Source: an uncultured Clostridia bacterium (lineage in GTDB: Bacteria > Bacillota > Clostridia > Oscillospirales > Acutalibacteraceae). From it: 64,000 bases of DNA. The notes beneath the pieces were generated by a model, which saw only the letters and a program-made list of their open reading frames with translations, did no database searches and had not been told where the DNA came from. Positions 1-64,000 of this stretch are shown here, one piece after another. The position numbers and the translations under genes were made by a program. The stretch lies in the NCBI GenBank assembly GCA_946499275.1, contig CAMMRL010000007.1:1-64000 (forward strand). The letters run 5' to 3'. Numbering within the stretch: position 1 is the first letter of the stretch; every line of letters begins with the position of its first letter.

Positions 1-472
1 AACGGTGCAGGCCATGAGCGACGCCATCCTCGGCGGCTGCGAACTGGAGCTAACCAGCTCCAAAGGCTCCCTGTGCTTAAACAGCAAAGGGAGGTGGAAC
101 TATGCGAGGCGGATCTCCCACGACGGTGTGTACGCCGAGGGAATCCACTGGCCCGGGGAACGTCCGCAACACGTCGGCGCTATATCGCCAGAAAAGCAAC
201 ACGATGGACATGGTTTCTAGTCGGCGCGAAATTCAAAAGCCCTTTTCCAGAGCGACAATAAAAACATCGCCCCGCATATCCGCAACCGCAAGCCCAAAGC
301 GGGAATAGGAAAGTTTTTCCCACACGAACACAACGAATATGGCGAGTGACCCGTTGCTGTGCAAATCCGTATTGCCGTTGTCCATGCCACGGGTGTGAGA
401 AGGGAATCGCCTTCCCCCAGTTTTTACCCAAGCATAACAGTTACAGGGTACTAGGCTTAACAATTTCCAAGC
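1..472. other. Left-edge stretch without a recognisable gene
   Basis: A plus-strand frame is open from the left edge to a stop near 220 (it contains SDAILGGCELELTSSKGSL), so this could be the tail of a gene that starts outside the window, but I recognise no family in it. Several overlapping short frames exist on both strands and none has a convincing ribosome site. From about 220 to 472 I see no gene. Confidence 0.25.
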
Positions 473-478
473 TATAAT
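473..478 (+). promoter_or_regulatory. Probable -10 box of the metallophosphoesterase gene
   Basis: A perfect TATAAT lies 31 bases before the GTG start. I find no good -35 hexamer at the normal distance, so either the promoter is activator-dependent or the match is fortuitous. Confidence 0.4.
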
Positions 479-509
479 GGCATTGCAACAATTTGAAGGA
501 GGAACTCAT

Positions 510-3164
510 GTGAACAAATGGATTCAAAAGGGAATGGCCGCCCTGATGGCCGCCGCCCTGGTGACCGGACAGGCTATATCCGCCAGTGCGGTAGGCGTGG
601 TCAAGCAGGAGGAACGCTTAAAAATCGCTTCCCTGTCCGACACACACTATCTCTCGCCTACCTTGATTAAGGACACGGCGGACTTTACCGAACACCTCAA
701 CAGCGACCGCAAGATGTTTGCGGAAAGCGAGGCGTTCCTGGACGCCCTACTGGAAACCGTGAAAAAGGACGATCCGGACGTACTGCTGATCTCCGGCGAC
801 CTGACCAAGGACGGCGAAAAGGAAGGACACGAAGCTCTGGCCGGTATCCTAGAGAAGTTTGAAGAGGAAACGGGCGCCGAAGTTTACATCACTCCCGGCA
901 ACCACGATCTGAACAACTCCAACGCCATGAACTTCAATACGGACAACGGCGAGGCCGTACCAGCTACCCCCACTAGGCAGAACGATTACAAAGAAGTTTA
1001 CGCCGACCTCGTTTACAGCGACGACAGCGTGATCGCCACCTTTACCCCTGCCGAAGGAAAGCAGGGGGGCGGTCTCTCTTACGTGGCCCGGCCCAAGGAC
1101 GGCTTTACCATCATCTCCATCGACTCCGCCCGGTACAGCGCCGACAACACCGACTCCGGCATAGACGAACACGAAACAAGCGGCAACGTAGGCCCTGAGC
1201 TGGAAGCTTGGGTGGTGGGGCAAATCAAGGCGGCCAAACAGCGCGGCGACACGGTCATCGGACTGCAGCACCACGGGATGGTCCCTCACTTCAGCATGGA
1301 GCCCGACCTATTGCCGATGTATCTGGTCAATGATTACGAACGGCTGGCCCAGGTGTATGCGGACGCCGGGATGTCCTACATCTTCACCGGCCATATGCAT
1401 GCCAACGACATTGCGAAGGTGACCACCGAAGCGGGCAACACCCTCTACGACATCGAGACCGGTTCGGTGGTGACTTATCCCTCCCCGGCGCGTGCCGTGA
1501 CCCTGACCCGCACCATTGAAAATGGGACGGTCAAGGAGAGCATGGATATAAGCACCTACACCGGCATCGGCCCGATCACCTTTAGCAATCCGGTTACCGG
1601 CAAGGAACAGACCGTTGAGGATATCACCGCTTATGGCAAGGAACACGGTTTTTCCAATGCCATGCTGACTACCACCGTCAATGGCTTCCTGCATGGGTAT
1701 TACCAGCAGGCAGTGGAAATGGGCGGTATCCGCGCAGTTCTAGAAAATCTCGTTGCCTCTTTGCTAGGAGATCGGCTGCCGGTTGAAAACTTGACATTGG
1801 AGCAGGTAATGGATATTGCGCTTCCCCTACTCCTGAATTCTGCGCCGCAGGAAGGCGCCGATATCGGTATTTATTATGAAGATTCCTGTATTAAAATCTG
1901 GGCCAAAGGGGAAGGCTCCCCGGGTGAAGATCCTGACGGCATCTGGGCGGCTATTCCTGTCAAAGCGCTGAAGGAAGCCCTTATTCCGCTTCTGGAAACA
2001 GTGGATGGCATGCTGAAAGATCCGACGGTTCTGGATGAAATTGTTCAAGATGTGGTAGATGATCTAGTGGCCATACCAGTGTACGAAACCACGGTTCCAG
2101 AAGAGACCAAGACCCTACTGAACTACGTTAACTACATTTACCAGAGCCATCTTGGCGGCGAGGACAGCGGCGAACGGCCCGCCTGGGTAGCCGCAGCGAC
2201 AGAAAAAGTCGAAAGCGGCGAGCTGCTGGAAACCATCCTCGATATAGCTGTAACCGATCTGGCTGAAGCGGTAAACAAACTCCTTGACCAGATGCCTCTG
2301 GATGAACTGCTGGGAGTAGAAGGCTGGAATATAGCCGATAAAGCATGGGTTACAATGCAAGGCCGTACGGCGCTGCTTCAGCCGCTAAATGACAATACAA
2401 AAGATATACTGAATCTGGTGGCGCTGTTTATTGGATGGGAAGCCGATTCTTCTAGTAATTACATGATCCCGGCGGACTATTCGGTTTATGATCTGCTGAC
2501 TAACATAAACCGAGTCGGCGGATTGCTGGGCATCAGTATTGACCTTGAAGCGATCCTGTCTGACCTGCTCCTGGGCACCCAGGCCGATCCGGAAGAAGGA
2601 ACTCCGGCGGAAGAAGGCCTGATCAATGCGGAGCTCAAGAGCCAGATCAACGGCTGGCTGCTGAACCTGGTCAACTCCATGGGCACGGACAGCAACTATC
2701 CTGAAGACAACGACACGACCATTACCAACGAGTGGAAACTCCTGACCGACCGCACCGCACGGGACAAAGCCATTGCCGGTGCGGAGACGCTCGACCTCAC
2801 CCCCTATACGGCTCAAACCGCTAAAGCGGTGACCGACGCTTTGGCGGCTGCCAAGGCCCTGCCCCTGACCGCGACGCAGGCGGAAATGGATGCCGCCGCG
2901 AAGGCCCTCAATGATGCGGTAGCCGCGCTGGAAACGAAACCCGGCAGCACCACCGATACAGAGAAACCTGGTGATAATAACACCGGCACCGAAAAGCCGG
3001 ACGGCGGCAATACCCAGGCTCCGGGGAATGACCAGCCGGATACCCCGGCAGACGTTCCCCAAACCGGCGACACGGCCCCTGTATTCCCACTCCTTCTCCT
3101 GGCCCTTTCCGCCGGTGGCATAGCTTTGACCGTCTGCTATAAAAGCAGAACGGTTCATCGCTAA
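510..3164 (+). CDS. Secreted, wall-anchored metallophosphoesterase
   Basis: Calcineurin-like phosphoesterase exported to the cell surface; substrate unknown. The GTG at 510 is chosen because AAGGAGGA lies just upstream (495-502) and the protein then begins with a standard signal peptide (MNKWIQKGMAALMAAALVTG). All metal-binding blocks are visible: SDTH (about 43-46), SGDLTKDG (about 95-102), GNHD (130-133), QHHG, and GHMH (about 294). A long alpha-helical middle of unknown function follows, then a FIVAR-like helical repeat (about 780-830), a Pro/Thr/Asp-rich spacer and a C-terminal VPQTGD + hydrophobic stretch + KSRTVHR, which resembles a sortase sorting signal (LPXTG variant). At 884 residues it is far longer than the bare catalytic domain. 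No sortase gene is in the window, so wall attachment is inferred. Confidence 0.85.
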   Translation: MNKWIQKGMAALMAAALVTGQAISASAVGVVKQEERLKIASLSDTHYLSPTLIKDTADFTEHLNSDRKMFAESEAFLDALLETVKKDDPDVLLISGDLTKDGEKEGHEALAGILEKFEEETGAEVYITPGNHDLNNSNAMNFNTDNGEAVPATPTRQNDYKEVYADLVYSDDSVIATFTPAEGKQGGGLSYVARPKDGFTIISIDSARYSADNTDSGIDEHETSGNVGPELEAWVVGQIKAAKQRGDTVIGLQHHGMVPHFSMEPDLLPMYLVNDYERLAQVYADAGMSYIFTGHMHANDIAKVTTEAGNTLYDIETGSVVTYPSPARAVTLTRTIENGTVKESMDISTYTGIGPITFSNPVTGKEQTVEDITAYGKEHGFSNAMLTTTVNGFLHGYYQQAVEMGGIRAVLENLVASLLGDRLPVENLTLEQVMDIALPLLLNSAPQEGADIGIYYEDSCIKIWAKGEGSPGEDPDGIWAAIPVKALKEALIPLLETVDGMLKDPTVLDEIVQDVVDDLVAIPVYETTVPEETKTLLNYVNYIYQSHLGGEDSGERPAWVAAATEKVESGELLETILDIAVTDLAEAVNKLLDQMPLDELLGVEGWNIADKAWVTMQGRTALLQPLNDNTKDILNLVALFIGWEADSSSNYMIPADYSVYDLLTNINRVGGLLGISIDLEAILSDLLLGTQADPEEGTPAEEGLINAELKSQINGWLLNLVNSMGTDSNYPEDNDTTITNEWKLLTDRTARDKAIAGAETLDLTPYTAQTAKAVTDALAAAKALPLTATQAEMDAAAKALNDAVAALETKPGSTTDTEKPGDNNTGTEKPDGGNTQAPGNDQPDTPADVPQTGDTAPVFPLLLLALSAGGIALTVCYKSRTVHR

Positions 3165-3261
3165 AAACGAAACGGCAAGGCCGTGATAATCGGAAAAAGA
3201 GGATCCAGTGACAACAGCCGGTCCCTACGGCGTTGGTCGGCTAAAAGCGAGAATAGAAAAC

Positions 3262-3304
3262 AAAAAAATCCGAGGATGGCAAAACTGCCATCCTCGGATT
3301 TTTT
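3262..3304. terminator. Bidirectional rho-independent terminator
   Basis: Perfect 14-bp stem (3268-3281 with 3286-3299), 4-base loop, flanked by A6 on one side and T6 on the other. It sits between two convergent genes and can serve both. Confidence 0.9.
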
Positions 3305-3348
3305 AAACGATGAAAAGGCAATCGGCCGTATTTACTGAAAAGATGCCA

Positions 3349-5280
3349 TTAGGATACCGGCAGCTTCAAAACCTGGCCGGGGTAGATGGTATCGCTTTTC
3401 AAACCGTTTATCTCCATAATTTCCGAATACCGGTTGCCGGAACCAAGGCAAGTGCGCGCAATTTTCCACAAGGAGTCCCCCCGCCGGACGGTATATTCCC
3501 GATAGGTTGTCTCGGGTTTTGTCGGCGTATTCCCCGATGTTCCCGGGATCTTCAATTCCATGCCCGGATAAATCCGGTCGCTTGTCAGCCCATTGAGCTG
3601 CATTATCTCCGGATAGCGGCTGCCGCTTCCTAAATATTGCTGTGCAATCGTCCAAAGGGTATCGCCGGACTGTACCCGATGGACCCGGTTTTCCTGTACA
3701 GGCGGCGTCGGCTTGGAAGCTTCCGGCTCTTTTTCAAAGGTGATATAGGAAGCGGACAAATAGCCTGTGCGCCCATCGGAAAGCCGCACCTGATAAACGC
3801 CCGGCTTGTTTTCCCGCACGGAAACGGCGTCTCCCGCGGATAAGGTGGCTATCACCTTTCCTTTGAGATTGGCATTCGGATAGACCGAAACGTTGGAAAA
3901 CTCCCGTTTGATATAGGCGTCGACGAACGGGGCTTCTGCCGGCGGCACAGGTTCCGTCTCATCATCCACGGGAGGGACGGGTTGTTCCGGCAAAACGGGC
4001 GTTTCCGGTTGCGAGGGCGTGGTAGAGGGGGTATCCTCCGCATCCGTATCACTTCCGTTGACCCACTCCTCATAGCGATCCCATATGGAGGTATCCTCCT
4101 GCCCTAACGACCAGGCCCCGGCCCCTTTCAAGTCGTATTTCTCGACAAGCCCCAGCTTCTCTTCATAAGACCGGTCGTTTTCAAACCATGCGACATATCG
4201 TCCCGGCTGCAGGACAAAATCCCCGCCGACGGTATATTTTCCGTCTGCTTCGGTCACCGTAAACTCCGCTTTCACGGACTGGCTGGCTTCGTCATACTCG
4301 ACCGTCGCCTCGCAATCCGCAAGAATCTGCTGAATAATTTTACTGCTGGCTCCTTTTCCCACAATGCGGTTGTCGTCCAGGCTCCAAATGCGTCCGTAAA
4401 ACGGAACGGCGACCACGATTTTATCCGCAGTCGTTTTGCCCAGGGCGTATTGGATCGAATTCTCCACAAAATCCATACTGGCGACCGGCCCGGCTTCTCC
4501 CCCCTCGTAATGTTCATCATACGCCATAATCACCAAATGGTCCGCGTACCGCGCAAGCGCCGCATAATCGTAGGAACCGTGCCAGCCGGTCTGCCAGTTG
4601 TTCGGGTTGGCCGCAACCGCAACCGAAACCTCCTTGTCCGCCGGGATTTTTTCCCGCAACAGCCGGACAAGTTCGGTATATGCATTCCTCTGCTCGTGGG
4701 TGACGTTCTCAATATCCACATTGATTCCGTCCAAATCGTATTCTTCAATATAATCCGCCAGCTGAGTGGAAAGCGATTCGACGTCTTTCAGCGCATTGAT
4801 ACCCGCCGTCCGGTTCCAATGGTTGCTCAGGAACGGGACGACCTTTATCCCTTTGTCATGCATGCTCTTAATAAAAAAGGGGCTGAGATAGTTGAGCTTC
4901 AAGCTGCCGTCTTCCCGGATATCGAAATAGCTGGGCGAGACCGTATCCAAGGCATTATTCGCCTGGTTAACGTACTCAATCTGCTGAATATCCGTCCCAC
5001 CGTAGAGATAGCCCATGGTGTATCGGTCGTTGGCGGCAAGCGCGGAAAACAGGGCCGAGAAGGCGAGGGTCGCCACTAGAACGCCGGATACTAAGATTTT
5101 GACGCTTCGGATTTTGAACTTCTTGGCCTGTTCTAAAACCTTCTCCTTTAAAGCTTGGTCCCTGGCCTTTGGGCTTTGGCGGTTATAAAATTCTTCGGCA
5201 AACTCCGCTTCCCCGCCGGGAAAGTCGAGAATCAGGGTATACGTTCCGTCCCCATTGGGAGTAACACACATATTCGGCAT
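3349..5280 (-). CDS. Membrane-anchored GH18 protein with SH3 and two LysM domains
   Basis: Likely a peptidoglycan- or spore-cortex-associated N-acetylglucosaminidase/chitinase-like enzyme (YaaH/SleL type). I place the start at ATG 5280, preceded by AAGGTGGG at 8 bases; a GTG four codons upstream is less well spaced. Order of parts: about 60 cytoplasmic residues, one membrane segment (about 60-83), GH18 barrel (about 88-395) with DGINVDIE (184-191; general acid E191, with Asn replacing one Asp of DxxDxDxE) and MAYDEHY, an acidic Pro/Thr linker, a bacterial SH3 domain, and two C-terminal LysM repeats (QSGDTLW, RRGDSLW). The LysM repeats bind glycan and target the enzyme to the wall. The cytoplasmic N-terminal segment before the membrane helix is unusual. 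Alone in its transcription unit. Confidence 0.85.
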   Translation of the reverse strand: MPNMCVTPNGDGTYTLILDFPGGEAEFAEEFYNRQSPKARDQALKEKVLEQAKKFKIRSVKILVSGVLVATLAFSALFSALAANDRYTMGYLYGGTDIQQIEYVNQANNALDTVSPSYFDIREDGSLKLNYLSPFFIKSMHDKGIKVVPFLSNHWNRTAGINALKDVESLSTQLADYIEEYDLDGINVDIENVTHEQRNAYTELVRLLREKIPADKEVSVAVAANPNNWQTGWHGSYDYAALARYADHLVIMAYDEHYEGGEAGPVASMDFVENSIQYALGKTTADKIVVAVPFYGRIWSLDDNRIVGKGASSKIIQQILADCEATVEYDEASQSVKAEFTVTEADGKYTVGGDFVLQPGRYVAWFENDRSYEEKLGLVEKYDLKGAGAWSLGQEDTSIWDRYEEWVNGSDTDAEDTPSTTPSQPETPVLPEQPVPPVDDETEPVPPAEAPFVDAYIKREFSNVSVYPNANLKGKVIATLSAGDAVSVRENKPGVYQVRLSDGRTGYLSASYITFEKEPEASKPTPPVQENRVHRVQSGDTLWTIAQQYLGSGSRYPEIMQLNGLTSDRIYPGMELKIPGTSGNTPTKPETTYREYTVRRGDSLWKIARTCLGSGNRYSEIMEINGLKSDTIYPGQVLKLPVS

Positions 5281-5491
5281 CAAACAGCCCACCTTACCTT
5301 TCTATTCGCATGGTTTCTTTCATCGGCTTTATTATGCGTCCTATTTCCTCAATTATCCGTCTCGTACGGCTAAAAACCATGCCGTCAACCAGTTCAGGCC
5401 GCGGCTTTTCACACATTTACTGTCGGATGCGATCCTTGGCCGCCGCCTTTCGTACATGGCAAGCGTGAAAATCCGGCCCGAGACTTCCGTA

Positions 5492-5520
5492 TCGACAAAA
5501 TATGCGGATTGATGTATAAT
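5492..5520 (+). promoter_or_regulatory. Sigma-A-type promoter of the dnd operon
   Basis: TCGACA (5492-5497), 17-base spacer, TATAAT (5515-5520). It lies 49 bases upstream of the dndC start and faces it. Confidence 0.75.
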
Positions 5521-5568
5521 GGAAAATGATGCGTATACAGATGATTTTGACAAAGTGGAGACCGCCGT

Positions 5569-6951
5569 ATGGAAAACAGTTACTTTAATGAGAATTCCCT
5601 CAAGGATCTGTTGGATGAGATTGAATATGTGTATTTATCGGACAACCGTCCGTGGATTATCGGATACAGCGGCGGAAAAGATTCAACAGTCGTGGTGCAT
5701 CTGGTTTATTCTATGCTTCTGCGTCTCGACCCTTCGCAACGCAAAAAACACATATACGTCGTCTCTTCGGACACTATGGTGGAAAACCCGTTGATCAAGG
5801 CGTACTTGTCCGAAATGCTCGATTCGCTGAACGCCGCCGCCAAAAAAGCGGGGCTTCCCCTTACGGCCCATCCGGTGCGGCCGGACCCAAGCAATACCTT
5901 CTGGGCCAATATTATCGGCCGCGGATTTCCTACCCCGAACCTCAACGGGCGTTTCCGCTGGTGTACCGACCGACTGAAAATCAACCCAAGCGGAAAATTT
6001 ATCGAAGACATTATCCGCCGGGAAAAAACGGAAGTGGTCGTCCTGCTCGGTGTCCGCAAGGCGGAAAGCCTCGCCCGGAAACGGCGGATTGAGGGGCGGG
6101 AGATTATGGGCCGCCTGCTCAACCGCCATGAAACCATCAAGCAGGCGTTCGTCTATCCCCCCATCGTCGGGCTGTCGACCGACGACGTCTGGTCGATCCT
6201 CCTGTCGAACAATAGGCATACCGCCTGGGGCGGGGACAATTCGAAACTGGTTTCCCTCTATTCCGATGCGGACGGCGAATGCCCCTTCGCCGGCATCTCC
6301 AGCAAAGACGAACAGCAGCAGTCCTGCGGCAACTCCCGTTTCGGGTGCTGGGTCTGCTCCGTCGTAAAGGAGGACAAATCGCTCAACGGGTTTATCCGTT
6401 CCGGCCATCGGGAGCTCATCCCGCTGCAAAAATTCCGGCAGTGGCTGATCGACCTGCGGTGGGAATCCGGCCGGCGGGAACAGAAAATGCGGGGAGGCCG
6501 CATCTACTACACCAAAGACGGCGACCTTGGTTACGGCCCCTTTACCTGGGAAACGCGCCAGGAAATCTTAAAACAGCTCCTTTTGCTGCAAAAACGGATG
6601 AATTATGAACTGATTACCCTGGAAGAACTGCGGGCAATCGACGCGATCTGGGACGACGAGCTGGATTTAACCCGGCGCGTCCTGGTGGATCTGTATTACG
6701 AAGTCACCGGGGAAAAGCTTCCGTGGCACGATTGGAAAACGCCGCTGTTTGACGAACAGACCATCGCCAAGATACAGGACTATGCCGCCCGCTACGACGT
6801 TCCGCTGGACCTGGTACGCGACATGATTCTGGCTACGGAGAAAAACAAGCACTTTTCCAATCCGCAGCTGCTGCGCAACGCTCTGGACAAGGCCGTTACT
6901 CAGCAATACTTATATGTCGATAGATTGCGAGAGTTTATTGATGAGAATTAA
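5569..6951 (+). CDS. dndC: DNA phosphorothioation protein DndC
   Basis: ATP-pyrophosphatase of the PAPS-reductase/PP-loop family that activates DNA for sulphur insertion in phosphorothioate modification. The PP-loop SGGKDS is at residues 34-39 and four cysteines (238, 253, 260, 263; CPFAG...SCGNSRFGCWVC) form the Fe-S cluster site typical of DndC. Length 460 aa is normal for the family. RBS GGAG lies 8 bases before the ATG. It is the first gene of a four-gene run; the next gene overlaps its 3' end by 11 bases, so translation is coupled. In the known system DndC works with DndD and DndE and takes sulphur from a cysteine desulfurase. A repressor gene dndB is not found beside it. Confidence 0.95.
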   Translation: MENSYFNENSLKDLLDEIEYVYLSDNRPWIIGYSGGKDSTVVVHLVYSMLLRLDPSQRKKHIYVVSSDTMVENPLIKAYLSEMLDSLNAAAKKAGLPLTAHPVRPDPSNTFWANIIGRGFPTPNLNGRFRWCTDRLKINPSGKFIEDIIRREKTEVVVLLGVRKAESLARKRRIEGREIMGRLLNRHETIKQAFVYPPIVGLSTDDVWSILLSNNRHTAWGGDNSKLVSLYSDADGECPFAGISSKDEQQQSCGNSRFGCWVCSVVKEDKSLNGFIRSGHRELIPLQKFRQWLIDLRWESGRREQKMRGGRIYYTKDGDLGYGPFTWETRQEILKQLLLLQKRMNYELITLEELRAIDAIWDDELDLTRRVLVDLYYEVTGEKLPWHDWKTPLFDEQTIAKIQDYAARYDVPLDLVRDMILATEKNKHFSNPQLLRNALDKAVTQQYLYVDRLREFIDEN

Positions 6952-9127
6952 CCGTGTAAAACTGTACAATATCAGTTCCTATTCCGGGACCTGGGAAATG
7001 GATTTCACCGTCTCCGGAACGCGGAATATCGTACTGATCGGCGGCCAGAACGGAACCGGGAAAACCTCCCTGTTTACGGCGATCAAGCTCGCCCTATACG
7101 GCCCGCTCTGTTTCCAGTTCCAAAGCAAAAACAACCAATACACGGCCCGGATCAAAGAATTTATCAACCACGACGCTTTCGCCCATTCCGAAGTGAGCGC
7201 GTATATTGAACTGGAAATCGAAATCCCGCGGGATCAAACCATGGTCCGGTATACCATCCGCCGCGAGTGGACATACGCCGAGAAAAAGCTTACCGAAATG
7301 GACGATTTTTGGGAAGACGGGAGACGGCTGAATGAAAAGGAAGTGGATTTTTTCCAAAGCTATCTTTACCATGTCATCCCCCCGAATCTGTTTGACTTCT
7401 TCTTCTTTGACGGTGAGGAAATCGCGAACTTTTTCTCCACCCCCGGCTACCACTCTTTCTTGAAGGAAGCGGTCCTGACTCTTGACCATTACGACACCTT
7501 CCGCCTGATTGAAAAATACTGCCGGCGTTACACGGTCAGCGAAGACGATTCCGAAGCGGCCCGGAAACAGCGGGAGGAATACGACGCCATCTGCGACGAA
7601 CTGGACCAGGCGGACGACGTACGCCGGACGCGGGCGCTCCGCATAGAAGAATTGCAGAAAAAGGCCGACGAATGCGAACAGGAGCGCACCGGTTTGGAGG
7701 AGTCCTTTAAAAAGAGCGGAGGGCTGCTTCAGGGGGAACGGGAGAGCCTGCAAAAGCAGGCCGACGCTTTGGAGCGGCGCCGCGATCAACTCAATACACA
7801 GCTCAAGGGGTTTGTCGAGGAAAACAACCCTCTTATACTGACCATGCCGGTGGCAAAAGCCCTGCGTGCCCAGCTTTCGCTGGAAGACCAGATGCGGCAG
7901 TACCATACCATCGCCCGGCAGGTTTCACCCGACCGGCTGGAAACCCTGCTTGTCGGCCTGCTGCCCGCTTTCGGCGTGGAGCGGACGGAGGAATTCATCC
8001 AGGCGCTGTCCAAGGTATTGGACGATTCCGTCAAGCCGCCGATGGATACGGAGCATTTCCGTTTTATCCATGACCTGTCCCAGGAACAGCGGGAAGCGGT
8101 GGGAGAAGTCCTGAGCCGTCTAGACCGTTTCGACCGGGACAAAATCGCCGGGCAGATCCGGGAAAAAGAGGACATCGGCCAGGAAATGGCAAAGATACGC
8201 AAAATTTTGGACAGCAGCCGTTCTCCGGAAGAAGTCGCGGCGTATGAAAACCGGATGGCTGAGCTGGAAACGGAGCAAGAGCAGTATGCCCAGGAGCTGG
8301 AAACGGAACAAAAGCTGGAAGCCGAGTACGAAATCCATCTGGAAAAGCTGGAGATTCGCCGGAAATCCCTACGGTCGGCGCTGATCAGCTCCACCCGGAA
8401 AATTGAAGCCGGCGAGTACACCGAGCGGCTTAGCGATATGATGCACGCTATGCTTTCCGAACTGCTGGATGACAAGTGCCGGCAGATTGAGTCGGAAACG
8501 CTGCGGCTGTCCAAGGAAATCCTGCGTAAGGAGCATTTCATCGACCTAGTGGAACTGGACGAAAACTTCCACTTTTCCCTGTACCGGCGGGAAGAATACA
8601 CGTTCGAAGAGCTCTCTTCCCTTTTTGCCAACCTCGGGGCCGACGACCTCTCCCGGCGGATCGGCAAGCAGGGGGTACAGATGCTGCAGGAATATTTCCA
8701 GGCGTCGTCCATTACGGGCCTGAAAAAGCTTTTTAAAAGGCAAAAGAACCAGGCTACCCTGTTTGATGACAAGCGGTTCGACCTGTATAAACGAATTGAG
8801 TTTTCGCAGTTGTCCAAGGGGGAAAAGCAGATCTTTATCCTTTCGTTGTACTGGGCGATTATCAAAACGTCCGGCTGCGATATCCCCTTTGTGATCGATA
8901 CGCCGTTTGCGCGCATCGATGCGGAACACCGGGAACAAATCACCAAAAAGTTTTTCTTGGATATCAGCGGGCAGGTAATCATCCTTTCGACCGACGAGGA
9001 AATCACTTCCACCTATTATTCGATATTGGCGCCGTATCTCGCCCAGGAGTACACCCTTTCCTACAACGAGGAAAGCGGCGGGACGCAGGTAAGCCCGGGC
9101 TACTCTTTTGGAGGGGTGCGCTCATGA
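6941..9127 (+). CDS. dndD: DNA phosphorothioation ATPase DndD
   Basis: SMC/RecN-like ATPase of the Dnd modification complex, thought to provide ATP-driven DNA remodelling or nicking for sulphur insertion. From ATG 6941 the protein is 728 aa and begins MRINRVKLYN, the usual N-terminus; an alternative start nine codons earlier lacks a better ribosome site. Walker A GQNGTGKT is at about 35-42; a long central charged helical region (about 200-580) reads as coiled coil; Walker B FVIDTPFARID is at about 649. The start lies inside the end of dndC and the stop overlaps dndE (ATGA), so the genes are one coupled operon. Confidence 0.93.
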   Translation: MRINRVKLYNISSYSGTWEMDFTVSGTRNIVLIGGQNGTGKTSLFTAIKLALYGPLCFQFQSKNNQYTARIKEFINHDAFAHSEVSAYIELEIEIPRDQTMVRYTIRREWTYAEKKLTEMDDFWEDGRRLNEKEVDFFQSYLYHVIPPNLFDFFFFDGEEIANFFSTPGYHSFLKEAVLTLDHYDTFRLIEKYCRRYTVSEDDSEAARKQREEYDAICDELDQADDVRRTRALRIEELQKKADECEQERTGLEESFKKSGGLLQGERESLQKQADALERRRDQLNTQLKGFVEENNPLILTMPVAKALRAQLSLEDQMRQYHTIARQVSPDRLETLLVGLLPAFGVERTEEFIQALSKVLDDSVKPPMDTEHFRFIHDLSQEQREAVGEVLSRLDRFDRDKIAGQIREKEDIGQEMAKIRKILDSSRSPEEVAAYENRMAELETEQEQYAQELETEQKLEAEYEIHLEKLEIRRKSLRSALISSTRKIEAGEYTERLSDMMHAMLSELLDDKCRQIESETLRLSKEILRKEHFIDLVELDENFHFSLYRREEYTFEELSSLFANLGADDLSRRIGKQGVQMLQEYFQASSITGLKKLFKRQKNQATLFDDKRFDLYKRIEFSQLSKGEKQIFILSLYWAIIKTSGCDIPFVIDTPFARIDAEHREQITKKFFLDISGQVIILSTDEEITSTYYSILAPYLAQEYTLSYNEESGGTQVSPGYSFGGVRS

Positions 9128-9510
9128 TTTTCAAGCTGAAGGTCTCCAAACAGACCGAGCAGATTTTCAAGACGCTGGATCAACGAACCGGCTTAAAGCC
9201 CTATACCCTGGTAAAACACGCCATCGCGTGGTCCGTACGGGAAGCGCAGCCGCTGGCCGATGAAGATTTTGGGACCGACGCGGCGGGGCTGGAGCTGAAC
9301 CGCCAAACCATTACCGGCAGTTACGACGCGTATTTCAAGGCGGTAATCGAGCAGTACGAACAGCGTCCGCTTTCGGAAGACGAATACTTTCCGCGGTATG
9401 TCAAAGCGCACATCGACCGCGGGGCGGTGATTCTCAATGCCATGTTCAACCATGCCGGTACGCTCGACCGGTATATTCTGCAGAGTATGGGAATAGGAGA
9501 CACGGTATGA
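9124..9510 (+). CDS. dndE: DNA phosphorothioation protein DndE
   Basis: Small DndE-family protein (128 aa) of the phosphorothioation complex; characterised homologues are DNA-binding or nicking-associated and hold the modification complex on DNA. The N-terminus (MIFKLKVSKQTEQIFKTLDQ) and the helical, basic first half fit the family; the length is typical. The ATG overlaps the dndD stop as ATGA and its own stop overlaps the next start (9507), so it is expressed with both neighbours. Identification rests on sequence character plus its fixed place after dndD. Confidence 0.88.
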   Translation: MIFKLKVSKQTEQIFKTLDQRTGLKPYTLVKHAIAWSVREAQPLADEDFGTDAAGLELNRQTITGSYDAYFKAVIEQYEQRPLSEDEYFPRYVKAHIDRGAVILNAMFNHAGTLDRYILQSMGIGDTV

Positions 9511-10694
9511 TTTACCTGGATTACTGCGCGACAACACCGATAGACCCGGCCGTGTACGAAGCCATGGTCCCCTTCCTGACCACGGAGTACGGCAACCCTT
9601 CCAGCAAATACTACGGTCCCGCCGTCCGCGCAAAGGAAGCGGTGGAACAGGCGCGGGAACAAGTAGCCCGCCTGCTCCGCGCCGAGACGCAGGAAATCCT
9701 TTTTACCTGCGGGGCTACCGAAAGCAACAATACGATTATCAAGGGGATTGCTGATTACCGAAAGCATTACGAACGCCGGGGAAACCACATTATCACCTCG
9801 CAGGTGGAACACCATGCGACGCTAAACGCCTGCCGTTTTTTAAACGGGGATATTTATTCCAACCGTGACGACACGTTCACCTTAATCCAAGCCCCCCGCA
9901 AGGTCGACCGCGGATACGAAGTTGACTTTTTGCCGGTGAATGCCTACGGGCAGGTGGAACCGGATACCCTGGCGAAGGCGCTCCGCCCTCAAACCGTCAT
10001 CGTCTCCATCCTTTGGGGGAACAACGAGATCGGTTCCCTGAGCGACGTCGGCACGCTAGGGGGGATCTGCCGGGAACAAGACGTTTTCTTCCACTCCGAC
10101 GCCACTCAGGTTCTGGGCAAACTCCCCATCGACGCGCACAGCCTGCCGGTGGACGCCCTCTCTTTCTCCGCGCATAAACTCCGCGGCCCGAAAGGGGTGG
10201 GAGGGCTTTACGTCCGCACCGACGAATTCGGCCTGATGCCGCCCTTTTCCTCCCTGATGCACGGCGGGGAGCAGGAAAACGGGATCCGGGGGGGGACGCT
10301 GAACGTCGCCAATATCGTCGGTTTCGGCAAGGCCGCGGAATTGGCCGCCGCCCGTTTGGAAAAAGACCTGGCCGCCGAACAGGCTCTGGACCGGCAGATA
10401 CGGGAGCTGCTCCTTGCGACGCCGGGCGTGGAACTGCTCGGCGACCCGGCGCACCACATCCCCGGTATATTCAGTTTCGTGATGCAAGACCCCTTCTTTA
10501 ACAACGAACAGTTCCTGAAGCGGATCGGGCCGGAAATCGCCGCTTCCGCCGGTTCCGCATGCACGGCGGGGGAACCCTCCCATGTCCTGCAGGCAATTGG
10601 AAGGGGCGATCAGACGGGGCGGGTGCTCCGCCTTTCCATCGGGAAGGAAAGCACGCTTTCCGATATCCAGGCCCTGCTCTCCCGTTTGGCATAA
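9507..10694 (+). CDS. dndA: Cysteine desulfurase of the dnd operon (DndA/NifS-like)
   Basis: PLP-dependent desulfurase that takes sulphur from L-cysteine and, by position, should pass it to DndC. Features: N-terminal IYLDYCATTPID, the cofactor His in VEHHATL, the PLP lysine K224 in SAHKLRGPKG, and the persulfide cysteine in the mobile loop SAGSACTAGEPSH. Length 395 aa fits the NifS/IscS class. The start overlaps the dndE stop (ATGA). Many Dnd clusters borrow a housekeeping IscS; here a dedicated copy is at the operon end rather than the front. The family alone does not prove the partner; the operon position does most of the work. Confidence 0.9.
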   Translation: MIYLDYCATTPIDPAVYEAMVPFLTTEYGNPSSKYYGPAVRAKEAVEQAREQVARLLRAETQEILFTCGATESNNTIIKGIADYRKHYERRGNHIITSQVEHHATLNACRFLNGDIYSNRDDTFTLIQAPRKVDRGYEVDFLPVNAYGQVEPDTLAKALRPQTVIVSILWGNNEIGSLSDVGTLGGICREQDVFFHSDATQVLGKLPIDAHSLPVDALSFSAHKLRGPKGVGGLYVRTDEFGLMPPFSSLMHGGEQENGIRGGTLNVANIVGFGKAAELAAARLEKDLAAEQALDRQIRELLLATPGVELLGDPAHHIPGIFSFVMQDPFFNNEQFLKRIGPEIAASAGSACTAGEPSHVLQAIGRGDQTGRVLRLSIGKESTLSDIQALLSRLA

Positions 10695-10745
10695 ATGCCT
10701 AAATAACCCCAAGAAATCTTATTATTCCTGCTAATTCTCTTTTTA

Positions 10746-10774
10746 TTGACAAATTCTTTCTATTTTGTTATCCT
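10746..10774 (+). promoter_or_regulatory. Sigma-A-type promoter before the AIPR gene
   Basis: TTGACA (10746-10751), 17-base spacer, TATCCT (10769-10774). It gives the AIPR gene its own transcription start, about 230 bases upstream of the ATG, so it need not be read from the dnd promoter. Confidence 0.7.
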
Positions 10775-10936
10775 ATGACCATCGGGAGTTATTCCAAATT
10801 TTGGGCGATTTCCGTGCCCATCGTAAGTGCTTGCATAACACCTGTGTTTGCATAGCCGGATGCCCATACTCTGCGGGACAGATATGCGGAATAGGATAAA
10901 ACCGGTTCGTATGACAGGTCTGCATGCGGCCCTCTT

Positions 10937-10990
10937 TTTTCGACTTCTTGCGTCTCTGTTCAGGCAGGGACGCAATTTTTTTGTCGAAAA
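10937..10990 (+). terminator. Leader hairpin resembling an attenuator
   Basis: An 11-bp stem (10948-10958 with 10965-10975, one G-T pair) with a 6-base loop is followed by T7 (10976-10982), i.e. a complete intrinsic terminator, inside the leader of the AIPR gene and only 22 bases before its ATG. A second, outer arm (TTTTCGAC at 10937-10944, GTCGAAAA at 10983-10990) encloses it. A weaker hairpin lies at about 10831-10854. It may end dnd transcripts, or attenuate the AIPR gene. Confidence 0.65.
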
Positions 10991-11011
10991 TTTGATAAGG
11001 GGGAACAGACT

Positions 11012-12316
11012 ATGACAAAACTCAAAATTCCAGCAAAAGACTTTCGGCGCTTTGACGACCCGCTTACCGAAGAACGGAACGAAGGCCGTCCCATCAAATA
11101 CCGGTTTTATGCGAAGGTGGCGGACATTCCCATGGAGCTGCTCGACTGGATGGACACCAACCCGCGCGACCAGAACCTGAATACCGACACGTCCCGTGCC
11201 ATCCGGGAAACCCTGATGGACGACAGCAATCCCCATTTCCACCTATGGAACCGCGGCATCCTGATTTCCGCAGATAGAGTCACGTTTGACAACCGAAACG
11301 GCATGGCGGAAATCGTTTTGGACGACCCGCAGGTCCACGGCAATATTGACGGCGGGCATACCCTGCGGATCATTCTGGAATGCCGACAAAAAGTGGACGA
11401 CGGCCAAATGGAACGGATGCCCAATCAATACGTCGAAATGGAAGTCATCACCGGGCTTGATTTTCCGGAGGGGCTGGCGGAAGCGCGGAACACCAGCGTG
11501 GCGGTCGACCTAAAGAGCATGGAAGAGCTGCGTAAAAGCTTTGACGTTCTGAAGGAGATCCTGGAACCTTGTACGTTAAACGGCCGGCACTATGTGGAAC
11601 GGATTGAGTTCCGTCAAAACCAGATGCGGGCGGCGAAAAGTGCGGAAAAGGAAAAATCCCCGGGAGCGGAACCGCGGAACTGGGTGGACGTGCGCGAAGT
11701 GATCTCCATTTTGAATATGTTCAATCTCTCGTTGTATCCCAATACCGAATTAGACTGTCAGCACCCAATCCAATCCTTCAGTGGAAAAGAGGTCGGTTTA
11801 AAGCGTTTTTTACAGGCTGGGCTTGGGAAAAACGCGACGGACGATGAACGCCGGGAAGCGCGAAACACGCGGCTTCAGCAGATGGCCCCGATAATCCCGG
11901 ATATTATCAAACTGTGGGACCATATTGAGTGCCACTTTGCCGAAGCGACCGCGCAGATCAACAAACGATACGGGACGCGCAAGTATTCTAAAAGCGGCAA
12001 ATCGCAGGCCATGTACTCCATGTTTTCCGGTACGAAGCTGAAATATGTCGTTCCCAAGGGCATCCTGTATCCCCTGGTCGGATCGTTCCGGGCGATGGTG
12101 CGGACCGACCCGGAAGGAAACTATTATTGGGCGGCAGATCCTTTCCAGGCTTGGGAGGATATGAAAGAACCATTCGCCAAATTTGTGATGGACACCTCCG
12201 ATGAATTGGCCAATTACCCCGCCAGCATCGGCCGCTCAACCAATCTGTGGTCCAATCTGTTTTCGAACATGTATGTATACGCCCTGCGTCACGAAAGCGC
12301 CGCCGTTAGACCTTGA
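11012..12316 (+). CDS. AIPR-family protein linked to the dnd operon
   Basis: AIPR (abortive-infection phage-resistance) family protein, 434 aa, predicted cytoplasmic. The hallmark region is NRGILISADRV (about 80-90) followed by DDPQVHGNIDGGHTLRII, matching the family pattern in which a DGGHT/NGxQT core follows a short beta element, then asparagine/threonine-rich NTSVAVDLKSMEELRKSFD. RBS GGGGG lies about 9 bases before the ATG. It lies 317 bases after the desulfurase on the same strand with its own promoter. AIPR proteins occur in phage-defence loci; no DndFGH restriction genes are visible, so it is the best local candidate for an effector or for a regulator replacing DndB. That role is inference; the DGGHT core is only distantly like the DGQHR motif of DndB. 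Confidence 0.75.
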   Translation: MTKLKIPAKDFRRFDDPLTEERNEGRPIKYRFYAKVADIPMELLDWMDTNPRDQNLNTDTSRAIRETLMDDSNPHFHLWNRGILISADRVTFDNRNGMAEIVLDDPQVHGNIDGGHTLRIILECRQKVDDGQMERMPNQYVEMEVITGLDFPEGLAEARNTSVAVDLKSMEELRKSFDVLKEILEPCTLNGRHYVERIEFRQNQMRAAKSAEKEKSPGAEPRNWVDVREVISILNMFNLSLYPNTELDCQHPIQSFSGKEVGLKRFLQAGLGKNATDDERREARNTRLQQMAPIIPDIIKLWDHIECHFAEATAQINKRYGTRKYSKSGKSQAMYSMFSGTKLKYVVPKGILYPLVGSFRAMVRTDPEGNYYWAADPFQAWEDMKEPFAKFVMDTSDELANYPASIGRSTNLWSNLFSNMYVYALRHESAAVRP

Positions 12317-12377
12317 CGTGTCGGCATTGCCGCCACCGTCGTAGACAAAAGGATGACTGCGGCATTTTAGAGACATA

Positions 12378-12416
12378 AAAGAGGAGCCGGATTCTTTTCA
12401 GCATCCGGCTCCTTTG
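12378..12416. terminator. Terminator between AIPR and gpmA
   Basis: 11-bp stem AGGAGCCGGAT / ATCCGGCTCCT (12382-12392, 12403-12413) with A4 before and TTTG after. It separates two convergent genes. Confidence 0.85.
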
Positions 12417-12454
12417 TTGGTTGCTTCGGATTTGGCGGCTTGGCTCACCGCCGC

Positions 12455-13204
12455 TTATTCCTTTTGAGCCTTGCCCTGATTGGCTACCTTTTGCATTTTC
12501 TCTTCAATTAACGCGGGGTCGCCCAGATAGGCTTTGCGGACCACCTGGAAATCCGCATCGAATTCATAGACCAGAGGGATGCCGGTCGGTAGGTTGACTT
12601 CCATAATCTCCTTAGGCGTCAAGCCCTCAAACGCCATCATCAAGGCGCGCAGGGAATTGCCGTGTGCAGTGATGAGAATCCTCTCCCCTTCCTGCATATG
12701 GGGACGGATTTCCTGTTCAAAATACGGCACGGTACGGGCAATGGTTTCCTTCAGGCTTTCGGTCAATGGAAGCTGGGATTGTTCGATCCCGCGGTATTGT
12801 TCCTGCAAAGCCGGGTTCCGTGAATCGGCAGGGTCCAGGGCCGGCGGCTGTACATCGAACGAGCGGCGCCAAATTTTCACCTGTTCCTCCCCGTATCTTA
12901 TCGACGTTTCGGATTTATTTAGGCCCTGCAGGCCGCCGTAATGCCGCTCGTTCAGCTTCCAGCTTTTGACGACGGGCAGCCATTCCCGGTCCATTTCTTC
13001 CAGCGCGAGGTTCAGGGTATGGATGGCGCGTTTGAGATAAGACGTATAGCAGCGGTCAAAATCAAAACCCTCCGCCTTCAATAAGCGTCCCGCTTCTCGG
13101 GCTTCGTTTTCGCCGGTTTCGGACAAGTCCACATCGGTCCAACCGGTAAAACGGTTCTCCTGGTTCCATTTGCTTTCCCCGTGCCGTAAAAGCACCAATT
13201 TCAT
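12455..13204 (-). CDS. gpmA: 2,3-bisphosphoglycerate-dependent phosphoglycerate mutase
   Basis: Glycolytic enzyme interconverting 3- and 2-phosphoglycerate. The phosphohistidine motif [10 protein letters not shown] (His8) is at the N-terminus, [12 protein letters not shown] follows in the middle, and the second catalytic histidine lies in [11 protein letters not shown]. At 249 aa it is the usual length. RBS AAAGGGGA precedes the ATG. Monocistronic, between terminators on both sides. It also marks the right chromosomal border of the phosphorothioation island. Confidence 0.96.
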
Positions 13205-13295
13205 TTGGACAATCCCCTTTCATAAAGCCGCCGTGCCGGCAATACCAGCGATGACGGCCATAGGTTATATATGACCAGCATACCGCTAAATATAC

Positions 13296-13323
13296 AAAGA
13301 AGCCCGGGCCGGCCGGGCTTCTC
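13296..13323 (-). terminator. Terminator after the flavodoxin gene
   Basis: GC-rich hairpin formed by AGAAGCCCGG and CCGGGCTTCT with a short T run on the minus strand, about 40 bases after the flavodoxin stop. Confidence 0.75.
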
Positions 13324-13360
13324 CACGTTAAGCCGGCCGGATGGCGGCTTTATGTATAAA

Positions 13361-13783
13361 TCAAACGAGCGCTTTCCCAAGCGCGACGCAGGCAGCCTGG
13401 GCGTCGTCGTCCGGCGTCTCGTTACAGATGACGCTGTCGCAAGCGAAAACCGCGCCGTCGCTCCGGCAGGTCTCTTCCCAAGTGCGCATCCATTCGCCGT
13501 CGCCCCAGCCATAGGAGCCGAACAGCGCGATTTTTTTCCCTTTGAGTTTCGGTTCGCACCCGGCGAACATCGGCTCGAATTCGCCGTCTTCCAGCTGTTC
13601 CGCCCCCATCGACGGGCAACCGAACGCCGCGGCGTCGTAAGCGTCCAGCATATTCCCGTCGAACTCAGCGGCGGTAAACAGGGAGACCTCCGCCCCCGCG
13701 CTCCGCGCGCCTTCGGCAACCTTCTGCGCCATTGCTTCGGTATTGCCGGTACCGCTCCAATAAATCACAGCCACTTTACTCAT
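13361..13783 (-). CDS. Flavodoxin
   Basis: Small FMN electron-transfer protein (140 aa), usually made in place of ferredoxin when iron is scarce. The FMN phosphate loop WSGTGNTEAMA is at residues 9-19 and the second FMN loop FGSYGWGDGEW at about 90. It is the last gene of a run DUF2325-DUF3793-flavodoxin whose promoter region carries metal-regulator-like boxes, which fits an iron-starvation role. Gap to the gene before it is only 29 bases. Confidence 0.93.
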   Translation of the reverse strand: MSKVAVIYWSGTGNTEAMAQKVAEGARSAGAEVSLFTAAEFDGNMLDAYDAAAFGCPSMGAEQLEDGEFEPMFAGCEPKLKGKKIALFGSYGWGDGEWMRTWEETCRSDGAVFACDSVICNETPDDDAQAACVALGKALV

Positions 13784-13812
13784 GAATCATACCTCTTCTC
13801 TGAAAAATTATG

Positions 13813-14364
13813 TCAAGCCGCTACGGTGAGCTGCCGGATGCTTCGGCCCTCCTTCCAAAGCCGAGCGTAGACGTCCCGGCATTTCTGGAATTTGGCAAAC
13901 AGTTTTACCGCTTCGCATTCATCCGTGTATACCTTCCAGCATCCCGTGCATTTCCAATTGCGGCCCGCATTTTCAATAAACCCCAACACGTCCCCCAACG
14001 GATACCCAAGAAACAAACCGATTTCATGGGGGAAGCCGTCAAAGGCCGCCAGCCGTTGCTTCAGGATTTCAATCGCCTTGTCCGGCTCCGCGCTCGAATA
14101 ACCGCAGGAGGACAGAAAACCGGCAACGCCCGGCCGGCACAGGTCATGGCGCAAGCGGGATTTGCGGCAGACATAGACAAGCGCCGTCCGCTCCACGCGG
14201 CGGAGCACCAGCAGAGAAACGCCTTTATCCCCCAGCTGCCGGTTCCACTTCTCCAACTGTGCCCTGAGGTCCTCCTCCGACGTATAGGCCAAGCGAAACA
14301 GGCTGGCCGTCTTCAAAGACGCCAAGGTAGGGGCGCAATGGGCGATCAGATATCGTTCGAGCAA
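13813..14364 (-). CDS. DUF3793 family protein
   Basis: Protein of unknown function (183 aa), cytoplasmic. It starts at TTG 14364, fixed by AAGGAGGA at 7 bases. The ERYLIAHCAPTLASLKTASL start, the RLRHDLCRPGVAGFLSSCGY segment and FPHEIGLFLGYPLGDV are the conserved blocks of this clostridial family, which I recall as often lying beside flavodoxin and Feo genes. Contains several cysteines (CGY, CTGCW, KCRD) that could bind metal or haem, but this is not shown. Its ribosome site overlaps the stop of the DUF2325 gene, so the two are coupled. Confidence 0.8.
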   Translation of the reverse strand: MLERYLIAHCAPTLASLKTASLFRLAYTSEEDLRAQLEKWNRQLGDKGVSLLVLRRVERTALVYVCRKSRLRHDLCRPGVAGFLSSCGYSSAEPDKAIEILKQRLAAFDGFPHEIGLFLGYPLGDVLGFIENAGRNWKCTGCWKVYTDECEAVKLFAKFQKCRDVYARLWKEGRSIRQLTVAA

Positions 14365-14376
14365 GCCGATTCCTCC

Positions 14377-14664
14377 TTAGACAGCGGCGCAGTGCTCGGC
14401 AAGCACGGTGTGCAGGGCGTTTGCGCTGCTGGTGTGTATTCTGGCGACCGGGATATTGTTGCGTTTTGCCTCCTGAAAAGCACTGATGACCATCTTATGG
14501 GATACGGTGTTGGTGAACAATATCAGCAGATCGGGGCATCCCATCTTTTTCTTTAGGGAGCCGTTCTCTTTGGTAAATACCTTCGCCTTGCAACCGTAAC
14601 CTTTGCAGATTGTTTCATATTGGCAGGCCATTCGTTCGTTTCCACCCACGATCACTATACTCAT
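14377..14664 (-). CDS. DUF2325 domain protein
   Basis: Small Rossmann-like protein (95 aa) that matches DUF2325: MSIVIVGGNERM at the start, a cysteine-containing middle (CKGYGCKAKVF) and LLILFTNTVSHKMV. Function is not known; family members lie near metal and stress genes. RBS AAAGGAA sits before the ATG. It is the first gene of the DUF2325-DUF3793-flavodoxin operon, downstream of two GTTAG-N6-CTAAC boxes. Confidence 0.8.
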   Translation of the reverse strand: MSIVIVGGNERMACQYETICKGYGCKAKVFTKENGSLKKKMGCPDLLILFTNTVSHKMVISAFQEAKRNNIPVARIHTSSANALHTVLAEHCAAV

Positions 14665-14779
14665 TCTCTGTTCCTTTCTGTTTGAATATACGTTGAATGT
14701 CCAGGCATTCGTTATACCGCAATTGTTCCCTAGCTCCCGTACCGTCCGTTTGAGTATCGAGGGCGAGAGAAACAGCCAA

Positions 14780-14808
14780 TGGTTAGTTGTAGCTAACTAT
14801 CTCGTCAA
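14780..14808 (-). promoter_or_regulatory. Promoter with DtxR-like operator, downstream copy (DUF2325 operon)
   Basis: On the minus strand TTGACG (14803-14808), 17 bases, TAACCA (14780-14785). The box GTTAG-TTGTAG-CTAAC (14782-14797) fills the spacer and the edge of the -10 region. The same geometry occurs before feoA and feoB. Confidence 0.65.
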
Positions 14809-14839
14809 AAAACAACGGCTAGTATACTGCCGGCATAAG

Positions 14840-14887
14840 GTTAGTATTAACTAACCAAAGGATACCATACCCCTGCTTCTTTGTCAA
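14840..14887 (-). promoter_or_regulatory. Promoter with DtxR-like operator, upstream copy (DUF2325 operon)
   Basis: On the minus strand TTGACA (14882-14887), 17 bases, TATCCT (14859-14864); the box GGTTAG-TATTAA-CTAACC (14839-14856) covers the expected transcription start. Confidence 0.65.
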
Positions 14888-15018
14888 CAGGTATTTTCCA
14901 TGTTGGCCGTGCTTTTTCCCATTGTTATGTACAGGTACCTTTAAAATGGAGCCGTACGGCCATCTTACCTCTCTTTTGGTAGACTTCGCCACCTTTTGGC
15001 CCTTCCAACGATTAAGCG

Positions 15019-15063
15019 AAAAAGGAACGGGACGGGCCAATGCCTCGTCTCGTTCCTTTTTTG
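15019..15063 (-). terminator. Terminator of the feoB transcript
   Basis: Stem AAGGAACGGGACG / CGTCTCGTTCCTT with an 11-base loop and T runs on both strands; lies 16 bases after the Cys-rich gene. The rest of 14665-15018 holds only the regulatory boxes. Confidence 0.8.
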
Positions 15064-15078
15064 TTTCGTCTACCGGTT

Positions 15079-15255
15079 TCACTTTTTCTGCCCATGGCAG
15101 GCGCCGGAGGAGGGACAATGGTCACAGCTGCAGCCGCAGGAGGTTTGGCCTTTCTTCCGGTCACGGTACAGCTTTCCAACAATGAGCAATACCACAACCA
15201 GCAATACAGCGCCGATGGCTATTGTCCCCCCGTATTCCGTCAAAAAATTCAACAC
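15079..15255 (-). CDS. FeoB-associated Cys-rich membrane protein
   Basis: Single-pass membrane protein of 58 aa that accompanies FeoB in Clostridia. I choose GTG 15255 because GAGGAGGAG lies 5 bases upstream and homologues begin near MLNFL. One membrane helix (about 10-28, GTIAIGAVLLVVVLLIVGKL), a basic patch RDRKKG, then a cytoplasmic tail with CGCSCDHCPSSGACH, which could bind iron or another metal. It follows feoB at 38 bases and shares its terminator, so it is part of the same transcript. Function is presumed to assist Fe(II) transport. Confidence 0.85.
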   Translation of the reverse strand: MLNFLTEYGGTIAIGAVLLVVVLLIVGKLYRDRKKGQTSCGCSCDHCPSSGACHGQKK

Positions 15256-15293
15256 ACTTGTCTCCTCCTCTGCTATTTTCTTTGACAAGGATA

Positions 15294-17705
15294 TCAAACT
15301 CTTACTTTCTTCTCCAAACGGTTGCTCTCTTTATACGGACGGAAGAGCATAAACAGGATGAACGCGAGGACCAAGAGAGCCACTATCAGCCCGACCACAT
15401 TGACGTTGCCGGTGAAGAGGGAACCGATCTGGAATACGATCAACGAAACCGCATAAGCGAACACGCACTGATAGCCAATCGCGAAAAGGGTCCACTTGGC
15501 GTTGTTCATTTCACGCTTGATCGCGCCCATAGCCGCAAAGCAGGGAGCGCACAACAGGTTGAAGATCAGGAAGGAATAGGCGGACAGCATCGTGAAGTGC
15601 TGCTGCATATTCGCCCACACCTGCCAGCCGTTTTCCGCCACTTCTTCAAAGCCGCCGTACAGCACGCCGAAGGTGCTGACCACGTTTTCCTTCGCAATCA
15701 GGCCGGTGATGCACGCCACAGCCGCCTGCCAATCACCCCAGCCGAGCGGGGCAAAGATCCAGGCGATGCCGTTGCCGATGACGGCGAGAATCGAGTTGTT
15801 CAGGTCGCTGACCATGCCGAACTTGCCGTTTTCCACGCCGAAGCCCTGGAGGAACCACAGCAGGATAGCGGAAAGCAGGATCACCGTACCGGCCTTTTTA
15901 ATGAAGGACCAAGCGCGTTCCCACATGGAACGGAGCACATTACCGACCGTCGGCAGATGGTAAGCGGGAAGTTCCATGACAAACGGCGCCGGATCGCCCG
16001 CAAACATCTTGGTCTTTTTCAGCATAACGCCGGAGATGATGATCGCCGCGACGCCGACAAAATAAGCGCTCGGCGCAACCCACCAGGCGCCATGGAACAG
16101 CGCGCCAGCAATCAACGCGATAATCGGCAGCTTTGCCCCGCAGGGGATAAAGGTGGTGGTCATAATCGTCATACGGCGATCACGTTCGTTTTCAATCGTG
16201 CGGGAAGCCATGATGCCGGGGATACCGCAGCCGGTACCGATCAGCATCGGGATAAAGGATTTGCCGGACAGGCCGAATTTGCGGAAAATCCGGTCCATCA
16301 CGAAAGCAATACGCGCCATATAACCACAGGATTCCAGGAACGCCAGGAAGATGAACAGCACCAACATCTGCGGCACAAAGCCGAGTACCGCGCCGACACC
16401 ACCGATAATGCCGTCCAGGATCAACCCCTGCAGCCAGTCCGCGCAATGGATCGCTTCCAAGCCGCTTTCCACAAGGCCTGGAATACCAGGCACCCACACG
16501 CCGTAGTTCGCCGGGTCGGGTTCCTCCAGCGCGGCGGCTTCTTCATAAGAGGCGAAGGTAACCGGGATGGTTTCGGTTACATTGCCGTTGTCGTCATACA
16601 GGTACGCATTGGTGGTCAGGTCGGTCGCCTGCGACGGGTCCAGCCCCGCGTCGGCTGCTGCGGATTCGAATGCCTCCACCACCGCGCCGGGGACTTCGTA
16701 CTCTTCCGCGGCCGCCTCGTAACCGGCGGTGCCGATGCCGAACAGATGCCAGCCTTCCCCGAACACACCGTCGTTCGCCCAGTCGGTCGCCCAGGTGCCC
16801 ACGGTGGTGACCGAAACGAAATACACGATGAACATCACTACCGCGAAGATCGGGAGAGCCGCCCAGCGGTTGGTTACCACCTTGTCGATTTTATCCGAGG
16901 TGGTCAGTTTGCCCGCGTTCTTCTTTTTATAGCAGCTCTTGATAATAGAAGCAATGTACACATACCGCTCGTTGGTGATGATGCTTTCCGCATCGTCGTC
17001 CATCTCTTTTTCCGCTGCCTGGATGTCTTGTTCAATATGCGCGAGAACCGTTTTATCCAACTTGAGCTGTTCGAGCACTTTCTCGTCGCGTTCAAAAATT
17101 TTAATGGCGTACCAGCGCTGCTGTTCCGCCGGCAGGCTGTGAACCGCCGCTTCCTCGATATGTGCAATGGCATGTTCCACTGCCCCGCTGAAGCTATGCT
17201 GTGGAACCGTCACCGGCCCGGAAGCCGCTTTTACCGCTTCCTCCGCCGCTTCCATAATACCATCGCCTTTGAGGGCGGAAATTTCTACCATCTTGCACCC
17301 GAGCTGGCGGGAAAGTTCCCCAATATGGATATGGTCGCCGTTTTTCTTCACCACGTCCATCATGTTGACCGCCACAACCACCGGGATCCCCAGTTCCGTG
17401 AGCTGCGTGGTTAAATAAAGGTTCCGCTCCAGGTTGGTGCCGTCAATAATGTTGAGGATAGCATCCGGGCGCTCGTTGATCAAATAATTCCGCGCCACGA
17501 CTTCCTCCAGCGTATAAGGAGACAACGAGTAAATACCCGGAAGGTCCATGATCACTACATCGCTGTGCTTTTTCAGTTTCCCCTCCTTTTTCTCAACCGT
17601 AACACCGGGCCAGTTTCCGACAAACTGATTCGAACCGGTCAGCGCGTTAAACAACGTCGTCTTACCGCTGTTCGGATTCCCTGCCAGGGCAATTCGAATT
17701 TCCAT
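15294..17705 (-). CDS. feoB: Ferrous iron transporter FeoB (first copy)
   Basis: GTP-driven Fe(II) importer in the cytoplasmic membrane. I prefer ATG 17705 (GGAAGAAG upstream) over the ATG six codons earlier. The G domain shows GNPNSGKTTLF (G1), DLPGIYSLSP (G3) and NMMD (G4); the membrane part has paired Gate/Nucleoside-recognition regions with GTGCGIPGIMASRT and PCGAKLPI. Odd: an acidic stretch of about 70 residues (about 330-415) between the first and second membrane helices, larger than in the second FeoB of this window, which would form an extracellular loop. It has its own promoter and box, between a terminator and the upstream feoA genes. 803 aa. Confidence 0.96.
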   Translation of the reverse strand: MEIRIALAGNPNSGKTTLFNALTGSNQFVGNWPGVTVEKKEGKLKKHSDVVIMDLPGIYSLSPYTLEEVVARNYLINERPDAILNIIDGTNLERNLYLTTQLTELGIPVVVAVNMMDVVKKNGDHIHIGELSRQLGCKMVEISALKGDGIMEAAEEAVKAASGPVTVPQHSFSGAVEHAIAHIEEAAVHSLPAEQQRWYAIKIFERDEKVLEQLKLDKTVLAHIEQDIQAAEKEMDDDAESIITNERYVYIASIIKSCYKKKNAGKLTTSDKIDKVVTNRWAALPIFAVVMFIVYFVSVTTVGTWATDWANDGVFGEGWHLFGIGTAGYEAAAEEYEVPGAVVEAFESAAADAGLDPSQATDLTTNAYLYDDNGNVTETIPVTFASYEEAAALEEPDPANYGVWVPGIPGLVESGLEAIHCADWLQGLILDGIIGGVGAVLGFVPQMLVLFIFLAFLESCGYMARIAFVMDRIFRKFGLSGKSFIPMLIGTGCGIPGIMASRTIENERDRRMTIMTTTFIPCGAKLPIIALIAGALFHGAWWVAPSAYFVGVAAIIISGVMLKKTKMFAGDPAPFVMELPAYHLPTVGNVLRSMWERAWSFIKKAGTVILLSAILLWFLQGFGVENGKFGMVSDLNNSILAVIGNGIAWIFAPLGWGDWQAAVACITGLIAKENVVSTFGVLYGGFEEVAENGWQVWANMQQHFTMLSAYSFLIFNLLCAPCFAAMGAIKREMNNAKWTLFAIGYQCVFAYAVSLIVFQIGSLFTGNVNVVGLIVALLVLAFILFMLFRPYKESNRLEKKVRV

Positions 17706-17736
17706 CGCACTTCTTCCTTCCATCGCATCCCATATG

Positions 17737-17765
17737 TAATTAGTTTAAGCTAACTTACCTGCCAA
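17737..17765 (-). promoter_or_regulatory. feoB promoter with DtxR-like operator
   Basis: On the minus strand TTGGCA (17760-17765), 17 bases, TAATTA (17737-17742). The box ATTAG-TTTAAG-CTAAC (17739-17754) sits between them exactly as at feoA. The -10 match is weak. Confidence 0.55.
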
Positions 17766-17786
17766 AAAACCGGGGCTTTCCGCCCC
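17764..17786 (-). terminator. Terminator after the feoA pair
   Basis: Hairpin GGGGC-TTTCC-GCCCC with T6 on the minus strand (A6 at 17764-17769), 11 bases after the second feoA. It makes feoB depend mostly on its own promoter. Confidence 0.7.
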
Positions 17787-17796
17787 TTTTCCGCTA

Positions 17797-18018
17797 TTAC
17801 TGAACCTCAATCATTTCCGCATCCGACTTGCGGATGGAAAGCTCATAGCCCCGCACGGTTACCTCCACCGGATCGCCAAGCGGCGCCACCTTACGGACAT
17901 GTACGTCTACACCACGCGTAATGCCCATGTCCATGATTCGGCGCTTCACCGCCCCTTCTCCGTGGAGCTTCACGACCTTGACCGTATCCCCCACCTTTGC
18001 CTGCTTCAACGTTTTCAT
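17797..18018 (-). CDS. feoA: FeoA-domain protein
   Basis: SH3-like FeoA protein of 73 aa that supports FeoB-mediated Fe(II) uptake. Typical blocks: LKQAKVGDTVKVVKL, RRIMDMGITRG, APLGDPVEV and RGYELSIRKSDAEMI. Cytoplasmic. Second gene of a feoA-feoA pair upstream of feoB. The two copies differ in sequence: this one has the common RRxxDMG motif, the other has a divergent one, so they are not recent duplicates. Confidence 0.93.
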   Translation of the reverse strand: MKTLKQAKVGDTVKVVKLHGEGAVKRRIMDMGITRGVDVHVRKVAPLGDPVEVTVRGYELSIRKSDAEMIEVQ

Positions 18019-18158
18019 TGGATGACCCCCCGTCCTTTCACTGAGTAAATTGGCCGCGCCGGAAAGAAGCGCTTACAGGATGCCGCTTTGGAAGTGTCTG
18101 TCCGCCGGCCGGCGGCAAAATGGCCGCCCTGTCGAGTTCCCCTTTTCAGCGCCGCTCT

Positions 18159-18371
18159 TTACACCATAATTTTGCTCGCCATTTCCCGGCTGATAGCTAT
18201 GCGGGAATTTTTCACGTTCACAATCAGATTCCCGCCGATGGTGGAAATCACCGTAACGTTCCCTCCCGTTACAAAACCGAGGTTTTCCAGATGGGCGCGC
18301 ACTTCCGGATTGCCCCCAACTTTTCGGATAATGCTCTCTTCGCCGATATTGGCAAACGTTAACGGCATCAT
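18159..18371 (-). CDS. feoA: FeoA-domain protein, divergent copy
   Basis: FeoA-like protein of about 70 aa. I start at ATG 18371, after AAGGGG at 7 bases; a second ATG follows directly. Longer upstream readings would run through the operator and are rejected. Conserved features: LTFANIGEESIIRKVGG, VRAHLENLGFVTGG, VISTIGGNLIVNVKNSRIAI. The position of DMGI in the other FeoA is NLGF here. It is first in the transcript, 54 bases downstream of the pair of boxes, and probably acts with FeoB. Between the two feoA genes lie 140 bases without a gene. Confidence 0.88.
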   Translation of the reverse strand: MMPLTFANIGEESIIRKVGGNPEVRAHLENLGFVTGGNVTVISTIGGNLIVNVKNSRIAISREMASKIMV

Positions 18372-18425
18372 TTGCTCACCCCTTTTATACAGCAATGGCC
18401 AATGCAAACGGCTTTCTTCAATAAA

Positions 18426-18477
18426 GTTAGCACTTTCTAACCGAACTAATGTTAGCACTAACTAACTTTTTTGTCAA
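18426..18477 (-). promoter_or_regulatory. feoA promoter with two DtxR-like operators
   Basis: On the minus strand TTGACA (18472-18477), 17 bases, TAACAT (18449-18454). One box GTTAG-CACTAA-CTAAC (18451-18466) occupies the spacer and -10 edge; a second, GTTAG-CACTTT-CTAAC (18426-18441), covers the start site 25 bases further on. Binding here would block RNA polymerase. Confidence 0.75.
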
Positions 18478-18602
18478 CGAAAATTCCCATCTTTTTTTAA
18501 GAAAGAGCAACTCTTTAAAAAATATACAGAATGTGTTATACTACCTTTATACCTATTATAGCGAATGACAATACAAACAATGGGTTTTAAAATGGAGGCT
18601 CT

Positions 18603-18983
18603 ATGAAGATTCAGGAATCCGCGGAAAATTATTTGGAAACAATTCTCATCTTACAAAACAGCAAAGGGGCCGTACGTTCCATTGATGTTGTAAACGAATT
18701 GGGGTATTCCAAGCCGAGCGTGAGTGTCGCGATGAAAAACCTGCGGGAGAACGGCTATATTGAGATGAACGCCGACGGCTTTATCACGTTGCTGGGCCCT
18801 GGCCGGGAAATTGCCGAAAGAATCTACGAACGGCACACCCTGCTTACCGACTGGCTGGTGGCCCTGGGCGTCCCCCCCGCTCAAGCGGTGGAAGACGCTT
18901 GCCGCATGGAACATGTCATCAGCGCGGAAAGCTTTGATGCAATCAAGCGCCATGTGCAGCAAAGGACAGCGGATGCCCGCTGA
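18603..18983 (+). CDS. DtxR-family metal-dependent regulator
   Basis: Winged-helix repressor (126 aa) that binds DNA when loaded with Fe(II) or Mn(II). N-terminal MKIQESAENYLETILILQ, recognition helix around GYSKPSVSVAMKNLRENGYI, and metal/dimer region RIYERHTLLTDWLVALGV and ACRMEHVISAESFDAI are typical. It ends after the dimerisation domain, without the C-terminal SH3-like domain of IdeR/DtxR (short, MntR-like form). RBS GGAGG lies 7 bases before the ATG. Divergent from the feoA pair; a plausible -10 (TATACT, 18538-18543) lies upstream. It is the obvious candidate to bind the GTTAG-N6-CTAAC boxes. Confidence 0.93.
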   Translation: MKIQESAENYLETILILQNSKGAVRSIDVVNELGYSKPSVSVAMKNLRENGYIEMNADGFITLLGPGREIAERIYERHTLLTDWLVALGVPPAQAVEDACRMEHVISAESFDAIKRHVQQRTADAR

Positions 18984-19443
18984 AAGGGAAAACGGTGTAT
19001 AAAGGCAGGGACCGTTTATCGGGGGCCAATCGTACCCATAGTACCGAGTCTCTTTATCAATGGTCCCCGTAAGCCAAGTCGTTTTCTATTATATGGGGTG
19101 GGCCTGCATCCCGTAAAGGCGCTACCTGTTTAGAGGAGGGTAACCGTGGGGGATTGACCAAATCGCGAAATAGCGGGAGTTCGACCCCGTTCTCCGGGGG
19201 CTTCCGGCAGGCCGCGGAATTAGAAGCGGGAATGGGAACCGCTGAAAAGGCACGGTATCGAAAAAGCAGGCGATGCCGGCGATTGAATGGTTCCGGAAAG
19301 TCTCCCTCCCAATCAATAAAAAACCGGACTGCTTTATCCACAAGCATATCGGCATATACCGCTCCCAGGTTAAGTCCAGCATCGTATTTCTCCCCTGTGT
19401 CTTTGGAAACGGCTTGTTCTTTGGCTAACATCCCGATTGATAA
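18984..19443. other. Gap of about 460 bases without a convincing gene
   Basis: Opposed open frames of about 100-125 codons overlap here (19057-19431 minus, 19154-19465 plus), but neither has a ribosome site or a recognisable family, and the minus one would start just after a terminator. May be a decayed gene. Confidence 0.4.
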
Positions 19444-19478
19444 AAAGGCGATACGCTTACAGTAAGCGTATCGCCTTT
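19444..19478 (-). terminator. Terminator after the SurA-like gene
   Basis: Perfect stem AAAGGCGATACGCTTA with TAAGCGTATCGCCTTT, 3-base loop, T run on the minus strand, 12 bases after the stop. Confidence 0.9.
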
Positions 19479-19489
19479 ATGATTGTCAA

Positions 19490-20764
19490 CTATTTACTTG
19501 CGTCTTTTTCCATCTGGCGCGGGGTGCATTTCCGGACGACGCCCTCGTCGAATTTCACATCCAGCGTCGCGGCGTACTCTTTGATTTCCTCATCATACTC
19601 CTCGAATTTCGCCCCGTAGATGATGTTTTCGCGATTCTGCTCAAAGTACGATTCGCCGTCCTCGTTCTCTTTGTTCACCTCTTCCGGGTCCAGCCGGAGG
19701 ATTAACGCCATGGTATTGGTGGAACCACCCTTTTTGTATTCTACAATCTTCGCTTCGCCCACCGGCACGGACTTGACCGCCGTGGTAAAAGCTTCGTCGT
19801 CATAGGTATTGGCGTCAATATTTTTCAGGTTCGGGTCGGTATCCTCTTCGTCTTCCTCCTTGTCGTCCTCGCCCCCATCGTCGGCACTAGTGGTGGGAGT
19901 AGTCGTAGAGCCCGTCGTAGCGTCGCCTTCCGGACCGGCCGTAGTGGTTGCCTGCCCCGTAGTGGTCGTTGTATCCGAACCGGTCGTATTGGCGGATGTG
20001 GTGGTCGCCCCCGAGGTGGTTGTTGTGGAAGAGGAGGACTTGTCCTTGTTATACTGTTCGATCACCTTATCGAAATCGCCGTCTTTTTCGTACATCTCCA
20101 GGTATCCCTCGAGCTGTTTCTTGATCTCCGCAATCTTCTCATCGCTGAGGTCCGCTCCGCTGGAGCTGTCAGTCAAGCTGATTTCAATGATCTTGTAACT
20201 CAAATAATTCTCATCAAAATACTTACGGATGTCCTCCTCGCTCATCGCCCGTTCGCCGCCATTGTCGTAGAGACCATAGAACAGGGTGCGCTCGTTGAGG
20301 GAGTACGCCCGCAGCATTTCACCATAGCTTTCCTTATTGAAACCCATCTGGATGATGTCGTCCGTCTTTACCTGATCGATCTGTTTCTCGATTTCCGCCG
20401 CTTCCTCGGCATCCGGTTGCAACCCGTACTCCTTGATCTTGTTTTCCAACGCTTTCTGGCGGACAATGGTGTCTTTGGTCATCTGGATGATGTAGTCCTC
20501 AACGGACAGCTCCTTTTCATCGTCCCCCTCGCCGTATTTCAGGGTCTGATCCCAGGGGTCCATATTATAATACTGGTACATGTACAGATTGTAGTTCGTA
20601 AAGGTCTGCTGGTACATCATGTACATGTAAGCAAGGTACACACCGGTGCTATAATCCTTGCCGTCCACGGTTGCCGCCACCGCCGGGGTGGAACAGCCGG
20701 TCAGCAGCAGTGCCGAGGCCAGAACAGCGCACGCCGTTTGTTTTATGCGTTTGGACAGATGCAT
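19490..20764 (-). CDS. SurA/PrsA-like foldase lipoprotein with a Thr-rich insert
   Basis: Extracytoplasmic lipoprotein (424 aa) likely helping fold exported proteins. Lipobox ALLLTGC puts the lipidated Cys at 24. Helical SurA-N-like part (about 30-185) contains DTIVRQKALENKIKEYGL; a parvulin-type half starts at KIIEISLTDSS (about 190) with KKQLEGYLEMYEKDGDFDKVIEQYNKD. Then about 70 residues of Ser/Thr and acid (about 243-312; TTTTSGATTT, DDGGEDDKEEDEEDTD) break the domain, which resumes at AFTTAVKSVPVGEAKIVEY and ends with a basic tail. The insert falls where parvulins carry their catalytic-site loop, so isomerase activity is uncertain. RBS GAGAGGAAG. Monocistronic, with a strong promoter. 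Confidence 0.78.
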   Translation of the reverse strand: MHLSKRIKQTACAVLASALLLTGCSTPAVAATVDGKDYSTGVYLAYMYMMYQQTFTNYNLYMYQYYNMDPWDQTLKYGEGDDEKELSVEDYIIQMTKDTIVRQKALENKIKEYGLQPDAEEAAEIEKQIDQVKTDDIIQMGFNKESYGEMLRAYSLNERTLFYGLYDNGGERAMSEEDIRKYFDENYLSYKIIEISLTDSSSGADLSDEKIAEIKKQLEGYLEMYEKDGDFDKVIEQYNKDKSSSSTTTTSGATTTSANTTGSDTTTTTGQATTTAGPEGDATTGSTTTPTTSADDGGEDDKEEDEEDTDPNLKNIDANTYDDEAFTTAVKSVPVGEAKIVEYKKGGSTNTMALILRLDPEEVNKENEDGESYFEQNRENIIYGAKFEEYDEEIKEYAATLDVKFDEGVVRKCTPRQMEKDASK

Positions 20765-20873
20765 TACGATGACTTCCTCTCTGTGGTGGTATTCCCCATA
20801 CAGGCGTTTTGGTCGTTTCCTGATGCAATTTACACAAGTCGTCCGGGATAATCCGGCGATAATACAGTTTTTT

Positions 20874-20902
20874 ATTATACAGGATTTCCAAAGGTTTGTC
20901 CA
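20874..20902 (-). promoter_or_regulatory. Promoter of the SurA-like gene
   Basis: On the minus strand TGGACA (20897-20902), 17 bases, TATAAT (20874-20879); about 100 bases before the ATG. Between 20903 and 21041 I see nothing further. Confidence 0.7.
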
Positions 20903-21041
20903 CAGCTAAATTGAGAAAAGACGGCAAAATCCGGAAACTCCTCCCATTTTGCGATTTACGCAGAGGATAAACAGCGCCGTTTTCGACATTATATTACAAA
21001 TGGTTGAAAGTATACCGCACCAAAAGCGGAGAAAAGGCATA

Positions 21042-21077
21042 GAAAAAGGGCGCCGCTTCCATGCCGCGCCCTTTTCA
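21042..21077 (-). terminator. Terminator after the first LCP gene
   Basis: GAAAAAGGGCGC / GCGCCCTTTTC hairpin with T run on the minus strand, 19 bases after the stop. Confidence 0.8.
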
Positions 21078-21095
21078 TAGGGGGTTCGATTGCTA

Positions 21096-22184
21096 TCAGC
21101 CGTAGATGAAATGATGCAGCGCCAAAACTGAAGCGGTTGGATCCTTCAGCCCCAGGCACGAACCAACGCCTTTCACATAAACCGCATACCACTCATCCCG
21201 GTCGGGCAACATCATCTGGCTGACCTCATAGGACAGGTACGCCGGGGAATTGGCGATATAGCCCAAAATTTCGCTTTCCGACATATTGGTGCTGACATAG
21301 GGAAGCACCTCATACAGCACATTATTCAGCGTGCCGATCCCGGCGCCCTTCGCCTTGGTCATCAACGCCTGGAGGACAGTGCGCTGGCGGGTAGTGCGGC
21401 CCCAGTCGTCCCCGATATGCCGGATACGGGAATAATACAGGGCCTGTTCCGCGTTGAGGTGGCAAAGCCCCTCTTCGTTCTGCTTTACCGGCACTTCCTG
21501 ATGGTTGACCCGGAACTCATTGATCTCGGCGTCGGTCAGGACGATATCCACACCGCCCATCGCGCCTACAGCAATTGTAAAGGCTTTGAAGTTGACGGCC
21601 ACATACTGGTCGAGCTTAATCCTGAAATTCTGTTCGATCGTCTGGGCAAGGAGATCAAAGCCGCCGTAGCTGAAAGCGTGATTCAGCTTGCCGTAGCCGT
21701 GGCCCGGAATCGCCACATAGCTGTCCCGCAGCAGGGAGATAAGCTTGATTGTTTTATGATATTTATCGATAGAGAGGATAATCATGGAATCGCTGCGTCC
21801 GGAATAATTCGTAGGGTCGTCGCGACTGCCTACATCGGTTTCCACGCCGACCAGCAGAATATTGGTGATCACCTTGGTATTCCCCTGGATAGCAATGCTG
21901 TTCACCGAATCCACCGCGTCGTTAATCTCAACGGGATCGTCGACAATGACACCGCTGAAATCCGGTTCCAGCGGGTCGGGTTCGATCGAGGTGACGTAAC
22001 TCACACCGCTGTCGTTCGGATCGATTTTTCCCATCCGCCCAAGCATCACCTTTAAATAGACGCCCCCGGCAATCAGCAGCAGGGCGATCACGCTAAGCAA
22101 GGCGATCAGCGTGATCAGTACCGCCTTTTTGCTTTTTTTCATCTTCTTTTTTGGCTTTACATGGGTGTTGGATTTCTTCGCCAA
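21096..22184 (-). CDS. LytR-CpsA-Psr (LCP) family glycopolymer ligase
   Basis: Membrane-anchored enzyme that attaches wall teichoic acids or other anionic glycopolymers to peptidoglycan. Starts at TTG 22184 after GAGAGGA. Short basic cytoplasmic tail (KKKMKKSKK), one membrane segment (about 22-47), then the LCP domain: NILLVGVET, YSGRSDSMIILSI (phosphate-binding Arg), LISLLRDSYVAIPGHG, YGKLNHAFSYGG, GGVDIVL and YSRIRHIGDDWGRTTRQR. 362 aa, typical. It shares its strand and surroundings with an ECF sigma/anti-sigma pair, and a second LCP gene lies on the other side. Confidence 0.93.
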   Translation of the reverse strand: MAKKSNTHVKPKKKMKKSKKAVLITLIALLSVIALLLIAGGVYLKVMLGRMGKIDPNDSGVSYVTSIEPDPLEPDFSGVIVDDPVEINDAVDSVNSIAIQGNTKVITNILLVGVETDVGSRDDPTNYSGRSDSMIILSIDKYHKTIKLISLLRDSYVAIPGHGYGKLNHAFSYGGFDLLAQTIEQNFRIKLDQYVAVNFKAFTIAVGAMGGVDIVLTDAEINEFRVNHQEVPVKQNEEGLCHLNAEQALYYSRIRHIGDDWGRTTRQRTVLQALMTKAKGAGIGTLNNVLYEVLPYVSTNMSESEILGYIANSPAYLSYEVSQMMLPDRDEWYAVYVKGVGSCLGLKDPTASVLALHHFIYG

Positions 22185-22247
22185 GATGATTCATCCTCTC
22201 TTTTTATTTCGTTGTCGTACCGCCCGGTTTCATGTGGAAGCCGTCGG

Positions 22248-23144
22248 TTATGCACTTCCCGCCGGCTGGTCGAGCAAGGTCACGGTTATAGCGTGGTCAT
22301 TATCTTCCGCAATCCTCAACTGCAGCGAAACCGTTTCCGTATCGCCGTTTTTATAGTGGAGAACCGCCGTCAGCCGCGTCTGCCGGATTTCCGCGCGGAA
22401 GGCATCGTATAGCCCGGACAATGCTTGCAGAGAATCCATGTCCTGGTAGGGCGCGGCATCCAGCCGCAGGCGCAGCCAGAGGGAGAAAGATGGGTCAGCC
22501 TGCTCCTCCGCCGTCAGTACACAGCCAGCCGTTCCCGCCGGTTCCCGTTCGTCCAACGCATATGACCCGTCGGCGTCTTCATAAAGGAAGACCGCCTTCT
22601 CTTCCGTCTCGTTTCTCTCTATCAGGGCAGCTCCCTCCGGCCCGCTGACCGTATATGCAATGCACCGGATGCCTTTGCCTAAAAAGGAAAAATTCAGTTC
22701 CATATCCAGCCGGTATTCGTTTCCAGCTTCGGTTTTCCAAGGGGGGCCGATCGTTCCGAGTTGGTTGTAGCCCGCAGAAGAAAGCACGGGGAGCGATTCA
22801 TTCGGTTGGGCCGCCACATCGCCTGCGGAGCCGCTGTTCTGGTCCCGGGAATACACCGTAAAAAGATAACGTCCCGTCCCTAGTCTCGCCGCGTCGGAAG
22901 CGGCAGCAAAGAGCCCGAGCCGCATGCCCCGCCAGAGCAGAGGACCGCCGGCCAGCACCGCACACAGAGTAAAGCAGGCGGCCACTGCCGTCAACGCACG
23001 GCGATACCGGCGCGGCCGGGAAATACATGCCGGTTCCTCCAGCCGGTTGCGTATACTTGCAAAATTATCTGGCGTCTCCCTTTCCAACTCTTCCCGAAGG
23101 AGCCGGGCAATCCGTTCATCGTTTTTTCTTCGTTTATCCCGCAT
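22248..23144 (-). CDS. Putative anti-sigma factor (membrane protein)
   Basis: Single-pass membrane protein of 298 aa with no family I recognise with certainty. It has a charged cytoplasmic N-terminus (about 1-45, RIARLLREELERETPDNFAS), one membrane segment (about 48-68, ALTAVAACFTLCAVLAGGPLL) and a long external beta-rich domain. It follows the ECF sigma gene by 45 bases on the same strand, has a clear AAGGAGA ribosome site, and has the topology of a transmembrane anti-sigma factor; that function is inferred from position and topology only. No zinc-binding HxxxCxxC is seen. Confidence 0.55.
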   Translation of the reverse strand: MRDKRRKNDERIARLLREELERETPDNFASIRNRLEEPACISRPRRYRRALTAVAACFTLCAVLAGGPLLWRGMRLGLFAAASDAARLGTGRYLFTVYSRDQNSGSAGDVAAQPNESLPVLSSAGYNQLGTIGPPWKTEAGNEYRLDMELNFSFLGKGIRCIAYTVSGPEGAALIERNETEEKAVFLYEDADGSYALDEREPAGTAGCVLTAEEQADPSFSLWLRLRLDAAPYQDMDSLQALSGLYDAFRAEIRQTRLTAVLHYKNGDTETVSLQLRIAEDNDHAITVTLLDQPAGSA

Positions 23145-23189
23145 ATCGCACCGTCTCCTTCCCGGTTAGTGTATGCATCCAAGGCACTG

Positions 23190-23825
23190 TTATGGTTCTT
23201 TATCCGGCAGCGCTTTTGCCAGTTTTTCTATGGCGCAGCGGAATTTCCAGCGTACCGTCGCATAAGGCTTCCCCAAAACCTGAGCGATTTCCTTGTGAAG
23301 ATACCCATCCACCGCGTAAAGCACCACAATCTGCCGTTCCGTCTCGTCCAAAACAGCGAACATCTGCTGCAGGCAAATCCGGTCGTTTACCTGTTCCACC
23401 GAATCGGAAACCGGCAATCCGTCGCACGGCTCCACCTCAGCCGCCACCTTTTTTCGCCGCAGCCGTTCCCGCGCCATATTGCGGGCAATCGTCAGCACCC
23501 ACGCCTTCCCGTCCGCACCTATCCGGTGCTGGCCCGCTGCGCGCCATACTTTTAAAAAGGTATCCTGCATCACATCTTCCGCTTCGTCCCGGTTTTTCAA
23601 GATCGCCAGGGCCAAGCCGTACACCCCGTTTTTCAACAGGCGGTACAATTTTTCCAGCGCTTCCGTCTCTCCCCGGGCAATCCCTGCCAGGCACATCTCG
23701 ACCTGTTCCCGCATCGGTCCGGATTCCAGTGTCTCCTCCTGAACGGCCGGCAGGCTGGCGCAAGGCTCGATCCCGTACAGGGCAAGCCGCTCATCGGATA
23801 TCCGCTTGTTCCCTGCGTTAGTCAT
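23190..23825 (-). CDS. ECF-type RNA polymerase sigma factor
   Basis: Alternative sigma factor (211 aa). Region 2: LEKLYRLLKNGVYGLALAIL, then NRDEAEDVMQDTFLKVWR and WVLTIARNMARERLRRKK; region 4: LDETERQIVVLYAVDGYLHK followed by EIAQVLGKPYATVRWKFRCA. An N-terminal extension of about 40 residues precedes region 2. The ribosome site (AAGGGG) is somewhat far from the ATG. The likely regulator gene follows immediately. Targets are unknown; the two flanking LCP genes suggest an envelope role. Confidence 0.92.
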   Translation of the reverse strand: MTNAGNKRISDERLALYGIEPCASLPAVQEETLESGPMREQVEMCLAGIARGETEALEKLYRLLKNGVYGLALAILKNRDEAEDVMQDTFLKVWRAAGQHRIGADGKAWVLTIARNMARERLRRKKVAAEVEPCDGLPVSDSVEQVNDRICLQQMFAVLDETERQIVVLYAVDGYLHKEIAQVLGKPYATVRWKFRCAIEKLAKALPDKEP

Positions 23826-23993
23826 AACCGATACGAACCCCTTTTATAACTAAGATGCCTGACCAGATAAAAATGTTGGGAGAAAAATCAAAAATTTTTC
23901 TTTTTCCCCAATATTCCCGCCGTGCCGACTGCATACGGCGGTTTCTGCCCGTTCCACGCGGCCGTTGTGCAGCGCTTGGGGCATCATGTATGG

Positions 23994-24050
23994 GAAAAGG
24001 CGTCCCGCCGCCCCGTGTGTTTGCAAAGGACGGTGAGAGGACGCCTTTTC
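23994..24050 (-). terminator. Hairpin after the second LCP gene
   Basis: GAAAAGGCGTCC (23994-24005) pairs with GGACGCCTTTTC (24039-24050) around a 33-base loop; T4 on the minus strand. Acceptable but long-looped terminator. Confidence 0.55.
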
Positions 24051-24072
24051 TGCCGAGCCGCTTTCACAAGCG

Positions 24073-25230
24073 TTATTCGAGACTGTAGATGAATTTGTGT
24101 AGGTCGGTAATCGCCTTCACCGGATCGTTGAACAGCATAACCCAACCGATGCTCGGGTCGATCTTCGAAGTATACGTACCGGACTGCGGGAGGTAGTACG
24201 TCTCTTTCATGTCGTAGGAGAAGTAGGTGACCGAGTTGAGGGCAAAGCCGGTCAACTCGTTCGGTGTCATGTTGGTGCGAACCTGCGGGAGCACCGTATT
24301 GAGCAGGGTATTGAGCTGTCCGATATTCATCGACTTCGCCCGGCTGAACATGGCCTGGATCATTTTCCGCTGGCGATTGTTCCGGCCAAAATCGCTATCC
24401 AGCGACCGGATGCGGGAATAGGCCAGGGACTGCGCGCCGTTGAGATGGTACACGCCCGATGTCGAGGTGGAAGAAGGCCGGCTCGACGTGCGGGTTACTT
24501 CTGCAAGTTCCGCGTCGGTCAGCGCGATGTCCACGCCACCCAGCGCATCCACCGCATTTTCAAACGCGGAAAAATTCACGGCGATGTATTTGTCAATTTT
24601 CAAGCGGAAATTCTGTTCAATCGTCTTCTGCATCAGATCAAAGCCGCCAAACGCATACGCCCAGTTGAATTTCCCGTAGTCGTCTTTACCATCCCCGTTT
24701 TTATCCCTGCCAGGGATCGTCACCATAATATCCCGCATCAGCGACGTCAGCTTGATCGTCTTATTTTCCTTGTTAATAGTGAGAATAATCGTAGTATCCG
24801 ACCTGGCCGCATAACTGTCCCCGCGCCCGTCGACACCGATCAATAGGTAGTTGGTCACATTTTTGGTATTTCCGCGCACTGGGATTTTCGCCACCTCGGT
24901 AGCGCTGGCGTCGATAAAAGTATAGTCGCTGAGTACGTCGGATTCATCATAGCTGGCGTCCGGGTCAATATCGTCCGGCACGATGGAATCCACATACTCG
25001 TCGGATACCTCGCCATGGAATGTGACCCGGTTGATCATAACACCGATGTATGATCCCAGCAAAATAAACAGCAGGCCGAAAATACTCAACAGGGCGATCA
25101 AGGCGATCATTACGCCTTTAAAGCCCTTGCCGTGCGGCTTCCTACCGCGGGGGCGCTTCGCCTTCCCTGACGCCGCATGAGCGGGCACCGCATGCGCAGG
25201 CGCTCTGCGCTCTGGATTTCCTTTATTCAT
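24073..25230 (-). CDS. LytR-CpsA-Psr (LCP) family glycopolymer ligase, second copy
   Basis: Second LCP enzyme (385 aa). I use ATG 25230 (MNKGNPERR) with GGGAAG upstream; the frame stays open further up but without signals. Basic tail rich in Arg/Lys/Pro, one membrane segment (about 41-68), then NYLLIGVDGRGDSYAARSD, LTSLMRDIMVTIPG, YGKFNWAYAFGG, GGVDIAL and YSRIRSLDSDFGRNNRQR. It is about 45% alike by eye to the first copy but has a longer spacer with PGRDKNGDGKDDYG, an Asp-rich loop that could bind a cation. Long leader of about 230 bases from its probable promoter. Confidence 0.92.
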   Translation of the reverse strand: MNKGNPERRAPAHAVPAHAASGKAKRPRGRKPHGKGFKGVMIALIALLSIFGLLFILLGSYIGVMINRVTFHGEVSDEYVDSIVPDDIDPDASYDESDVLSDYTFIDASATEVAKIPVRGNTKNVTNYLLIGVDGRGDSYAARSDTTIILTINKENKTIKLTSLMRDIMVTIPGRDKNGDGKDDYGKFNWAYAFGGFDLMQKTIEQNFRLKIDKYIAVNFSAFENAVDALGGVDIALTDAELAEVTRTSSRPSSTSTSGVYHLNGAQSLAYSRIRSLDSDFGRNNRQRKMIQAMFSRAKSMNIGQLNTLLNTVLPQVRTNMTPNELTGFALNSVTYFSYDMKETYYLPQSGTYTSKIDPSIGWVMLFNDPVKAITDLHKFIYSLE

Positions 25231-25464
25231 ATAAACTTCCCATTCCTTTCGGGTCAACCGGAGCCTTTGCCGGTGAAAAGCCGGCCCGCACACGACCCGG
25301 CGGCTCCCTGCGTCCATAAAGCAATTCCTTATTGACGGCACTTTGCCATACATACATTGTCTGTGCGATGGACCGCATGCGCCCTATCTGCTCTGAAAAA
25401 AGCCGTTTCTTTAATTGAAGCCCAGAAGGCCCCGGCGCGTCCACGCACCCATATAAGCTTTCTT

Positions 25465-25493
25465 ATGATAACACAGCCCTGTTGAAATTGCAA
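25465..25493 (-). promoter_or_regulatory. Promoter of the second LCP gene
   Basis: On the minus strand TTGCAA (25488-25493), 17 bases, TATCAT (25465-25470). The region 25231-25464 is its leader; I see no other element in it. Confidence 0.55.
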
Positions 25494-25584
25494 GAAAACG
25501 GGCGCTTTTTCCGTCCATTTCCTCCAACTGTCGTTGCGCCCTCATATATCCGGAACCTGCCGGCGGATCCACGATATATGGGAA

Positions 25585-25613
25585 TGCGCCCGGCCGAAAT
25601 TTCGACCGGGCGC
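25585..25613 (-). terminator. Strong hairpin after the degV gene
   Basis: GCGCCCGGCCG / CGACCGGGCGC stem, loop AAATTT, 29 bases after the stop. The T run is poor on both strands, so termination is likely but not certain. Confidence 0.5.
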
Positions 25614-25642
25614 AGGAATGCTTGCTTTTCTTTTATTTACAA

Positions 25643-26497
25643 TTATTTGGTCATGAACAATACGCCGAGCGTATTCGGCCCGCAGTGGGAGGAAATCGTG
25701 CAGCCGGCGCGGGTAACAAATACCTCGCGGAAGGAATGGAGCTTTTCCACTTCCCTCTTCACCAGGTCGATCCTCTCCTGCGAAATGCCGGAATGGGTGA
25801 TAAACACCCGCTCGTCCCGCAGGTCGTCTCGTCCCGTCAGCCGGTCGCCCACATACTGCGCAAGCGCTTTATCCAGCGAACCGCGATACTTTTTCCCCAC
25901 GTCCATTGTCCCGTCAGCGTTATTCACCTCAATGCAGGGCTTAAGTTGGAGCAGGTTCGCCCCCAGCATCTGCAGCGCGGAACAGCGCCCCCCTTTGTAC
26001 AGGAATTCCAACGTATCGATGACAAAGCTGGCATTGACATGGGAAGCAAGATCCTGCACTTCCCGGGCGATCTGAGCTGCCGGCATCCCCGCCGCAATCC
26101 GTTCGGCCGCCTCAATCACCAGCAGGCCCGAACCGGTCGACAGGCTGCAGGAATCGATCACATGGACGCCGGGCATTTCTTCCGCAGCCAAACGGCAATT
26201 ATTATAGGTGGCGGAAAGCCCATGCCCCAGCGTGATATGGATTACTTCGTAGCCCTGGTCGGTCCACTGGCGGAAATATTCCATATATTCGGCCGTATTG
26301 ATCGCCGCCGTTTTTGGCAGCACCTTGCGGGTGCGATATACCTCGTAAATCTGATCGGGTACAAGATCCACCCCGTCCCCGTATGTATTACCGTCCAATA
26401 TCACGTGAAACGGATAATAATTCACCTCATAGCGCTGCCGTAACTCGTCACCTAAGTCACAGGTGCTGTCGGCGCTCAAAACGATCTTGCTGCTCAA
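25643..26497 (-). CDS. DegV-family fatty-acid-binding protein
   Basis: Cytoplasmic DegV (FakB-like) protein that binds a fatty acid and presents it to a kinase for phospholipid synthesis. I choose TTG 26497, nine bases after AGGAGGG, giving a 284-aa protein beginning MSSKIVLSADSTCDLG; an ATG nine codons upstream has no ribosome site. Blocks: STCDLG, YPFHVILDGNTYGDGVDL, KTAAINTAEYMEYF, HITLGHGLSATYNN, VIDSCSLSTGSGLLVIEAA and FVIDTLEFLYKGGRCS. Full length and intact. Monocistronic. No fatty-acid kinase gene is in the window. Confidence 0.92.
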   Translation of the reverse strand: MSSKIVLSADSTCDLGDELRQRYEVNYYPFHVILDGNTYGDGVDLVPDQIYEVYRTRKVLPKTAAINTAEYMEYFRQWTDQGYEVIHITLGHGLSATYNNCRLAAEEMPGVHVIDSCSLSTGSGLLVIEAAERIAAGMPAAQIAREVQDLASHVNASFVIDTLEFLYKGGRCSALQMLGANLLQLKPCIEVNNADGTMDVGKKYRGSLDKALAQYVGDRLTGRDDLRDERVFITHSGISQERIDLVKREVEKLHSFREVFVTRAGCTISSHCGPNTLGVLFMTK

Positions 26498-26584
26498 CGC
26501 TTGATTCCCTCCTGAAACATTCATTTTTCATCACGGCCAACCGTGGGCCGTCCACAGACATACAGACACAATTTATAGTAATAA

Positions 26585-26613
26585 AGTATACCACAATATT
26601 TGAAAAATTACAA
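26585..26613 (-). promoter_or_regulatory. Promoter of the degV gene
   Basis: On the minus strand TTGTAA (26608-26613), 17 bases, TATACT (26585-26590). Confidence 0.6.
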
Positions 26614-26648
26614 TATGATTACAAATAATTACAAAAGCTATGTTTTTA

Positions 26649-26678
26649 TTGCAAAAAACCTTAGCGAAATGATACAAT
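26649..26678 (+). promoter_or_regulatory. Promoter of the polysaccharide deacetylase gene
   Basis: TTGCAA (26649-26654), 18 bases, TACAAT (26673-26678), about 80 bases before the ATG. Divergent from the degV promoter. Confidence 0.55.
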
Positions 26679-26757
26679 TATTCATGAACAGCGTTTGGTT
26701 TAGCGGCTTTTCTATCTCCAGGGGCTGTCGAATCCAAAATTAAAGAAGGTGGAATTT

Positions 26758-27756
26758 ATGAAAAGAGGGGCAGGCTCTTCGCGTGGGCTACGTATCGCCC
26801 TGATTGCCGTGTGTTCGGCAGCGGGGCTGTTGGCGGCAGGCTTCGGTATCTGCGCTGTTAAACTGAAAACAGCCGGCGATTCTTTCGCCATAACGGATTC
26901 CTTAATGAAGGCGCAACAGCGGGAGACGGAACAATCGATCAACGGGCTGCGTTCCCAATTGAAAGCGCAGCAGGAACAGGCGGCGGGAATGGAATCGCAG
27001 CTCGCACAATGGGAGCGGCGGGCGATGGACGCCGAATCCCGCAGCAGCAAGCTGGAAAGCGAAAACAGCGCCCTTCAGTCCGAAATCGATCGGTTGAAGG
27101 CAGCGGGACAGTCTCCCTCCGTTCCCGATAACAGGAAGCTGATTGCCCTGACTTTTGACGACGGGCCGGGCGACACCACCTCCCGCCTGTTGGACGAACT
27201 GAAAAAGCGGAACATGAAGGCTACCTTTTTTGTCGTGGGAAACCGGGTGAACCGGTACGTCTCCACTCTAAAGCGGGCATCGGACGAAGGGCATGAAATC
27301 GGCACTCACACCTATAGCCATCCCAACCTGACCAGGCTGAGCCGGCAGGAAAAGGCGGACGAAATCCAGCGCTCTATTCAGGCGATCACCGCCATTACCG
27401 GACAGCCTATAACCTTGCTTCGCCCGCCGGGAGGGTCGTACGACAACGAACTCAAGGCGTACTGCAGCGAGCAGAACCTGCGTATTATTTACTGGTCGGT
27501 GGATACCCGGGACTGGGAAAGCCATAACAAAAGCAGCATTCTGTCCACCGCCTTCCAAAGCGGCCCATACGGCGTCCGCAACGGCGCGATCGTCCTCATG
27601 CACGACATCTACCCCGACACGGTGGACGCGGCGGTGGAGATGATGGACCGGCTGCAGAAAGAAGGGTACACGACCGTCACCGTTAGCGAGCTGCTGCGGA
27701 TCCGGAAAAACGGCGGGATCGCCGGAGAAGTCTACACCAGCGCCCTTCCGCAATAA
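26758..27756 (+). CDS. Membrane-anchored polysaccharide deacetylase
   Basis: NodB-type deacetylase, probably acting on peptidoglycan N-acetyl groups outside the membrane. ATG 26758 is preceded by GAAGGTGG; a GTG three codons up is too close. N-terminal anchor (about 12-32, IALIAVCSAAGLLAAGFGI), coiled coil (about 45-115), then the NodB domain: TFDDGPGDTT (catalytic base and metal Asp), GTHTYSHPNL (metal His pair), RPPGGSYD, SVDTRDW and LMHDIY (catalytic His). All active-site residues are present. 332 aa. It may be in one transcript with the two membrane proteins that follow after 113 bases. Confidence 0.93.
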   Translation: MKRGAGSSRGLRIALIAVCSAAGLLAAGFGICAVKLKTAGDSFAITDSLMKAQQRETEQSINGLRSQLKAQQEQAAGMESQLAQWERRAMDAESRSSKLESENSALQSEIDRLKAAGQSPSVPDNRKLIALTFDDGPGDTTSRLLDELKKRNMKATFFVVGNRVNRYVSTLKRASDEGHEIGTHTYSHPNLTRLSRQEKADEIQRSIQAITAITGQPITLLRPPGGSYDNELKAYCSEQNLRIIYWSVDTRDWESHNKSSILSTAFQSGPYGVRNGAIVLMHDIYPDTVDAAVEMMDRLQKEGYTTVTVSELLRIRKNGGIAGEVYTSALPQ

Positions 27757-27869
27757 GCAGCCAAGGGGAAGCGGTTGAAGGCAAGCTTTTTCATTTCCGT
27801 TCCGGCGGTGGCGCCGGCGTATCAACAGGGTACGCTCCCCTCACCCACATAAAGGAAGGTAGGACATCT

Positions 27870-28835
27870 ATGGACAGAAGTATGCGCGGCGGAGCGGAAC
27901 GTGCGCGGAAACCTATTGATGATTTTCAGATTAACCGGCGATGGCTGTTTGCCTGCCTGGGTATCCTGGGCGGGTTCACTTTGGGGTTAATCCTTTTTAT
28001 CCAAGTGGTCCGCCTGCGCGAACCGTTGTTTATGGAAGCGTACATGGATGTATATCCTCAATTTTATGGAGGGGAAACGGTCGAAACGGAATACCAGTTT
28101 ACCTTGCCTTACCTGGACAACGCCGACACAGAGGACTGGGTTGTGGAGATCACGATCCCCGAACTCGACGAGCGGGCCTATCGGGTATACGTGACGGATT
28201 CCCGCCCGCAGGGCGGGCCCTACATCTCCTCCGCCATGCCGCCGGCAAGTTCCGATGTAAAAACGATCGGCTGCCTTGCTCTGCACAACACGGGCATCAC
28301 CATCCTTCAGCGGCCGGGTTTGGACGAGGAACCGGCGTTCAACCGGCTAACCGCCCATTATTCCAGCGGACGCTCCGTAGAAGTGGATATCGGGGAAATC
28401 CGCCTGAAAAAGTGGATTTCCGGCGAAGGCGAGCCCCTTTCGTTCTCCAGCAGCTCTTCCACCTATGCCGATGGGCGGAACGTCTCAACGGAAAACTACC
28501 GGTCGAGCGTCGTCGGCACTTTCGTCCAAGCGGCGTATAGTCCCGGTACGCCGGACCCCGGCCTGGGCCGGCTGACGGTAAACGGGGTTACCGTGGAAAA
28601 GCTGCCCGGCACCGCCTTCCAAAACCTCCTAAAGGCCGAAGGTACCCTATGGTATCCCACCGATATCCGCCGGCGGTTCACCCGGTACGCCTATTCCGCC
28701 GAGTGTATTTATCAAGACGAGACGGGTAAAAATTACACCATGCAGTTTACCAATCTGCTGAATTATTCACCGCCGGACCCCTCTTTTATCGAAGCTTTGC
28801 AGTATATTCATGCGCGGAAGGGGGAAGCGGCATGA
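27870..28835 (+). CDS. Single-pass membrane protein of unknown function
   Basis: Protein of 321 aa that I do not recognise. One membrane segment near the N-terminus (about 26-47, RWLFACLGILGGFTLGLILF), then an external domain rich in beta strands with no cysteine pair or catalytic motif that I can see. Good ribosome site (AAGGAAGG). The last bases overlap the start of the next gene (ATGA), so the two are translationally coupled and probably work together in the envelope. Confidence 0.7.
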   Translation: MDRSMRGGAERARKPIDDFQINRRWLFACLGILGGFTLGLILFIQVVRLREPLFMEAYMDVYPQFYGGETVETEYQFTLPYLDNADTEDWVVEITIPELDERAYRVYVTDSRPQGGPYISSAMPPASSDVKTIGCLALHNTGITILQRPGLDEEPAFNRLTAHYSSGRSVEVDIGEIRLKKWISGEGEPLSFSSSSSTYADGRNVSTENYRSSVVGTFVQAAYSPGTPDPGLGRLTVNGVTVEKLPGTAFQNLLKAEGTLWYPTDIRRRFTRYAYSAECIYQDETGKNYTMQFTNLLNYSPPDPSFIEALQYIHARKGEAA

Positions 28836-29467
28836 CCTTGTTTTGTGTAGAGAATCCGGGGGAATGGATGGCTAAAGGATTCCGGCGCTGTTTTTGGGGA
28901 GTTTTGTTACTGGCTTTTCATATCAACCTCGGCTCGATTCCCATCCTGCCCGATTTTGTGGGATACCTTTTCCTGATCAGCGGGGTCAACTGCCTGCGGG
29001 AACGCGCTGTGGCGCCGGGACTGCGGCGCGCCGGGATATACGGACGGATTTTGTGCTTTCTTTCGGTTTTGGAGCTCTTTTCCCCGTTCTTCCTGCCTTC
29101 CAACCTGGCCGCAATCCCCTTTGCTCTTCCGCTCGTTTATGGAGCTGCCGCCGCCTGCCTGCATCTGGCTTTTGTGTTTGAAGTCCTGAACGTCTCTTCC
29201 CAGATTCTCGCGCTGGACCGGTTCCCCATGCATGCGAAGGCAAACAGCCGGCGGCTCCGGCTGTATATGACGGCGTACCTGCTGGTACAGATGGGGGTGT
29301 TGGTCTGCCGACTGTCTCAGAAAGCGGATTTTTTCTTTGTGCTTGCAGGAGCAGGGCTGTTTGTGCAGCTCTATCTCCTGGATACCTTCTCCCGTCTCCG
29401 CCGCTGGTACTACGGGTTTACCCCCGCCGGGCCCATCCGCTTCACCGAAGCCGGCCCGCTTGGATAA
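28832..29467 (+). CDS. Multi-pass membrane protein of unknown function
   Basis: Integral membrane protein of 211 aa with five to six hydrophobic segments (for example GVLLLAFHINLGSIPILPDF and FVGYLFLISGVNC near the start). The start at 28832 overlaps the previous stop and has GGGGGAAG upstream; another ATG at 28868 is possible. I recognise no transporter or enzyme motif. Coupled to the preceding unknown membrane protein and ended by a strong terminator. Confidence 0.7.
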   Translation: MTLFCVENPGEWMAKGFRRCFWGVLLLAFHINLGSIPILPDFVGYLFLISGVNCLRERAVAPGLRRAGIYGRILCFLSVLELFSPFFLPSNLAAIPFALPLVYGAAAACLHLAFVFEVLNVSSQILALDRFPMHAKANSRRLRLYMTAYLLVQMGVLVCRLSQKADFFFVLAGAGLFVQLYLLDTFSRLRRWYYGFTPAGPIRFTEAGPLG

Positions 29468-29503
29468 TCCCTCGGCAAATACGACGAGGATTTTACAAAA
29501 CCA

Positions 29504-29550
29504 GCAATAAAAAGCGCTTCCCGTATTCGTAGGGAAGCGCTTTTTATTGC
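29504..29550. terminator. Bidirectional terminator
   Basis: Perfect 19-bp stem GCAATAAAAAGCGCTTCCC (29504-29522) with its complement (29532-29550), 9-base loop; between convergent genes. Confidence 0.9.
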
Positions 29551-29586
29551 GTTTACAGAGAGGAAAAAAACCTCGCGGCATGCCCA

Positions 29587-30828
29587 TCACAGCCGGATAA
29601 CTACCCGCCGGGGCTCCCCGTCGCCGGCGTAAAAGCTCTTGCGTAGGATGTCCCGGTTTACGGTGGTTTCCTGCCCATCGATTGTCACGGTAATATCATA
29701 ATTACCAAAGAAAAGGCGGGTTTTGCAGATCCCTTCCGGCCCGGTGGTCAAATCTGCGTCGGAATGCCACTCCTTGTGAATTAAGTCGTATAGGGTGTGG
29801 TAAATCGGCTTGGGCTGCAGGTCGTCGGTCACTACGCCCGCCGGCGCATCCAGCCAGCGATGGTCGGTGAAGTCAAACCAGGACAGGGCCTCTACTGCCG
29901 GATGGCTGAATACCAGTGTATAAAAGTTCTTGGTAAACTCCGCCTGGGAATAGAGGTCCTCTTCCGTCTCGTGCCACTCGTTATGTTGGCCCGCGCCGTA
30001 ATTGGTTACGCCAATCGGGGTGCCGCTGCACACCGAGCATTCGGGGAAATGGATCGGCCAGCCGAATTCCGACGCCCTCTCCAGAATCCGCATGGTTTCC
30101 TCCTCGCTCCACCGGTCCACATGCTGGTGGGACTGGATACCGAGATAGTCCACGTCGATATCGTTTTCCCTCATCTGGCGGAGGAAATCGTAGTATTCTT
30201 CCACATGGACGTTCCAGTCGCCGTAAATCAGCTTGGCGTCCGGCTTGAAGGAGCGGGTCAGCTCCACGCCGAATTTCAGCATATTCATCGGGCCGTATTC
30301 CCGCACCCAGCGGGAAACCGGGTTGTCGAACCGGTCGTTCACCGTCGTTTCATTCGCCACGTCGAAAAAGTCGAAATCGTCCCCAAAATTCGACATCAGA
30401 TGGGAGATGCGTTCGACGTACAACGCTTTCACATCGTCGGTATCCTTTACCCAGCCAGGGCAAAGTTCATGCCAAATCAGGGCATGGAGCTTCCGCTTAA
30501 GCCCGTTCGCCTGTGCCCAGCGGATCAGGTTGCTGGTGTACGGTTCGTTGTATTCGTGCCGCTTCGGCTCGTACCAACTCCAGTGGTAGGGCACCATCGT
30601 ATAGTTGAACAACCGGGTGAATTCCTCGGTAAAGCGCTCGTTCATCTCCGGCTTATCGTAGGTGCCGTACTTATAGCAAACCGCGCCGAAAAGGAACTGA
30701 TGGTTCTTCATCCGCACCTTCACCCCGGCGTTTTCCACCGGTTTGCCGTCCTTTAACACCCAAAACTCTACGTCCTTGGTGCGGACCTCCTGAATCCGCC
30801 GTTTGGCTTGCTCCAAAATTTCGCTCAT
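29587..30828 (-). CDS. Cytoplasmic GH10 endo-1,4-beta-xylanase
   Basis: Glycoside hydrolase family 10 enzyme (413 aa) cleaving beta-1,4-xylan or, since there is no signal peptide, imported xylo-oligosaccharides. ATG 30828 follows AAGGAG at 12 bases. A short beta N-terminus (about 20-45) precedes the barrel; HWSWYEPKRHEYNEP, LHALIWHELCPGW and FFDVANETTVND (acid/base Glu in NE) are typical, and the nucleophile is the Glu of HFPECSV. A C-terminal beta extension of about 60 residues closes the protein. It has a strong promoter and a cre-like site, so catabolite control is likely. No other xylan gene is adjacent. Confidence 0.92.
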   Translation of the reverse strand: MSEILEQAKRRIQEVRTKDVEFWVLKDGKPVENAGVKVRMKNHQFLFGAVCYKYGTYDKPEMNERFTEEFTRLFNYTMVPYHWSWYEPKRHEYNEPYTSNLIRWAQANGLKRKLHALIWHELCPGWVKDTDDVKALYVERISHLMSNFGDDFDFFDVANETTVNDRFDNPVSRWVREYGPMNMLKFGVELTRSFKPDAKLIYGDWNVHVEEYYDFLRQMRENDIDVDYLGIQSHQHVDRWSEEETMRILERASEFGWPIHFPECSVCSGTPIGVTNYGAGQHNEWHETEEDLYSQAEFTKNFYTLVFSHPAVEALSWFDFTDHRWLDAPAGVVTDDLQPKPIYHTLYDLIHKEWHSDADLTTGPEGICKTRLFFGNYDITVTIDGQETTVNRDILRKSFYAGDGEPRRVVIRL

Positions 30829-30900
30829 ATCGGTTTTGGTCTCCTTCCCCACGTCCGGTCTCGGCCGGTACTTCTTCCCTATGAGGGACGCCCTAACGAG

Positions 30901-30929
30901 ATTGTACTCACATTCCTTTTATAAGTCAA
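30901..30929 (-). promoter_or_regulatory. Promoter of the xylanase gene
   Basis: On the minus strand TTGACT (30924-30929), 17 bases, TACAAT (30901-30906), about 75 bases before the ATG. Confidence 0.75.
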
Positions 30930-30947
30930 CCGGATTCGGCAACTTTT

Positions 30948-30961
30948 TGTAAACGTTTTCG
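30948..30961. promoter_or_regulatory. cre-like operator at the xylanase promoter
   Basis: TGTAAACGTTTTCG agrees with the CcpA/LacI-type consensus TGWAANCGNTNWCA at all but the last base. It lies 18 bases upstream of the -35 box. Confidence 0.6.
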
Positions 30962-31053
30962 CAAATCTCCCGACGACCGGGTCTTCGCAAACCTGTGCCG
31001 CCAAGAACCACAGCCGTCCGGGTGGAGAAGCCCCTTTTGCCAGCCCCTGACGC

Positions 31054-31087
31054 AAAAACAGCCGCCTGCAATGCGGGCGGCTGTTTT
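31054..31087 (-). terminator. Terminator of the Rnf-like operon
   Basis: 12-bp stem AAAACAGCCGCC / GGCGGCTGTTTT with a short loop and a T run on the minus strand, about 80 bases after the last gene. Confidence 0.85.
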
Positions 31088-31167
31088 CACCGCGTTTCCG
31101 GCGAAAATCCGGCGGAAGGTATGCGGTAAGGTACGGGTATTCCGCTCCCAAAACAAAAGCGCCATGC

Positions 31168-32208
31168 CTATTTGGGCAGAACGGACAGCACAAACATCGT
31201 CATCCCCGCGGCGGCCAGCCAAACGGGCAATGGCCGGAAAGAAACCGGCAGATGCGGGTTGCCGGACGTATCCAGCCGTGGGACCGCCGCCGCGATCAGG
31301 GCGCAGGCCAGCCCGAGAATCAGCGCCGCCGCGGCCGTCCCGCCGAACAGGGGAAGCGCTTCGGCTTCAGCCATCTTCCGGTCGGCGGCCAGCACCGCCA
31401 GGGTTGCCAGCGCCGGGAGCGTCCCGTCCGCGAAGACGGCGCGCAGCGTCGCTTTCACCGGCGCTTCGTTCGGCTTTTCACGCAGCGCCGCTCCAACTGC
31501 GAGGGCGAGTAGCCCCGCCAATGCCGCGGCGAGGAACGGCCGCCACAACCCGGGCAGCGGGAACAGCCGGGTCAGCAGGGCAAAGAATGCGCCGGCCGCT
31601 ATCGTCAACCCCAACGCGCCGACCGCATACAGCAGCCCTTCCGGAACCCGATAGCTGATCAGCTTCCCTTGTCCCCGAATGCGGAACAGGGCCAGCAGCA
31701 GCGCCGCGATAATCAGCCCCGCGCCGCCGAAGGCAAAGGAATCGGAAACCGGGAATCCGTCCGGAAGGATCCGCACCCCGGCAAGCGTCCCGGCCGACAA
31801 CAGCTCCCGCACCCCGCCGATGACTAGGAGGGCGAGACTGCAAAGCGCCAGCCGTTTTGACGAAACCGGCTTTTTCTCCATCAGGGTTACGGCCGCCGGC
31901 GCGCTGAACAGGAACAGGGCTGCTGTTAGCCACTCCGGCCCCATCGCCGCCAGCCACGCCGGCCGGTAGGCGGACAACGCCAGCCGCAGGGCGGTATACA
32001 GCGCTGCGGCGAAAAACAGGGAAGCCGCATTCCTCGCTCGGCCGGTTAAGGGACGAAAAATGAATAGCATCAGCAAATTGAGCAGCAGGAACAGCGCCCC
32101 CCCGGCGAGCACAAGCAACGCCGCGGTCAGCGAACCGCAGCTTGCTGCCAGCAGACAGAGGAATACCGCCGCGCCGTCCACCGACGGCCGCCGTTTTACC
32201 GGGGCCAT
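31168..32208 (-). CDS. RnfE/RnfA-like membrane protein, apparently fused and divergent
   Basis: Integral membrane protein of 346 aa with about 10 hydrophobic segments. The start is ATG 32208 (GGAGAG upstream), directly after the rnfG stop. The first half resembles RnfE/NqrD (AYRPAWLAAMGPEWL, LVIGGVRELLSAGTLAGVRIL). The end (IAAAVPRLDTS...FRPLPVWLAAAGMTMFVL) resembles the RnfA/RnfE C-terminus. One gene thus stands where two of about 190-200 codons are usual. The half-membrane cysteines that bind the Fe-S cluster between RnfA and RnfE (or NqrD/E) are not obvious: only a few cysteines occur, near the N-terminus, in CSLALL and in LACAL. Role in ion-coupled electron transfer is inferred from the operon. 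Confidence 0.6.
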   Translation of the reverse strand: MAPVKRRPSVDGAAVFLCLLAASCGSLTAALLVLAGGALFLLLNLLMLFIFRPLTGRARNAASLFFAAALYTALRLALSAYRPAWLAAMGPEWLTAALFLFSAPAAVTLMEKKPVSSKRLALCSLALLVIGGVRELLSAGTLAGVRILPDGFPVSDSFAFGGAGLIIAALLLALFRIRGQGKLISYRVPEGLLYAVGALGLTIAAGAFFALLTRLFPLPGLWRPFLAAALAGLLALAVGAALREKPNEAPVKATLRAVFADGTLPALATLAVLAADRKMAEAEALPLFGGTAAAALILGLACALIAAAVPRLDTSGNPHLPVSFRPLPVWLAAAGMTMFVLSVLPK

Positions 32209-32209
32209 C

Positions 32210-33589
32210 TCACTTACTCTCCTTGGCAAGGCCCGCCGCAAATTCATAGGCACGGTTGGCCGCCTTTACCACTGCTTTCGAGGAAACCGTCGCGCCGGTT
32301 ACGCCGTCCACTTCCCCGCTGCCGGACGCCGCGTTCTCCACCTTGTCGCCGGAATCGGCAGCCCCGGCCGTCTCCAACGCCTTACCCGCCAGCTTGACAA
32401 ACTCCGAAACATCCACCGATACGCCGGTGTACGCGTCGGTCTTGCCGGTGTCCGCATCATAGACCAGGCGGGCGGGATTTTGCAGTGCGATCAGCGCGTC
32501 CTCCATCGTCTTGGCCTGTTCGTGCCAGAGGGGGCCGTCCTCGGTCATCACGTAATCCCCCGCCTTGGACTCCACCTTTTTGGTGAGATCGGAGCCCTCC
32601 TTGTTCGCGTCCCAGTTCACCGCGGAGATCCGGCCGTCTGTCACGGTGATTTCCACAAAGTATTGGTATCCCTGCACATATTCGGCCTGCTCCGCGCGAT
32701 AGGTGCCGTCCTTCCACAGGGCGGTGTTTTCCGACCCGGACTTAGTTTGGCCGACCGCTTCTTCCGCCAGCTTGACGAACTCCGACACGTCCACCGATAC
32801 GCCGGTGTACGCGTCGGTCTTGCCGGTATCCGCATCATAGACCAGGGCCGCGGGATCCTGCGTCTCGATCAGTGCGTCCTCCATCGTCTTGGCCTGTTCG
32901 TGCCAGAGGGGGCCGTCCTCGGTCATCACATAGTTCCCCGCTTCGGACTCCGCCTTTTTGGTGAGATCGGAGCCCTCCTTATTCGCGTCCCAGTTCACGG
33001 CGGTGATCCGGCCGCCCTGGACGGTAATCTCCACAAAATACTTGTACCCCTGCACATATTCGGCCTGCTCTGCGCGGTAACTGCCGTCCTTCATTTCCCC
33101 TGAGGAAGAAGAACCGCCGCTGTTTCCCGCCCCGCTGTCCATGCCGGTATACCCGTCCAGGGACGCGGGGGCGGACAAGGAATTAAACTGGCTGTAAAAC
33201 GCTTCTTCGGTCACGCGGGAACCGTAGCCCTGCGTTTCCTGGTTGCTGCCCACCCGCAGCCCGAGAAAGCGGGTCGCGTCGGCGGACAAGGCGGTGTGCA
33301 CCTCCATATCCCCGCCGTAGCCTTTCACCAGGGTGGTAACCGCGTACCCCAGCAGAGCGCCGTCCTTGTCCAGCACGCGGTATGCCGCTTTGATATCCGC
33401 GGCGCCAGCAGTGTCCACCGTCTCCCATTTTTCTCCGGAAATCACGCCGGAAAACGCTTCCTGCACCGCCTGCAGCTCCTGTTTTTCGATGACGTTGCGG
33501 GTAATCGCGTCCATGCCGAAGAGCAGGGCGACCGAGATCGCCGCCACCGCCAACAGACTGAGCAGCGGTTTTATCCATTGTTTCATCAT
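32210..33589 (-). CDS. rnfG: RnfG-like flavoprotein with two inserted FMN-binding repeats
   Basis: Membrane-anchored protein (459 aa, against about 190-220 for normal RnfG). Start ATG 33589 after AAAGGACAGG. Membrane helix at about 7-27, then an RnfG N-terminal half (KWETVDTAG...GYAVTTLVKGYGGDM...LRVGSNQETQGYGSRV). A Gly/Ser linker leads to two near-identical repeats (about 168-280 and 294-406) of the type DGTYRAEQAEYVQGYQYFVE, as in PplA-like extracellular FMN-binding domains, each ending DAYTGVSVDVSEF. The canonical RnfG flavinylation site DGVTGATVSSKAV comes last (about 428-440). So the original domain seems to be split by the insert. ApbE, which attaches FMN at such Thr/Ser, is encoded in the same operon. 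In the repeats the motif is altered (TGVS for SGAT), so flavinylation there is uncertain. Confidence 0.82.
   Translation of the reverse strand: MMKQWIKPLLSLLAVAAISVALLFGMDAITRNVIEKQELQAVQEAFSGVISGEKWETVDTAGAADIKAAYRVLDKDGALLGYAVTTLVKGYGGDMEVHTALSADATRFLGLRVGSNQETQGYGSRVTEEAFYSQFNSLSAPASLDGYTGMDSGAGNSGGSSSSGEMKDGSYRAEQAEYVQGYKYFVEITVQGGRITAVNWDANKEGSDLTKKAESEAGNYVMTEDGPLWHEQAKTMEDALIETQDPAALVYDADTGKTDAYTGVSVDVSEFVKLAEEAVGQTKSGSENTALWKDGTYRAEQAEYVQGYQYFVEITVTDGRISAVNWDANKEGSDLTKKVESKAGDYVMTEDGPLWHEQAKTMEDALIALQNPARLVYDADTGKTDAYTGVSVDVSEFVKLAGKALETAGAADSGDKVENAASGSGEVDGVTGATVSSKAVVKAANRAYEFAAGLAKESK
32372..32710 (-). repeat. Second copy of tandem repeat inside rnfG
   Basis: 339-base unit, in phase, strongly alike to 32750-33088 at DNA level (long shared stretches around the EGSDLTKK and WHEQAKTMEDAL codons). 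Period 378 bases. Confidence 0.85.
32750..33088 (-). repeat. First copy of tandem repeat inside rnfG
   Basis: Partner of 32372-32710. Near identity of whole stretches, including synonymous positions, points to recent duplication or gene conversion. Confidence 0.85.
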
Positions 33590-33703
33590 CACAATCCTGT
33601 CCTTTCCAAGCCCGCGCCGTCGCCGTCGCCGGGCCGTATTGAAAAAGGGCGTACCGGCCCTACCCTCCCGTTTTGGGGAGATTCCATTTTTCAAAACATC
33701 CCG

Positions 33704-34654
33704 TTACCGCTTGGCCGGGTCGGGCGCCGCCGTACGGGATGGAACGGTGCCGTAAACCGGCGGCCGGGTCAGGTATTCGATCAGCGGGGTCGCCAGGTTC
33801 ATCAGCAGGATGGCAAAGCACATCCCCTCCGGATACGGGCCCCATAAGCGGAGCGCCGCCGTTATGACGCCTACGCCGCCCGCATAAATCAGTTCCCCTA
33901 CAAAGGTGGTAGGCTTGCCGGTAAAATCGGTCACCATATAAAACGCGCCGAGCATCAGGCCGCCCGAAAGGAGCTGCGCCGCCGCATCCCCGGTAAACAA
34001 GGTATTGCCCCCGAAAATCCACATAAAAAGCGCGAAGCTCCACACGCAGGTCACCGGCACGCGTAGGCGGATGCAACCGGTAGCCAGCAGATACGCCCCG
34101 CCGAGCAGGATCAGCAGCACCGACGTTTCCCCGATACTGCCGTTTTCCCGCCCCCAAAGCATCGACCACAGGCTTTCCTCCCCGGTCATCGCCAGCGGCG
34201 TGGCGGAGGAGGTCGCGTCCGCCCAGCCGTACCCGCTCAGCGAGGTTGGCCAGACCACCATCAGCATGGCACGGCCCGCCATCGCCGGATTGAGCAGGTT
34301 GTGCCCAATGCCACCGAGCAGCTGCTTGACCACCGCGATGGAGAAGATCCCCGCGACGGCGGCGGCGAACAGGTTGGTGCCCGCCGGCAGCGAAAGCGCC
34401 AGCAGCAAGCCGGTCACCACCGCGCTGCCGTCGAACGCCGCCCCGTCCCGTCGGAGCTTGAGACATACCCCTTCGGTCACCCCGCAGGCCGCCACCGTGA
34501 CCAGCAGCAGCCACAGCGCCTGCAGCCGGAAGAACCACAGCGCAGCGATCACCACCGGCGCCAGGCCGATGCAGACGTCCCGCATGATGTCGGCGGTACG
34601 CCGCGGACGGCGGATATGCGGAGCGGACAGCGCCAGATTTTGTTTGACATCCAA
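33704..34654 (-). CDS. rnfD: RnfD-like membrane subunit
   Basis: Membrane protein (316 aa) of an Rnf-type ion-translocating complex. I start at TTG 34654 (nine bases after GAAAGGGGG), which gives MDVKQNLALSAPHIR, the usual RnfD start; the frame is open upstream but without signals. About nine membrane helices; blocks GGIGHNLLNPAMAGRAML and the FMN attachment site SSATPLAM (Thr in SAT), and GAFYMVTDFTGKPTT. RnfD would carry covalent FMN added by ApbE. It lies between rnfC (165 bases upstream) and rnfG (114 bases downstream). Confidence 0.9.
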   Translation of the reverse strand: MDVKQNLALSAPHIRRPRRTADIMRDVCIGLAPVVIAALWFFRLQALWLLLVTVAACGVTEGVCLKLRRDGAAFDGSAVVTGLLLALSLPAGTNLFAAAVAGIFSIAVVKQLLGGIGHNLLNPAMAGRAMLMVVWPTSLSGYGWADATSSATPLAMTGEESLWSMLWGRENGSIGETSVLLILLGGAYLLATGCIRLRVPVTCVWSFALFMWIFGGNTLFTGDAAAQLLSGGLMLGAFYMVTDFTGKPTTFVGELIYAGGVGVITAALRLWGPYPEGMCFAILLMNLATPLIEYLTRPPVYGTVPSRTAAPDPAKR

Positions 34655-34819
34655 GAAAGGTTGCCCCCTTTCGTTCCTTATTGCCGGGCCGGGCAGCCCG
34701 GTTTTGCGGCGGCACTTCCGCCGTTTGTCCCGGTATTGTTGTGTAATTTTCCTACCGCGCCCCGTCCAGATCCCGTTCAGCGGGCGGGACTTACCCGCCA
34801 TCGGGGATAAGTCGCCGGG

Positions 34820-36130
34820 TCAGGCGCGCTTTATCCGGTTTTCCCGGAAAGCGGAGCGGGCCATTGTCACCCGATGGGCCAGATGCCGCTTGGCGGGACA
34901 GATATAGGAGCAGCAACCGCAGGAAATGCACTGATCGGCCCGGTAGTCCACGCAGGCCGCCATATCCCCCCCTATCACCGCCGCGTCAATCGCAAACGGA
35001 AGCAGCGAAGAAGGACATACCCTGGCGCAACCGCCGCAGCGGATGCAGTTGCTCTCCTGGTTTTCCATCCGGTCGAGCACCACCAGCCCGGTCGTCCCTT
35101 TGATAACCGGCACCTCCAGCGAAGGGAGGGCCGCGCCGGTCATCGGCCCGCCGGCAATCCATAGATACCGCGCGTCCCCGGTCGCGCCGCCGCAGTACTC
35201 CAGCAGTTCCGACAGGCGGGTGCCGATCGGGACATAGAGATTAGCGGGCTTGGCCACCCGGCCGCTCACCGTCACCACCCGGTGGGTCAGCGGGCGTCCC
35301 CGCAGCGCGTCGGCCAGGGCCACGGTCGTCCCCACGTTGGTAACGATCACGCCGCAGTCGGCCGGCAGGCCGCCGGCGGGGACTTCCCGGCCGAGCACCG
35401 CCTTAATCAGCTGCCGCTCGCCTCCCTGCGGGTATTTTACCGGCAGGCGCACCACCGAAATCCCGTCCTGGCCGCGGACGGCGTCCTCAAGCATAGCGAT
35501 GGCGTCCGGCTTGTTCTCTTCCACGCAGATCATCACCTGCGCCTCGTCCGCCGCCAGACGGAGCGCTTTCGCCCCGGCAAGCACCTGGTCCGGCTGTTCC
35601 ACCATCAGGCGGTGGTCGCAGGTGAGATATGGTTCGCATTCCGCGCCGTTCACCAGCACATAGCGGATCGGCTTATTGGTTTCGTATTTGAGGAAGGTGG
35701 GAAATCCCGCGCCGCCCATACCGATCAGCCCGGCCTCCTTCATCAGGGCGCGGACGCCGTCCCGGCTGTTCGCGGTAAGGAGAGACGGTGCCGCTTCCCC
35801 TTTCCCGTCGCTGTCCACCACCACGGCGAGACTTTCTCCTGTAGCCGAGGGGCGGGGTTCCACCGCCCGGACGGTACCGGACACCCCGCAGTGGACGGGG
35901 GCGGCGAACACCGGACGGTTCCCTTCCCCCTGCGGCGGGACACCGACTACCTGCCCGGCAAGCACCCGGTCGCCCGGCTTTACCACCGGCACGCACTCCG
36001 CGCCGAACCCCTGCCGCATCAGCAGCACAAGCTGCGCCGGCGTAAAGGGCTGGATTTTGCTCTGTGCGGTCTCCATTTTATGCTCGACCGCATGGCCGAA
36101 CGCCACGCCGCCGCGAAAAGGTAGGGGCAT
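34820..36130 (-). CDS. rnfC: RnfC-like electron-transfer subunit
   Basis: Peripheral subunit (436 aa) that in known complexes oxidises NADH via FMN and passes electrons to Fe-S clusters. N-terminal RnfC barrel-sandwich start (LPFRGGVAFGHAVEHK), glycine-rich nucleotide/FMN site GLIGMGGAGFPTFLKY, NGAECEPYLTCDHRLM, and PVKYPQGGERQLIKAV. Two 4Fe-4S motifs near the C-terminus: CIRCGGCARVCP (about 362) and CISCGCCSYICP (about 400). All are intact. First Rnf gene after apbE. Confidence 0.94.
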   Translation of the reverse strand: MPLPFRGGVAFGHAVEHKMETAQSKIQPFTPAQLVLLMRQGFGAECVPVVKPGDRVLAGQVVGVPPQGEGNRPVFAAPVHCGVSGTVRAVEPRPSATGESLAVVVDSDGKGEAAPSLLTANSRDGVRALMKEAGLIGMGGAGFPTFLKYETNKPIRYVLVNGAECEPYLTCDHRLMVEQPDQVLAGAKALRLAADEAQVMICVEENKPDAIAMLEDAVRGQDGISVVRLPVKYPQGGERQLIKAVLGREVPAGGLPADCGVIVTNVGTTVALADALRGRPLTHRVVTVSGRVAKPANLYVPIGTRLSELLEYCGGATGDARYLWIAGGPMTGAALPSLEVPVIKGTTGLVVLDRMENQESNCIRCGGCARVCPSSLLPFAIDAAVIGGDMAACVDYRADQCISCGCCSYICPAKRHLAHRVTMARSAFRENRIKRA

Positions 36131-36160
36131 ACTCTCTCCATCCTTTCTGTAGTCAAGGGC

Positions 36161-37222
36161 TTATTCCGGTCCGCCCTCAAGGACAAAACCCGGTGTGGAC
36201 GCCGTGCTCCCGTCGTGAAAAACCCACAGCGCGTCGATTCCCGGCGTATTCTCCGCCAGTTCCCGCGCCTGCTCATACGGCTGGGCAAACAGCGCGGTGG
36301 AATAAAAATCCGCCGTCCCCGCGTCGGGGGCAAGCACCGTGACCGCCCGGACATAGCTGGCGGGACGGCCGGTTTGGCTGTCAAGAATATGGGAATAGAA
36401 TATCCCATTTTTTTCAAAATATTTCTGGTAGTCCCCACTCGTACCGATGCAACGGTCCTTCACGATGATCTGCCCGAGCGTTTCGGGCGGGTCCGCCACA
36501 CCGGACAGGTTCAACTCCGCATCCGGATTCCTCACTGCAACGCTCCACCCCTCTTTCCCCGGAGGGACCCCCGCGCATACCAGCGTGCTGGTGCCGCAGT
36601 CCAGCAAAAAGACGGATATCCCGCTTTGTGCCAGTTTGTCGGCAATCGACTGCGCAGCCAGCCCCTTGGCTACGCCCCCCATATCCAGGGACATGTCCGG
36701 ATCGGCCAGTTCTACCCATGCCCCGTCGCCGGTCCAGGCCACGTCCACCGCCTGTATGGAAATATGGCCCATCGCTTCGTCGATCGCCGCCTGGGCGGGC
36801 GGTTCCCCCGTTTGCCGGGCGGTATGCCAGAGAGCGAGCACGCTGCCCATGGCGATGTTCACCGCCGGGGATTTTTCCTGCCAGGCGCGGCAAGTCTCGA
36901 TCGCCGCCGCCACCTCCCGATCCACAGGAACCGGCCCTTCCCCCGCCCCGGCGTTAATATGAGCCAGTTCACTGTCCGGGCGGTAGAGGTTGTACCGCTT
37001 GTCCGCTTGTTCCAGTTCCTCTTTCACCAGCTCACAGGCGCGGTCGAATTCCGCGCTGTCGGTACAATAGGCGGTAAAGCGCACTACCGTGTCCATGGAA
37101 CCGAGGAAAGCGGTCTGATAGCGGGAACGCTCCGGTCGTTCCTCCTTTATTCCACAGCCGGGCAGAAGCAGCGCAGCCAGCACGTACAACACGGCGGTTT
37201 GCAGCCGCCCCATCCATTTCAT
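36161..37222 (-). CDS. apbE: FAD:protein FMN transferase (ApbE), lipoprotein
   Basis: Extracytoplasmic Mg-dependent enzyme (353 aa) that cuts FAD and attaches FMN to Thr/Ser of target proteins. Signal peptide with lipobox (LLLPGC, lipidated Cys at about 23). Blocks: FLGSMDTVVRFTAY, the metal/FAD region DMGGVAKGLAAQSIAD, DCGTS, and HILDSQTGRPASYVRAVTV with DAGTADFYSTALFA. It is first in the operon before rnfC, and its natural targets RnfD and RnfG follow. RBS GGGAGAAGG. Confidence 0.94.
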   Translation of the reverse strand: MKWMGRLQTAVLYVLAALLLPGCGIKEERPERSRYQTAFLGSMDTVVRFTAYCTDSAEFDRACELVKEELEQADKRYNLYRPDSELAHINAGAGEGPVPVDREVAAAIETCRAWQEKSPAVNIAMGSVLALWHTARQTGEPPAQAAIDEAMGHISIQAVDVAWTGDGAWVELADPDMSLDMGGVAKGLAAQSIADKLAQSGISVFLLDCGTSTLVCAGVPPGKEGWSVAVRNPDAELNLSGVADPPETLGQIIVKDRCIGTSGDYQKYFEKNGIFYSHILDSQTGRPASYVRAVTVLAPDAGTADFYSTALFAQPYEQARELAENTPGIDALWVFHDGSTASTPGFVLEGGPE

Positions 37223-37397
37223 GCCTTCTCCCGCCCCTTCATCTCGGTTCTGCCAACACTACCCTAAAATTCGTACAATCTTTTAAGAACGGTCCTCCAA
37301 AAGCGGTTTGCTTCCGCTGTGCCAACGCGTGCCAAAGTTCGCGTTGTGTTGGGCGCAACCACCAAGGGCGATACTTTTGTAAGACGAATCTGCGTTT

Positions 37398-37406
37398 ATT
37401 ATACCA
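37398..37406 (-). promoter_or_regulatory. Extended -10 promoter of the apbE-rnf operon
   Basis: TGGTATAAT on the minus strand (TATAAT at 37398-37403) without a strong -35. The leader to apbE is about 170 bases; it has two close copies of GTTGGCAC/TTTGGCAC but no riboswitch I know. Confidence 0.5.
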
Positions 37407-37485
37407 TAAGAGTAACAGATATAAAGCAGTATTTTCCATCTTGTCTTAATTTTTCTTAATTCCGCTTTTATTCTGTACAGAAATG

Positions 37486-37494
37486 TGATAAAAT
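37486..37494 (+). promoter_or_regulatory. Extended -10 promoter of the SH3 lipoprotein gene
   Basis: TGATAAAAT (TAAAAT at 37489-37494), 48 bases before the TTG start. Confidence 0.5.
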
Positions 37495-37541
37495 ACACAG
37501 TAACTGTTGTTTTGCGAAATTACGATCAGGAGTTGATTGCT

Positions 37542-38009
37542 TTGAAGAACGCCCGTTTCTTTTCCCATACGCTGTTCCGGATCGGCCTGGCGGCCTTGGC
37601 TGCTGCTGCCGCTCTGTCGATGACCGCCTGCAAGAAGGGCGGCGATGCATCCGGTACCGGATCCACCACCACGGAACCGACGACTACGACCACCGCTGCG
37701 GAAACCACCACCGCCACGCCCACCACCACGACGGTTCCCGTAACAGGCGACCTAACCACCGGCTGGTGCAACGCCACTACCATGCACATCCGCTCCGGCC
37801 CGGGCACCGATTACCAAGCCATTGGCGGGCTGAAAAACGGCGAACAGGTCACGATTCTCGGCCGGGAAGGCGACTGGTACAAAATCTCCTTTGCCAAAGG
37901 CCCCGGCGGTGTGGGTTACGTCAACGCACAGTATATCTCCGGCACAGTAGTCACTACCACAGCCCCGGCGCCGACCACGACGGCGGCCGGAACAACGGTT
38001 GCGCAATAA
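37542..38009 (+). CDS. SH3-domain lipoprotein with Thr-rich linkers
   Basis: Small secreted lipoprotein (155 aa). TTG 37542 is used because AGGAG lies 9 bases before it and the protein then begins with a signal peptide and lipobox ALSMTAC (Cys about 30). Domain order: Cys, Thr-rich linker (TTTEPTTTTT, TTTATPTTTT), a bacterial SH3 domain (GWCNATTMHIRSGPGTDYQA to GYVNAQYI) and a Thr/Ala-rich tail. SH3b domains bind peptidoglycan peptides. Function unknown. Similar Thr runs occur in the SurA-like lipoprotein of this window. Monocistronic, with a good terminator. Confidence 0.85.
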   Translation: MKNARFFSHTLFRIGLAALAAAAALSMTACKKGGDASGTGSTTTEPTTTTTAAETTTATPTTTTVPVTGDLTTGWCNATTMHIRSGPGTDYQAIGGLKNGEQVTILGREGDWYKISFAKGPGGVGYVNAQYISGTVVTTTAPAPTTTAAGTTVAQ

Positions 38010-38024
38010 TTAGCCATCCACACG

Positions 38025-38052
38025 GGGAAGGGCGCAGGCTCTTCCCTTTTTT
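38025..38052 (+). terminator. Terminator after the SH3 lipoprotein gene
   Basis: GGGAAG / CTTCCC hairpin (partly extended by GGC/GCT) with T6. Confidence 0.75.
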
Positions 38053-38086
38053 GTATTCAAGGCCATTGGCCTGGGAAAGGAAAGCT

Positions 38087-39292
38087 ATGAAACAGGAACG
38101 AACCTATCCCCGGTTCACCATCACCCATAAGGCCCAGCTCTCCTGCGAAACGGGCCATCCCTGGATTTACGATACCGAAATCCTAGACGCCGATGAACAC
38201 GAAAACGGCGGCATTGTCGATGTCTTCAGTACCCGCGGCCGGTATGTCGGTACCGGGGTGGTCAGCGACCGGTCTAAAATCCGGGTGCGGCTGCTCACCC
38301 GCAACGCTTCGGACACCCTGGACCAAGCGTTCTGGGAGCGGCGCGTGCGTTACGCCTGGAATTACCGCAAAACGGTGATGGGGCCCGACGTCAACGCCTG
38401 CCGCGTGATTTTCGGGGAAGCCGACCAGTTCCCCGGGCTGACAGTGGACCGGTTTGAAAACGTTCTGGTCACCCAAACCCTTTCCATTGGAATGGAGAAG
38501 CTCAAACCCGTCCTCTTTCCTCTGCTGCTGAAGGTGCTGCGGGAAGACGGGCAGGCCGTGGACGGCATTTACGAACGCAACGACGTGGGCATCCGCCGGC
38601 TGGAAGGGATGGAGGAGGGGAAAGGCTGGTACGGCCCGGCGCTGGAATCCACCCGGCTCATCCTGTCGGAAAACGGCGTGCGGTATCACGTGGATTTTGA
38701 AAGCGGGCAGAAAACCGGCTTTTTCCTCGACCAGAAATACAATCGCCGGGCCGCTGCGGGCCTTGCCGCCGGACGGCGGGTTCTGGACTGTTTCACCCAC
38801 ACCGGTTCCTTCGCGCTGAACGCCGCGGCGGCGGGTGCCCAGCACGTCACGGCGGTAGACATTTCCGCCGACGCGGTGGCCATGGCAGCGGAGAACGCCC
38901 GTCTCAATGGCTTGCAGGACCGGATGGACTTCCGGTGTGAAAACGTCTTCGATCTGCTGCCGTCTATCCAGGGGAAGCCGTACGACTTCATCATCCTCGA
39001 CCCGCCCGCTTTCACGAAATCCCGCTCCGCGACCGAAAATGCGGTGCGCGGGTACAAGGAAATCAATCGCCGGGCGATGAAACTGCTTCCCCGGGGTGGG
39101 TATCTCGCCACTTGTTCCTGCTCCCATTTCATGACCGACGCGCTGTTCCGCGGCATGCTCGTCTCCGCGGCAGCCGACGCGGGCATATCCCTGCGCCAGA
39201 TCGAAGCGCGGCAGCAGGCCCCGGACCATCCTATCCTCTGGAATGTACCCGAAACCGATTATCTCAAGTTTTATCTGTTTCAAGTGATTTAG
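38087..39292 (+). CDS. RlmI-like 23S rRNA methyltransferase
   Basis: SAM-dependent rRNA (cytosine-C5) methyltransferase family protein, 401 aa. ATG 38087 follows AAAGGAAA; the frame is open for 100 codons upstream but that part lies over the preceding gene and terminator. An N-terminal PUA domain (about 10-90, GHPWIYDTEIL...VGTGVVSD), central EEHUD-like region, then the Rossmann part with FFLDQKYNRR, VLDCFTHTGSFALNAAAAGA (SAM loop), VDISADAV and the catalytic DPPAFTKS; ATCSCSHFM carries cysteines. Exact target base cannot be told from sequence. Confidence 0.88.
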   Translation: MKQERTYPRFTITHKAQLSCETGHPWIYDTEILDADEHENGGIVDVFSTRGRYVGTGVVSDRSKIRVRLLTRNASDTLDQAFWERRVRYAWNYRKTVMGPDVNACRVIFGEADQFPGLTVDRFENVLVTQTLSIGMEKLKPVLFPLLLKVLREDGQAVDGIYERNDVGIRRLEGMEEGKGWYGPALESTRLILSENGVRYHVDFESGQKTGFFLDQKYNRRAAAGLAAGRRVLDCFTHTGSFALNAAAAGAQHVTAVDISADAVAMAAENARLNGLQDRMDFRCENVFDLLPSIQGKPYDFIILDPPAFTKSRSATENAVRGYKEINRRAMKLLPRGGYLATCSCSHFMTDALFRGMLVSAAADAGISLRQIEARQQAPDHPILWNVPETDYLKFYLFQVI

Positions 39293-39607
39293 GGCAGGAT
39301 CATCGTGAGACAACCGCATACCGTATCCGCGTAATTATGGAATATAAAAAGAAAGTCCTTTGCAATCTCAGTATTTTTCCGTGTAATTATGGCATAAAAA
39401 TATATGGAAAAAAAAAGAAATTTGGATGAGTGGAAAAGCAGCAGTCGGTCTCATCATCGCAGGGCTCATCCTCGTACTGGAAAACCGGGGGTATTCGGCG
39501 GCTGGAAAACCGTGGATTCCGGCAGTTATCGATAACCCTGTCGGTTTGTATTTTATCGGCTCGGAACGGCCTAACAATGCGATTACGGCTTACAAGGAAA
39601 ACTTTGG
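39293..39607. other. Gap with short direct repeats
   Basis: No convincing gene. Two copies of CCGYGTAATTATGG followed by an A/T-rich ATAAAAA tract (39327-39340 and 39379-39392, 52 bases apart) stand out; a third TAATTATGG is at 39653. Local base composition is AT-rich. A weak open frame (39426-39731) crosses the next terminator and has no ribosome site. Confidence 0.4.
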
Positions 39608-39641
39608 AAAAAGGAGACGTTACCTGCGGCGTCTCCTTTTT
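39608..39641 (+). terminator. Terminator upstream of the PH-domain genes
   Basis: AAAAAGGAGACG / CGTCTCCTTTTT stem with a 10-base loop. It lies 112 bases before the next gene. Confidence 0.8.
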
Positions 39642-39753
39642 GTTTATTGGCATAATTATGGCCACCGTACTTTCTATCCACACGTATACCTTCGCATGCA
39701 TTGCATATACTTTAGGGAAGGAATATTGTGAATTTTTAAGGAGAGAGACGGGG

Positions 39754-40230
39754 ATGCCCTTGCTCACCTTTTCCGCCGATAAGAACAGCGAAACCGTGCT
39801 AGCCTTATGGATTGCCGCCGCCGGTGTCCTGATTACCGGGCTGGCCGGCTGCCTGGCCGGACTGTTTACACCCTGGTTGCTGCTGCTCGCCGCCCTTACC
39901 GGCGCGTTGACCGTCTTTGCCGCTCTCTGGTATCCGCCGCGGTATGCTGCCGCGCTGCACGGGAGCTTTGACGGTACGGCTGTCCGGGCCGTCAAAGGCG
40001 TGCTTTGGAAGCGGGAGCTATACGTACCGGCCTCCGCACTCCGCACCGTGGAATCGGGTTCCACCCCGCTACAGCGGCGGTGCCATTGCCGTACGATGGT
40101 ACTGCGCTTTGCCGGCGGCGCGGTATTGCTCCCCCTTCTCCCTGAAGAGGAGACCGAAAGGCTTTCCAAAGCCTTGGAAGCCGTCTCTTCCGACGAACTG
40201 CCGCCGGAAATCCCCGAAACGGAACAATAG
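39754..40230 (+). CDS. PH-domain membrane protein (YdbS-like)
   Basis: Membrane protein of 158 aa with a bacterial pleckstrin-homology (bPH2) domain. I choose ATG 39754 (AAGGAG at 10 bases); the frame is open far upstream without signals. Two membrane helices (about 20-65) are followed by the PH domain with GSFDGTAVRAVKGVLWKREL and VPASALRTVESGSTPLQRR, the usual YdbS/YdbT pattern. It is followed after 33 bases by a larger PH-domain protein; such pairs are normally co-transcribed. Cellular role unknown. Confidence 0.8.
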   Translation: MPLLTFSADKNSETVLALWIAAAGVLITGLAGCLAGLFTPWLLLLAALTGALTVFAALWYPPRYAAALHGSFDGTAVRAVKGVLWKRELYVPASALRTVESGSTPLQRRCHCRTMVLRFAGGAVLLPLLPEEETERLSKALEAVSSDELPPEIPETEQ

Positions 40231-40263
40231 CGCCCTGTCCCCCAATGCAAAGGAGTATCGTCC

Positions 40264-41655
40264 ATGTTCCGCCCTCATCCGCTGTACTGCTATTATGACT
40301 CGAAAAAATGGATACTCCTGCTTTTGCTACCCGTGCTGCGGGTGGTCTTTTCGCCGCGGGATATCGTCTCCATCCTACTCGCGTCCCTGCGGGACGTGGC
40401 GGCCGCCGTGCTGCTGATCGGTTACTCGGTAGCAAAATGGAAAAGGGCGCGGTACTCCCTGCATGGGGGACTCGCCATGCGGCACGGGTTATTTTACCGG
40501 CGCACGCTCTGGATTTCGGCTGAGGATGCCGCTTCGGTAGAGATGGAGCGTTCCCCCTTGATGTGGCTGATGGGGGGGCGACGGGTGCGGGTGAACACCG
40601 CCGGTCTACGGCGGCGGGCGGATGCAACGATCTATCTGCCCTCCTCCGCCACCCGCAACGTGCTGATGGAAGGAAGTGCGCACAAGCGCTGCCGGCGATA
40701 TGCCGCCCGGGCCTTCCCTGTGGCGGTGATGTCCGCTTCCAGCTCCAATGCCGCGTTGGGGCTGCTGACACTCGCCCCCGCTGTGCGGCAGGCGGGGCAG
40801 ATTCTCGGCCGGGAGATGACCGGCGAGGTGTACAACCTGATGGACCGCCTGCTCTCCATCGGACTACCGCCGCTGTTCAACACCATCACCAATGTCCTGG
40901 TGCTGGGCTGGGCGTATGCCTTTCTTCGTACCTTTACCCGCACGGCCGGGTTTTACGCCGAACGGGACGGGGAACAGCTTCACGTCACCTCCGGCCTGCT
41001 GACCCGGCGGGACGTCTATATCGACTGCGAACGGATCACCGCGCTGGAACTGCGTCAGACGCTGTTTATGCGTCTGTTCAGCCTGCATACCGTAACCATC
41101 ACGGCCGCCGGATACGGCCGGGAAAAGGGGGCGCGTCCCCTGGTGATCCCCGCCGCGCGGCCCCGCGAACTCGGCGCCGCGCTGGATGTGCTCCTGCCGG
41201 AATACCCCATTTGCGCGGGCTCGCTCCGTCCGGTGAAAAGCGCGCTGTGGCGGTATGTATGGCCACCCCTGCTGCTGACGGCGGGCAGCCTGCTCCCCCT
41301 GTATTTCGGCGGGGTGTGGACCACGCTGGCGGCCGTCTGGTTCCTAGCAGGAGCGTGGTGGCTTTTCATCCGGCTGACGGGATACTTCCGCGCCGGGTTC
41401 GGCGTGGGCCGGGGTGCGGTCACCATGCGATATCCCCGGGGCCTTGCGTTATACGAAATCCACGTCCCCTGCGAGGTAGCCGACTGCCTGATCATCCACC
41501 GGAACCCGTGGGAACAGCGCAACGGCACCTGCACGGTGGAACTGCGCTGTTTCGGGGAAAAGCGCCGCCGTCACAGGGTGCGCGCCCTGCCCTATGAGGC
41601 GGCGGCAATGCTCGCCGGACGGCTGCTGGAAATGGATGCACCGGTAAAAAAATAA
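40264..41655 (+). CDS. Multi-PH-domain membrane protein (YdbT-like)
   Basis: Membrane protein of 463 aa with several bPH2 units. First unit about 60-150 (SLHGGLAMRHGLFYRRTLWI, then SAEDAASVEMERSPLMWLMG); second about 235-320 (HVTSGLLTRRDVYIDCERIT...LRQTLFMRLFSLHTVTI); third near the C-terminus. Membrane helices lie near 16-55, 190-220 and 325-365. Pairs with the gene before it. I know of no confirmed biochemical role for the family beyond a link to stress resistance in Bacillus. Confidence 0.82.
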   Translation: MFRPHPLYCYYDSKKWILLLLLPVLRVVFSPRDIVSILLASLRDVAAAVLLIGYSVAKWKRARYSLHGGLAMRHGLFYRRTLWISAEDAASVEMERSPLMWLMGGRRVRVNTAGLRRRADATIYLPSSATRNVLMEGSAHKRCRRYAARAFPVAVMSASSSNAALGLLTLAPAVRQAGQILGREMTGEVYNLMDRLLSIGLPPLFNTITNVLVLGWAYAFLRTFTRTAGFYAERDGEQLHVTSGLLTRRDVYIDCERITALELRQTLFMRLFSLHTVTITAAGYGREKGARPLVIPAARPRELGAALDVLLPEYPICAGSLRPVKSALWRYVWPPLLLTAGSLLPLYFGGVWTTLAAVWFLAGAWWLFIRLTGYFRAGFGVGRGAVTMRYPRGLALYEIHVPCEVADCLIIHRNPWEQRNGTCTVELRCFGEKRRRHRVRALPYEAAAMLAGRLLEMDAPVKK

Positions 41656-41664
41656 CGACAGATT

Positions 41665-41710
41665 ATCGCCGCAAAAAGAAACCTGCTGCCGGGTGTCCTT
41701 TTGCGGCGAT
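41665..41710 (+). terminator. Terminator-like hairpin after the PH-domain pair
   Basis: 12-bp stem ATCGCCGCAAAA / TTTTGCGGCGAT with a 22-base loop but no T run after it. Confidence 0.45.
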
Positions 41711-41779
41711 TCGGTTCTCCATAGGGAAACAGTCCTGAAACAGTCTTTTTGTCGGATATATAGAATCCGGAGAAACCCA

Positions 41780-41808
41780 TTGAATCAGCGGTTTAAACAT
41801 GCTATTCT
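41780..41808 (+). promoter_or_regulatory. Promoter of the aldo/keto reductase gene
   Basis: TTGAAT (41780-41785), 17 bases, TATTCT (41803-41808). Confidence 0.6.
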
Positions 41809-41850
41809 TAACCTAACGCATATTGTGTCCGCAAAAGCGTACCGCTGACA

Positions 41851-41862
41851 GTAAACGTTTAC
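41851..41862. promoter_or_regulatory. Palindromic operator GTAAACGTTTAC
   Basis: Perfect 12-bp palindrome about 40 bases after the probable transcription start of the reductase gene. Its core equals that of the cre-like site at the xylanase promoter. Fits a LacI/CcpA-family site. Confidence 0.55.
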
Positions 41863-41903
41863 GCGGTCGCATCATATCCGGCGGCGCGAAAGGATGAAAA
41901 GCT

Positions 41904-43010
41904 ATGCAGTATAGAAAATTTGGAAAAACCGGGGAAACGGTATCGGTATTAGGGTTCGGCGCCATGCGTTTCCCTTATATTGATGGAAAGGTGGACGAGA
42001 CAGAAGCGATCGCCATGATGCGCCATGCCATGGATGAAGGGCTTACCTACATCGACACCGCGTATTTCTACCACGATGGGGAAAGCGAAAAAATCGTGGG
42101 CAAGGCCATTAAGAACGGCTACCGCGAAAAGGTACATATCGCTACCAAGCTGCCTCTATGTTTTGTGGAAAAGGAAGAGGACTTTGAAAAATTCCTCTCC
42201 ACCCAACTGGAGCGGTTGGAGATTGAGACGATCGACTTTTATCTCATGCACGCCCTCGACCGGAAAGAATGGGAGAAGGCCAAGCAGCTGAGACTGCCGG
42301 AAAAGATGGAACAGGCCAAGAAGGATGGACGGATCCGGCACATCGGCTTCTCTTTCCACGACGATTACGAAATCTTCCAGCAGATCCTGGACGAATACGA
42401 CGGTTGGGAATTCTGCCAAATCCAGCTTAATTACATCGGGCTGGACTACCAGGCGGGGATCCGCGGGCTGGAATACGCCGCGTCCAAGGGGCTCGGCGTG
42501 GTGATTATGGAACCGCTGCTGGGGGGAAAGCTCGCCGTGCCGCCTCGCGGCGTACAGGCGGCGCTCAGCCCGGAAAAAACGCCGGTGGAATGGGCATTGG
42601 ATTTCTTGTGGAACCGCCCGGAGGTCACCCTTCTGCTCAGCGGGATGAGCACCATGCAGCAGGCGCAGGACAACCTGGCCTACGCCGACCGGGCCCGGGC
42701 CGGGATGCTCAGCGCCGCGGACTTGGCGATGCTGGCCGAAGCCAAAAAAGTGTACGATACCACAGCGCTGGTGCCCTGTACCAAATGCCGGTACTGCATG
42801 CCCTGCCCCTTCGGGGTGGAAATCCCCCGGGTGTTTGAAGGGTATAACATGACCGTTTCCCAGGGCAAGGACGCCGCTAAGGCGTTCTACGAGCAAATTG
42901 AGGGCAAAGCGGACAAATGCCGCGCCTGCCGTAAATGCGAAAAAATGTGCCCGCAGCACATCGAAATCAGCGCCATGATGGCCGAAGCGAAAGCCGCTTT
43001 CGCGGAATAA
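41904..43010 (+). CDS. Aldo/keto reductase with C-terminal ferredoxin domain
   Basis: NADPH-type oxidoreductase barrel fused to two 4Fe-4S motifs (368 aa), a form common in anaerobes. Barrel: YRKFGKTGETVSVLGFGAMR, DTAYFYHDGESEKIVGKAI (catalytic Asp/Tyr), ATKLP (Lys), HALD (His), IGFSFHD. The C-terminal part holds CTKCRYCMPCPFGVEIP (about 290) and CRACRKCEKMCPQHIEI (about 335). The clusters suggest electrons pass to or from ferredoxin. Substrate unknown. RBS AAAGGA. Confidence 0.92.
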   Translation: MQYRKFGKTGETVSVLGFGAMRFPYIDGKVDETEAIAMMRHAMDEGLTYIDTAYFYHDGESEKIVGKAIKNGYREKVHIATKLPLCFVEKEEDFEKFLSTQLERLEIETIDFYLMHALDRKEWEKAKQLRLPEKMEQAKKDGRIRHIGFSFHDDYEIFQQILDEYDGWEFCQIQLNYIGLDYQAGIRGLEYAASKGLGVVIMEPLLGGKLAVPPRGVQAALSPEKTPVEWALDFLWNRPEVTLLLSGMSTMQQAQDNLAYADRARAGMLSAADLAMLAEAKKVYDTTALVPCTKCRYCMPCPFGVEIPRVFEGYNMTVSQGKDAAKAFYEQIEGKADKCRACRKCEKMCPQHIEISAMMAEAKAAFAE

Positions 43011-43087
43011 AAAGGCCGTTTCTACAGAATACACCACGCTATCATTCTTTGAAGATATTTAAAAATAGAAGATAAAGGAATCGAACT

Positions 43088-43660
43088 ATGACACAACAAC
43101 GTACTCATTTTTATGAAATCAATCTCCGCCAGGTGATATGCGCGGGGATGCTGCTCGCCATCGGCGTGGTACTGCCGCAGCTCTTCCACGCTATCGGAGG
43201 CCCGGCGATGGGGAAGGTTTTCCTGCCCCTTCATATCGCGGTGCTGATGGGCGGGCTGCTGCTTGGCCCCATGCTCGGTGCCCTAGTCGGCCTGTTGCTG
43301 CCGATCGCTAGCTTCCTGGTCAGCGGGATGCCCGCGCCCCCCACCCTGTTTTTCATGCTGTTTGAGCTTACGGCTTACGGCTTATTCACCGGCCTGTTTT
43401 ACAAAAAGCTTCCGCTTTATCCCAGCCTGATCCTGGCAATGTTGGCCGGCCGTTTGGTGAACGCGCTGGCCTTACTGGCCGGCGTCGGGCTGCTCGGTGT
43501 ACCCTATCCAGGTATCAGCGGTTCCCTGTTACCCGCCGTGTTCGGGACAGTCGCCGGCGCAACCGTCACCGGGATTCCGGGCATTGTCGTCCAGTTGACG
43601 GTCATCCCCCTGCTGGTGATGGCGCTGAAGAGAAGCGGGGTGCTGTATGGACGTGGTTAA
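43088..43660 (+). CDS. ECF transporter S component
   Basis: Small membrane protein (190 aa, six hydrophobic segments) that looks like a substrate-binding S component of an energy-coupling-factor vitamin transporter. Hallmarks: basic N-terminus, GVVLPQLFHAIGGPAMGKVF, LPLHIAVLMGGLLLGP and PTLFFMLFELTAYG. The vitamin cannot be told from sequence. The shared EcfA/EcfT genes are not in the window, as is usual for group II ECF systems. It overlaps the next gene by 14 bases. Confidence 0.8.
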   Translation: MTQQRTHFYEINLRQVICAGMLLAIGVVLPQLFHAIGGPAMGKVFLPLHIAVLMGGLLLGPMLGALVGLLLPIASFLVSGMPAPPTLFFMLFELTAYGLFTGLFYKKLPLYPSLILAMLAGRLVNALALLAGVGLLGVPYPGISGSLLPAVFGTVAGATVTGIPGIVVQLTVIPLLVMALKRSGVLYGRG

Positions 43661-44075
43661 CCGCCCGCAGGATCCGAAGGCGCTGTTTGAACGTCTGGAA
43701 GCCGAAGGGCTCACCTGCCTGGTTTCCCGAGACGGTGAATGGTACCGATCCAGGGAACATGGCATCCGCCCACTGATGACCTGGCTAAGGGAAGATCCGG
43801 TATTCTGCCGGGGCGGCATGGCGGCCGACCGAGTGATCGGCAAGGCGGCGGCGATGCTGTTCGTATATGGCGGCATCCGCGAGGTGTATGCAGGTGTCAT
43901 CAGTGAATTGGCGCTGGCGGTCTTCGAAAAAGCGGGGATCGCTGTGGAATATGGGCGGCTCGTCCCCCATATCATCAACCGGGACCACACCGGTTACTGC
44001 CCCATGGAAACCCTGGTTGCCGATCTGGACGATCCCGCCGAAGCGTATGCCCGGCTGGACGAAAAGGTGCATTAA
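43647..44075 (+). CDS. DUF1893 protein (deaminase-like fold)
   Basis: Cytoplasmic protein of 142 aa matching DUF1893, a family with cytidine-deaminase-like fold but no proven activity. Conserved blocks: RSREHGIRPLMTWLRE, GGMAADRVIGKAAAMLFVYG, REVYAGVISELALAVFEKAG and VPHIINRDHTGYCPMETLV. The ATG lies within the end of the S-component gene, so translation is coupled; the pair may handle one small molecule. Confidence 0.85.
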   Translation: MDVVNRPQDPKALFERLEAEGLTCLVSRDGEWYRSREHGIRPLMTWLREDPVFCRGGMAADRVIGKAAAMLFVYGGIREVYAGVISELALAVFEKAGIAVEYGRLVPHIINRDHTGYCPMETLVADLDDPAEAYARLDEKVH

Positions 44076-44189
44076 ACGCCTTTCCCTCGGTTCCATCCGG
44101 CCGTCTTTCTTTCCGGCTTTCGGCGTATGCGGTATCTTCGCTTGCCCTTTTACCGATTCAAAAAGTTTCGCGAGGAGACGTGAACCTCT

Positions 44190-44588
44190 ATGAAAAAAGT
44201 ATTGGTGGTTTTAGGGATACTCAGTATCGGCGGGGGAATTGTCGGCTTTTTCTCCGGGCTTTCCGTCAGCCCGCTATCTTCGGTTTTCAGCGCCCTGATC
44301 GGTATCCTCGGTTCCGTTCCCTTTTTTGCCCTGATCGGTGCCATGGAGGATATCGAACGTCTAAAAGAACAGGTGGAAACGCTGCAAGGAAAGCTGAACC
44401 GTCTGCTCTCATTACAGGCCCCATCACCGGATTCGGCGGAACCAGCGGCTTTTGTTCCGCCGATGGAAACCGCGCGCCAAGTGTGGGAATGCGTCAAATG
44501 CGGCACAGTGAACAAGGCCGGGACTGCCGCCTGTTCCCACTGCGGCGCACAGTATTCCTCCTGGGTCAACCCGACGGATAAAAACTAA
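44190..44588 (+). CDS. Membrane protein with C-terminal zinc ribbon
   Basis: Protein of 132 aa: two membrane segments (about 4-24 and 28-50), a short coiled coil (MEDIERLKEQVETLQGKLNR), a linker and a zinc ribbon CVKCGTVNKAGTAACSHCG. Function unknown. RBS GAGGAG lies 14 bases before the ATG. A clear terminator follows. Confidence 0.75.
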   Translation: MKKVLVVLGILSIGGGIVGFFSGLSVSPLSSVFSALIGILGSVPFFALIGAMEDIERLKEQVETLQGKLNRLLSLQAPSPDSAEPAAFVPPMETARQVWECVKCGTVNKAGTAACSHCGAQYSSWVNPTDKN

Positions 44589-44592
44589 ACAG

Positions 44593-44670
44593 GAACCCGC
44601 CGGTAGTACCGGCGGGTTCTCTGAAAAGATGTGAATGAGGGGGTTTTCACAAAAGTGAAAACGCCCTCTT
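44593..44670. terminator. Two hairpins between convergent genes
   Basis: GAACCCGCCGG / CCGGCGGGTTC (44593-44619) ends the zinc-ribbon gene. GAGGGGGTTTTCAC / GTGAAAACGCCCTC (44637-44670, loop AAAA) faces the second feoB. T runs are poor in both. Confidence 0.6.
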
Positions 44671-44719
44671 GCTTTTCTATCCTTTTATTCTTCTTATTCT
44701 TCATCCGGCAAGGCGGCCG

Positions 44720-46891
44720 CTATCCAAACCGCCCAATCAAGGTCACCGCCAATGTGCCGAACTGGTACACGATAAAGGACACCACCCAAGCCACGCCGGT
44801 CTGCATCGCCACCGTGCCGATAGCCCATTTGGTGGAATTCATCTCCCGCCGGATGGCGGAAAATGCCGCCACACAGGGCATGTACAGCAGCACAAACACC
44901 AGGAAGGACAGCGCCGATACCGGCGTAAACACGCCCTGCAGCGCCGCGGCCATCGCTGCGTCGGTAGAGGTGTTGTACAGGATGCTCAGGGTGCCGACCA
45001 CCGCCTCCTTGGCGACAAAGCCGGACAGCAGCGCCACCGATGCCTGCCAGAAGCCAAAGCCCAGCGGCACAAACAGCGGGGCGATTACCCGCCCAATCGA
45101 CGCTAGGATGCTCCGCCCGCTCTCTTCCGGGGCCAGCATGATTAGGTGAAAATCGAACGACCGGAGGAACCAGATGACGATCGACGCCGCAAGCAGGATG
45201 GTTCCCGCCCGCACCGCGAAATCCTTCACCCGTTCGTACATATGCATCCACAGGGTTTTCAGCGTGGGCAGGCGGTAGGGCGGCAGTTCCATCACAAAGG
45301 GGGCGTGCCCGCCTTTGAGCACCGTTTTGCGCAGCACCATCGCCACCAGGATCGCCACCACTACGCCGGTCAGGTAAATCCCGCAGACCACCAGCCCCCG
45401 GTGGTTCGGGAAGAACGCGGCGATGAACAGGGCGTACACCGGCATTTTCGCGCTGCAGGACATGAACGGAGTCAGCATGATGGTCATCCGCCGGTCCCGT
45501 TCGTTTTCCAGCGTGCGGGCGGCCATCACGCCCGGCACCGAACAGCCGAAGCCCATCAGCATCGGCACAAACGAGCGGCCGGAAAGCCCTGTTTTATGTA
45601 ACAGCTTATCCATGATAAAAGCGGCCCGCGCCATATATCCACTGTCCTCCAGCACCGACAGGAACAGGAAGAGCAGCAGGATCTGTGGAAAAAAGGAAAC
45701 GATCGACCCTACCCCCGCAATCACGCCGTCGCAGACCAGGCTGACCGCCCAGGGGGACGCGCCCGCGCCCTCCAACGCTTTCTGCACCCAAGGGGAAAAA
45801 CGGCCGGAGATCAAGGCGTCCAGCCCGTCGGTCATCCAGGTGCCGAGCGGCCCGAACGTGATGAAAAACACCAGCGCCATCACCCCGATAAACAGCGGCA
45901 GGGCAAAAATCCGATGGGTCGCGATCCGGTCGATCCGGTCGGAAACCGTCAGTTCCCCGGGATCCTTCCGACGGGTCACGCACTGGGAGCATATTTTGCA
46001 GATAAATTTGTATTTCTGATCAGCGATAATCATATCCCGTTCACCGTACCGTTCTTCCAGCGAACGGATGATTTCGTCGATCAGGTGCGCTTCCCCATCG
46101 GTCAGTTCCAGCGATTCGATGGTCGGCGCGTCGTCGTCGATGATTTTCACCGCCGACCAGCGTAGCGCCATCCCTTTTTTCATACATTTCGGTTCAATAA
46201 TGTCCTCAATGCGCAGAATCGCTTCCATCACTGCGGGGGAATACAGCTCGTCGATCACATAAGAAGAGCGATATTCCTGGGGGTGATGTTCCCGGCGGTC
46301 ATGGAGCTGATGGCGGATATACGGGTTGTCCCCATACTGCTCATCCACCTTTTGGGCAAGGCGGTGCTCGTCAAAGGGAGCCGGCTCCTCATCCCGGTGC
46401 TCCGTCCCGTCGTGGTGTGCCCGCTCAACCAGCTCCTTGATCCCTTTTCCCCGGCTGGCGGCGATCGGCACCACCGGCAGGCCGAGCAGGTGTTCCAGCA
46501 TCTGCACGTCGATTTCCAGCCCCCGGCTTTTCAGCATGTCCATCATATTCAGCGCTACGACCAGCGGACGGCCCAGTTCCGCAAGCTGCAACGTTAGGTA
46601 TAAATTCCGTTCGAGGTTGGTGGCATCCACCACGTCCAAAATCACGTCGGGTTTCTCCCCGATCACAAAATTCCGGGTAACCAGCTCTTCGGCGGAGTAA
46701 GGGGAAAGGGAATAGATTCCCGGCAGATCCACCACCGTTACGTCCTGGCCGTGGGTTTTCAGCCGGCCTTCCTTTTTTTCTACGGTTACGCCCGGCCAGT
46801 TTCCCACATATTGATTCGAACCGGTCAGTTCATTAAATAAGGTGGTTTTTCCGCAGTTCGGATTCCCTGCGAGAGCATAGGTATGCCCCAC
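44720..46891 (-). CDS. feoB: Ferrous iron transporter FeoB (second copy)
   Basis: Second GTP-driven Fe(II)-type transporter (about 723 aa). I use GTG 46891 (AAAGGA nine bases upstream); an ATG three codons earlier abuts the ribosome site. G domain: GNPNCGKTTLFNEL (Cys where the first copy has Ser), DLPGIYSLSP, NMMD. His/Glu/Asp-rich insertion after the G domain (about 175-230; HHDGTEHRDEEP, HQLHDRREHHPQEYR), possibly metal-binding, absent from the first copy. Membrane part with GFGCSVPGVMAART and SCSAKMPVYA. Pairs with the feoA just upstream. No GTTAG-N6-CTAAC box precedes this pair. Confidence 0.95.
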   Translation of the reverse strand: MGHTYALAGNPNCGKTTLFNELTGSNQYVGNWPGVTVEKKEGRLKTHGQDVTVVDLPGIYSLSPYSAEELVTRNFVIGEKPDVILDVVDATNLERNLYLTLQLAELGRPLVVALNMMDMLKSRGLEIDVQMLEHLLGLPVVPIAASRGKGIKELVERAHHDGTEHRDEEPAPFDEHRLAQKVDEQYGDNPYIRHQLHDRREHHPQEYRSSYVIDELYSPAVMEAILRIEDIIEPKCMKKGMALRWSAVKIIDDDAPTIESLELTDGEAHLIDEIIRSLEERYGERDMIIADQKYKFICKICSQCVTRRKDPGELTVSDRIDRIATHRIFALPLFIGVMALVFFITFGPLGTWMTDGLDALISGRFSPWVQKALEGAGASPWAVSLVCDGVIAGVGSIVSFFPQILLLFLFLSVLEDSGYMARAAFIMDKLLHKTGLSGRSFVPMLMGFGCSVPGVMAARTLENERDRRMTIMLTPFMSCSAKMPVYALFIAAFFPNHRGLVVCGIYLTGVVVAILVAMVLRKTVLKGGHAPFVMELPPYRLPTLKTLWMHMYERVKDFAVRAGTILLAASIVIWFLRSFDFHLIMLAPEESGRSILASIGRVIAPLFVPLGFGFWQASVALLSGFVAKEAVVGTLSILYNTSTDAAMAAALQGVFTPVSALSFLVFVLLYMPCVAAFSAIRREMNSTKWAIGTVAMQTGVAWVVSFIVYQFGTLAVTLIGRFG

Positions 46892-46965
46892 CGTAACCAT
46901 TCCTTTCCAAAGCCCGCGTCGGGGTTCGATTTCCTCTCAGATGAAGGCTTCTCTGTACATTCCTT

Positions 46966-47295
46966 TTACCGGCCGCGCCGCCCTTCACGGCGGCGGAACG
47001 GAGAAGGCTTTTCTTTCTCGGGCCGGAGCACCGGGCGGCTGTCGTTCGGCGGAAACCCTTCCGCTTCTTCGCTGATGATCGTGATCTCCTTCGCTTCGGA
47101 CCGGCGGATGCTCAGTTCGTATCCGCGGACGTTAATTTCCAGCGGATCGCCCATCGGCGCCGCTTTGCGCAGGATAACCACAGCGCCTGGGGTAATCCCC
47201 ATATCGATAATCCGGCGGCGGAGCGCGCCGGAGCATCCCAGCCCAGCGACAATCGCCCGTTCCCCGATTTTCATATCGTTGACCGTCCTACTCAT
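46966..47295 (-). CDS. feoA: FeoA-domain protein with basic tail
   Basis: FeoA partner (109 aa) of the second FeoB. ATG 47295 follows AGAGGA at six bases; longer readings lack a site. FeoA core: MKIGERAIVAGLGCSGALRR, IIDMGITPGAVVI, APMGDPLEI and RGYELSIRRSEAKEI. After residue about 85 a charged tail (RPEKEKPSPFRRREGRRGR) extends the protein by about 30 residues beyond the usual FeoA; this tail could bind nucleic acid, membrane or the His-rich insert of FeoB. Confidence 0.93.
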   Translation of the reverse strand: MSRTVNDMKIGERAIVAGLGCSGALRRRIIDMGITPGAVVILRKAAPMGDPLEINVRGYELSIRRSEAKEITIISEEAEGFPPNDSRPVLRPEKEKPSPFRRREGRRGR

Positions 47296-47437
47296 GGTCG
47301 TCCTCTTTTCCATAATGTTTGCGACTTTTTCAATAATTTTTTGGTGCTGTACCCGCGCCATATGGCCGATTTCGTTACGTTTCTCTACAACTTTTTAGTT
47401 TACCATCCGGCTATCCCTGTGTCAAGGCAAAGGCGGG

Positions 47438-47953
47438 TTATCCGCCCATCAGCAGACGGACTGCAAGAGCGGACAGCACGATCCCGCACACATCCCCGCC
47501 GGCCGCCGCCGCCAGCGTATGCCGGGTACGCTTGATCCCCACCGCGCCATAATACACCGCCATTGTATAAAAGGTGGTTTCCGTCGAGGACTGCAACACG
47601 CTTGCCACCCGTCCGACCAGCGTATCCACTCCGTAATTGGCGTATACATTCTCCAGCATCGCTAGGGATCCGCTGCCCGAAACCGGCCGCAGTAGGGCCA
47701 GGGGAACGACCTCCGGCGGAAAACCCAGCTTCTGTGCCAGCGGCGCCACGGCGGCGGTCAGCAACTCCATCGCGCCGGACGCGCGAAGCATGGATACCGC
47801 CGTCAGCAGAGCGACCAGCGACGGCAACACCTTCACGCAGGCGCGAAGGCCATCGGCCGCCCCGGTAGTAAATTCGTCGAACACCGGTACCTTTTTCACA
47901 ATGCCGGTTATCAATACCGCCGCCACAAAAATCGGCACCGCCCACAGTGCCAC
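47438..47953 (-). CDS. spmB: Spore maturation protein B
   Basis: Membrane protein (about 171 aa) needed with SpmA for spore core dehydration in Bacillus and Clostridium. Nucleoside-recognition-like blocks VLPSLVALLTAVSMLRASGA, LLRPVSGSGSLAMLENVY and SSTETTFYTMAVYYGAVG are clear. The start is uncertain: GTG 47953 lacks a ribosome site, and the family-like LEISKIVALWAVP reading continues upstream to a possible ATT or CTG start behind AAAGGATGG near 47980. Follows spmA on the same strand. Confidence 0.92.
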   Translation of the reverse strand: MALWAVPIFVAAVLITGIVKKVPVFDEFTTGAADGLRACVKVLPSLVALLTAVSMLRASGAMELLTAAVAPLAQKLGFPPEVVPLALLRPVSGSGSLAMLENVYANYGVDTLVGRVASVLQSSTETTFYTMAVYYGAVGIKRTRHTLAAAAGGDVCGIVLSALAVRLLMGG

Positions 47954-48009
47954 GATTTTTGAAATTTCCAGGGGAATCCCATCCTTTCACCATTGATCCT
48001 GCCGCTACG

Positions 48010-48660
48010 TCATGCTGCCCGCTTTTTCTTTCTTCCGGCGTCCCCCGGGCCGGCTTTTTTCTCATTGCCGCATTGATGAGACCGAGCGACCCCGCTACCC
48101 AGGATTTTCGCCAGTGTTACCGCCACAATAGCGGATGCGAAAGAGGTCAACCACACGGCGGGCAGGATATCCAGCGGCGCGGCCGCGCCGTATTGCAGCC
48201 GCAGCGTCGCCACCGTAGTCGGGATAAGCTGGATGGAAGCGGTATTCAGCACCACAAAAACCACCATATGGTTGGAGGCGGTTCCCGGTTGCGGGTTTTC
48301 CTTTTCCAACTCCGCCATCGCTTTCAGCCCAAGCGGTGTGGCGGCGTTACCCAGCCCGAGCAAGTTTGCCGCCATATTCATCAGCATAGCCCGGCAGGCG
48401 GGCCCGGCTGGATCCAGCTTTGGAAACAGGACCCTCATCACCGGCGCCATCCCCTTGGCCAGCAGGGAGGTCAGCCCCCCTTTTTCCGCAATCCGCATCA
48501 GTCCTCCCCATAGGCACATCGCTCCCCCCAAAGTCAAAGCGAGCTTGATCGCTTCGCCCCCTCCGGCAAGCAGGGCGTTGGTGACCGGCTCCAACCGTCC
48601 GGTGAATGCGCCGGCGGCAAGGGACAGAAGCATGATCCCCACCCACAGTATATTCAGCAT
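48010..48660 (-). CDS. spmA: Spore maturation protein A
   Basis: Membrane partner of SpmB (216 aa). Typical blocks: MLNILWVGIMLLSLAAGAFT, GGAMCLWGGLMRIAEKGGLT, NMAANLLGLGNAATPLGLKA and SNHMVVFVVLNTASIQLIPT. C-terminal Lys/Arg tail (GNEKKAGPGDAGRKKKRAA) is longer than usual. The pair identifies the host as an endospore former. ATG 48660 is preceded by a GGCGGG-type site. Confidence 0.95.
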   Translation of the reverse strand: MLNILWVGIMLLSLAAGAFTGRLEPVTNALLAGGGEAIKLALTLGGAMCLWGGLMRIAEKGGLTSLLAKGMAPVMRVLFPKLDPAGPACRAMLMNMAANLLGLGNAATPLGLKAMAELEKENPQPGTASNHMVVFVVLNTASIQLIPTTVATLRLQYGAAAPLDILPAVWLTSFASAIVAVTLAKILGSGVARSHQCGNEKKAGPGDAGRKKKRAA

Positions 48661-48775
48661 CGGTACCCGCCTTCTCTCCTAATTTCCACACATAATCCGT
48701 TATTTTTTGCGTTTTTCTCATTCATCTCTATGAAAAAATAGGCGCATATATTCCCCAAAAACATGGTGCCACGCG

Positions 48776-48804
48776 TTGACAAAATGGGAATTAAATGGTA
48801 ACAT
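48776..48804 (+). promoter_or_regulatory. Promoter of the AbrB-type regulator gene
   Basis: TTGACA (48776-48781), 17 bases, TAACAT (48799-48804). Confidence 0.7.
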
Positions 48805-48867
48805 TCATATGGAATAGTTGGTTATTCGACAGCCCGCGTAGAAAACGGGCGGAAAAGGAGGAATTGC

Positions 48868-49113
48868 ATGAAGTACACAGGAATCGTGCGTAGAATTGAC
48901 GACTTAGGACGAATCGTCCTGCCGGTTGAACTTCGTCGCACCTTGGAACTCGAAACGGGAGACTCGCTGGAGATTTTTGTGGAGGATAATACGATTATCC
49001 TGAAAAAGTACCAGCCCGCCTGCATTTTCTGCGGGAATGTCCGCGATATCACGGTGTACAAAGACCGTAACGTATGCAGCACCTGCGCGAAGGATATCGC
49101 CAGCAAACTGTAG
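48868..49113 (+). CDS. abrB: AbrB/SpoVT-type transition-state regulator
   Basis: DNA-binding regulator of 81 aa. The swapped-hairpin domain is MKYTGIVRRIDDLGRIVLPV plus RTLELETGDSLEIFVEDNTI; the C-terminal part carries CIFCGNV...NVCSTCAKDI, a zinc ribbon seen in clostridial AbrB-like proteins. RBS AAAGGAGG at 7 bases is near perfect and suggests high expression. In related species such proteins delay sporulation and stationary-phase genes. Own promoter and terminator. Confidence 0.92.
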   Translation: MKYTGIVRRIDDLGRIVLPVELRRTLELETGDSLEIFVEDNTIILKKYQPACIFCGNVRDITVYKDRNVCSTCAKDIASKL

Positions 49114-49130
49114 ATTTCTCTCGTTAGCGT

Positions 49131-49179
49131 AAACGAAATCCCCCCATCCGGCAACACCGGATGGGGGGATTTCGTTTTT
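49131..49179 (+). terminator. Terminator after abrB
   Basis: 21-bp stem AAACGAAATCCCCCCATCCGG with its complement, loop CAACA, then T run. Very stable and usable on both strands. Confidence 0.92.
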
Positions 49180-49297
49180 CTCTTCCTCTCGCCCGCTTTT
49201 CCGCCTGCGTTTAACAAGAGCGGCGCGGTTCCGGTTCAACAAAAACAGCGGACGTTTCAAAAGCCCATCCGCCGCTTTCCACTAATCCCGATCCGCG

Positions 49298-50284
49298 TTA
49301 TATTCCGGAACGGGATTCCTTTTGTATTTTAGCCGGCTGCGCCTGGACGCGGTCTCGCCTTCTCCGAATTGGTGGGGTTCTATTTTCCCCTTTTTTCTGT
49401 CCGCGTTGTTGTTCCGGCGGTGCGTATCGGATAAAACGTAAAACCGCCGCGGCCCGCGTTGTCTGAAAAAGCGGCGCGGCATAAAAATAAGGGATGACCG
49501 CCAGGCTGGCGGCGAACCAGCCTGCAAACCCCAAATACAGCCAGATTGTCTCCCCTACCCGTGCGTGCATAATATGCCGGGCCTGCCGGAACAGCCCGCC
49601 TTCCTTTGGATCGGCAAGCAGATACTGTGCGGGAAGGTACCGGAGCATCAGCATTTCCAATACCACAAAACCGCCGAGCAGGGCCATCAACCCCAGGAGC
49701 GTACATAACAGCATGGTCATGTCTGCCAGAGGAGTGCGGCTGCCGCTGCGCCGGATAATTTCCCCATAACCGGCAATCAGCGCAGAGGGGGCATAACAGA
49801 GCATTCCCCAGCCCAGTCTCCGGACGAACAGACCCAGCCGCCAGCTCAGCGTCCGCCAATACCCGTGATGGAAAAAGAAAAAGATTAAGCAATACGAGGG
49901 CCTTTCCGGCGCAGGAACGTTCACGGACAATTCCCTGGTTTTGGCGATTTCGTCCAATTCCTCTTTTTCACCGTCCTCCGCCGTCCGCGGCGAAACCGGT
50001 GTTTCGGCCAACCGCCGGTAGTACAGCGCCTGCCCGGCAAGGATGGGGGACACCAGCAACCAGTCCAGCAGCAGCATTCCCAAAAGAACCGCCCCGTACA
50101 TCCAGCCACCCGACCACAACGTTTCGGCGTCAACCACCTTTTCCGCTCCCAGCCCCAGCAAACGGAGCAGCGCCATTTCACCGAGAAGCACAATAAGGCT
50201 GGACGAGATCCGGGTGCATTGTACAGCGTTGGCCGTCAACCAGCTGCCCTTCAGCCTTCTTCTCGCCCGCTGCGCCGGCCTCAT
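49298..50284 (-). CDS. Membrane protein of unknown function (DUF975-like)
   Basis: Integral membrane protein of 328 aa with about six hydrophobic segments. ATG 50284 is set by GGGAGGA at six bases. A basic N-terminus (RPAQRARRRLKGSW) resembles DUF975-type proteins; two helices, an acidic cytoplasmic loop (RTAEDGEKEELDEIAKTREL), then four helices and an Arg/Lys-rich tail. The assignment to DUF975 is weak. No functional motif seen. Confidence 0.6.
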   Translation of the reverse strand: MRPAQRARRRLKGSWLTANAVQCTRISSSLIVLLGEMALLRLLGLGAEKVVDAETLWSGGWMYGAVLLGMLLLDWLLVSPILAGQALYYRRLAETPVSPRTAEDGEKEELDEIAKTRELSVNVPAPERPSYCLIFFFFHHGYWRTLSWRLGLFVRRLGWGMLCYAPSALIAGYGEIIRRSGSRTPLADMTMLLCTLLGLMALLGGFVVLEMLMLRYLPAQYLLADPKEGGLFRQARHIMHARVGETIWLYLGFAGWFAASLAVIPYFYAAPLFQTTRAAAVLRFIRYAPPEQQRGQKKGENRTPPIRRRRDRVQAQPAKIQKESRSGI

Positions 50285-50428
50285 AGGCAATCCTCCCTTA
50301 TACCTTTACAATTCTGAAGATAGTATGCCCGCTGGTTTTCCTTTGATTCCGCTGGGGCTTATATTGATAACAGAAAATCAAATTTGTATTTTCGGACAAG
50401 TTTTTTGATCTTTTAGTCGAACTTTTTC

Positions 50429-50457
50429 TTGATTCTTCTTCCTGCCTGCGGTAAAAT
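50429..50457 (+). promoter_or_regulatory. glmS promoter
   Basis: TTGATT (50429-50434), 17 bases, TAAAAT (50452-50457). Confidence 0.7.
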
Positions 50458-50463
50458 ACAAAA

Positions 50464-50659
50464 AGGTAAGTAGCTGGACCCTCCGCGCCGTGCGTTTTGT
50501 GGGAAAAGCGGGTGCAGGATAGGGCATGCAGGGCGTGCCCTATCATCGATTGGGGGGAAAGCTGTAAACCGGTTTCGGGTTTTCGCCGGTATCCGGCGCT
50601 GCTTGTGGGAGCGGCGCCGGAACGCGAAAGCCGCGGCATGGAAAGGAGAATGGAAAACC
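50464..50659 (+). promoter_or_regulatory. Structured glmS leader
   Basis: About 195 bases of leader with two strong hairpins: GATAGGGCA / TGCCCTATC (50518-50544) and CCGGCGCTGC / GCGGCGCCGG (near 50593-50620), plus a GC-rich stretch up to the ribosome site. In other Firmicutes this place holds the glmS ribozyme; I cannot align its conserved core here. Confidence 0.45.
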
Positions 50660-52489
50660 ATGTGTGGAATTGTAGGCTTTATCGGCTGCAAGCCGGCGGC
50701 CCCCCTACTGTTGGAGGGATTGGCCAAACTGGAGTATCGCGGGTACGATTCGGCGGGAATTGCGTTGGTGGAAAACGGGCAGATTACCATCCATAAAGCG
50801 AAAGGCCGGCTGAGCGTACTCAGCGACCGGATCCGGGGCGGGGACGGCATCGAAGCGACGGTAGGTATCGGCCACACCCGCTGGGCCACCCACGGCAAGC
50901 CGAGCGACGAAAATTCGCACCCGCATAAAAGTGCCAGCGGCCGCTTTGCCGTAGTACACAACGGGATCATTGAAAACTACGCCGCCTTAAAAAAAGAATT
51001 GCAGAGCGACGGGGTGGAATTCCTGTCCGAAACCGACACGGAGGTTATCGCCCATTTGATTGAACGGAGCTATACCGGGGATTTTCTCGCCGCGGTGCGC
51101 GCCGCCATCCAGCGCCTGGAAGGTTCATACGCGCTGGGGGTGCTTTGCGCGGAACATCCGGATGAATTCATTGCGGTGCGCAACGCCAGCCCGCTGATTG
51201 TCGGGCTGTCCGAAATCGGGAACTTTATCGCTTCCGACATCCCGGCGGTTTTGGCTCATACCCGCCGGGTAATCCCGCTGGCCGACCATGAGATCGTCCG
51301 GCTGACACGGGACGCGGTCACGGTGTTCGACCAGGCCGGCCATCCGGTCGAAAAGAAGGAAATGACCGTGGACTGGGACGTGACCAGCGCGGAAAAGGGC
51401 GGGTACGACCATTTCATGATCAAAGAGATCATGGAACAGCCCCAGGCGCTTTCAGCCACCATCTCTCCCCGGATCGACGCGGACGGCGGCATCGTGCTGG
51501 ACGGCATCCATCTCACCGCCTCCCAGCTTCGGAAGGTCAACCGCCTGTTTATTGTGGCTTGCGGTTCGGCCTACCATGCGGGCGTGGTGGGGAAATACGT
51601 GATCGAAAAGCTGGCGCGGATCCCGGTCGAAGTGGACCTTGCTTCCGAGTTCCGGTACCGCGACCCGATTGTGGACGAAAAATCGCTGGTGATTATCGTC
51701 AGCCAGTCGGGAGAAACCGCCGACACCCTGGCCGCCCTGCGGGAAGCGAAACGCCGCGGCGCCAGGGTGCTCTCCATCGTCAACGTGGTGGGCAGCACCA
51801 TCGCCAGTGAAAGCGACGACGTGCTGTACACCTGGGCCGGGCCGGAAATCTCCGTCGCCACCACCAAAGCGTATTCCACCCAGCTCACCATGCTGTACCT
51901 GATCGCGTTTTACATCGCCCACAAGCTGGGGCGGATCGACGACCGTGACCAACGGCGGCTGCTCAGCGCCCTGATCCGCCTGCCGGATATGGTGTCCGGC
52001 ATCCTGCGGCAGGCCGGGGAACTCAAACAGCTCGCCCAGCGGTACGCCTATCTGGAACACGCCTATTTCATCGGGCGGAACCTCGACTACGCGGTGGCGC
52101 TGGAAGCCTCCCTCAAGCTGAAGGAGATCAGCTACATCCACTCGGAAGCTTATGCGGCCGGGGAGCTCAAACACGGCACCATCTCGCTGATCGAGGAGGG
52201 CACCTTCGTGGTGGCCCTCGCCTGCTGCGAAAAGCTGATCGAAAAGACCATGTCCAACATCAAAGAGGTCAAGGCCCGCGGGGCGGAGGTGCTGGTGCTC
52301 ACCACCGACGATAACCGCGACGTTCTGCCGGAAGCGGACCATGTGCTGTACATCCCGAAAACCAACGACCTGCTGATGCCCTCGCTCGAAGTCGTCCCCA
52401 TGCAGCTATTGGGATATTATATCGCCCTGGCACGGAAATGCGATATCGACAAGCCGCGCAACCTGGCCAAAAGCGTAACCGTGGAATAA
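50660..52489 (+). CDS. glmS: Glutamine-fructose-6-phosphate aminotransferase
   Basis: Makes glucosamine-6-phosphate from fructose-6-phosphate and glutamine, the first step to UDP-GlcNAc and peptidoglycan. ATG 50660 gives the mature start MCGIVGF with catalytic Cys2; AAAGGAG precedes it. Glutaminase domain: LEYRGYDSAGIAL, HTRWATHGKPSDENSHPH; two SIS domains: CGSAYHAGVVGKYVIE, SQSGETADTLAALREAKRRG, SVATTKAYSTQ, and the C-terminal DKPRNLAKSVTVE. 609 aa, complete. Confidence 0.97.
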   Translation: MCGIVGFIGCKPAAPLLLEGLAKLEYRGYDSAGIALVENGQITIHKAKGRLSVLSDRIRGGDGIEATVGIGHTRWATHGKPSDENSHPHKSASGRFAVVHNGIIENYAALKKELQSDGVEFLSETDTEVIAHLIERSYTGDFLAAVRAAIQRLEGSYALGVLCAEHPDEFIAVRNASPLIVGLSEIGNFIASDIPAVLAHTRRVIPLADHEIVRLTRDAVTVFDQAGHPVEKKEMTVDWDVTSAEKGGYDHFMIKEIMEQPQALSATISPRIDADGGIVLDGIHLTASQLRKVNRLFIVACGSAYHAGVVGKYVIEKLARIPVEVDLASEFRYRDPIVDEKSLVIIVSQSGETADTLAALREAKRRGARVLSIVNVVGSTIASESDDVLYTWAGPEISVATTKAYSTQLTMLYLIAFYIAHKLGRIDDRDQRRLLSALIRLPDMVSGILRQAGELKQLAQRYAYLEHAYFIGRNLDYAVALEASLKLKEISYIHSEAYAAGELKHGTISLIEEGTFVVALACCEKLIEKTMSNIKEVKARGAEVLVLTTDDNRDVLPEADHVLYIPKTNDLLMPSLEVVPMQLLGYYIALARKCDIDKPRNLAKSVTVE

Positions 52490-52514
52490 AACCGGAAGCC
52501 CCTCCAAAAAAACG

Positions 52515-52560
52515 AATCCCCCGGCCGGAAGTGAACGTTTCCGACCGGGGGATTTTCTTT
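52515..52560 (+). terminator. Terminator after glmS
   Basis: CCCCCGGCCGGAA / TTTCCGACCGGGGG type hairpin followed by TTTTC. Confidence 0.8.
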
Positions 52561-52563
52561 CCC

Positions 52564-52824
52564 CTATGCCATCAGCCCCCGCACGTATTTCCAGGCAAGG
52601 ACCCGGAACACGGCGTGATCCAGCGCTTCTTCCGGGATCACGCCCGCGCGCAAGGCAGACAGAATTTCCGCATACCCGGCGGCGCAATTGCCCAAAAGCA
52701 GCAGGTCGTTCCCCGCCAGGAGCGCCTGCACGGCATGGCCAGCAATACCGGAACTACGGCAGCCGCCGCAACAGACCGTCGCCTTCTCTTTCGCATAATC
52801 CCCATTCGCATAACAGTCTCTTTT
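52564..52824 (-). pseudogene. Remnant of a GH3 beta-N-acetylhexosaminidase
   Basis: The minus frame ending in the TAG at 52564-52566 reads AVQALLAGNDLLLLGNCAAG, YAEILSALRAGVIPEEALDH, AVFRVLAWKYVRGLMA. This is the characteristic end of the GH3/NagZ catalytic domain (AGNDLLL, then SALRAGxIPEE, then RxLAWK). Upstream the frame contains GDYAKEKATV and then a stop at 52825-52827, about 85 codons in, with no start codon; the N-terminal 300 or so residues are missing. So it is a decayed gene, not a shadow frame. Confidence 0.7.
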
Positions 52825-52901
52825 TCATAATGGTTGGCAGATGGCGTCTCAACGTCGGATATAAAAACACATCCCCCGGGGGCACTATATTCCCATTCCA
52901 T

Positions 52902-52932
52902 AAAAAAACGGGCGGAAACCCGCCCGCTTTTG
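52902..52932 (-). terminator. Terminator after pyrE
   Basis: CGGGCGG / CCGCCCG stem with T7 on the minus strand (A7 at 52902-52908). Confidence 0.85.
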
Positions 52933-52946
52933 TCCGCGATAAAGTA

Positions 52947-53621
52947 TTACCCACGGATACCGTATTCTTTCAAATACGCTTCCATCTTTTCCCGCATTTC
53001 GTCGTTCAGGATTACCTCGCCGTCTATCGGCACGTTATGCAGGGTTTCAATAATCTCCCGCACTGTGACGATGGGATAGGTGTCAATCCCGTACTCCTGT
53101 TTGATCTCCTGGATGGCGGAAAGCTCGCCCTTCCCCCGCTCCATCCGGTCGGCGGAAACCACCAGCCCGGCGATCTCGACATCCGCGATCCCTTTCAGGA
53201 TGGGCAGGCATTCCCGCATGGCGGTCCCGGCGGTGATCACGTCTTCAATAATAATCACCCGGTCGCCGTCCTTGAGCGGATAGCCGACCAGCACGCCGCC
53301 CTCGCCGTGATCTTTGGCCTCCTTGCGGTTGAAACAGTAGCTCACATCCCGGCCGTACCGGTTGTACAGCGCGATGGAACAGGCTACGGAAAGGGGGATG
53401 CCCTTATACGCCGGACCGAACAACGCGTCCACCGGCTGCGGAAAATGCTCCTGCACGCAGGCGGCGTAATATTCGCCCAGCTTGGCGGCCTGCGCCCCGG
53501 TGCGATAATTCCCCGTGTTGATAAAATAGGGGGTTTTCCGCCCGCTCTTGGTGGTGAAGTCTCCGAAAGTCAGTACCTTGGAGCGGACCATGAACTCGAT
53601 AAATTCCTTTTTATACGACAT
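52947..53621 (-). CDS. pyrE: Orotate phosphoribosyltransferase
   Basis: Makes OMP from orotate and PRPP in pyrimidine synthesis. 224 aa. Blocks: GDFTTKSGRKTPYFINTGNY, LFGPAYKGIPLSVACSIAL, FNRKEAKDHGEGG and the PRPP loop VIIIEDVITAGTAMRE. RBS AAAGGA. No other pyr gene adjoins. Confidence 0.96.
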   Translation of the reverse strand: MSYKKEFIEFMVRSKVLTFGDFTTKSGRKTPYFINTGNYRTGAQAAKLGEYYAACVQEHFPQPVDALFGPAYKGIPLSVACSIALYNRYGRDVSYCFNRKEAKDHGEGGVLVGYPLKDGDRVIIIEDVITAGTAMRECLPILKGIADVEIAGLVVSADRMERGKGELSAIQEIKQEYGIDTYPIVTVREIIETLHNVPIDGEVILNDEMREKMEAYLKEYGIRG

Positions 53622-53662
53622 GGGTTTTCATCCTTTCCTATATCCGTTGATCCGTTAATGAT

Positions 53663-54094
53663 TTACGGGTTGCTGATTATCCCCAGCGCCAGGCGGCCTT
53701 TGGCGGTCAATACGGCCCGGCCCCGGCGGATATGCGGGGTATCAAACAGAAAACCTGGCCGGTTTTTCCCTTCCTCCACCAGTTCGCAGAGCTGGCGGTA
53801 AACGGCGGATTCCTTATACACGGCGTAATCCGCCGCCACCGTGACCGCCGGCCGGTAATCAATGAGTATCAGCCCCTCCTGTTCCAGGTGGGCAAGGGTT
53901 TCCCCCCGCCGCTTGACGATAGCCATTAGCTCCTCCGCATGCTCCAGCCGCACATGGTTGAGCGCGGTAGAGCGCAGTTCCCGTTCCCGGCTGCTCCACA
54001 ATTCCAGCCGCACCAGCGGATACCGCTTCACCCCGGCGATCGTTGTCAGAAGCTCCCGCTCCTCGGGCCGAAGCCCGCTTTCCTTTTGTGTCAT
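53663..54094 (-). CDS. Hypothetical protein
   Basis: Cytoplasmic protein of 143 aa without a family I recognise. Charged and helical in the first two thirds (RPEERELLTTIAGVKRYPL, HAEELMAIVKRRGETLAHLE), ending with HIRRGRAVLTAKGRLALGII. The end resembles a winged-helix tail and the layout could fit a small transcription factor, but this is a guess. 41 bases upstream of pyrE on the same strand. Confidence 0.6.
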   Translation of the reverse strand: MTQKESGLRPEERELLTTIAGVKRYPLVRLELWSSRERELRSTALNHVRLEHAEELMAIVKRRGETLAHLEQEGLILIDYRPAVTVAADYAVYKESAVYRQLCELVEEGKNRPGFLFDTPHIRRGRAVLTAKGRLALGIISNP

Positions 54095-54147
54095 TCGTTC
54101 ACCCTTCTTTCCGGATGGGCTTTTCCCGTCCTGCCGTCCTTTACCGG

Positions 54148-54444
54148 TTACTGCAAAATCAGCAGGGTCACGCCCGGGTTCAGCCCCACCACTTTGGAGC
54201 GGATGCGGGGATGCTTCAAGCTTCCCCGCACCATATCCCGCAGCGTCGTGCCGCCGGTGTATCCGTGGATCACGGTTACTTCACGGACACTGCCGTCCAG
54301 GCGGCTGAGCAGCCGCTCCAGATGCCGTTTCGCTTGATCCCGAGTCATGTGATGGATATCCACCTCCACCTTCTGCCCGGTGGAAAAACGGGGTTCCCAA
54401 CCCGGCGTCATCCGTCGGGGAGAAGAGGAACGCGAGTGCGCCAT
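54148..54444 (-). CDS. Smr-domain protein
   Basis: Small MutS-related (Smr) domain protein of 98 aa. ATG 54444 follows GGAAGGGGG. The core is visible: VEVDIHHMTRDQAKRHLERL (the usual LDLHG is here VDIHHM), VREVTVIHGYTGGTTLRDMV (HGxGxG type) and PGVTLLIL. Stand-alone Smr proteins are nucleases or RNA-binding factors. The altered LDLHG motif leaves activity open. 53 bases ahead of the hypothetical gene that precedes pyrE. Confidence 0.85.
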   Translation of the reverse strand: MAHSRSSSPRRMTPGWEPRFSTGQKVEVDIHHMTRDQAKRHLERLLSRLDGSVREVTVIHGYTGGTTLRDMVRGSLKHPRIRSKVVGLNPGVTLLILQ

Positions 54445-54650
54445 AGCCGTTTTCCCCCTTCCGATCCATTCGCCTGCATCCACTTTTGTCCATTATACGG
54501 CATACGGCGGACAAGTGCAAGGCGCGGTGTTGACTTTTCGCGCGGTCGGGCTATACTTAAAAGCGGACGTTGCGGGAAACCGCCCCTTATTCGGTACGGC
54601 TTTCCGCGCTCCATCCCTATCCTGAATCACAACCGGAAAGGATGATCCAT

Positions 54651-55202
54651 ATGTACGAAACCATTACCCAACAGGCCCGCCAGGCGGTCGACGAGCTGAT
54701 GGAAGCCGCCGGGCTGCGGACCGGGCAGGTCCTCGTGGCGGGCTGCTCCTCGAGCGAGATGGTTGGGGAAAGAATCGGTACCTGCTCCAGCGAGGACGCG
54801 GCGAACGCCCTGCTGAACGGGCTGTATCCGTCTCTCCAGGAACGTGGGATTTTTCTCGCCGCCCAGTGCTGCGAGCACTTGAACCGCGCCCTGATTGTGG
54901 AACGGGAAGCGGCGGAACGGTACGGCTGGGAGATCGTAAATGTAGTCCCCCAGCCCAAAGCGGGAGGTTCCTTTGCCACCGCCGCCTATGCAGCGTTCCG
55001 GGACCCTGTCGCGGTGGAAAAAATCCAGGCAGACGCGGGGATGGATATCGGCAATACCCTCATCGGCATGCATCTGCGGCGGGTCGCCGTCCCCCTGCGG
55101 CTTTCCATAAAGCGGATCGGGGAAGCTCCGCTGGTGTGCGCCCGCACCCGTCCCAAGTTCATTGGCGGCGAACGCGCCCATTACCGGAAGGATCTGCTGT
55201 AG
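54651..55202 (+). CDS. UPF0340/TIGR01440 family protein (YwlG-like)
   Basis: Cytoplasmic protein of 183 aa of unknown function. ATG 54651 lies eight bases after AAAGGA. Family blocks: VLVAGCSSSEMVGERIGTCS, GIFLAAQCCEHLNRALIVER, VVPQPKAGGSFATAAY, GMDIGNTLIGMHLRRVAVPL. In many Firmicutes it lies by glyA or upp; here it stands alone. Confidence 0.9.
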   Translation: MYETITQQARQAVDELMEAAGLRTGQVLVAGCSSSEMVGERIGTCSSEDAANALLNGLYPSLQERGIFLAAQCCEHLNRALIVEREAAERYGWEIVNVVPQPKAGGSFATAAYAAFRDPVAVEKIQADAGMDIGNTLIGMHLRRVAVPLRLSIKRIGEAPLVCARTRPKFIGGERAHYRKDLL

Positions 55203-55262
55203 CCGACGGCTCGCCGCCCGTTATGCGGGAAAAGCGGGATAAATGATACCGAAAACACGAAA

Positions 55263-55295
55263 GAGGAGACGTTTCCTAAACGGAAACGTCTCCTC
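55263..55295. terminator. Bidirectional terminator
   Basis: AGAGGAGACGTTTCC / GGAAACGTCTCCTCT stem, 5-base loop, between convergent genes. Confidence 0.85.
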
Positions 55296-55359
55296 TGCAT
55301 TTTCATGGAAAACCCGCGTGCATTACGGACGGGCGCCCTTCTTCGCGGCTTGCCGCCGT

Positions 55360-56817
55360 TTATGCGTGCCGGTGAACATTCGCCTTGTCCAGCCCCTTGC
55401 TCTCCACGTTTTCTACCACGCTTTCCGCGCCGCCGAGCCGGGTATCGAACACCTTTTTCGATTTCTGGATTTCCATCAGGGTCGCCGGGCCGCCCATACA
55501 ACCGCCGACGCAGAACATTCCCTCGACGAAGTCCACCGGCAGCTTGCCGGCCTTCAGAAGCATCAGCGCCTTGCGGCATTCGTCCGCGCCGTTGCATTTC
55601 TGCGCTTTGACGTTGGCATCCTCGCCCCGTTCGCTGAGCACCTGGGCCACCGCGCCGGTCACGCCGCCGGACACCGCAAACCCTTTGCCGTACCGGGTCG
55701 CGTCTTCAGGCGCTTCCTCCGTCTCTTCCACCTCGATGCCCTGGGCGCAGAGCATAGCGTACAGCTCCTCAAACGTAATGGCGTAGTCGATTTCGTCCAC
55801 ATAATTGCCCATCACCTCGTTTTTCTTGGCGATGCAGGGGCCGATGAACACCGTCACCACCCCGGGACGGATACTGCGGATATACCGTTCGACGGCAACC
55901 ATCGGGGACACGGTAGTGGACACGTATTTTTCCAGCGCCGGGAAATGCTTATGCACCAGGTTCACAAACGCCGGGCAGCAGGAGGAGGTCATCGGTTCGC
56001 CCGCCGCACGCCGCTCGGACAGCTCGGCCGCCTCGTTATACGCGACCATATCCGCGCCGAGCGCGACCTCGTACACGTCGTCGAACCCCAATTTCCGGAT
56101 CGCCTGCTTGATCTGCGGTAAGGTAGCCGCACCAAACTGCCCTTCGATCGCCGGGGCGACCATGGCGACCACTTCCTTGTCCTGCTTTTTCAGCGCATCG
56201 ATCACACTGACCATCATAGACACGTCGGAAATCGCGCCGAACGGGCAGCCTACCACGCAAGCGCCGCAGTTCACGCATTTTTGCGGGTCAATGGTAGCGA
56301 TGTCGTTTTCGTCCATGTTGATCGCTTTTACCGGGCAACTTTTGATGCAGGGCCGCTCGATTTCCACAATGGCGTTGTACGGGCAGGCAGCGACGCATTT
56401 GCCGCACTTCTTGCATTTCGATTGGTCAATCACCGCGCCATGCGGCGTGCTGGTAATCGCGCCGAACGGGCAGGCCTTCACGCACTTTTTCGCCAGGCAG
56501 CTCTGGCAGTTCTGGGTGACAGTGATCTTGGTGATCGGGCAGCCCTCGCAGGCGCAGGGAATAACGTGGACGACCTGCGCGCTGTCCGCGTCGGTATACA
56601 GCACGTCCATGGGCAGCTTGCCCATCGCCATGCGCACCCGCTGGCGGACAATTTCCCTCTCCCGGTATACGCAGCAACGGAACTGCGGCTTGATCCCTTC
56701 GATCATCTCATAAGGGATTTTGTCGTATTCCTCATACAGGTTGCCGTCAAAAGCATGCTTTGCGGTACGCCGCAGAACCTCGTGCTTGATTTGAACGATA
56801 TCGGTGATGTTTTCCAT
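55360..56817 (-). CDS. [FeFe] hydrogenase, group-B type
   Basis: Iron-only hydrogenase-like enzyme (485 aa). I use ATG 56817; the ATG three codons earlier abuts the AAAGG site. N-terminal part carries multiple clusters: CACEGCP, CQSCLAKKCVKACP, CKKCGKCVAACP, CIKSCP and CVNCGACVVGCP. The H-cluster motifs are TSSCCPAF (about 280), IGPCIAKKNE (about 326) and EGMFCVGGCMGGP (about 434): all four cysteines are present, while side residues differ from the classical MPCxxKxxE. It likely exchanges electrons with ferredoxin. Separated by 115 bases from the phosphatase gene upstream; probably same transcript. Confidence 0.85.
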   Translation of the reverse strand: MENITDIVQIKHEVLRRTAKHAFDGNLYEEYDKIPYEMIEGIKPQFRCCVYREREIVRQRVRMAMGKLPMDVLYTDADSAQVVHVIPCACEGCPITKITVTQNCQSCLAKKCVKACPFGAITSTPHGAVIDQSKCKKCGKCVAACPYNAIVEIERPCIKSCPVKAINMDENDIATIDPQKCVNCGACVVGCPFGAISDVSMMVSVIDALKKQDKEVVAMVAPAIEGQFGAATLPQIKQAIRKLGFDDVYEVALGADMVAYNEAAELSERRAAGEPMTSSCCPAFVNLVHKHFPALEKYVSTTVSPMVAVERYIRSIRPGVVTVFIGPCIAKKNEVMGNYVDEIDYAITFEELYAMLCAQGIEVEETEEAPEDATRYGKGFAVSGGVTGAVAQVLSERGEDANVKAQKCNGADECRKALMLLKAGKLPVDFVEGMFCVGGCMGGPATLMEIQKSKKVFDTRLGGAESVVENVESKGLDKANVHRHA

Positions 56818-56932
56818 AATGTCCATGCCTTTCCGACCGCCCGGCCGGCCAGCGGCGAACGGTCTGTCTTAGTGCGATGCCGCGTCCGCGGCGAATTACG
56901 TCTCCGCCCTTCCGGGACGAAAGCGGGTTTCG

Positions 56933-58102
56933 TTAATAATACCGGATGCGGACGATTTTTCCCGCCGCCCGCAGCGTATCGGCCAGCTCTTCGAGCAGCC
57001 GGATTTTGATGCTCAGATCCACCGGCAGGTTGGGATTTTGATGGGCGGGGTTGATCGCCTTGCCGATGAACATATTCAGATGGGTGCAGTGCTCCAGCAG
57101 TATCCGGGCGATCATCGCCGCCCCGTTCCCCGCGTCCAACGCCTTGATGTTTTCGGGGTCGGCGGGGTTTTCCAGCGAATTTTTCACCAGCACGTTCACC
57201 TGCCGGATGGTCAGCACCCCTTCGGTTACCAGGTCAATGCCCTTGATGTGGGCGATCGGGGGCAGGTCGTCGTCGAAATTGAGGTCGGTAGTCACTTCCC
57301 GCCCGAGCACCCGGGCCACGAGGTTGGCGCTGCTGCCGCCGCAGACGATCTTCAGCCCCTCCGGCGACATGAAGTCCACCACCGCCCGCTCGTCGTCCTG
57401 CTTGAAGCGGGGCGGGCCGGAGAAAAGGCTGACCACCTGCTGCGGGATCACCCGCACCGTCGCCACCGTGGTGTCGTCCCCCGGCTGGCGCATATACAGG
57501 TCCTCGCACGCGCCGAGCAGGGCGGAGGTCATCCGGGCGCTGGTGGTTTCCTCCTGCCAGTTGTCCTCCAGGAAGTCCCGCACGCTCTCCCAGTTCCATC
57601 CCAGGTTGAGCACCGCGCCGATACCGGCGTACATCACGCCGTCGCTGATGAGGGTGAGGACGTCCCCCACCTCCACGTCGAACACAGCTTCCTTGATGGT
57701 TTTCCCACCGACCTCCCGCTCGGTATACTCGATAGGATAGGCCACCCCGTCGTGTACATGGATACAGCCGGGGCAGTCGAATTCGGTCAGGTACGCTTTG
57801 CCGTCGGTGGTCAGCTTGAGGATGGAAAAGGTGGAATACGCGACATGCCGCACCTTACACACCGGCAGGGTATGGATGATGGTGTCCACCGTGTCCTCCA
57901 GCGTCGCACCGGATTTTACCATGGTGGCAATGATTTTGGAGGTGAGGGTGGCGAGGATGTTGGCCTTGACGCCGCTCCCCAGCCCGTCGGACAGGACGAC
58001 GATCACCCCGTCCTCGACGTTGACCACCTCCACCTTATCGCCGCAAAGCTCCTCGTTCTTCTTGTTTAAGCTTTTGGAGGTGACGTCATAATACACGCTC
58101 AT
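56933..58102 (-). CDS. SpoIIE-type PP2C serine phosphatase
   Basis: Cytoplasmic PP2C phosphatase (389 aa). Metal-binding motifs: VIVVLSDGLGSGVKAN (about 33-48) and VLTLISDGVMYAG (about 148-160), and GDDTTVATVRV. A C-terminal region of about 170 residues (from FSGPPRFKQDDERAVVDF) has CGGSSANLVAR and is not part of PP2C. The ATG overlaps the stop of the sensory hydrogenase gene (ATGA), so the two are coupled; in related anaerobes this pair signals redox or H2 state. The phosphoprotein target is unknown. Confidence 0.88.
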   Translation of the reverse strand: MSVYYDVTSKSLNKKNEELCGDKVEVVNVEDGVIVVLSDGLGSGVKANILATLTSKIIATMVKSGATLEDTVDTIIHTLPVCKVRHVAYSTFSILKLTTDGKAYLTEFDCPGCIHVHDGVAYPIEYTEREVGGKTIKEAVFDVEVGDVLTLISDGVMYAGIGAVLNLGWNWESVRDFLEDNWQEETTSARMTSALLGACEDLYMRQPGDDTTVATVRVIPQQVVSLFSGPPRFKQDDERAVVDFMSPEGLKIVCGGSSANLVARVLGREVTTDLNFDDDLPPIAHIKGIDLVTEGVLTIRQVNVLVKNSLENPADPENIKALDAGNGAAMIARILLEHCTHLNMFIGKAINPAHQNPNLPVDLSIKIRLLEELADTLRAAGKIVRIRYY

Positions 58103-59844
58103 GACGGATCACCTTCGTTTAGCATCTGCTTTTTCAGGTTCACCAGCGTCACCTTGGTTTCCGCCGTGGTTTCGCCGAGCAGGCTCGCGATTTCCTGCGC
58201 CACGGTCATCTGCTTATCGATAACCTTCTGCGCCATTTCCGCGGCTTCCAGACGGGCGCGGCGCGCCGCCGTCTCTTGCTGTTCCTCTTCGGTAACGTCC
58301 TTGAAAAAGCCGATGACAATATCCTGTTCCGGGACGTAAACCAGCGTCTCCTCCACAATCGTCTCCTTGGAGATGAGATGCGTTTTCTTGTTCACGATAT
58401 TGCGGTGAGTGTCCAGGACCTCCTGGAAGTCCTCCGGGTCCATGAGTTCAAACAAATCGGATTTCAGCGCCTCCTTGCGGGACACGCCGAATTTCGCCTG
58501 GGCCGCCTGGTTGAACTCCACAATCCGCAGGTCGCGGTCCACCGCGACGATATAGTTGGGCGTCACGCTCAGGGTCACATTGCTCAGTGACTGGGACAGG
58601 TCGATCATATACGGCAGGCACATATACAGCTCCGCCTTGCCGCGGTAAACCGCAATCGCCTTGTCCCGGCAGGTGTTGTACCCGCAGGAGCCGCAGTTGA
58701 GTTCCTTGTCCGGCGTCGGCTTGCCGATTTCGGTCAGGATTTTCCGGATGGTCTTTTCATCCGGTTCCTCCTCTTTCTTCTGCTCCGTCTCAAACCGGAG
58801 GGAAAGGTCGGGCGCAGCCGGTTTCACTTCCTCAAACCCGTCGGCGGCGTACTTTTCCACCGAAAGCCGGGCACGGAACGCCGCCCGCCGTTCCTCCGGG
58901 ATCAGCGGGCCGTTCACGCAGCCGCCGTCGCAGGAGTTCAGCTCCACAAACAGCCGGCCACAGGAACCCGCCTGCAGCTCCTCCAAAAACGCCATCACGT
59001 TTTCCAACCCGCAGACGCTGATGAAACTGTAGCCGTTGTAGGACCCACTGGCAAAGCCTTTGTGGGAGTTCAGTTTCACATCCCGCACAATCCCTTCCGG
59101 CACCGGATAAATGCGGGAGAAGGGGGCGGGCAGCGAAGCAGGGCATTCCTCTTCGGGCGCATCCATTTCCGCCAGGCGGATCCCCCGCTCCGTGAACAGG
59201 GCGTCCAGCTGCCGGAAGGTGATGACACCGTCCGCCGACTCGGGATGGTCGTCGATCTCCTTGATTTTCGACAGGCAGGGGCCGACAAACACCACCTTGG
59301 TATCCGCGCCGTCCCGCTCCTTAATCGTCCGCCCGTGGGCAAGCGCCGGGGAAACCACCGGCGCCATATAGGGGACAAGGGAGGGATAATACTTGGTAAT
59401 CAGGCTGTTGACCGTCGGACAGCAGGTGGTCAAGATACATTCCATTTCCCCCTCGTCCAGGAGCCGCTTGTACTCCGCCGTCACCTCGTTGGCGCCCACG
59501 GCGGTTTCCTCCACCGCGTCGAAGCCGAGACGGTACAGCGCCGCGCGCAGCCGTGCCGCGCTTTCGCCCTTGCCCGCATCGGCATACAGCCCGGCGTACG
59601 ACGGCGCCAGGCTCGCCACCACCCGCACGGACGGGTCCGCCAGCCAGCCCAGTATGCCGGCAATATCGTTCACCACCGTTTTGGCCTTCTGCGGACATAC
59701 GTTGACGCAGTGCCCGCAGAGAATACATTGCTCGGCGATGACCTCCACCCGGTCGTTGATATAGCTGATCGATTTCACATCGCAGTGCTTTAGACATTTA
59801 TAGCAGTTTTTGCAGTTGGCTTCTTTTACCCGTATGTAACCCAA
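58099..59844 (-). CDS. PAS-domain sensory [FeFe] hydrogenase (HydS type)
   Basis: Group-C-like hydrogenase (581 aa) probably sensing H2 or redox state. TTG 59844 is chosen, giving MGYIRVKEANCKNCYKC; longer readings run into the ferredoxin gene. Domains: two 4Fe-4S (CKNCYKCLKHC, CILCGHCVNVCP), H-cluster region with LTTCCPTVNSL (about 143), VGPCLSKIKE (about 190) and LNSCDGGCVNGP (about 300), a four-Cys 4Fe-4S (LNCGSCGYNTC...YMCLP, about 395-425), a PAS domain (VTPNYIVAVDRDLRIVEFNQ, about 440-540) and a helical end. No kinase domain is attached, so output may go to the coupled phosphatase. Confidence 0.87.
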   Translation of the reverse strand: MGYIRVKEANCKNCYKCLKHCDVKSISYINDRVEVIAEQCILCGHCVNVCPQKAKTVVNDIAGILGWLADPSVRVVASLAPSYAGLYADAGKGESAARLRAALYRLGFDAVEETAVGANEVTAEYKRLLDEGEMECILTTCCPTVNSLITKYYPSLVPYMAPVVSPALAHGRTIKERDGADTKVVFVGPCLSKIKEIDDHPESADGVITFRQLDALFTERGIRLAEMDAPEEECPASLPAPFSRIYPVPEGIVRDVKLNSHKGFASGSYNGYSFISVCGLENVMAFLEELQAGSCGRLFVELNSCDGGCVNGPLIPEERRAAFRARLSVEKYAADGFEEVKPAAPDLSLRFETEQKKEEEPDEKTIRKILTEIGKPTPDKELNCGSCGYNTCRDKAIAVYRGKAELYMCLPYMIDLSQSLSNVTLSVTPNYIVAVDRDLRIVEFNQAAQAKFGVSRKEALKSDLFELMDPEDFQEVLDTHRNIVNKKTHLISKETIVEETLVYVPEQDIVIGFFKDVTEEEQQETAARRARLEAAEMAQKVIDKQMTVAQEIASLLGETTAETKVTLVNLKKQMLNEGDPS

Positions 59845-59879
59845 AGCCCGTCCCCGCCTTTCCTTACCGAATCGCGGTC

Positions 59880-60122
59880 TCAGTCCGCCTTCGCCACGGT
59901 GGTTTTGAAAAACTCGTCCGCCGTTTCCGGCCGCACGCTGTAAATCTCGTCCGCGTATTTGACGCATACGCCCGCGTCCGCACAGTGTCCCATGCAGAAC
60001 GATCCCTTGAGCTCCACACTGCCCTCCAGATGGTACTCCTCAATCAATTCTTTGAACCGCTTAATAACATCCCGGGAATTCTGCAGATGGCAGGAGCTTC
60101 CTACGCACACCATCAAATCCAT
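59880..60122 (-). CDS. Thioredoxin-like [2Fe-2S] ferredoxin
   Basis: Small protein (80 aa) of the NuoE/HydA-C-terminal type that binds a 2Fe-2S cluster. ATG 60122 follows GGAAGG at 9 bases and gives MDLMVCVGSSCHLQNSRDVI. Cluster cysteines are in CVGSSCH and GSFCMGHCADAGVCV. First gene of the hydrogenase operon; likely an electron partner of the sensory hydrogenase, which starts 36 bases further on. Confidence 0.9.
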   Translation of the reverse strand: MDLMVCVGSSCHLQNSRDVIKRFKELIEEYHLEGSVELKGSFCMGHCADAGVCVKYADEIYSVRPETADEFFKTTVAKAD

Positions 60123-60225
60123 TGTCCGACACCTTCCAATCCTGTAATCCGAAATGATTTTGTAATGATTTCCTCCCACCGCCGCATATCGCGCGCCGGT
60201 GGACGGCACACTTGTATTCATTGTC

Positions 60226-60254
60226 AGTATACTGCTTCGTTATTTTTGTGTCAA
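60226..60254 (-). promoter_or_regulatory. Promoter of the hydrogenase operon
   Basis: On the minus strand TTGACA (60249-60254), 17 bases, TATACT (60226-60231); leader of about 95 bases. Confidence 0.75.
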
Positions 60255-60576
60255 TGTATAATTCCTCCTGAATTTCCAATACACCATTTGCTAAATTCTC
60301 TTTTTTCCGCATTTGTTCGTTGCTTTTCTCTACCGGCTACCTGCTGGCCAAAGCCATGAGCGAACGTCTCGTATCCCACTACAATCAGGTGCGGATTAAG
60401 CGATCCTTAAGGTTTCGTTTCCCTGGTTTTCAACATCCCGTGATACGATAGACGCAGAACTCCGCAAGGAAAACGTCTCCGAAGAAATCCCGGATGCAAT
60501 TACGCCGAAAATATGCTATGCTGTAATTATCGCCCGCGCAGCGGGCAACACGAAAAAGCAGGAAAGGGAGAAAACG
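60255..60576. other. Gap between divergent operons
   Basis: A plus-strand frame (about 60302-60448) reads STGYLLAKAMSERLVSHYNQ and then a basic stretch; it has no start or ribosome site and may be a gene fragment. A possible -10 (TATGCT, 60517-60522) faces the response-regulator gene. Confidence 0.35.
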
Positions 60577-61290
60577 ATGGCACAGACAATCTTGGTTTGC
60601 GACGACGACAAGGAAATCGCCGCCGCCGTGGATATCTATCTAACCGCGGAAGGGTACCATGTCATCCAGGCGTACGACGGCTTTCAAGCGCTGGACGCTA
60701 TTCAGAAAAACGACGATATCCAGCTGATTCTGATGGACATTATGATGCCGCGTCTCGACGGGGTGCGCACCACCATGAAAATCCGGGAAACCCGCAATAT
60801 CCCGATCATCATGCTCTCGGCCAAAAGTGAGGACAACGACAAGATCCTCGGTCTGAACATCGGGGCGGACGATTATATCACCAAGCCCTTCAACCCCATG
60901 GAATTAATCGCCCGGGTTCGTTCCCAGCTCCGGCGGTACACCAATTTCGGCGGCACGCCGGAAGCAGAAGCGTCTCACAATCCTGCGGTCATGGTCAATG
61001 GAGGGCTGGAGCTGGACGACGGCGCCAAGCGGGTGAGCGTGGACGGGCAGGAAGTGTCCCTGACCCCGGTGGAATATAAAATCGTGAAGTTTTTTATGGA
61101 AAATAAAGGCTTGGTATTTTCCAGCGCCCAGATTTACGAAAACGTATGGAACGAGCCGTCTTACGGCGCGGATAATATTGTCGCCGTCCATATCCGCCAT
61201 ATTCGGGAAAAGATCGAAATCAACCCCAAGGATCCCCGTTACATCAAGGTAATTTGGGGCCATGGGTATAAAATGGAAAAACTCGACTAA
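60577..61290 (+). CDS. OmpR/PhoB-type response regulator
   Basis: DNA-binding response regulator (237 aa). Receiver: ILVCDDDKEIAAAV, phospho-acceptor Asp in LILMDIMMPRLDG (about 53), IIMLSAKSEDNDKI and DDYITKPFNP (Lys). Winged-helix output: VSLTPVEYKIVKFFMENKGL, YGADNIVAVHIRHIREKIE and YIKVIWGHGYKME. RBS GGAAAGGGAG. Followed by its sensor kinase after 50 bases. Resembles VanR/WalR-like regulators; the signal is unknown. Confidence 0.94.
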   Translation: MAQTILVCDDDKEIAAAVDIYLTAEGYHVIQAYDGFQALDAIQKNDDIQLILMDIMMPRLDGVRTTMKIRETRNIPIIMLSAKSEDNDKILGLNIGADDYITKPFNPMELIARVRSQLRRYTNFGGTPEAEASHNPAVMVNGGLELDDGAKRVSVDGQEVSLTPVEYKIVKFFMENKGLVFSSAQIYENVWNEPSYGADNIVAVHIRHIREKIEINPKDPRYIKVIWGHGYKMEKLD

Positions 61291-61340
61291 AGGGGGCCGC
61301 CGGTTCCACCGTCGGCTGTTTTTGAAAGGTAGGGATCCGC

Positions 61341-63335
61341 TTGGGCCTGAAAAGTAACCTATTTGCCAAGGTATTCGCCTTCGGCCTTTGCCTGATCTTC
61401 GCCGTTGCCGGCGCACTGACCTCCGTACTCTCTTACTATTTGTATATTGTCATCGGGGCATACGAGGAGCAGTATACCGACACGTCCCGTTATCAGCAGG
61501 CCGTTTCCGTCAGCGCCGACTACATCTATCAATACGCGCAGCTTGAAGCGCTGTCGCAACAGGAAGCGCCGGAATACGGCGACCAGGTGTACATGGAATA
61601 CCTGCAGGGGCGGCTGTTCCCGCCGGCCGGCTCCAATATCGCCTGGGCGCTGGTCGATGCCGACGGGAACTGCTTGTTAACCAATATGGAGGAGACGGTC
61701 TCCCCCGTCGCCAGCATCAAGGCGTTGACCGGCAACCGGTTTGAACAACACCAAATGGACAGCGACTACGTTTTGATCGGCCTGAAAAAGGACATCACTG
61801 TAAGCGACGAGTATAGCCAAGATCTTAAAGAATATGAACAGGCCCGTAAATGGGGCCGGCTCGTCCTGTTCGGCGCCGGGTCCTGCATCCTACTGACTCT
61901 GGCCCTTTTCGCCTTTTTGGTGGCTGCAGCCGGGCATAAGCGGGGGGTGGAGGGAATCGCACTCAACCCCTTTGATCGGATCTGGACGGAAGTGATCCTG
62001 ACCGGCGTTGTTCTGCTGGCCATCGCTGGGATCAGCGTATTCGGCGGCAATATGTATACTTACGAAATCATTGTCATCGCCCTGCTCTGCGTTGTGGGCG
62101 CCCTCATCCTTTTTTTCTCCCTGGTGCGCCGGGCCAAGGCCAAGATGCTGCTGAAAACCTCGTTTGTCTATCTGTTGGCGCGATTATTCCGCATCATTTT
62201 CCGTCATCTGAAAATCACCGCCCGGATTCTCGGCTTCCTGATCGCTTATGCGCTGCTTCAGCTCCTGCTCGTCATCGGGATGACGGGCGGGAACCCCATC
62301 GCCGCTTTCTTCTTTGTGACGACCAACGTGGCGCTGTTCATCATCGTCTGTCTTGGTTTTATCCAGTATCACCAGATCTGCAAGGCCACCGAACGAATGG
62401 CGGCGGGCGAACTGGAAAATCTGGTGGATGAAAACACCGTACCCTTTTTCCATCACATCGCCCATAATCTGAACAGCACCGGCAAGGCGATGACCCTAGC
62501 GGTGGAAAAAGCAACCCAAAGCGAACGGATGAAAACCGAACTGATTACCAACGTCTCCCATGATATCAAAACGCCGCTGACCTCGATTATCAGCTATGTA
62601 GGGCTGCTGCACACCACCAATATTCAGGATCCGAAGGCGTTGGAATACATCGACATCCTGGACCGAAAGTCCCGGCGGCTCGGCCAGCTGATGGCGGACC
62701 TGGTGGACGCTTCCAAAGTGACCAGCGGCAACATCGCGGTGAACATGGAAGTTATCAACCTGGGCGAATTGGTCAAACAGGCCGGCGGGGAATTCGAATC
62801 CCGCCTGGAGGAACGCGGCATCCAGATGATCAGCTCCTTGCCGGAAACGCCGGTTTTCGTCTACGCCGACGGACGGCACATGTGGCGGGTGCTGGATAAT
62901 CTGTTCGGCAACGCGGCCAAATACGCGCTAGACGGCACCCGTGTCTATGTGGACCTGACGGTCATCGGCCGGGAAGTGCTCCTTTCGGTGAAAAACATCT
63001 CCCGCGACGCGCTGAACATCCGCCCGGAAGAGCTGATGGAGCGTTTTGTGCGGGGGGACCAATCCCGTAATACCGAAGGCAGCGGCCTGGGGCTTTCCAT
63101 CGCCCGCAGCCTAATGGAACTGCAGCACGGGACGATGAACATCCAAATCGACGGCGACCTTTTCAAAGTGGTGCTCGGGTTACACCTGGTCGAGCCGCCT
63201 ACGCCGCCCGCACCCTCCGCGCCCGAGGAAGCGGCGCCGGCAGAGGACCCCGCCCCCGAGGAAGCGGCGCCGGAAACACCCCCTCCGCCCAGAGGCCGCC
63301 TTAAGAAAAAAACGCCGAATCCGCCGTCTCCCTAA
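61341..63335 (+). CDS. Sensor histidine kinase
   Basis: Membrane kinase (664 aa), TTG start after GGTAGGG. Helix at about 10-35, external sensor region (about 36-165), then four to five more membrane segments (about 170-350), so the sensor part is partly a multi-pass membrane domain, unlike VanS/WalK. HAMP-like linker, HisKA with NVSHDIKTPLTSIISYVG (His at about 403), N box DNLFGNAAKYA, and GSGLGLSIARSLMELQHGTM. The C-terminal tail is a repeat of Pro/Ala/Glu (APSAPEEAAPAEDPAPEEAA) ending in basic residues. Partner of the regulator just upstream. Confidence 0.93.
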   Translation: MGLKSNLFAKVFAFGLCLIFAVAGALTSVLSYYLYIVIGAYEEQYTDTSRYQQAVSVSADYIYQYAQLEALSQQEAPEYGDQVYMEYLQGRLFPPAGSNIAWALVDADGNCLLTNMEETVSPVASIKALTGNRFEQHQMDSDYVLIGLKKDITVSDEYSQDLKEYEQARKWGRLVLFGAGSCILLTLALFAFLVAAAGHKRGVEGIALNPFDRIWTEVILTGVVLLAIAGISVFGGNMYTYEIIVIALLCVVGALILFFSLVRRAKAKMLLKTSFVYLLARLFRIIFRHLKITARILGFLIAYALLQLLLVIGMTGGNPIAAFFFVTTNVALFIIVCLGFIQYHQICKATERMAAGELENLVDENTVPFFHHIAHNLNSTGKAMTLAVEKATQSERMKTELITNVSHDIKTPLTSIISYVGLLHTTNIQDPKALEYIDILDRKSRRLGQLMADLVDASKVTSGNIAVNMEVINLGELVKQAGGEFESRLEERGIQMISSLPETPVFVYADGRHMWRVLDNLFGNAAKYALDGTRVYVDLTVIGREVLLSVKNISRDALNIRPEELMERFVRGDQSRNTEGSGLGLSIARSLMELQHGTMNIQIDGDLFKVVLGLHLVEPPTPPAPSAPEEAAPAEDPAPEEAAPETPPPPRGRLKKKTPNPPSP

Positions 63336-63407
63336 ACAGCCGGACAAAGGCGGAAGCTATTTGCCGCCGGGTGAATCATCCGCCACACGGCTTATCCAAA
63401 ATGAAAA

Positions 63408-63431
63408 AACCTCCGCCATATGGCGGAGGTT
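63408..63431. terminator. Hairpin after the sensor kinase gene
   Basis: AACCTCCGCCAT / ATGGCGGAGGTT, T6 only on the minus strand. Serves the kinase gene poorly and the minus-strand gene well. Confidence 0.6.
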
Positions 63432-63448
63432 GCGTAACGAAGGTTTTA

Positions 63449-63484
63449 AAACCGGGTGCAGCTTTTGGTAGCTGCACCCGGTTT
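63449..63484 (-). terminator. Terminator of the right-edge gene
   Basis: 14-bp stem AAACCGGGTGCAGC / GCTGCACCCGGTTT, T4 on the minus strand, 53 bases after the stop at 63537. Confidence 0.65.
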
Positions 63485-63536
63485 CCGCTATGACACTTTC
63501 GGACTGTGCCCGCAAAGATGTCATGAGAGAATATGC

Positions 63537-64000
63537 TCACGATTTACAACTGTTTAAAAGTTGTTCTACAATCTTATCAATTCCTTGTTGGATGTGTTCG
63601 GGAACTTTGAAGATATTCAAAAATAAATCTTCATCAACATACGTTTCATCACCTTTTGGGGCAAGCCATAATACATAAGGAGTCACATCAGTCCTGCATA
63701 TATTTTTTATTAGATAATAGTCGGTCAAAATCACAATATTTTCAGAAAGAGCATGTGAACCATCGTCCATATTAATATCTGCATTTATAATGGTATCGGT
63801 AAATTGATGTGTGTATTCATGCAGCAACATAAAGAAAGTATTGTCCAATTTGTCCATATGCAAAGGGTATGGTACTGCGGCGGAAAAGCAGTCGGATATT
63901 CCTCCAATGTCTCTGCCGTTTTTTGTTATACTGAAAGAAAGCCACGCTTTTACGGACTTTTTGTAATAATCAAATATAAAGCTATATTGGTTTATTTTGT
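63537..64000 (-). CDS. Putative HExxH metallopeptidase-like protein, N-terminus outside window
   Basis: The minus frame stays open from the stop at 63537 to the right edge, so the start lies beyond 64000; a TTG at 63863 is only an internal codon. 154 codons are visible. Reading begins KINQYSFIFDYYKKSVKAWL, later YPLHMDKLDNTFFMLLHEYT and HQFTDTIINADINMDDG. HEYTH (HExxH) is the zinc-protease motif, and a SENIVILTDYYLIKN segment lies further on. The ending (VPEHIQQGIDKIVEQLL) is helical. The coding sequence is AT-rich with A/T-ending codons, unlike every other gene here, which points to recent transfer. Family not recognised. Confidence 0.6.
   Translation of the reverse strand, partial: KINQYSFIFDYYKKSVKAWLSFSITKNGRDIGGISDCFSAAVPYPLHMDKLDNTFFMLLHEYTHQFTDTIINADINMDDGSHALSENIVILTDYYLIKNICRTDVTPYVLWLAPKGDETYVDEDLFLNIFKVPEHIQQGIDKIVEQLLNSCKS

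Follow-up and report, generated by a model that had tools for sequence, protein, structure and literature searches.

In the canonical Rnf complex electrons pass from RnfB to the RnfA/E centre and then through RnfG, RnfD and RnfC to NAD (PMC12174285, PMC9588780), and both RnfB and four cysteines of RnfA and RnfE are needed to deliver them to RnfG (PMC9588780, PMC12174285). These residues, Cys25, Cys113, Cys26 and Cys109, are the invariant ligands of the intramembrane iron centre (PMC9588780). RnfG and NqrC (e.g. C. tetanomorphum RnfG; PDB 7zc6) have a membrane anchor and an FMN_bind core with T-G-A-T before the terminal helix. Multi-flavinylated RnfG proteins, with more than one FMN_bind domain and encoded in rnf clusters, have been described (Meheust et al. 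2021, PMC8238504) and belong there to an Rnf with an extra branch. In the circularly permuted multi-FMN-bind1 proteins (Huang et al. 2024, PMC11334425) another domain separates the N- and C-terminal pieces that together form the first FMN_bind domain; they are not stated to be RnfG, and the double-flavinylated example has one inserted domain. PplA, the cAD1 precursor lipoproteins and A3DHT5 (PDB 2kzx) are free lipoproteins with canonical S-G-A-T, and PplA has two FMN_bind domains in tandem. Finally, the Nqr/Rnf-like two-subunit complexes (PMC8238504, PMC11334425) are reduced Rnf/Nqr relatives with a proposed one-way transfer from NAD(P)H to the outside, in which an NqrB-like membrane domain is fused to PF00175 and there is no NqrB/RnfD flavinylation site.

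The window (the whole 64,000-nucleotide stretch analysed here) contains a cluster in the order ApbE, RnfC, RnfD, RnfG and a fused RnfE/A-like membrane protein (Table 1) that resembles each of these systems in part. Its RnfG differs from 7zc6 in having ~280 residues in place of a ~8-residue loop directly before the FMN-attachment site, and unlike the PplA-type lipoproteins, the two units found there are nested in RnfG and end in GVS. The cluster also differs from the multi-flavinylated RnfG systems as Meheust et al. describe them in its fused RnfE/A, its missing RnfB and the GVS sites, and it differs from the two-subunit complexes in keeping RnfC and an RnfD with its flavin site. Multi-flavinylated RnfG and the nested FMN_bind topology are already published; what is new is the reduced form of the complex and the shift in the motif. 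A literature query for an RnfB-less Rnf gave no match to that phrase, which is weak evidence of absence.

Table 1. Features of the rnf-like cluster, in window coordinates.
Feature	Coordinates	Strand	Evidence
ApbE flavin transferase lipoprotein	36161..37222	-	PF02424, 1.6e-62
RnfC, with GMGGAGFP and two CxxCxxCxxxCP	34820..36130	-	TIGR01945 above cut-off
RnfD, flavinylation motif DATSSAT	33704..34801	-	TIGR01946 above cut-off; motif alignment
RnfG-like subunit with two nested FMN_bind units	32210..33589	-	ORF, translation, FMN_bind/RnfG/PplA models, Foldseek
RnfG N-terminal half, residues 1-138 (about)	33176..33589	-	Alignment to C. tetanomorphum RnfG 11-138
Ser/Gly-rich linker preceding unit 1	33092..33175	-	Sequence
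FMN_bind unit 1, residues 167-280	32750..33091	-	Profile match to PDB 2kzx
12-residue inter-unit linker	32714..32749	-	Homologous linker of the same length in G007
FMN_bind unit 2, residues 293-406	32372..32713	-	Profile match to PDB 2kzx
RnfG C-terminal part, DGVTGATVSS and terminal helix	32213..32308	-	Aligned to 7zc6_G 147-181
Fused RnfE/RnfA-like membrane protein	31168..32253	-	hhalign to RnfE and RnfA

The rnfG gene is a single open frame on the reverse strand, running from an ATG at 33589 to a TGA at 32210 and encoding 459 residues, of which 10–137 and 417–451 align with residues 11–138 and 147–181 of C. tetanomorphum RnfG (7zc6_G). It has a single N-terminal membrane helix and an FMN_bind core homologous to RnfG; the N-terminal half supplies the anchor helix and the beta part of the FMN domain, and the motif D-x-x-[S/T]-G-A-[S/T] expected ahead of the C-terminal helix is present as DGVTGAT (residues 428–434, within DGVTGATVSS, 428–437), with Thr434 the expected FMN site. 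Pfam FMN_bind and the NCBIfam RnfG and PplA models all match the protein; the RnfG match (TIGR01947; 2e-21, 77 bits) lies under the 102-bit full-length cut-off and the PplA match (2e-18) under its curated full-length cut-off, as expected because the protein is a chimera. The original prediction of an RnfG interrupted by two PplA-like FMN_bind units is thus borne out by the anatomy of the frame and by the Pfam, NCBIfam and PDB matches.

The units are ~114 residues each and 86% identical to each other, and in the DNA they form a 300 nt repeat of 89% identity with a period of 378 nt (126 residues). Both finish with the same ending, DAYTGVSVDVSEF, in which DAYTGVS (residues 259–265 in unit 1 and 385–391 in unit 2) stands where [S/T]-G-A-[S/T] would be usual, in agreement with the altered flavinylation motif originally reported; the candidate FMN sites are Ser265 and Ser391. 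Profile searches place the units in the PplA/A3DHT5 FMN_bind family (2kzx, E=3e-34; 3o6u, 2e-7), and the proposed HMM check, made with Pfam, NCBIfam and PDB sequence searches, found the expected FMN_bind/PplA-type homology. Structure prediction gave a divided answer. In the full-length AlphaFold model the RnfG N-terminal half (pLDDT ~70–92) and the C-terminal part with its helix (~76–89) are confident, and Foldseek matches this model to RnfG (7zc6, 8ahx; 7zc6_G at E=1e-6) and NqrC. The units are weakly modelled, with pLDDT below 50 in the full-length protein and 59 for a unit alone, and a Foldseek match to 2kzx (7.5e-7) comes from a unit model of low confidence. Their assignment to the FMN_bind fold rests on sequence homology to 2kzx.

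The remaining genes indicate a complex that has kept some Rnf components and lost others. RnfC retains its NADH/FMN and FeS motifs and RnfD its S/T-x-A-T motif, and RnfB is encoded neither here nor in any related nested-RnfG neighbourhood examined. The membrane protein is RnfE-like in its N-terminal part (hhalign probability 96% over 162 columns) and RnfA-like in its C-terminal ~60 residues, the only stretch over which RnfA aligned (78%). It has 361 residues as listed, with a likely start at the ATG at 32208, one base past the rnfG stop. The Pfam Rnf-Nqr model (PF02508), which finds RnfE and RnfA on contig C26 of the same genome, does not match it, and the four-cysteine ligand set is not kept: the RnfA part lacks both of its two ligands and the RnfE part of the window protein has at most one, with two ligand cysteines retained in some relatives. 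The absence of RnfB and of an intact RnfA/E [2Fe-2S] ligand set, which the original prediction overlooked, alters the likely function of the complex; since the RnfC, RnfD and RnfG sites are kept, the remaining chain would join NAD(H) to the extracellular RnfG flavin. A further predicted product encoded nearby (29587–30852, reverse strand) appears by eye only to be like a GH10-type endo-xylanase.

Our main reading, to which we give a probability of a little under one half, is that ApbE and RnfC-D-G-E/A represent a reduced Rnf-derived complex in which electron transfer connects cytosolic NAD(H) with an extracellular acceptor, and no longer ferredoxin with NAD. Electrons would pass from NADH to RnfC (FMN and two [4Fe-4S] clusters), to RnfD (riboflavin and covalent FMN), to the RnfG core FMN at Thr434, and then by way of nested-unit flavins to an acceptor outside. 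The units, on flexible linkers emerging from the loop beside the RnfG FMN, would serve as extra flavin relays or as an exit arm. We infer the FMN on Ser265 and Ser391, the direction of flow and the identity of the acceptor; no known partner reductase turned up in the genome, which is 94% complete.

An improbable alternative is that this is still an Rnf, one that uses the RnfB (and perhaps RnfA/E) encoded on C26, with the units forming a side branch as in multi-flavinylated RnfG. The same genome does have a complete canonical RnfCDGEAB set on C26, whose RnfB could in principle also serve the window complex, and a bifurcating branch has been proposed for multi-flavinylated RnfG (Meheust et al. 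2021, PMC8238504); but a fused RnfE/A lacking the cysteine set is encoded in the cluster itself, which lies in a separate, diverged clade (see below) and is one of a series of related nested-RnfG clusters that, among those examined, all lack RnfB. Only the window RnfG and the C26 RnfG were found as FMN_bind proteins in this 94%-complete genome. The C26 protein (L042, G000:C26, 9701–10411) has DSVSQAT in place of DxxSGAT. We also note a third Rnf-like set in the genome (L054, G000:C55, 6579–10063), consisting of RnfC, RnfD, RnfE and RnfA with no RnfG or RnfB; its RnfC is without GGAGFP, its RnfD without S/T-x-A-T (TESSPAAQ) and its RnfE without the second cysteine.

The distribution of the nested architecture was surveyed with a unit profile in 398 genomes of the family, 394 of the order and 391 of the class. 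Within the family, nested RnfG is present in four genera (g1, g24, g77 and g92), always with RnfC and RnfD, and with the fused E/A protein wherever the contig extends far enough. The order ApbE-C-D-G(unit)-EA is kept in g1, g77 and g92, and C-D-G(unit)-EA in g24, the most divergent of the set; ApbE is inside the cluster only in the former three, the GVS clade, and not in g24. In an RnfD tree the 11 nested complexes form one clade (support 0.992), with the GVS genera as a subclade (0.982), separate from the canonical Rnf of the family, including the C26 complex of the same genome; the RnfC tree resolves less (0.6). A degenerating paralogue with no redox function might be suspected from the lost RnfB and cluster ligands and the patchy presence in the genus. 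This is very improbable, as the rnfG and E/A genes are one base apart, the gene order and the RnfC, RnfD and RnfG motifs are kept across genera, and unit dN/dS is low (0.07–0.20), which indicates that the units evolve under constraint. Elsewhere, two RnfG genes (L006 and L009) have two FMN_bind-type domains end to end, a tandem arrangement unlike the nested one.

The high identity of the two units, silent sites included, had been taken as a sign of recent duplication, and this is contradicted on two counts. First, one third of the silent sites differ between window units 1 and 2 (pS 0.33, dS 0.43; dS within G007 is 0.25). Second, the two-unit form of the gene recurs in another species (G007), where its sequence is distinct and its inter-unit linker homologous and just as long; comparing window units with their G007 orthologues gives dS of 0.7–1.4. 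Informative sites nonetheless group the copies by genome (33, paralogue-like) and not by position (1, orthologue-like). The simplest account from these sequences is that the units have been homogenised inside each genome, fitting an older duplication followed by gene conversion; independent duplications in the window and G007 lineages would be less likely. Only one unit is present in the sister species G010 and G008 (Candidatus Avimonas caecicola; sequence identical to L004), and since the RnfD tree groups G008 with the window sequence, the loss of a unit in G008 would be the simplest explanation. The same comparison disposes of the concern, raised with the original prediction, that the repeat is an assembly artefact. 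A pair of similar units in a 90-contig assembly of metagenome type might reflect a collapsed or expanded tandem repeat, but with the third of silent sites that differ and a two-unit gene in an independent assembly, the probability of such an artefact is negligible.

The question of how many flavins the RnfG carries depends on the unit motif. At one orthologous position there is a natural series, with SGAT or TGAT in g24, AGVS in g77 and g92 and TGVS in g1, in proteins with one or two units. GVS is invariant in 10 units from three genera, which between them draw on three Val and two Ser codons, and D-A-Y-x-G-V-S is otherwise invariant in the GVS clade, where the codons for its Gly, Val and Ser vary synonymously. 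Decay of the motif by drift is thus not favoured, although about half of the columns in the domain are invariant, and because of this high baseline the constancy of GVS counters free drift without in itself proving function.

The ApbE proteins provide a second line of comparison. The cluster ApbE has the PF02424 domain with its catalytic regions and carries CGTST where a GGN loop is usual, and its orthologues in the window clade (including g77 and g92) have CG[T/E]S[T/S], or VGESS in G281; another ApbE, present as a fragment in this genome, has no such replacement. Among unit-family loci, ApbE is within 5 kb in 22 of 25 with a shifted motif (GVS, GVT or GCT) and in 2 of 14 with GA[S/T] (the neighbourhoods scanned spanned about 5 kb, or 1.5 kb at some of the ApbE-positive loci). 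The association is strong by locus (p=8e-6), and by lineage it is 4/6 against 1–2/8 (p 0.09–0.28), so that a tie between shifted motif and nearby ApbE is suggestive only. The strongest single case is family f70, in which the only candidate sites of the lipoproteins are of TVS type and GVS, and ApbE lies 73–117 bp away in four of four genomes; these loci (L118, L119, L098 and L109) encode PplA-like lipoproteins with TxVS/GVS as sole candidate sites and ApbE adjoining. Another locus (L117, 5662–7242, in G991) encodes a 527-residue protein with one FMN_bind domain (DAVSGAT) and then three unit-type domains each ending in DTVASVS, with no ApbE within 5 kb.

These observations bear on a different explanation, in which the units have lost their covalent flavin and act as a spacer, a docking module or a non-covalent flavin-binding module, with one FMN staying at Thr434. 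We consider this somewhat unlikely. The unit motif does deviate from D-x-x-[S/T]-G-A-[S/T], and single Ala to Val and Thr to Ser changes each cut flavinylation, by about 50% and by 10–55% respectively, each tested singly, in published work summarised in PMC12052999. Serine is nevertheless an accepted target (PMC12052999, PMC8238504), all three genera keep the G-V-S and its Asp unchanged through synonymous substitution, unlike drift after loss, and convergent GVS/TVS sequences are the sole candidates in the f70 lipoproteins beside ApbE. The spacer explanation keeps substantial weight mainly because of family f67, where RnfC-D-G clusters with a unit nested in RnfG have no RnfB and no ApbE nearby, the core RnfG motif (DSIDDLPMSE) and the RnfD flavin motif are lost, GGAGFP has become GGEGIP, and most units keep G-V-T with the remainder of the motif gone. 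Neither the RnfD nor the RnfC tree unites these with the window-type complexes, and no alignment was obtained between the membrane proteins; the comparison suggests that the nested architecture, and the fold, may persist without the usual covalent flavins. By eye, the f67 clusters (L113–L116; RnfC-D-nested RnfG-like-membrane protein) are downstream of an RpoD-like sigma factor, and they possibly represent a non-flavin use of Rnf parts.

Returning to the extracellular-transfer reading, we favour an RnfG that would bear one to three covalent flavins. The conserved motif, the cluster ApbE, the g24 SGAT/TGAT at the same site and the singly tolerated substitutions point only indirectly to as many as three, and the ApbE could serve just RnfD and Thr434. 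In its fullest form, which we offer tentatively as possible but not probable, an RnfB-less Rnf lineage without the intramembrane FeS centre would export NADH electrons through an RnfG flavin relay, its dedicated ApbE, with the changed GGN loop, would have co-evolved with D-x-x-[T/A]-G-V-S, and the shifted motif with a paired ApbE would have arisen more than once in the Clostridia. If this is true, gut Clostridia would have converted an Rnf into an NADH oxidase that discharges electrons outward along an extracellular flavin arm of its own. ApbE would also accept a wider range of sites, and change its specificity more readily, than is implied by the SGAT motif on which counts of flavinylated proteins rely, and GVS, GVT and GCT sites would escape motif-based surveys.

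Follow-up and report, generated by a model that had tools for sequence, protein, structure and literature searches.

Gene order and products of the locus

The window, i.e., the whole 64,000-nucleotide stretch of DNA from an uncultured Clostridia bacterium that was analysed, has a four-gene operon on its minus strand. The first gene encodes a small [2Fe-2S] protein; it is followed by genes for HydS/HfsB, a PAS hydrogenase, and for HfsC, a SpoIIE-type phosphatase whose frame overlaps that of HydS, and the last gene encodes HfsD, a group-B [FeFe] hydrogenase. A promoter-like site close to consensus precedes the operon, and a strong terminator follows it. The features of the locus are as follows:

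60226..60254, minus strand: promoter-like site TTGACA-17-TATACT, 11/12 matches, preceding the operon
59880..60122, minus strand: HfsA-like [2Fe-2S] thioredoxin-like protein (PF01257), 80 aa from the ATG at 60122
58099..59844, minus strand: HydS/HfsB, with 2x[4Fe-4S], H-cluster domain, C-terminal FeS domain, PAS domain and tail
58132..58245, minus strand: HydS tail (residues 534-571), conserved, proposed output element
56933..58102, minus strand: HfsC, putative SpoIIE/PPM-type phosphatase with a C-terminal domain, 389 aa
56936..57448, minus strand: HfsC C-terminal domain (residues 219-389), Rossmann-like model, without a Pfam family
55360..56826, minus strand: HfsD, group-B [FeFe] hydrogenase, 488 aa, TIGR04105
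55262..55296, minus strand: intrinsic terminator with a 15-pair stem, folding z = -7.0

The initial annotation had assigned the PAS hydrogenase, the phosphatase and the group-B hydrogenase to one operon, and open reading frames, protein families and DNA all agree with this. The overlap that it described between the sensor stop and the phosphatase start is an ATGA of four bases (HydS stop TGA, 58101-58099; HfsC start ATG, 58102-58100); the TTG start of HydS was picked by eye. The promoter-like site is a lead only, because the region has five such sites against 2.0 in shuffles. A search of positions 52000-64000 against Rfam gave no matches. The upstream-most gene, that of the [2Fe-2S] protein, had been left unnamed; a relative of its product (<240 aa) is encoded close upstream of 132 of the 179 HydS analysed. 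A longer frame for this protein opens at 60221.

HydS combines Fe_hyd_lg_C (PF02906), FeS (PF04060) and PAS (PF00989) domains. Cysteine occupies the positions of C300, C355 and C499 in all 179 HydS and that of C503 in 178, and the C-terminal FeS domain has its four Cys in 179/179. The M353 position is Gly in 170/179 sequences, as it is in TmHydS, where the proton-transfer Cys is replaced by Ala. This last residue is not decisive, because it is Cys here and in 101/179 relatives (Ala in 35, Ser in 28), though Ala in TmHydS; the idea that HydS is poorly active for want of this Cys was dropped for the window's protein.

HydS had been described as having no output domain, which holds in Pfam terms but overlooks a conserved C-terminal tail. 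Between residues 526 and 581, 23 of 56 columns are conserved at 80% or more, compared with 8 of 110 in the PAS domain, and the tail is probably helical. Its pattern had no match in any of 25 sensors that share the FeS domain but are fused to another C-terminal part; these were hand-picked from the weaker hits among the matches listed and sorted by short patterns. In a 100-sequence FastTree phylogeny, 46 HydS (that of the window and 45 taken at random) formed one clade apart from these 25 sensors under a midpoint root, with which group A is not monophyletic; support was 0.977 for the 25 other sensors and 0.881 for all 71, and no value was printed at the HydS node.

HfsC is a putative SpoIIE/PPM Ser/Thr phosphatase with no regulatory domain ahead of the catalytic core. 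Residues 31-218 match SpoIIE (PF07228). In the AlphaFold2 model (pLDDT 90.0, pTM 0.87) the PPM half resembles SpoIIE (5ucg_A, Z 24.7, rmsd 2.6, 214 aligned), and Asp 39, 154, 209 and 210 are invariant in 183/183 relatives; model and alignment together display the PPM fold and the conserved Asp residues by which SpoIIE-type phosphatases are recognised.

The extra C-terminal domain of about 170 residues noted earlier is present as residues 219-389. No Pfam family exceeded its own cut-off there, and a Pfam search with 16 domain members returned four families, each for one member only and with E 0.018 or worse. A PDB sequence search with the domain gave a single hit at E 1.1, and Foldseek with the domain alone gave no matches at E <= 0.001. 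VIA-align scored it at Z 9.2 against FhcABCD complex chain B (115 residues aligned, rmsd 3.2), with Z 8.0-8.4 for formylmethanofuran dehydrogenase chains. Models without a clear match typically reach a best Z of 7 to 8 with this program, and we therefore claim for the domain a Rossmann-like arrangement of its predicted structure and no relationship. The conserved appearance ascribed to its CGGSSANLVAR motif was confirmed in 183 relatives: the two glycines of this Gly-rich loop, which follows a strand, are kept in 183 (G255) and 181 (G256), the Cys in 150 (Ser in 18, Ala in 15), and the first Ser is Thr in 164. Residues E294, G295 and N351 are invariant in the same relatives. A second copy of the domain in the window's genome was considered and rejected, there being one match only.

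HfsD scored 597 bits against TIGR04105 (cut-off 450) and is accordingly a monomeric group-B (B1) enzyme.

Linkage of HydS and HfsC across genomes

The HfsC C-terminal domain was found in 93 of 299 genomes of the phylum, and HydS in 91, all within these 93. The finding that was to count against the initial annotation, a phosphatase C-terminal domain occurring mostly without hydrogenases, is thus the opposite of what we observed. The comparison was made genome by genome within one phylum, ignoring kinship, and used a HydS cut of E < ~5e-27, set after the gap to the fused sensors had been seen (next hit 7.6e-23). One genome (G005) has an HfsC but no HydS, a point against strict pairing, though this copy is short by about 10 residues close to where the first long helix begins.

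At the level of loci, HydS or its tail lies directly upstream on the same strand in 181 of 184 full-HfsC loci, a set that includes the best 80 of at least 576 relatives; these 80 named loci lean to near relatives because they are the best of that number. The exceptions are a locus at a contig end (L083), one with HydS in pieces (L102) and one with no HydS (L053). In three further loci (L050, L081 and L141) HfsC is split over two frames with HydS upstream. The median spacing over 178 intact pairs is -4, where overlaps are inflated by taking the most upstream start possible. The locus set numbers 190 (113 minus 3 of the window's own genome minus L146, plus 81), the window's own locus being left out; L146 (G028) is a broken fragment with no ORF-level hits. 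Full-HfsC loci number 184 for linkage and 185 for neighbour counts, L141 being added on the strength of its longer fragment. Within the phylum sample, HydS proteins with the tail keep to a single partner, and the linkage is near-absolute.

The partnership with the group-B enzyme is optional. Within 6 kb of HfsC, this enzyme was found in 58 of 185 loci (again including the best 80 of at least 576 relatives), a different [FeFe] hydrogenase in 65, and neither in a further 65; three loci belong to both of the first two classes, some stop at contig ends, and "group B" was here called for a match to the initial 100 HfsD residues plus an H-domain. Likewise, in 55 of the 93 domain genomes no group-B enzyme exceeds the cut-off. 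A constant partnership was rejected on these counts, and for the same reason the role of target, one of the two that had been offered for the group-B enzyme, is weakened. The C-terminal domain occurs in 38/55 group-B genomes and in 55/244 others (odds ratio 7.7, kinship ignored). Same-strand neighbours include a Rex-type repressor in 38/185 and AdhE in 18/185 loci of this set, with its best 80 of at least 576 relatives; the names Rex, AdhE, NfnAB and HydA were given from domains or by eye. The AdhE of the window's genome is on a different contig.

Variable positions of the tail appear to co-vary with the phosphatase half of HfsC more than with the [2Fe-2S] protein. Variable tail columns were 5.1-fold enriched in the top 40 pairs between HydS and the phosphatase half, whereas the HydS-HfsA control reached 1.0-fold at the top 15 and 1.4-fold at the top 30; the analysis had ~125 effective sequences and removed shared ancestry incompletely. 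The contrast is smaller with the widest cut, at 3.3-fold for the phosphatase half, 2.2-fold for the C-terminal half and 1.9-fold for the control.

Proposed signalling and its alternatives

We consider it moderately probable (about 0.6) that HydS senses H2, or redox poise, and controls HfsC in trans through its tail, the target then adjusting electron sinks. In this scheme HydS would be a sensory [FeFe] hydrogenase whose H-cluster reads H2 or redox poise, and the change would travel from the H-cluster to the tail by way of the C-terminal [4Fe-4S] cluster and then the PAS domain, and the tail would act in trans on HfsC. The C-terminal domain of HfsC would be a system-specific accessory, most likely serving hydrogenase docking or substrate choice, and the dephosphorylated target might adjust electron sinks such as a neighbouring H2-evolving hydrogenase or AdhE. 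We infer direct contact via the tail, phosphatase activity, the target and the direction in which H2 would change its phosphorylation. The proposal that H2 sensing is converted into protein dephosphorylation, made in the initial annotation and already in print, fits the genome linkage; its extension to the group-B enzyme as target has lost ground.

Dephosphorylation of HfsD itself by HfsC would agree with the place of hfsD in the same operon, with its downstream action in Thermoanaerobacterium as reported, and with the co-occurrence of group B and the HfsC domain noted above (odds ratio 7.7, kinship ignored). It is improbable, given the 55/93 domain genomes without a group-B enzyme over the cut-off and another [FeFe] hydrogenase near 65/185 loci, the best 80 of at least 576 relatives included. 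HfsD as effector has genetic support from Thermoanaerobacterium: after deletion of hfsABCD, overexpression of hfsD is reported to give a high ethanol yield (PMC5707799, PMC11837493), which suggests that HfsC is dispensable once HfsD is abundant, since hfsA, B and C are missing from that strain. Deletion of hfsB is also reported to raise the ethanol yield, and in the available account strains without hfsC or hfsD have no such rise, which favours the proposed control of HfsC by HydS. A 2026 paper, in the part available, traces high-yield strains to "hfsB/C" disruption or hfsD point mutations; this is hard to square with a requirement for hfsC and slightly lowers our confidence in the proposed control of HfsC by HydS.

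Only marginally better is the chance that HydS and HfsC are subunits or accessories of an HfsABCD enzyme complex, whose phosphatase-like member would have a structural or cofactor-related function rather than a part in signalling. The single operon with its tight spacing speaks for this, and the authors of the 2026 paper consider HfsABC a possibly functional hydrogenase without HfsD; yet the four Asp residues are invariant in 183/183 HfsC, and no group-B HfsD was seen within 6 kb in 127/185 loci (best 80 of at least 576 relatives included). Deletion of hfsA and/or hfsB, moreover, is reported to lower H2 more than the four-gene deletion, which its authors read as regulation. Somewhat less unlikely is that HfsC answers a redox or metabolite cue on its own Rossmann-like domain, with HydS as a separate input or a mere electron source. 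A Gly-rich loop after a strand is the usual nucleotide place in a Rossmann-like fold, and the modelled domain has the conserved G255/G256 loop together with the invariant E294, G295 and N351; a divergent stand-alone copy also directly follows a HydA-type gene in three genomes of one genus. Ligand binding is a guess, because the PDB gave no significant matches, and the strict pairing with HydS would be left unexplained.

Control of HfsC by HydS might also form half of a larger circuit. Contig C41 of the same genome encodes a second sensory-type hydrogenase, with a C-terminal FeS domain and no PAS, which by architecture resembles the group-D TamHydS. Its gene directly follows that of a GHKL ATPase (HATPase_c_2) and lies between two DRTGG-domain genes. 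SpoIIE-type phosphatases are classically opposed by GHKL kinases such as RsbW and SpoIIAB. Relatives of the GHKL gene occur in 70/93 HfsC genomes against 59/206 others (odds ratio 7.6, kinship ignored, counted regardless of neighbours). It is a speculative and rather unlikely idea that the two putative H2 sensors drive opposing steps of a single protein phosphorylation cycle, HydS acting through its tail in trans on the PPM phosphatase and the C41 sensor being tied by gene position to the GHKL protein; a DRTGG protein or an APH-fold kinase linked to AdhE would be conceivable common substrates.

These results bear on how putative sensory [FeFe] hydrogenases hand on their signal; a 2022 review, finding no direct physiological evidence, terms their role putative (PMC8924675). 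Feedback of H2 on fermentation matters for the ethanol yield of thermophiles (PMC5707799, PMC11837493) and for H2 supply to rumen methanogens (PMC6776011). With a defined sensor-phosphatase pair, regulation of both by H2 feedback would become testable, and the HydS tail and the HfsC C-terminal domain are two precise places to mutate.

Comparison with known systems

A close counterpart is hfsABCD of Thermoanaerobacterium, where HfsB is described as a putative sensor, HfsC as a serine phosphatase homologue and HfsD as a ferredoxin-linked hydrogenase (PMC5707799, PMC11837493). The last three proteins are of the same kinds and are encoded in the same order on one strand, and the organism differs; the [2Fe-2S] protein (PF01257) encoded upstream is a candidate HfsA homologue. 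HydDB recognises a group "C3, phosphatase-linked (putative)", for which the same role is proposed (PMC5037454). Shared with it are a sensor encoded together with a Ser/Thr phosphatase (here with overlapping stop and start), an H-cluster domain followed by C-terminal FeS and PAS domains with conserved ligand Cys, and a HydS clade apart from other sensors, as judged from our tree. The phosphatase C-terminal domain and the HydS tail go unmentioned in the available text of that description (PMC5037454). In Ruminococcus albus, a HydS cluster that falls 111-fold in co-culture likewise combines an H-cluster protein with PAS, a phosphatase and a ferredoxin-only hydrogenase, with proposed H2 sensing; its partner hydrogenase is filed as group A1, unlike the group B enzyme here, and the cluster includes an alcohol/aldehyde dehydrogenase, whereas AdhE is on another contig here (PMC6776011).

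Our literature search pairing sensory [FeFe] hydrogenases with PP2C found no paper, and one pairing [FeFe] hydrogenases with SpoIIE found three. The SpoIIE and RsbU phosphatases of partner switching share the catalytic fold and conserved Asp residues of HfsC, which differs in having a C-terminal Rossmann-like domain instead of an N-terminal regulatory one; no STAS gene is present in the operon, and the whole genome gave one match (contig C33). Sensors fused to histidine kinases (HydDB C1 by description; L233 assigned by Pfam, L234 and L235 by eye) resemble HydS in H-domain, C-terminal FeS and PAS, but have their output in cis, do not match the tail pattern and fall outside the HydS clade. Overall, the operon is of an already recognised kind, resembling hfsABCD and HydDB C3; new here are the Rossmann-like model of the HfsC C-terminal domain, the HydS tail with its covariation with the phosphatase half, and the optional nature of the group-B partner.

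Gene set and linkage of HydS with HfsC

According to our analysis, the minus strand at 55262-60254 carries one compact gene set, preceded by a promoter-like site close to consensus and followed by a 15-pair terminator:

59880-60122, minus strand: HfsA-like [2Fe-2S] protein
58099-59844, minus strand: HydS, a PAS [FeFe] hydrogenase and putative H2 sensor
56933-58102, minus strand: HfsC, a SpoIIE/PPM-type phosphatase
55360-56826, minus strand: HfsD, a group-B [FeFe] hydrogenase

The overlap of the HydS stop with the HfsC start reported in the initial annotation was confirmed, ATGA being common to both. Four [FeFe] hydrogenase domains are encoded in the genome (2.5 Mb, 90 contigs). Its SpoIIE-type phosphatase domains number two, and the one outside this gene set belongs to an open frame of 838 residues (contig C60). 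Two other hydrogenase loci were noted in the same genome. L148 (contig C41, 5543-9248), a second sensory-type locus, encodes in order DRTGG, a GHKL ATPase (HATPase_c_2), a hydrogenase with the C-terminal FeS domain and without PAS, DRTGG and PHP. L147 (contig C10, 6348-11386) encodes in one row NuoE-type, HATPase_c, 2Fe-2S and NuoF-type proteins and a 580-aa [FeFe] hydrogenase; by eye, it is a multimeric NAD-type hydrogenase operon.

The C-terminal domain of HfsC was found in 93 of 299 phylum genomes, and HydS (E below about 5e-27) in 91, all within these 93. The domain is therefore not mostly found without hydrogenases, the pattern that the initial annotation had named as evidence against H2 sensing coupled to dephosphorylation. 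The two exceptions are an orphan HfsC in which, by eye, about ten residues are missing close to where the first long helix starts (G005), and a broken fragment (G028). Among 190 loci with the domain, which include the best 80 of 576 relatives, 184 have a full HfsC; directly upstream on the same strand stands an intact HydS in 178 of the 184 and a HydS tail in three. The median spacing of the 178 intact pairs is -4, with overlap in 127, 0-20 bases in 36 and more than 20 bases in 15. Stand-alone, divergent copies of the domain were seen in three genomes of one genus only, directly 3' of a HydA-type gene (L140, L142, L143); one such copy, used as query, matched 91/299 genomes, by eye the 93 minus G028 and G265. 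HydS-HfsC is also present on an IMG/VR contig filed as viral (L150), which is possibly host DNA. Overall, the operon is a genuine sensory-hydrogenase operon, and its kind is common among the phylum genomes sampled.

Protein domains and the HydS tail

The predicted model of the HfsC phosphatase half is of high confidence and matches the Sphaerobacter phosphatase 3pu9_A (Z 25.6) and SpoIIE 5ucg_A (Z 24.7); Asp 39, 154, 209 and 210 are invariant in 183/183 relatives. The C-terminal half, modelled alone (pLDDT 90.1, pTM 0.86), is predicted to form a Rossmann-like alpha/beta domain, for which no Pfam family and no significant Foldseek match in the PDB were found; the top VIA-align Z was 9.2.

HydS comprises two N-terminal [4Fe-4S] motifs, the H-cluster domain, a C-terminal FeS domain (PF04060), the PAS domain and a tail (residues 534-571). 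Positions are in CpI numbering, based in part on PMC10055695. Among 179 relatives, Cys is invariant at C300, C355 and C499 and present in 178 at C503, and all four Cys of the FeS domain are invariant. The Met353 position is Gly in 170/179, and the Met497 position is Asn in the window (N 60, L 44, S 40, M 27 of 179); the sensory TmHydS has Gly and Ser, respectively (PMC10055695). The proton-transfer Cys is Ala in TmHydS (PMC10055695), whereas it is retained here.

The initial description of a PAS hydrogenase without output domain agrees with Pfam, which finds none, but overlooks the well-conserved tail. At least 80% conservation was reached in 23/56 columns of the tail region (residues 526-581), 8/110 of PAS, 48/255 of the H-domain, 20/60 of the N-terminal ferredoxin part and 19/40 of the FeS domain. 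The tail pattern matched none of 25 picked proteins having the same FeS domain and a different C-terminal part (18 sigma-54 activator, six with histidine-kinase motifs, one unassigned).

Mutual information was computed over 176 HydS-HfsC pairs, equivalent to about 125 effective ones. Enrichment of tail columns was 5.1-fold with the phosphatase half (top 40 pairs) and 3.8-fold with the C-terminal half (top 32). The control, HydS with HfsA (132 pairs plus the window), gave 1.0-fold (top 15) and 1.4-fold (top 30), and HfsC on nearly the same loci (129 pairs) gave 5.2-fold for its phosphatase half and 2.8-fold for its C-terminal half. At the widest cut the values were 3.3 (phosphatase half), 2.2 (C-terminal half) and 1.9 (HfsA). 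This covariation supports, and does not prove, contact of the tail with the phosphatase half; the signal for the C-terminal half is close to that of the HfsA control.

As a separate observation, single proteins of phylum genomes (L231, L232, L237-L256) combine an [FeFe] hydrogenase domain, the C-terminal FeS domain and a sigma-54 activator. Motifs assign this fusion to 18 of the 25 picked proteins, and Pfam confirms two; among the papers listed, our literature search found none evidently on such fusions, which would be one-protein H2-responsive transcription activators.

Hydrogenase partners and the possible target of HfsC

Within 6 kb of HfsC, group-B HfsD occurs at 58/185 loci, another [FeFe] hydrogenase at 65/185 (three loci in both counts) and none at 65/185; in 38 of the 93 genomes with the C-terminal domain, a group-B enzyme scores above the cut-off. 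Because HydS-HfsC is constant and its hydrogenase partner variable, a target common to these settings is favoured over HfsD itself. The group-B enzyme, put forward initially as target or effector, thus loses ground as target; a downstream place for it follows from a 2025 T. thermosaccharolyticum paper, in whose available text hfsABCD deletion with hfsD overexpression gives high yield (PMC11837493).

Near HfsC, a Rex-type repressor lies on the same strand at 38/185 loci, AdhE at 19/185 (same strand in 18) and an APH-fold kinase at 12/185. In the window's genome, such a kinase and AdhE share one strand at L266 (contig C1, 6336-12842), divergent from genes that by eye are NfnAB-like; both adjoin HydS-HfsC at nine loci of relatives.

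Relation to known systems

In the available parts of the published accounts, deletion of hfsA or hfsB raised ethanol yield, which stayed wild-type without hfsC and/or hfsD (Eminoglu 2017; PMC5707799). A 2026 paper traces high-yield strains to "hfsB/C" disruption or hfsD point mutations and states that the mechanism is not known; this speaks against a strict need for hfsC. HydDB lists group C3 as "Phosphatase-linked (putative)" (PMC5037454), and the R. albus HydS with its phosphatase was proposed as an H2 sensor, its cluster being 111-fold down in co-culture (Greening 2019; PMC6776011). The system is thus already known as a kind. The available portions of these accounts make no mention of the C-terminal domain, the tail or the strictness of the pairing, and a literature search on FeFe hydrogenases linked to PP2C or SpoIIE listed no paper evidently concerned with them. 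To this known kind, our analysis makes two testable additions, the HydS tail and the C-terminal domain of HfsC.
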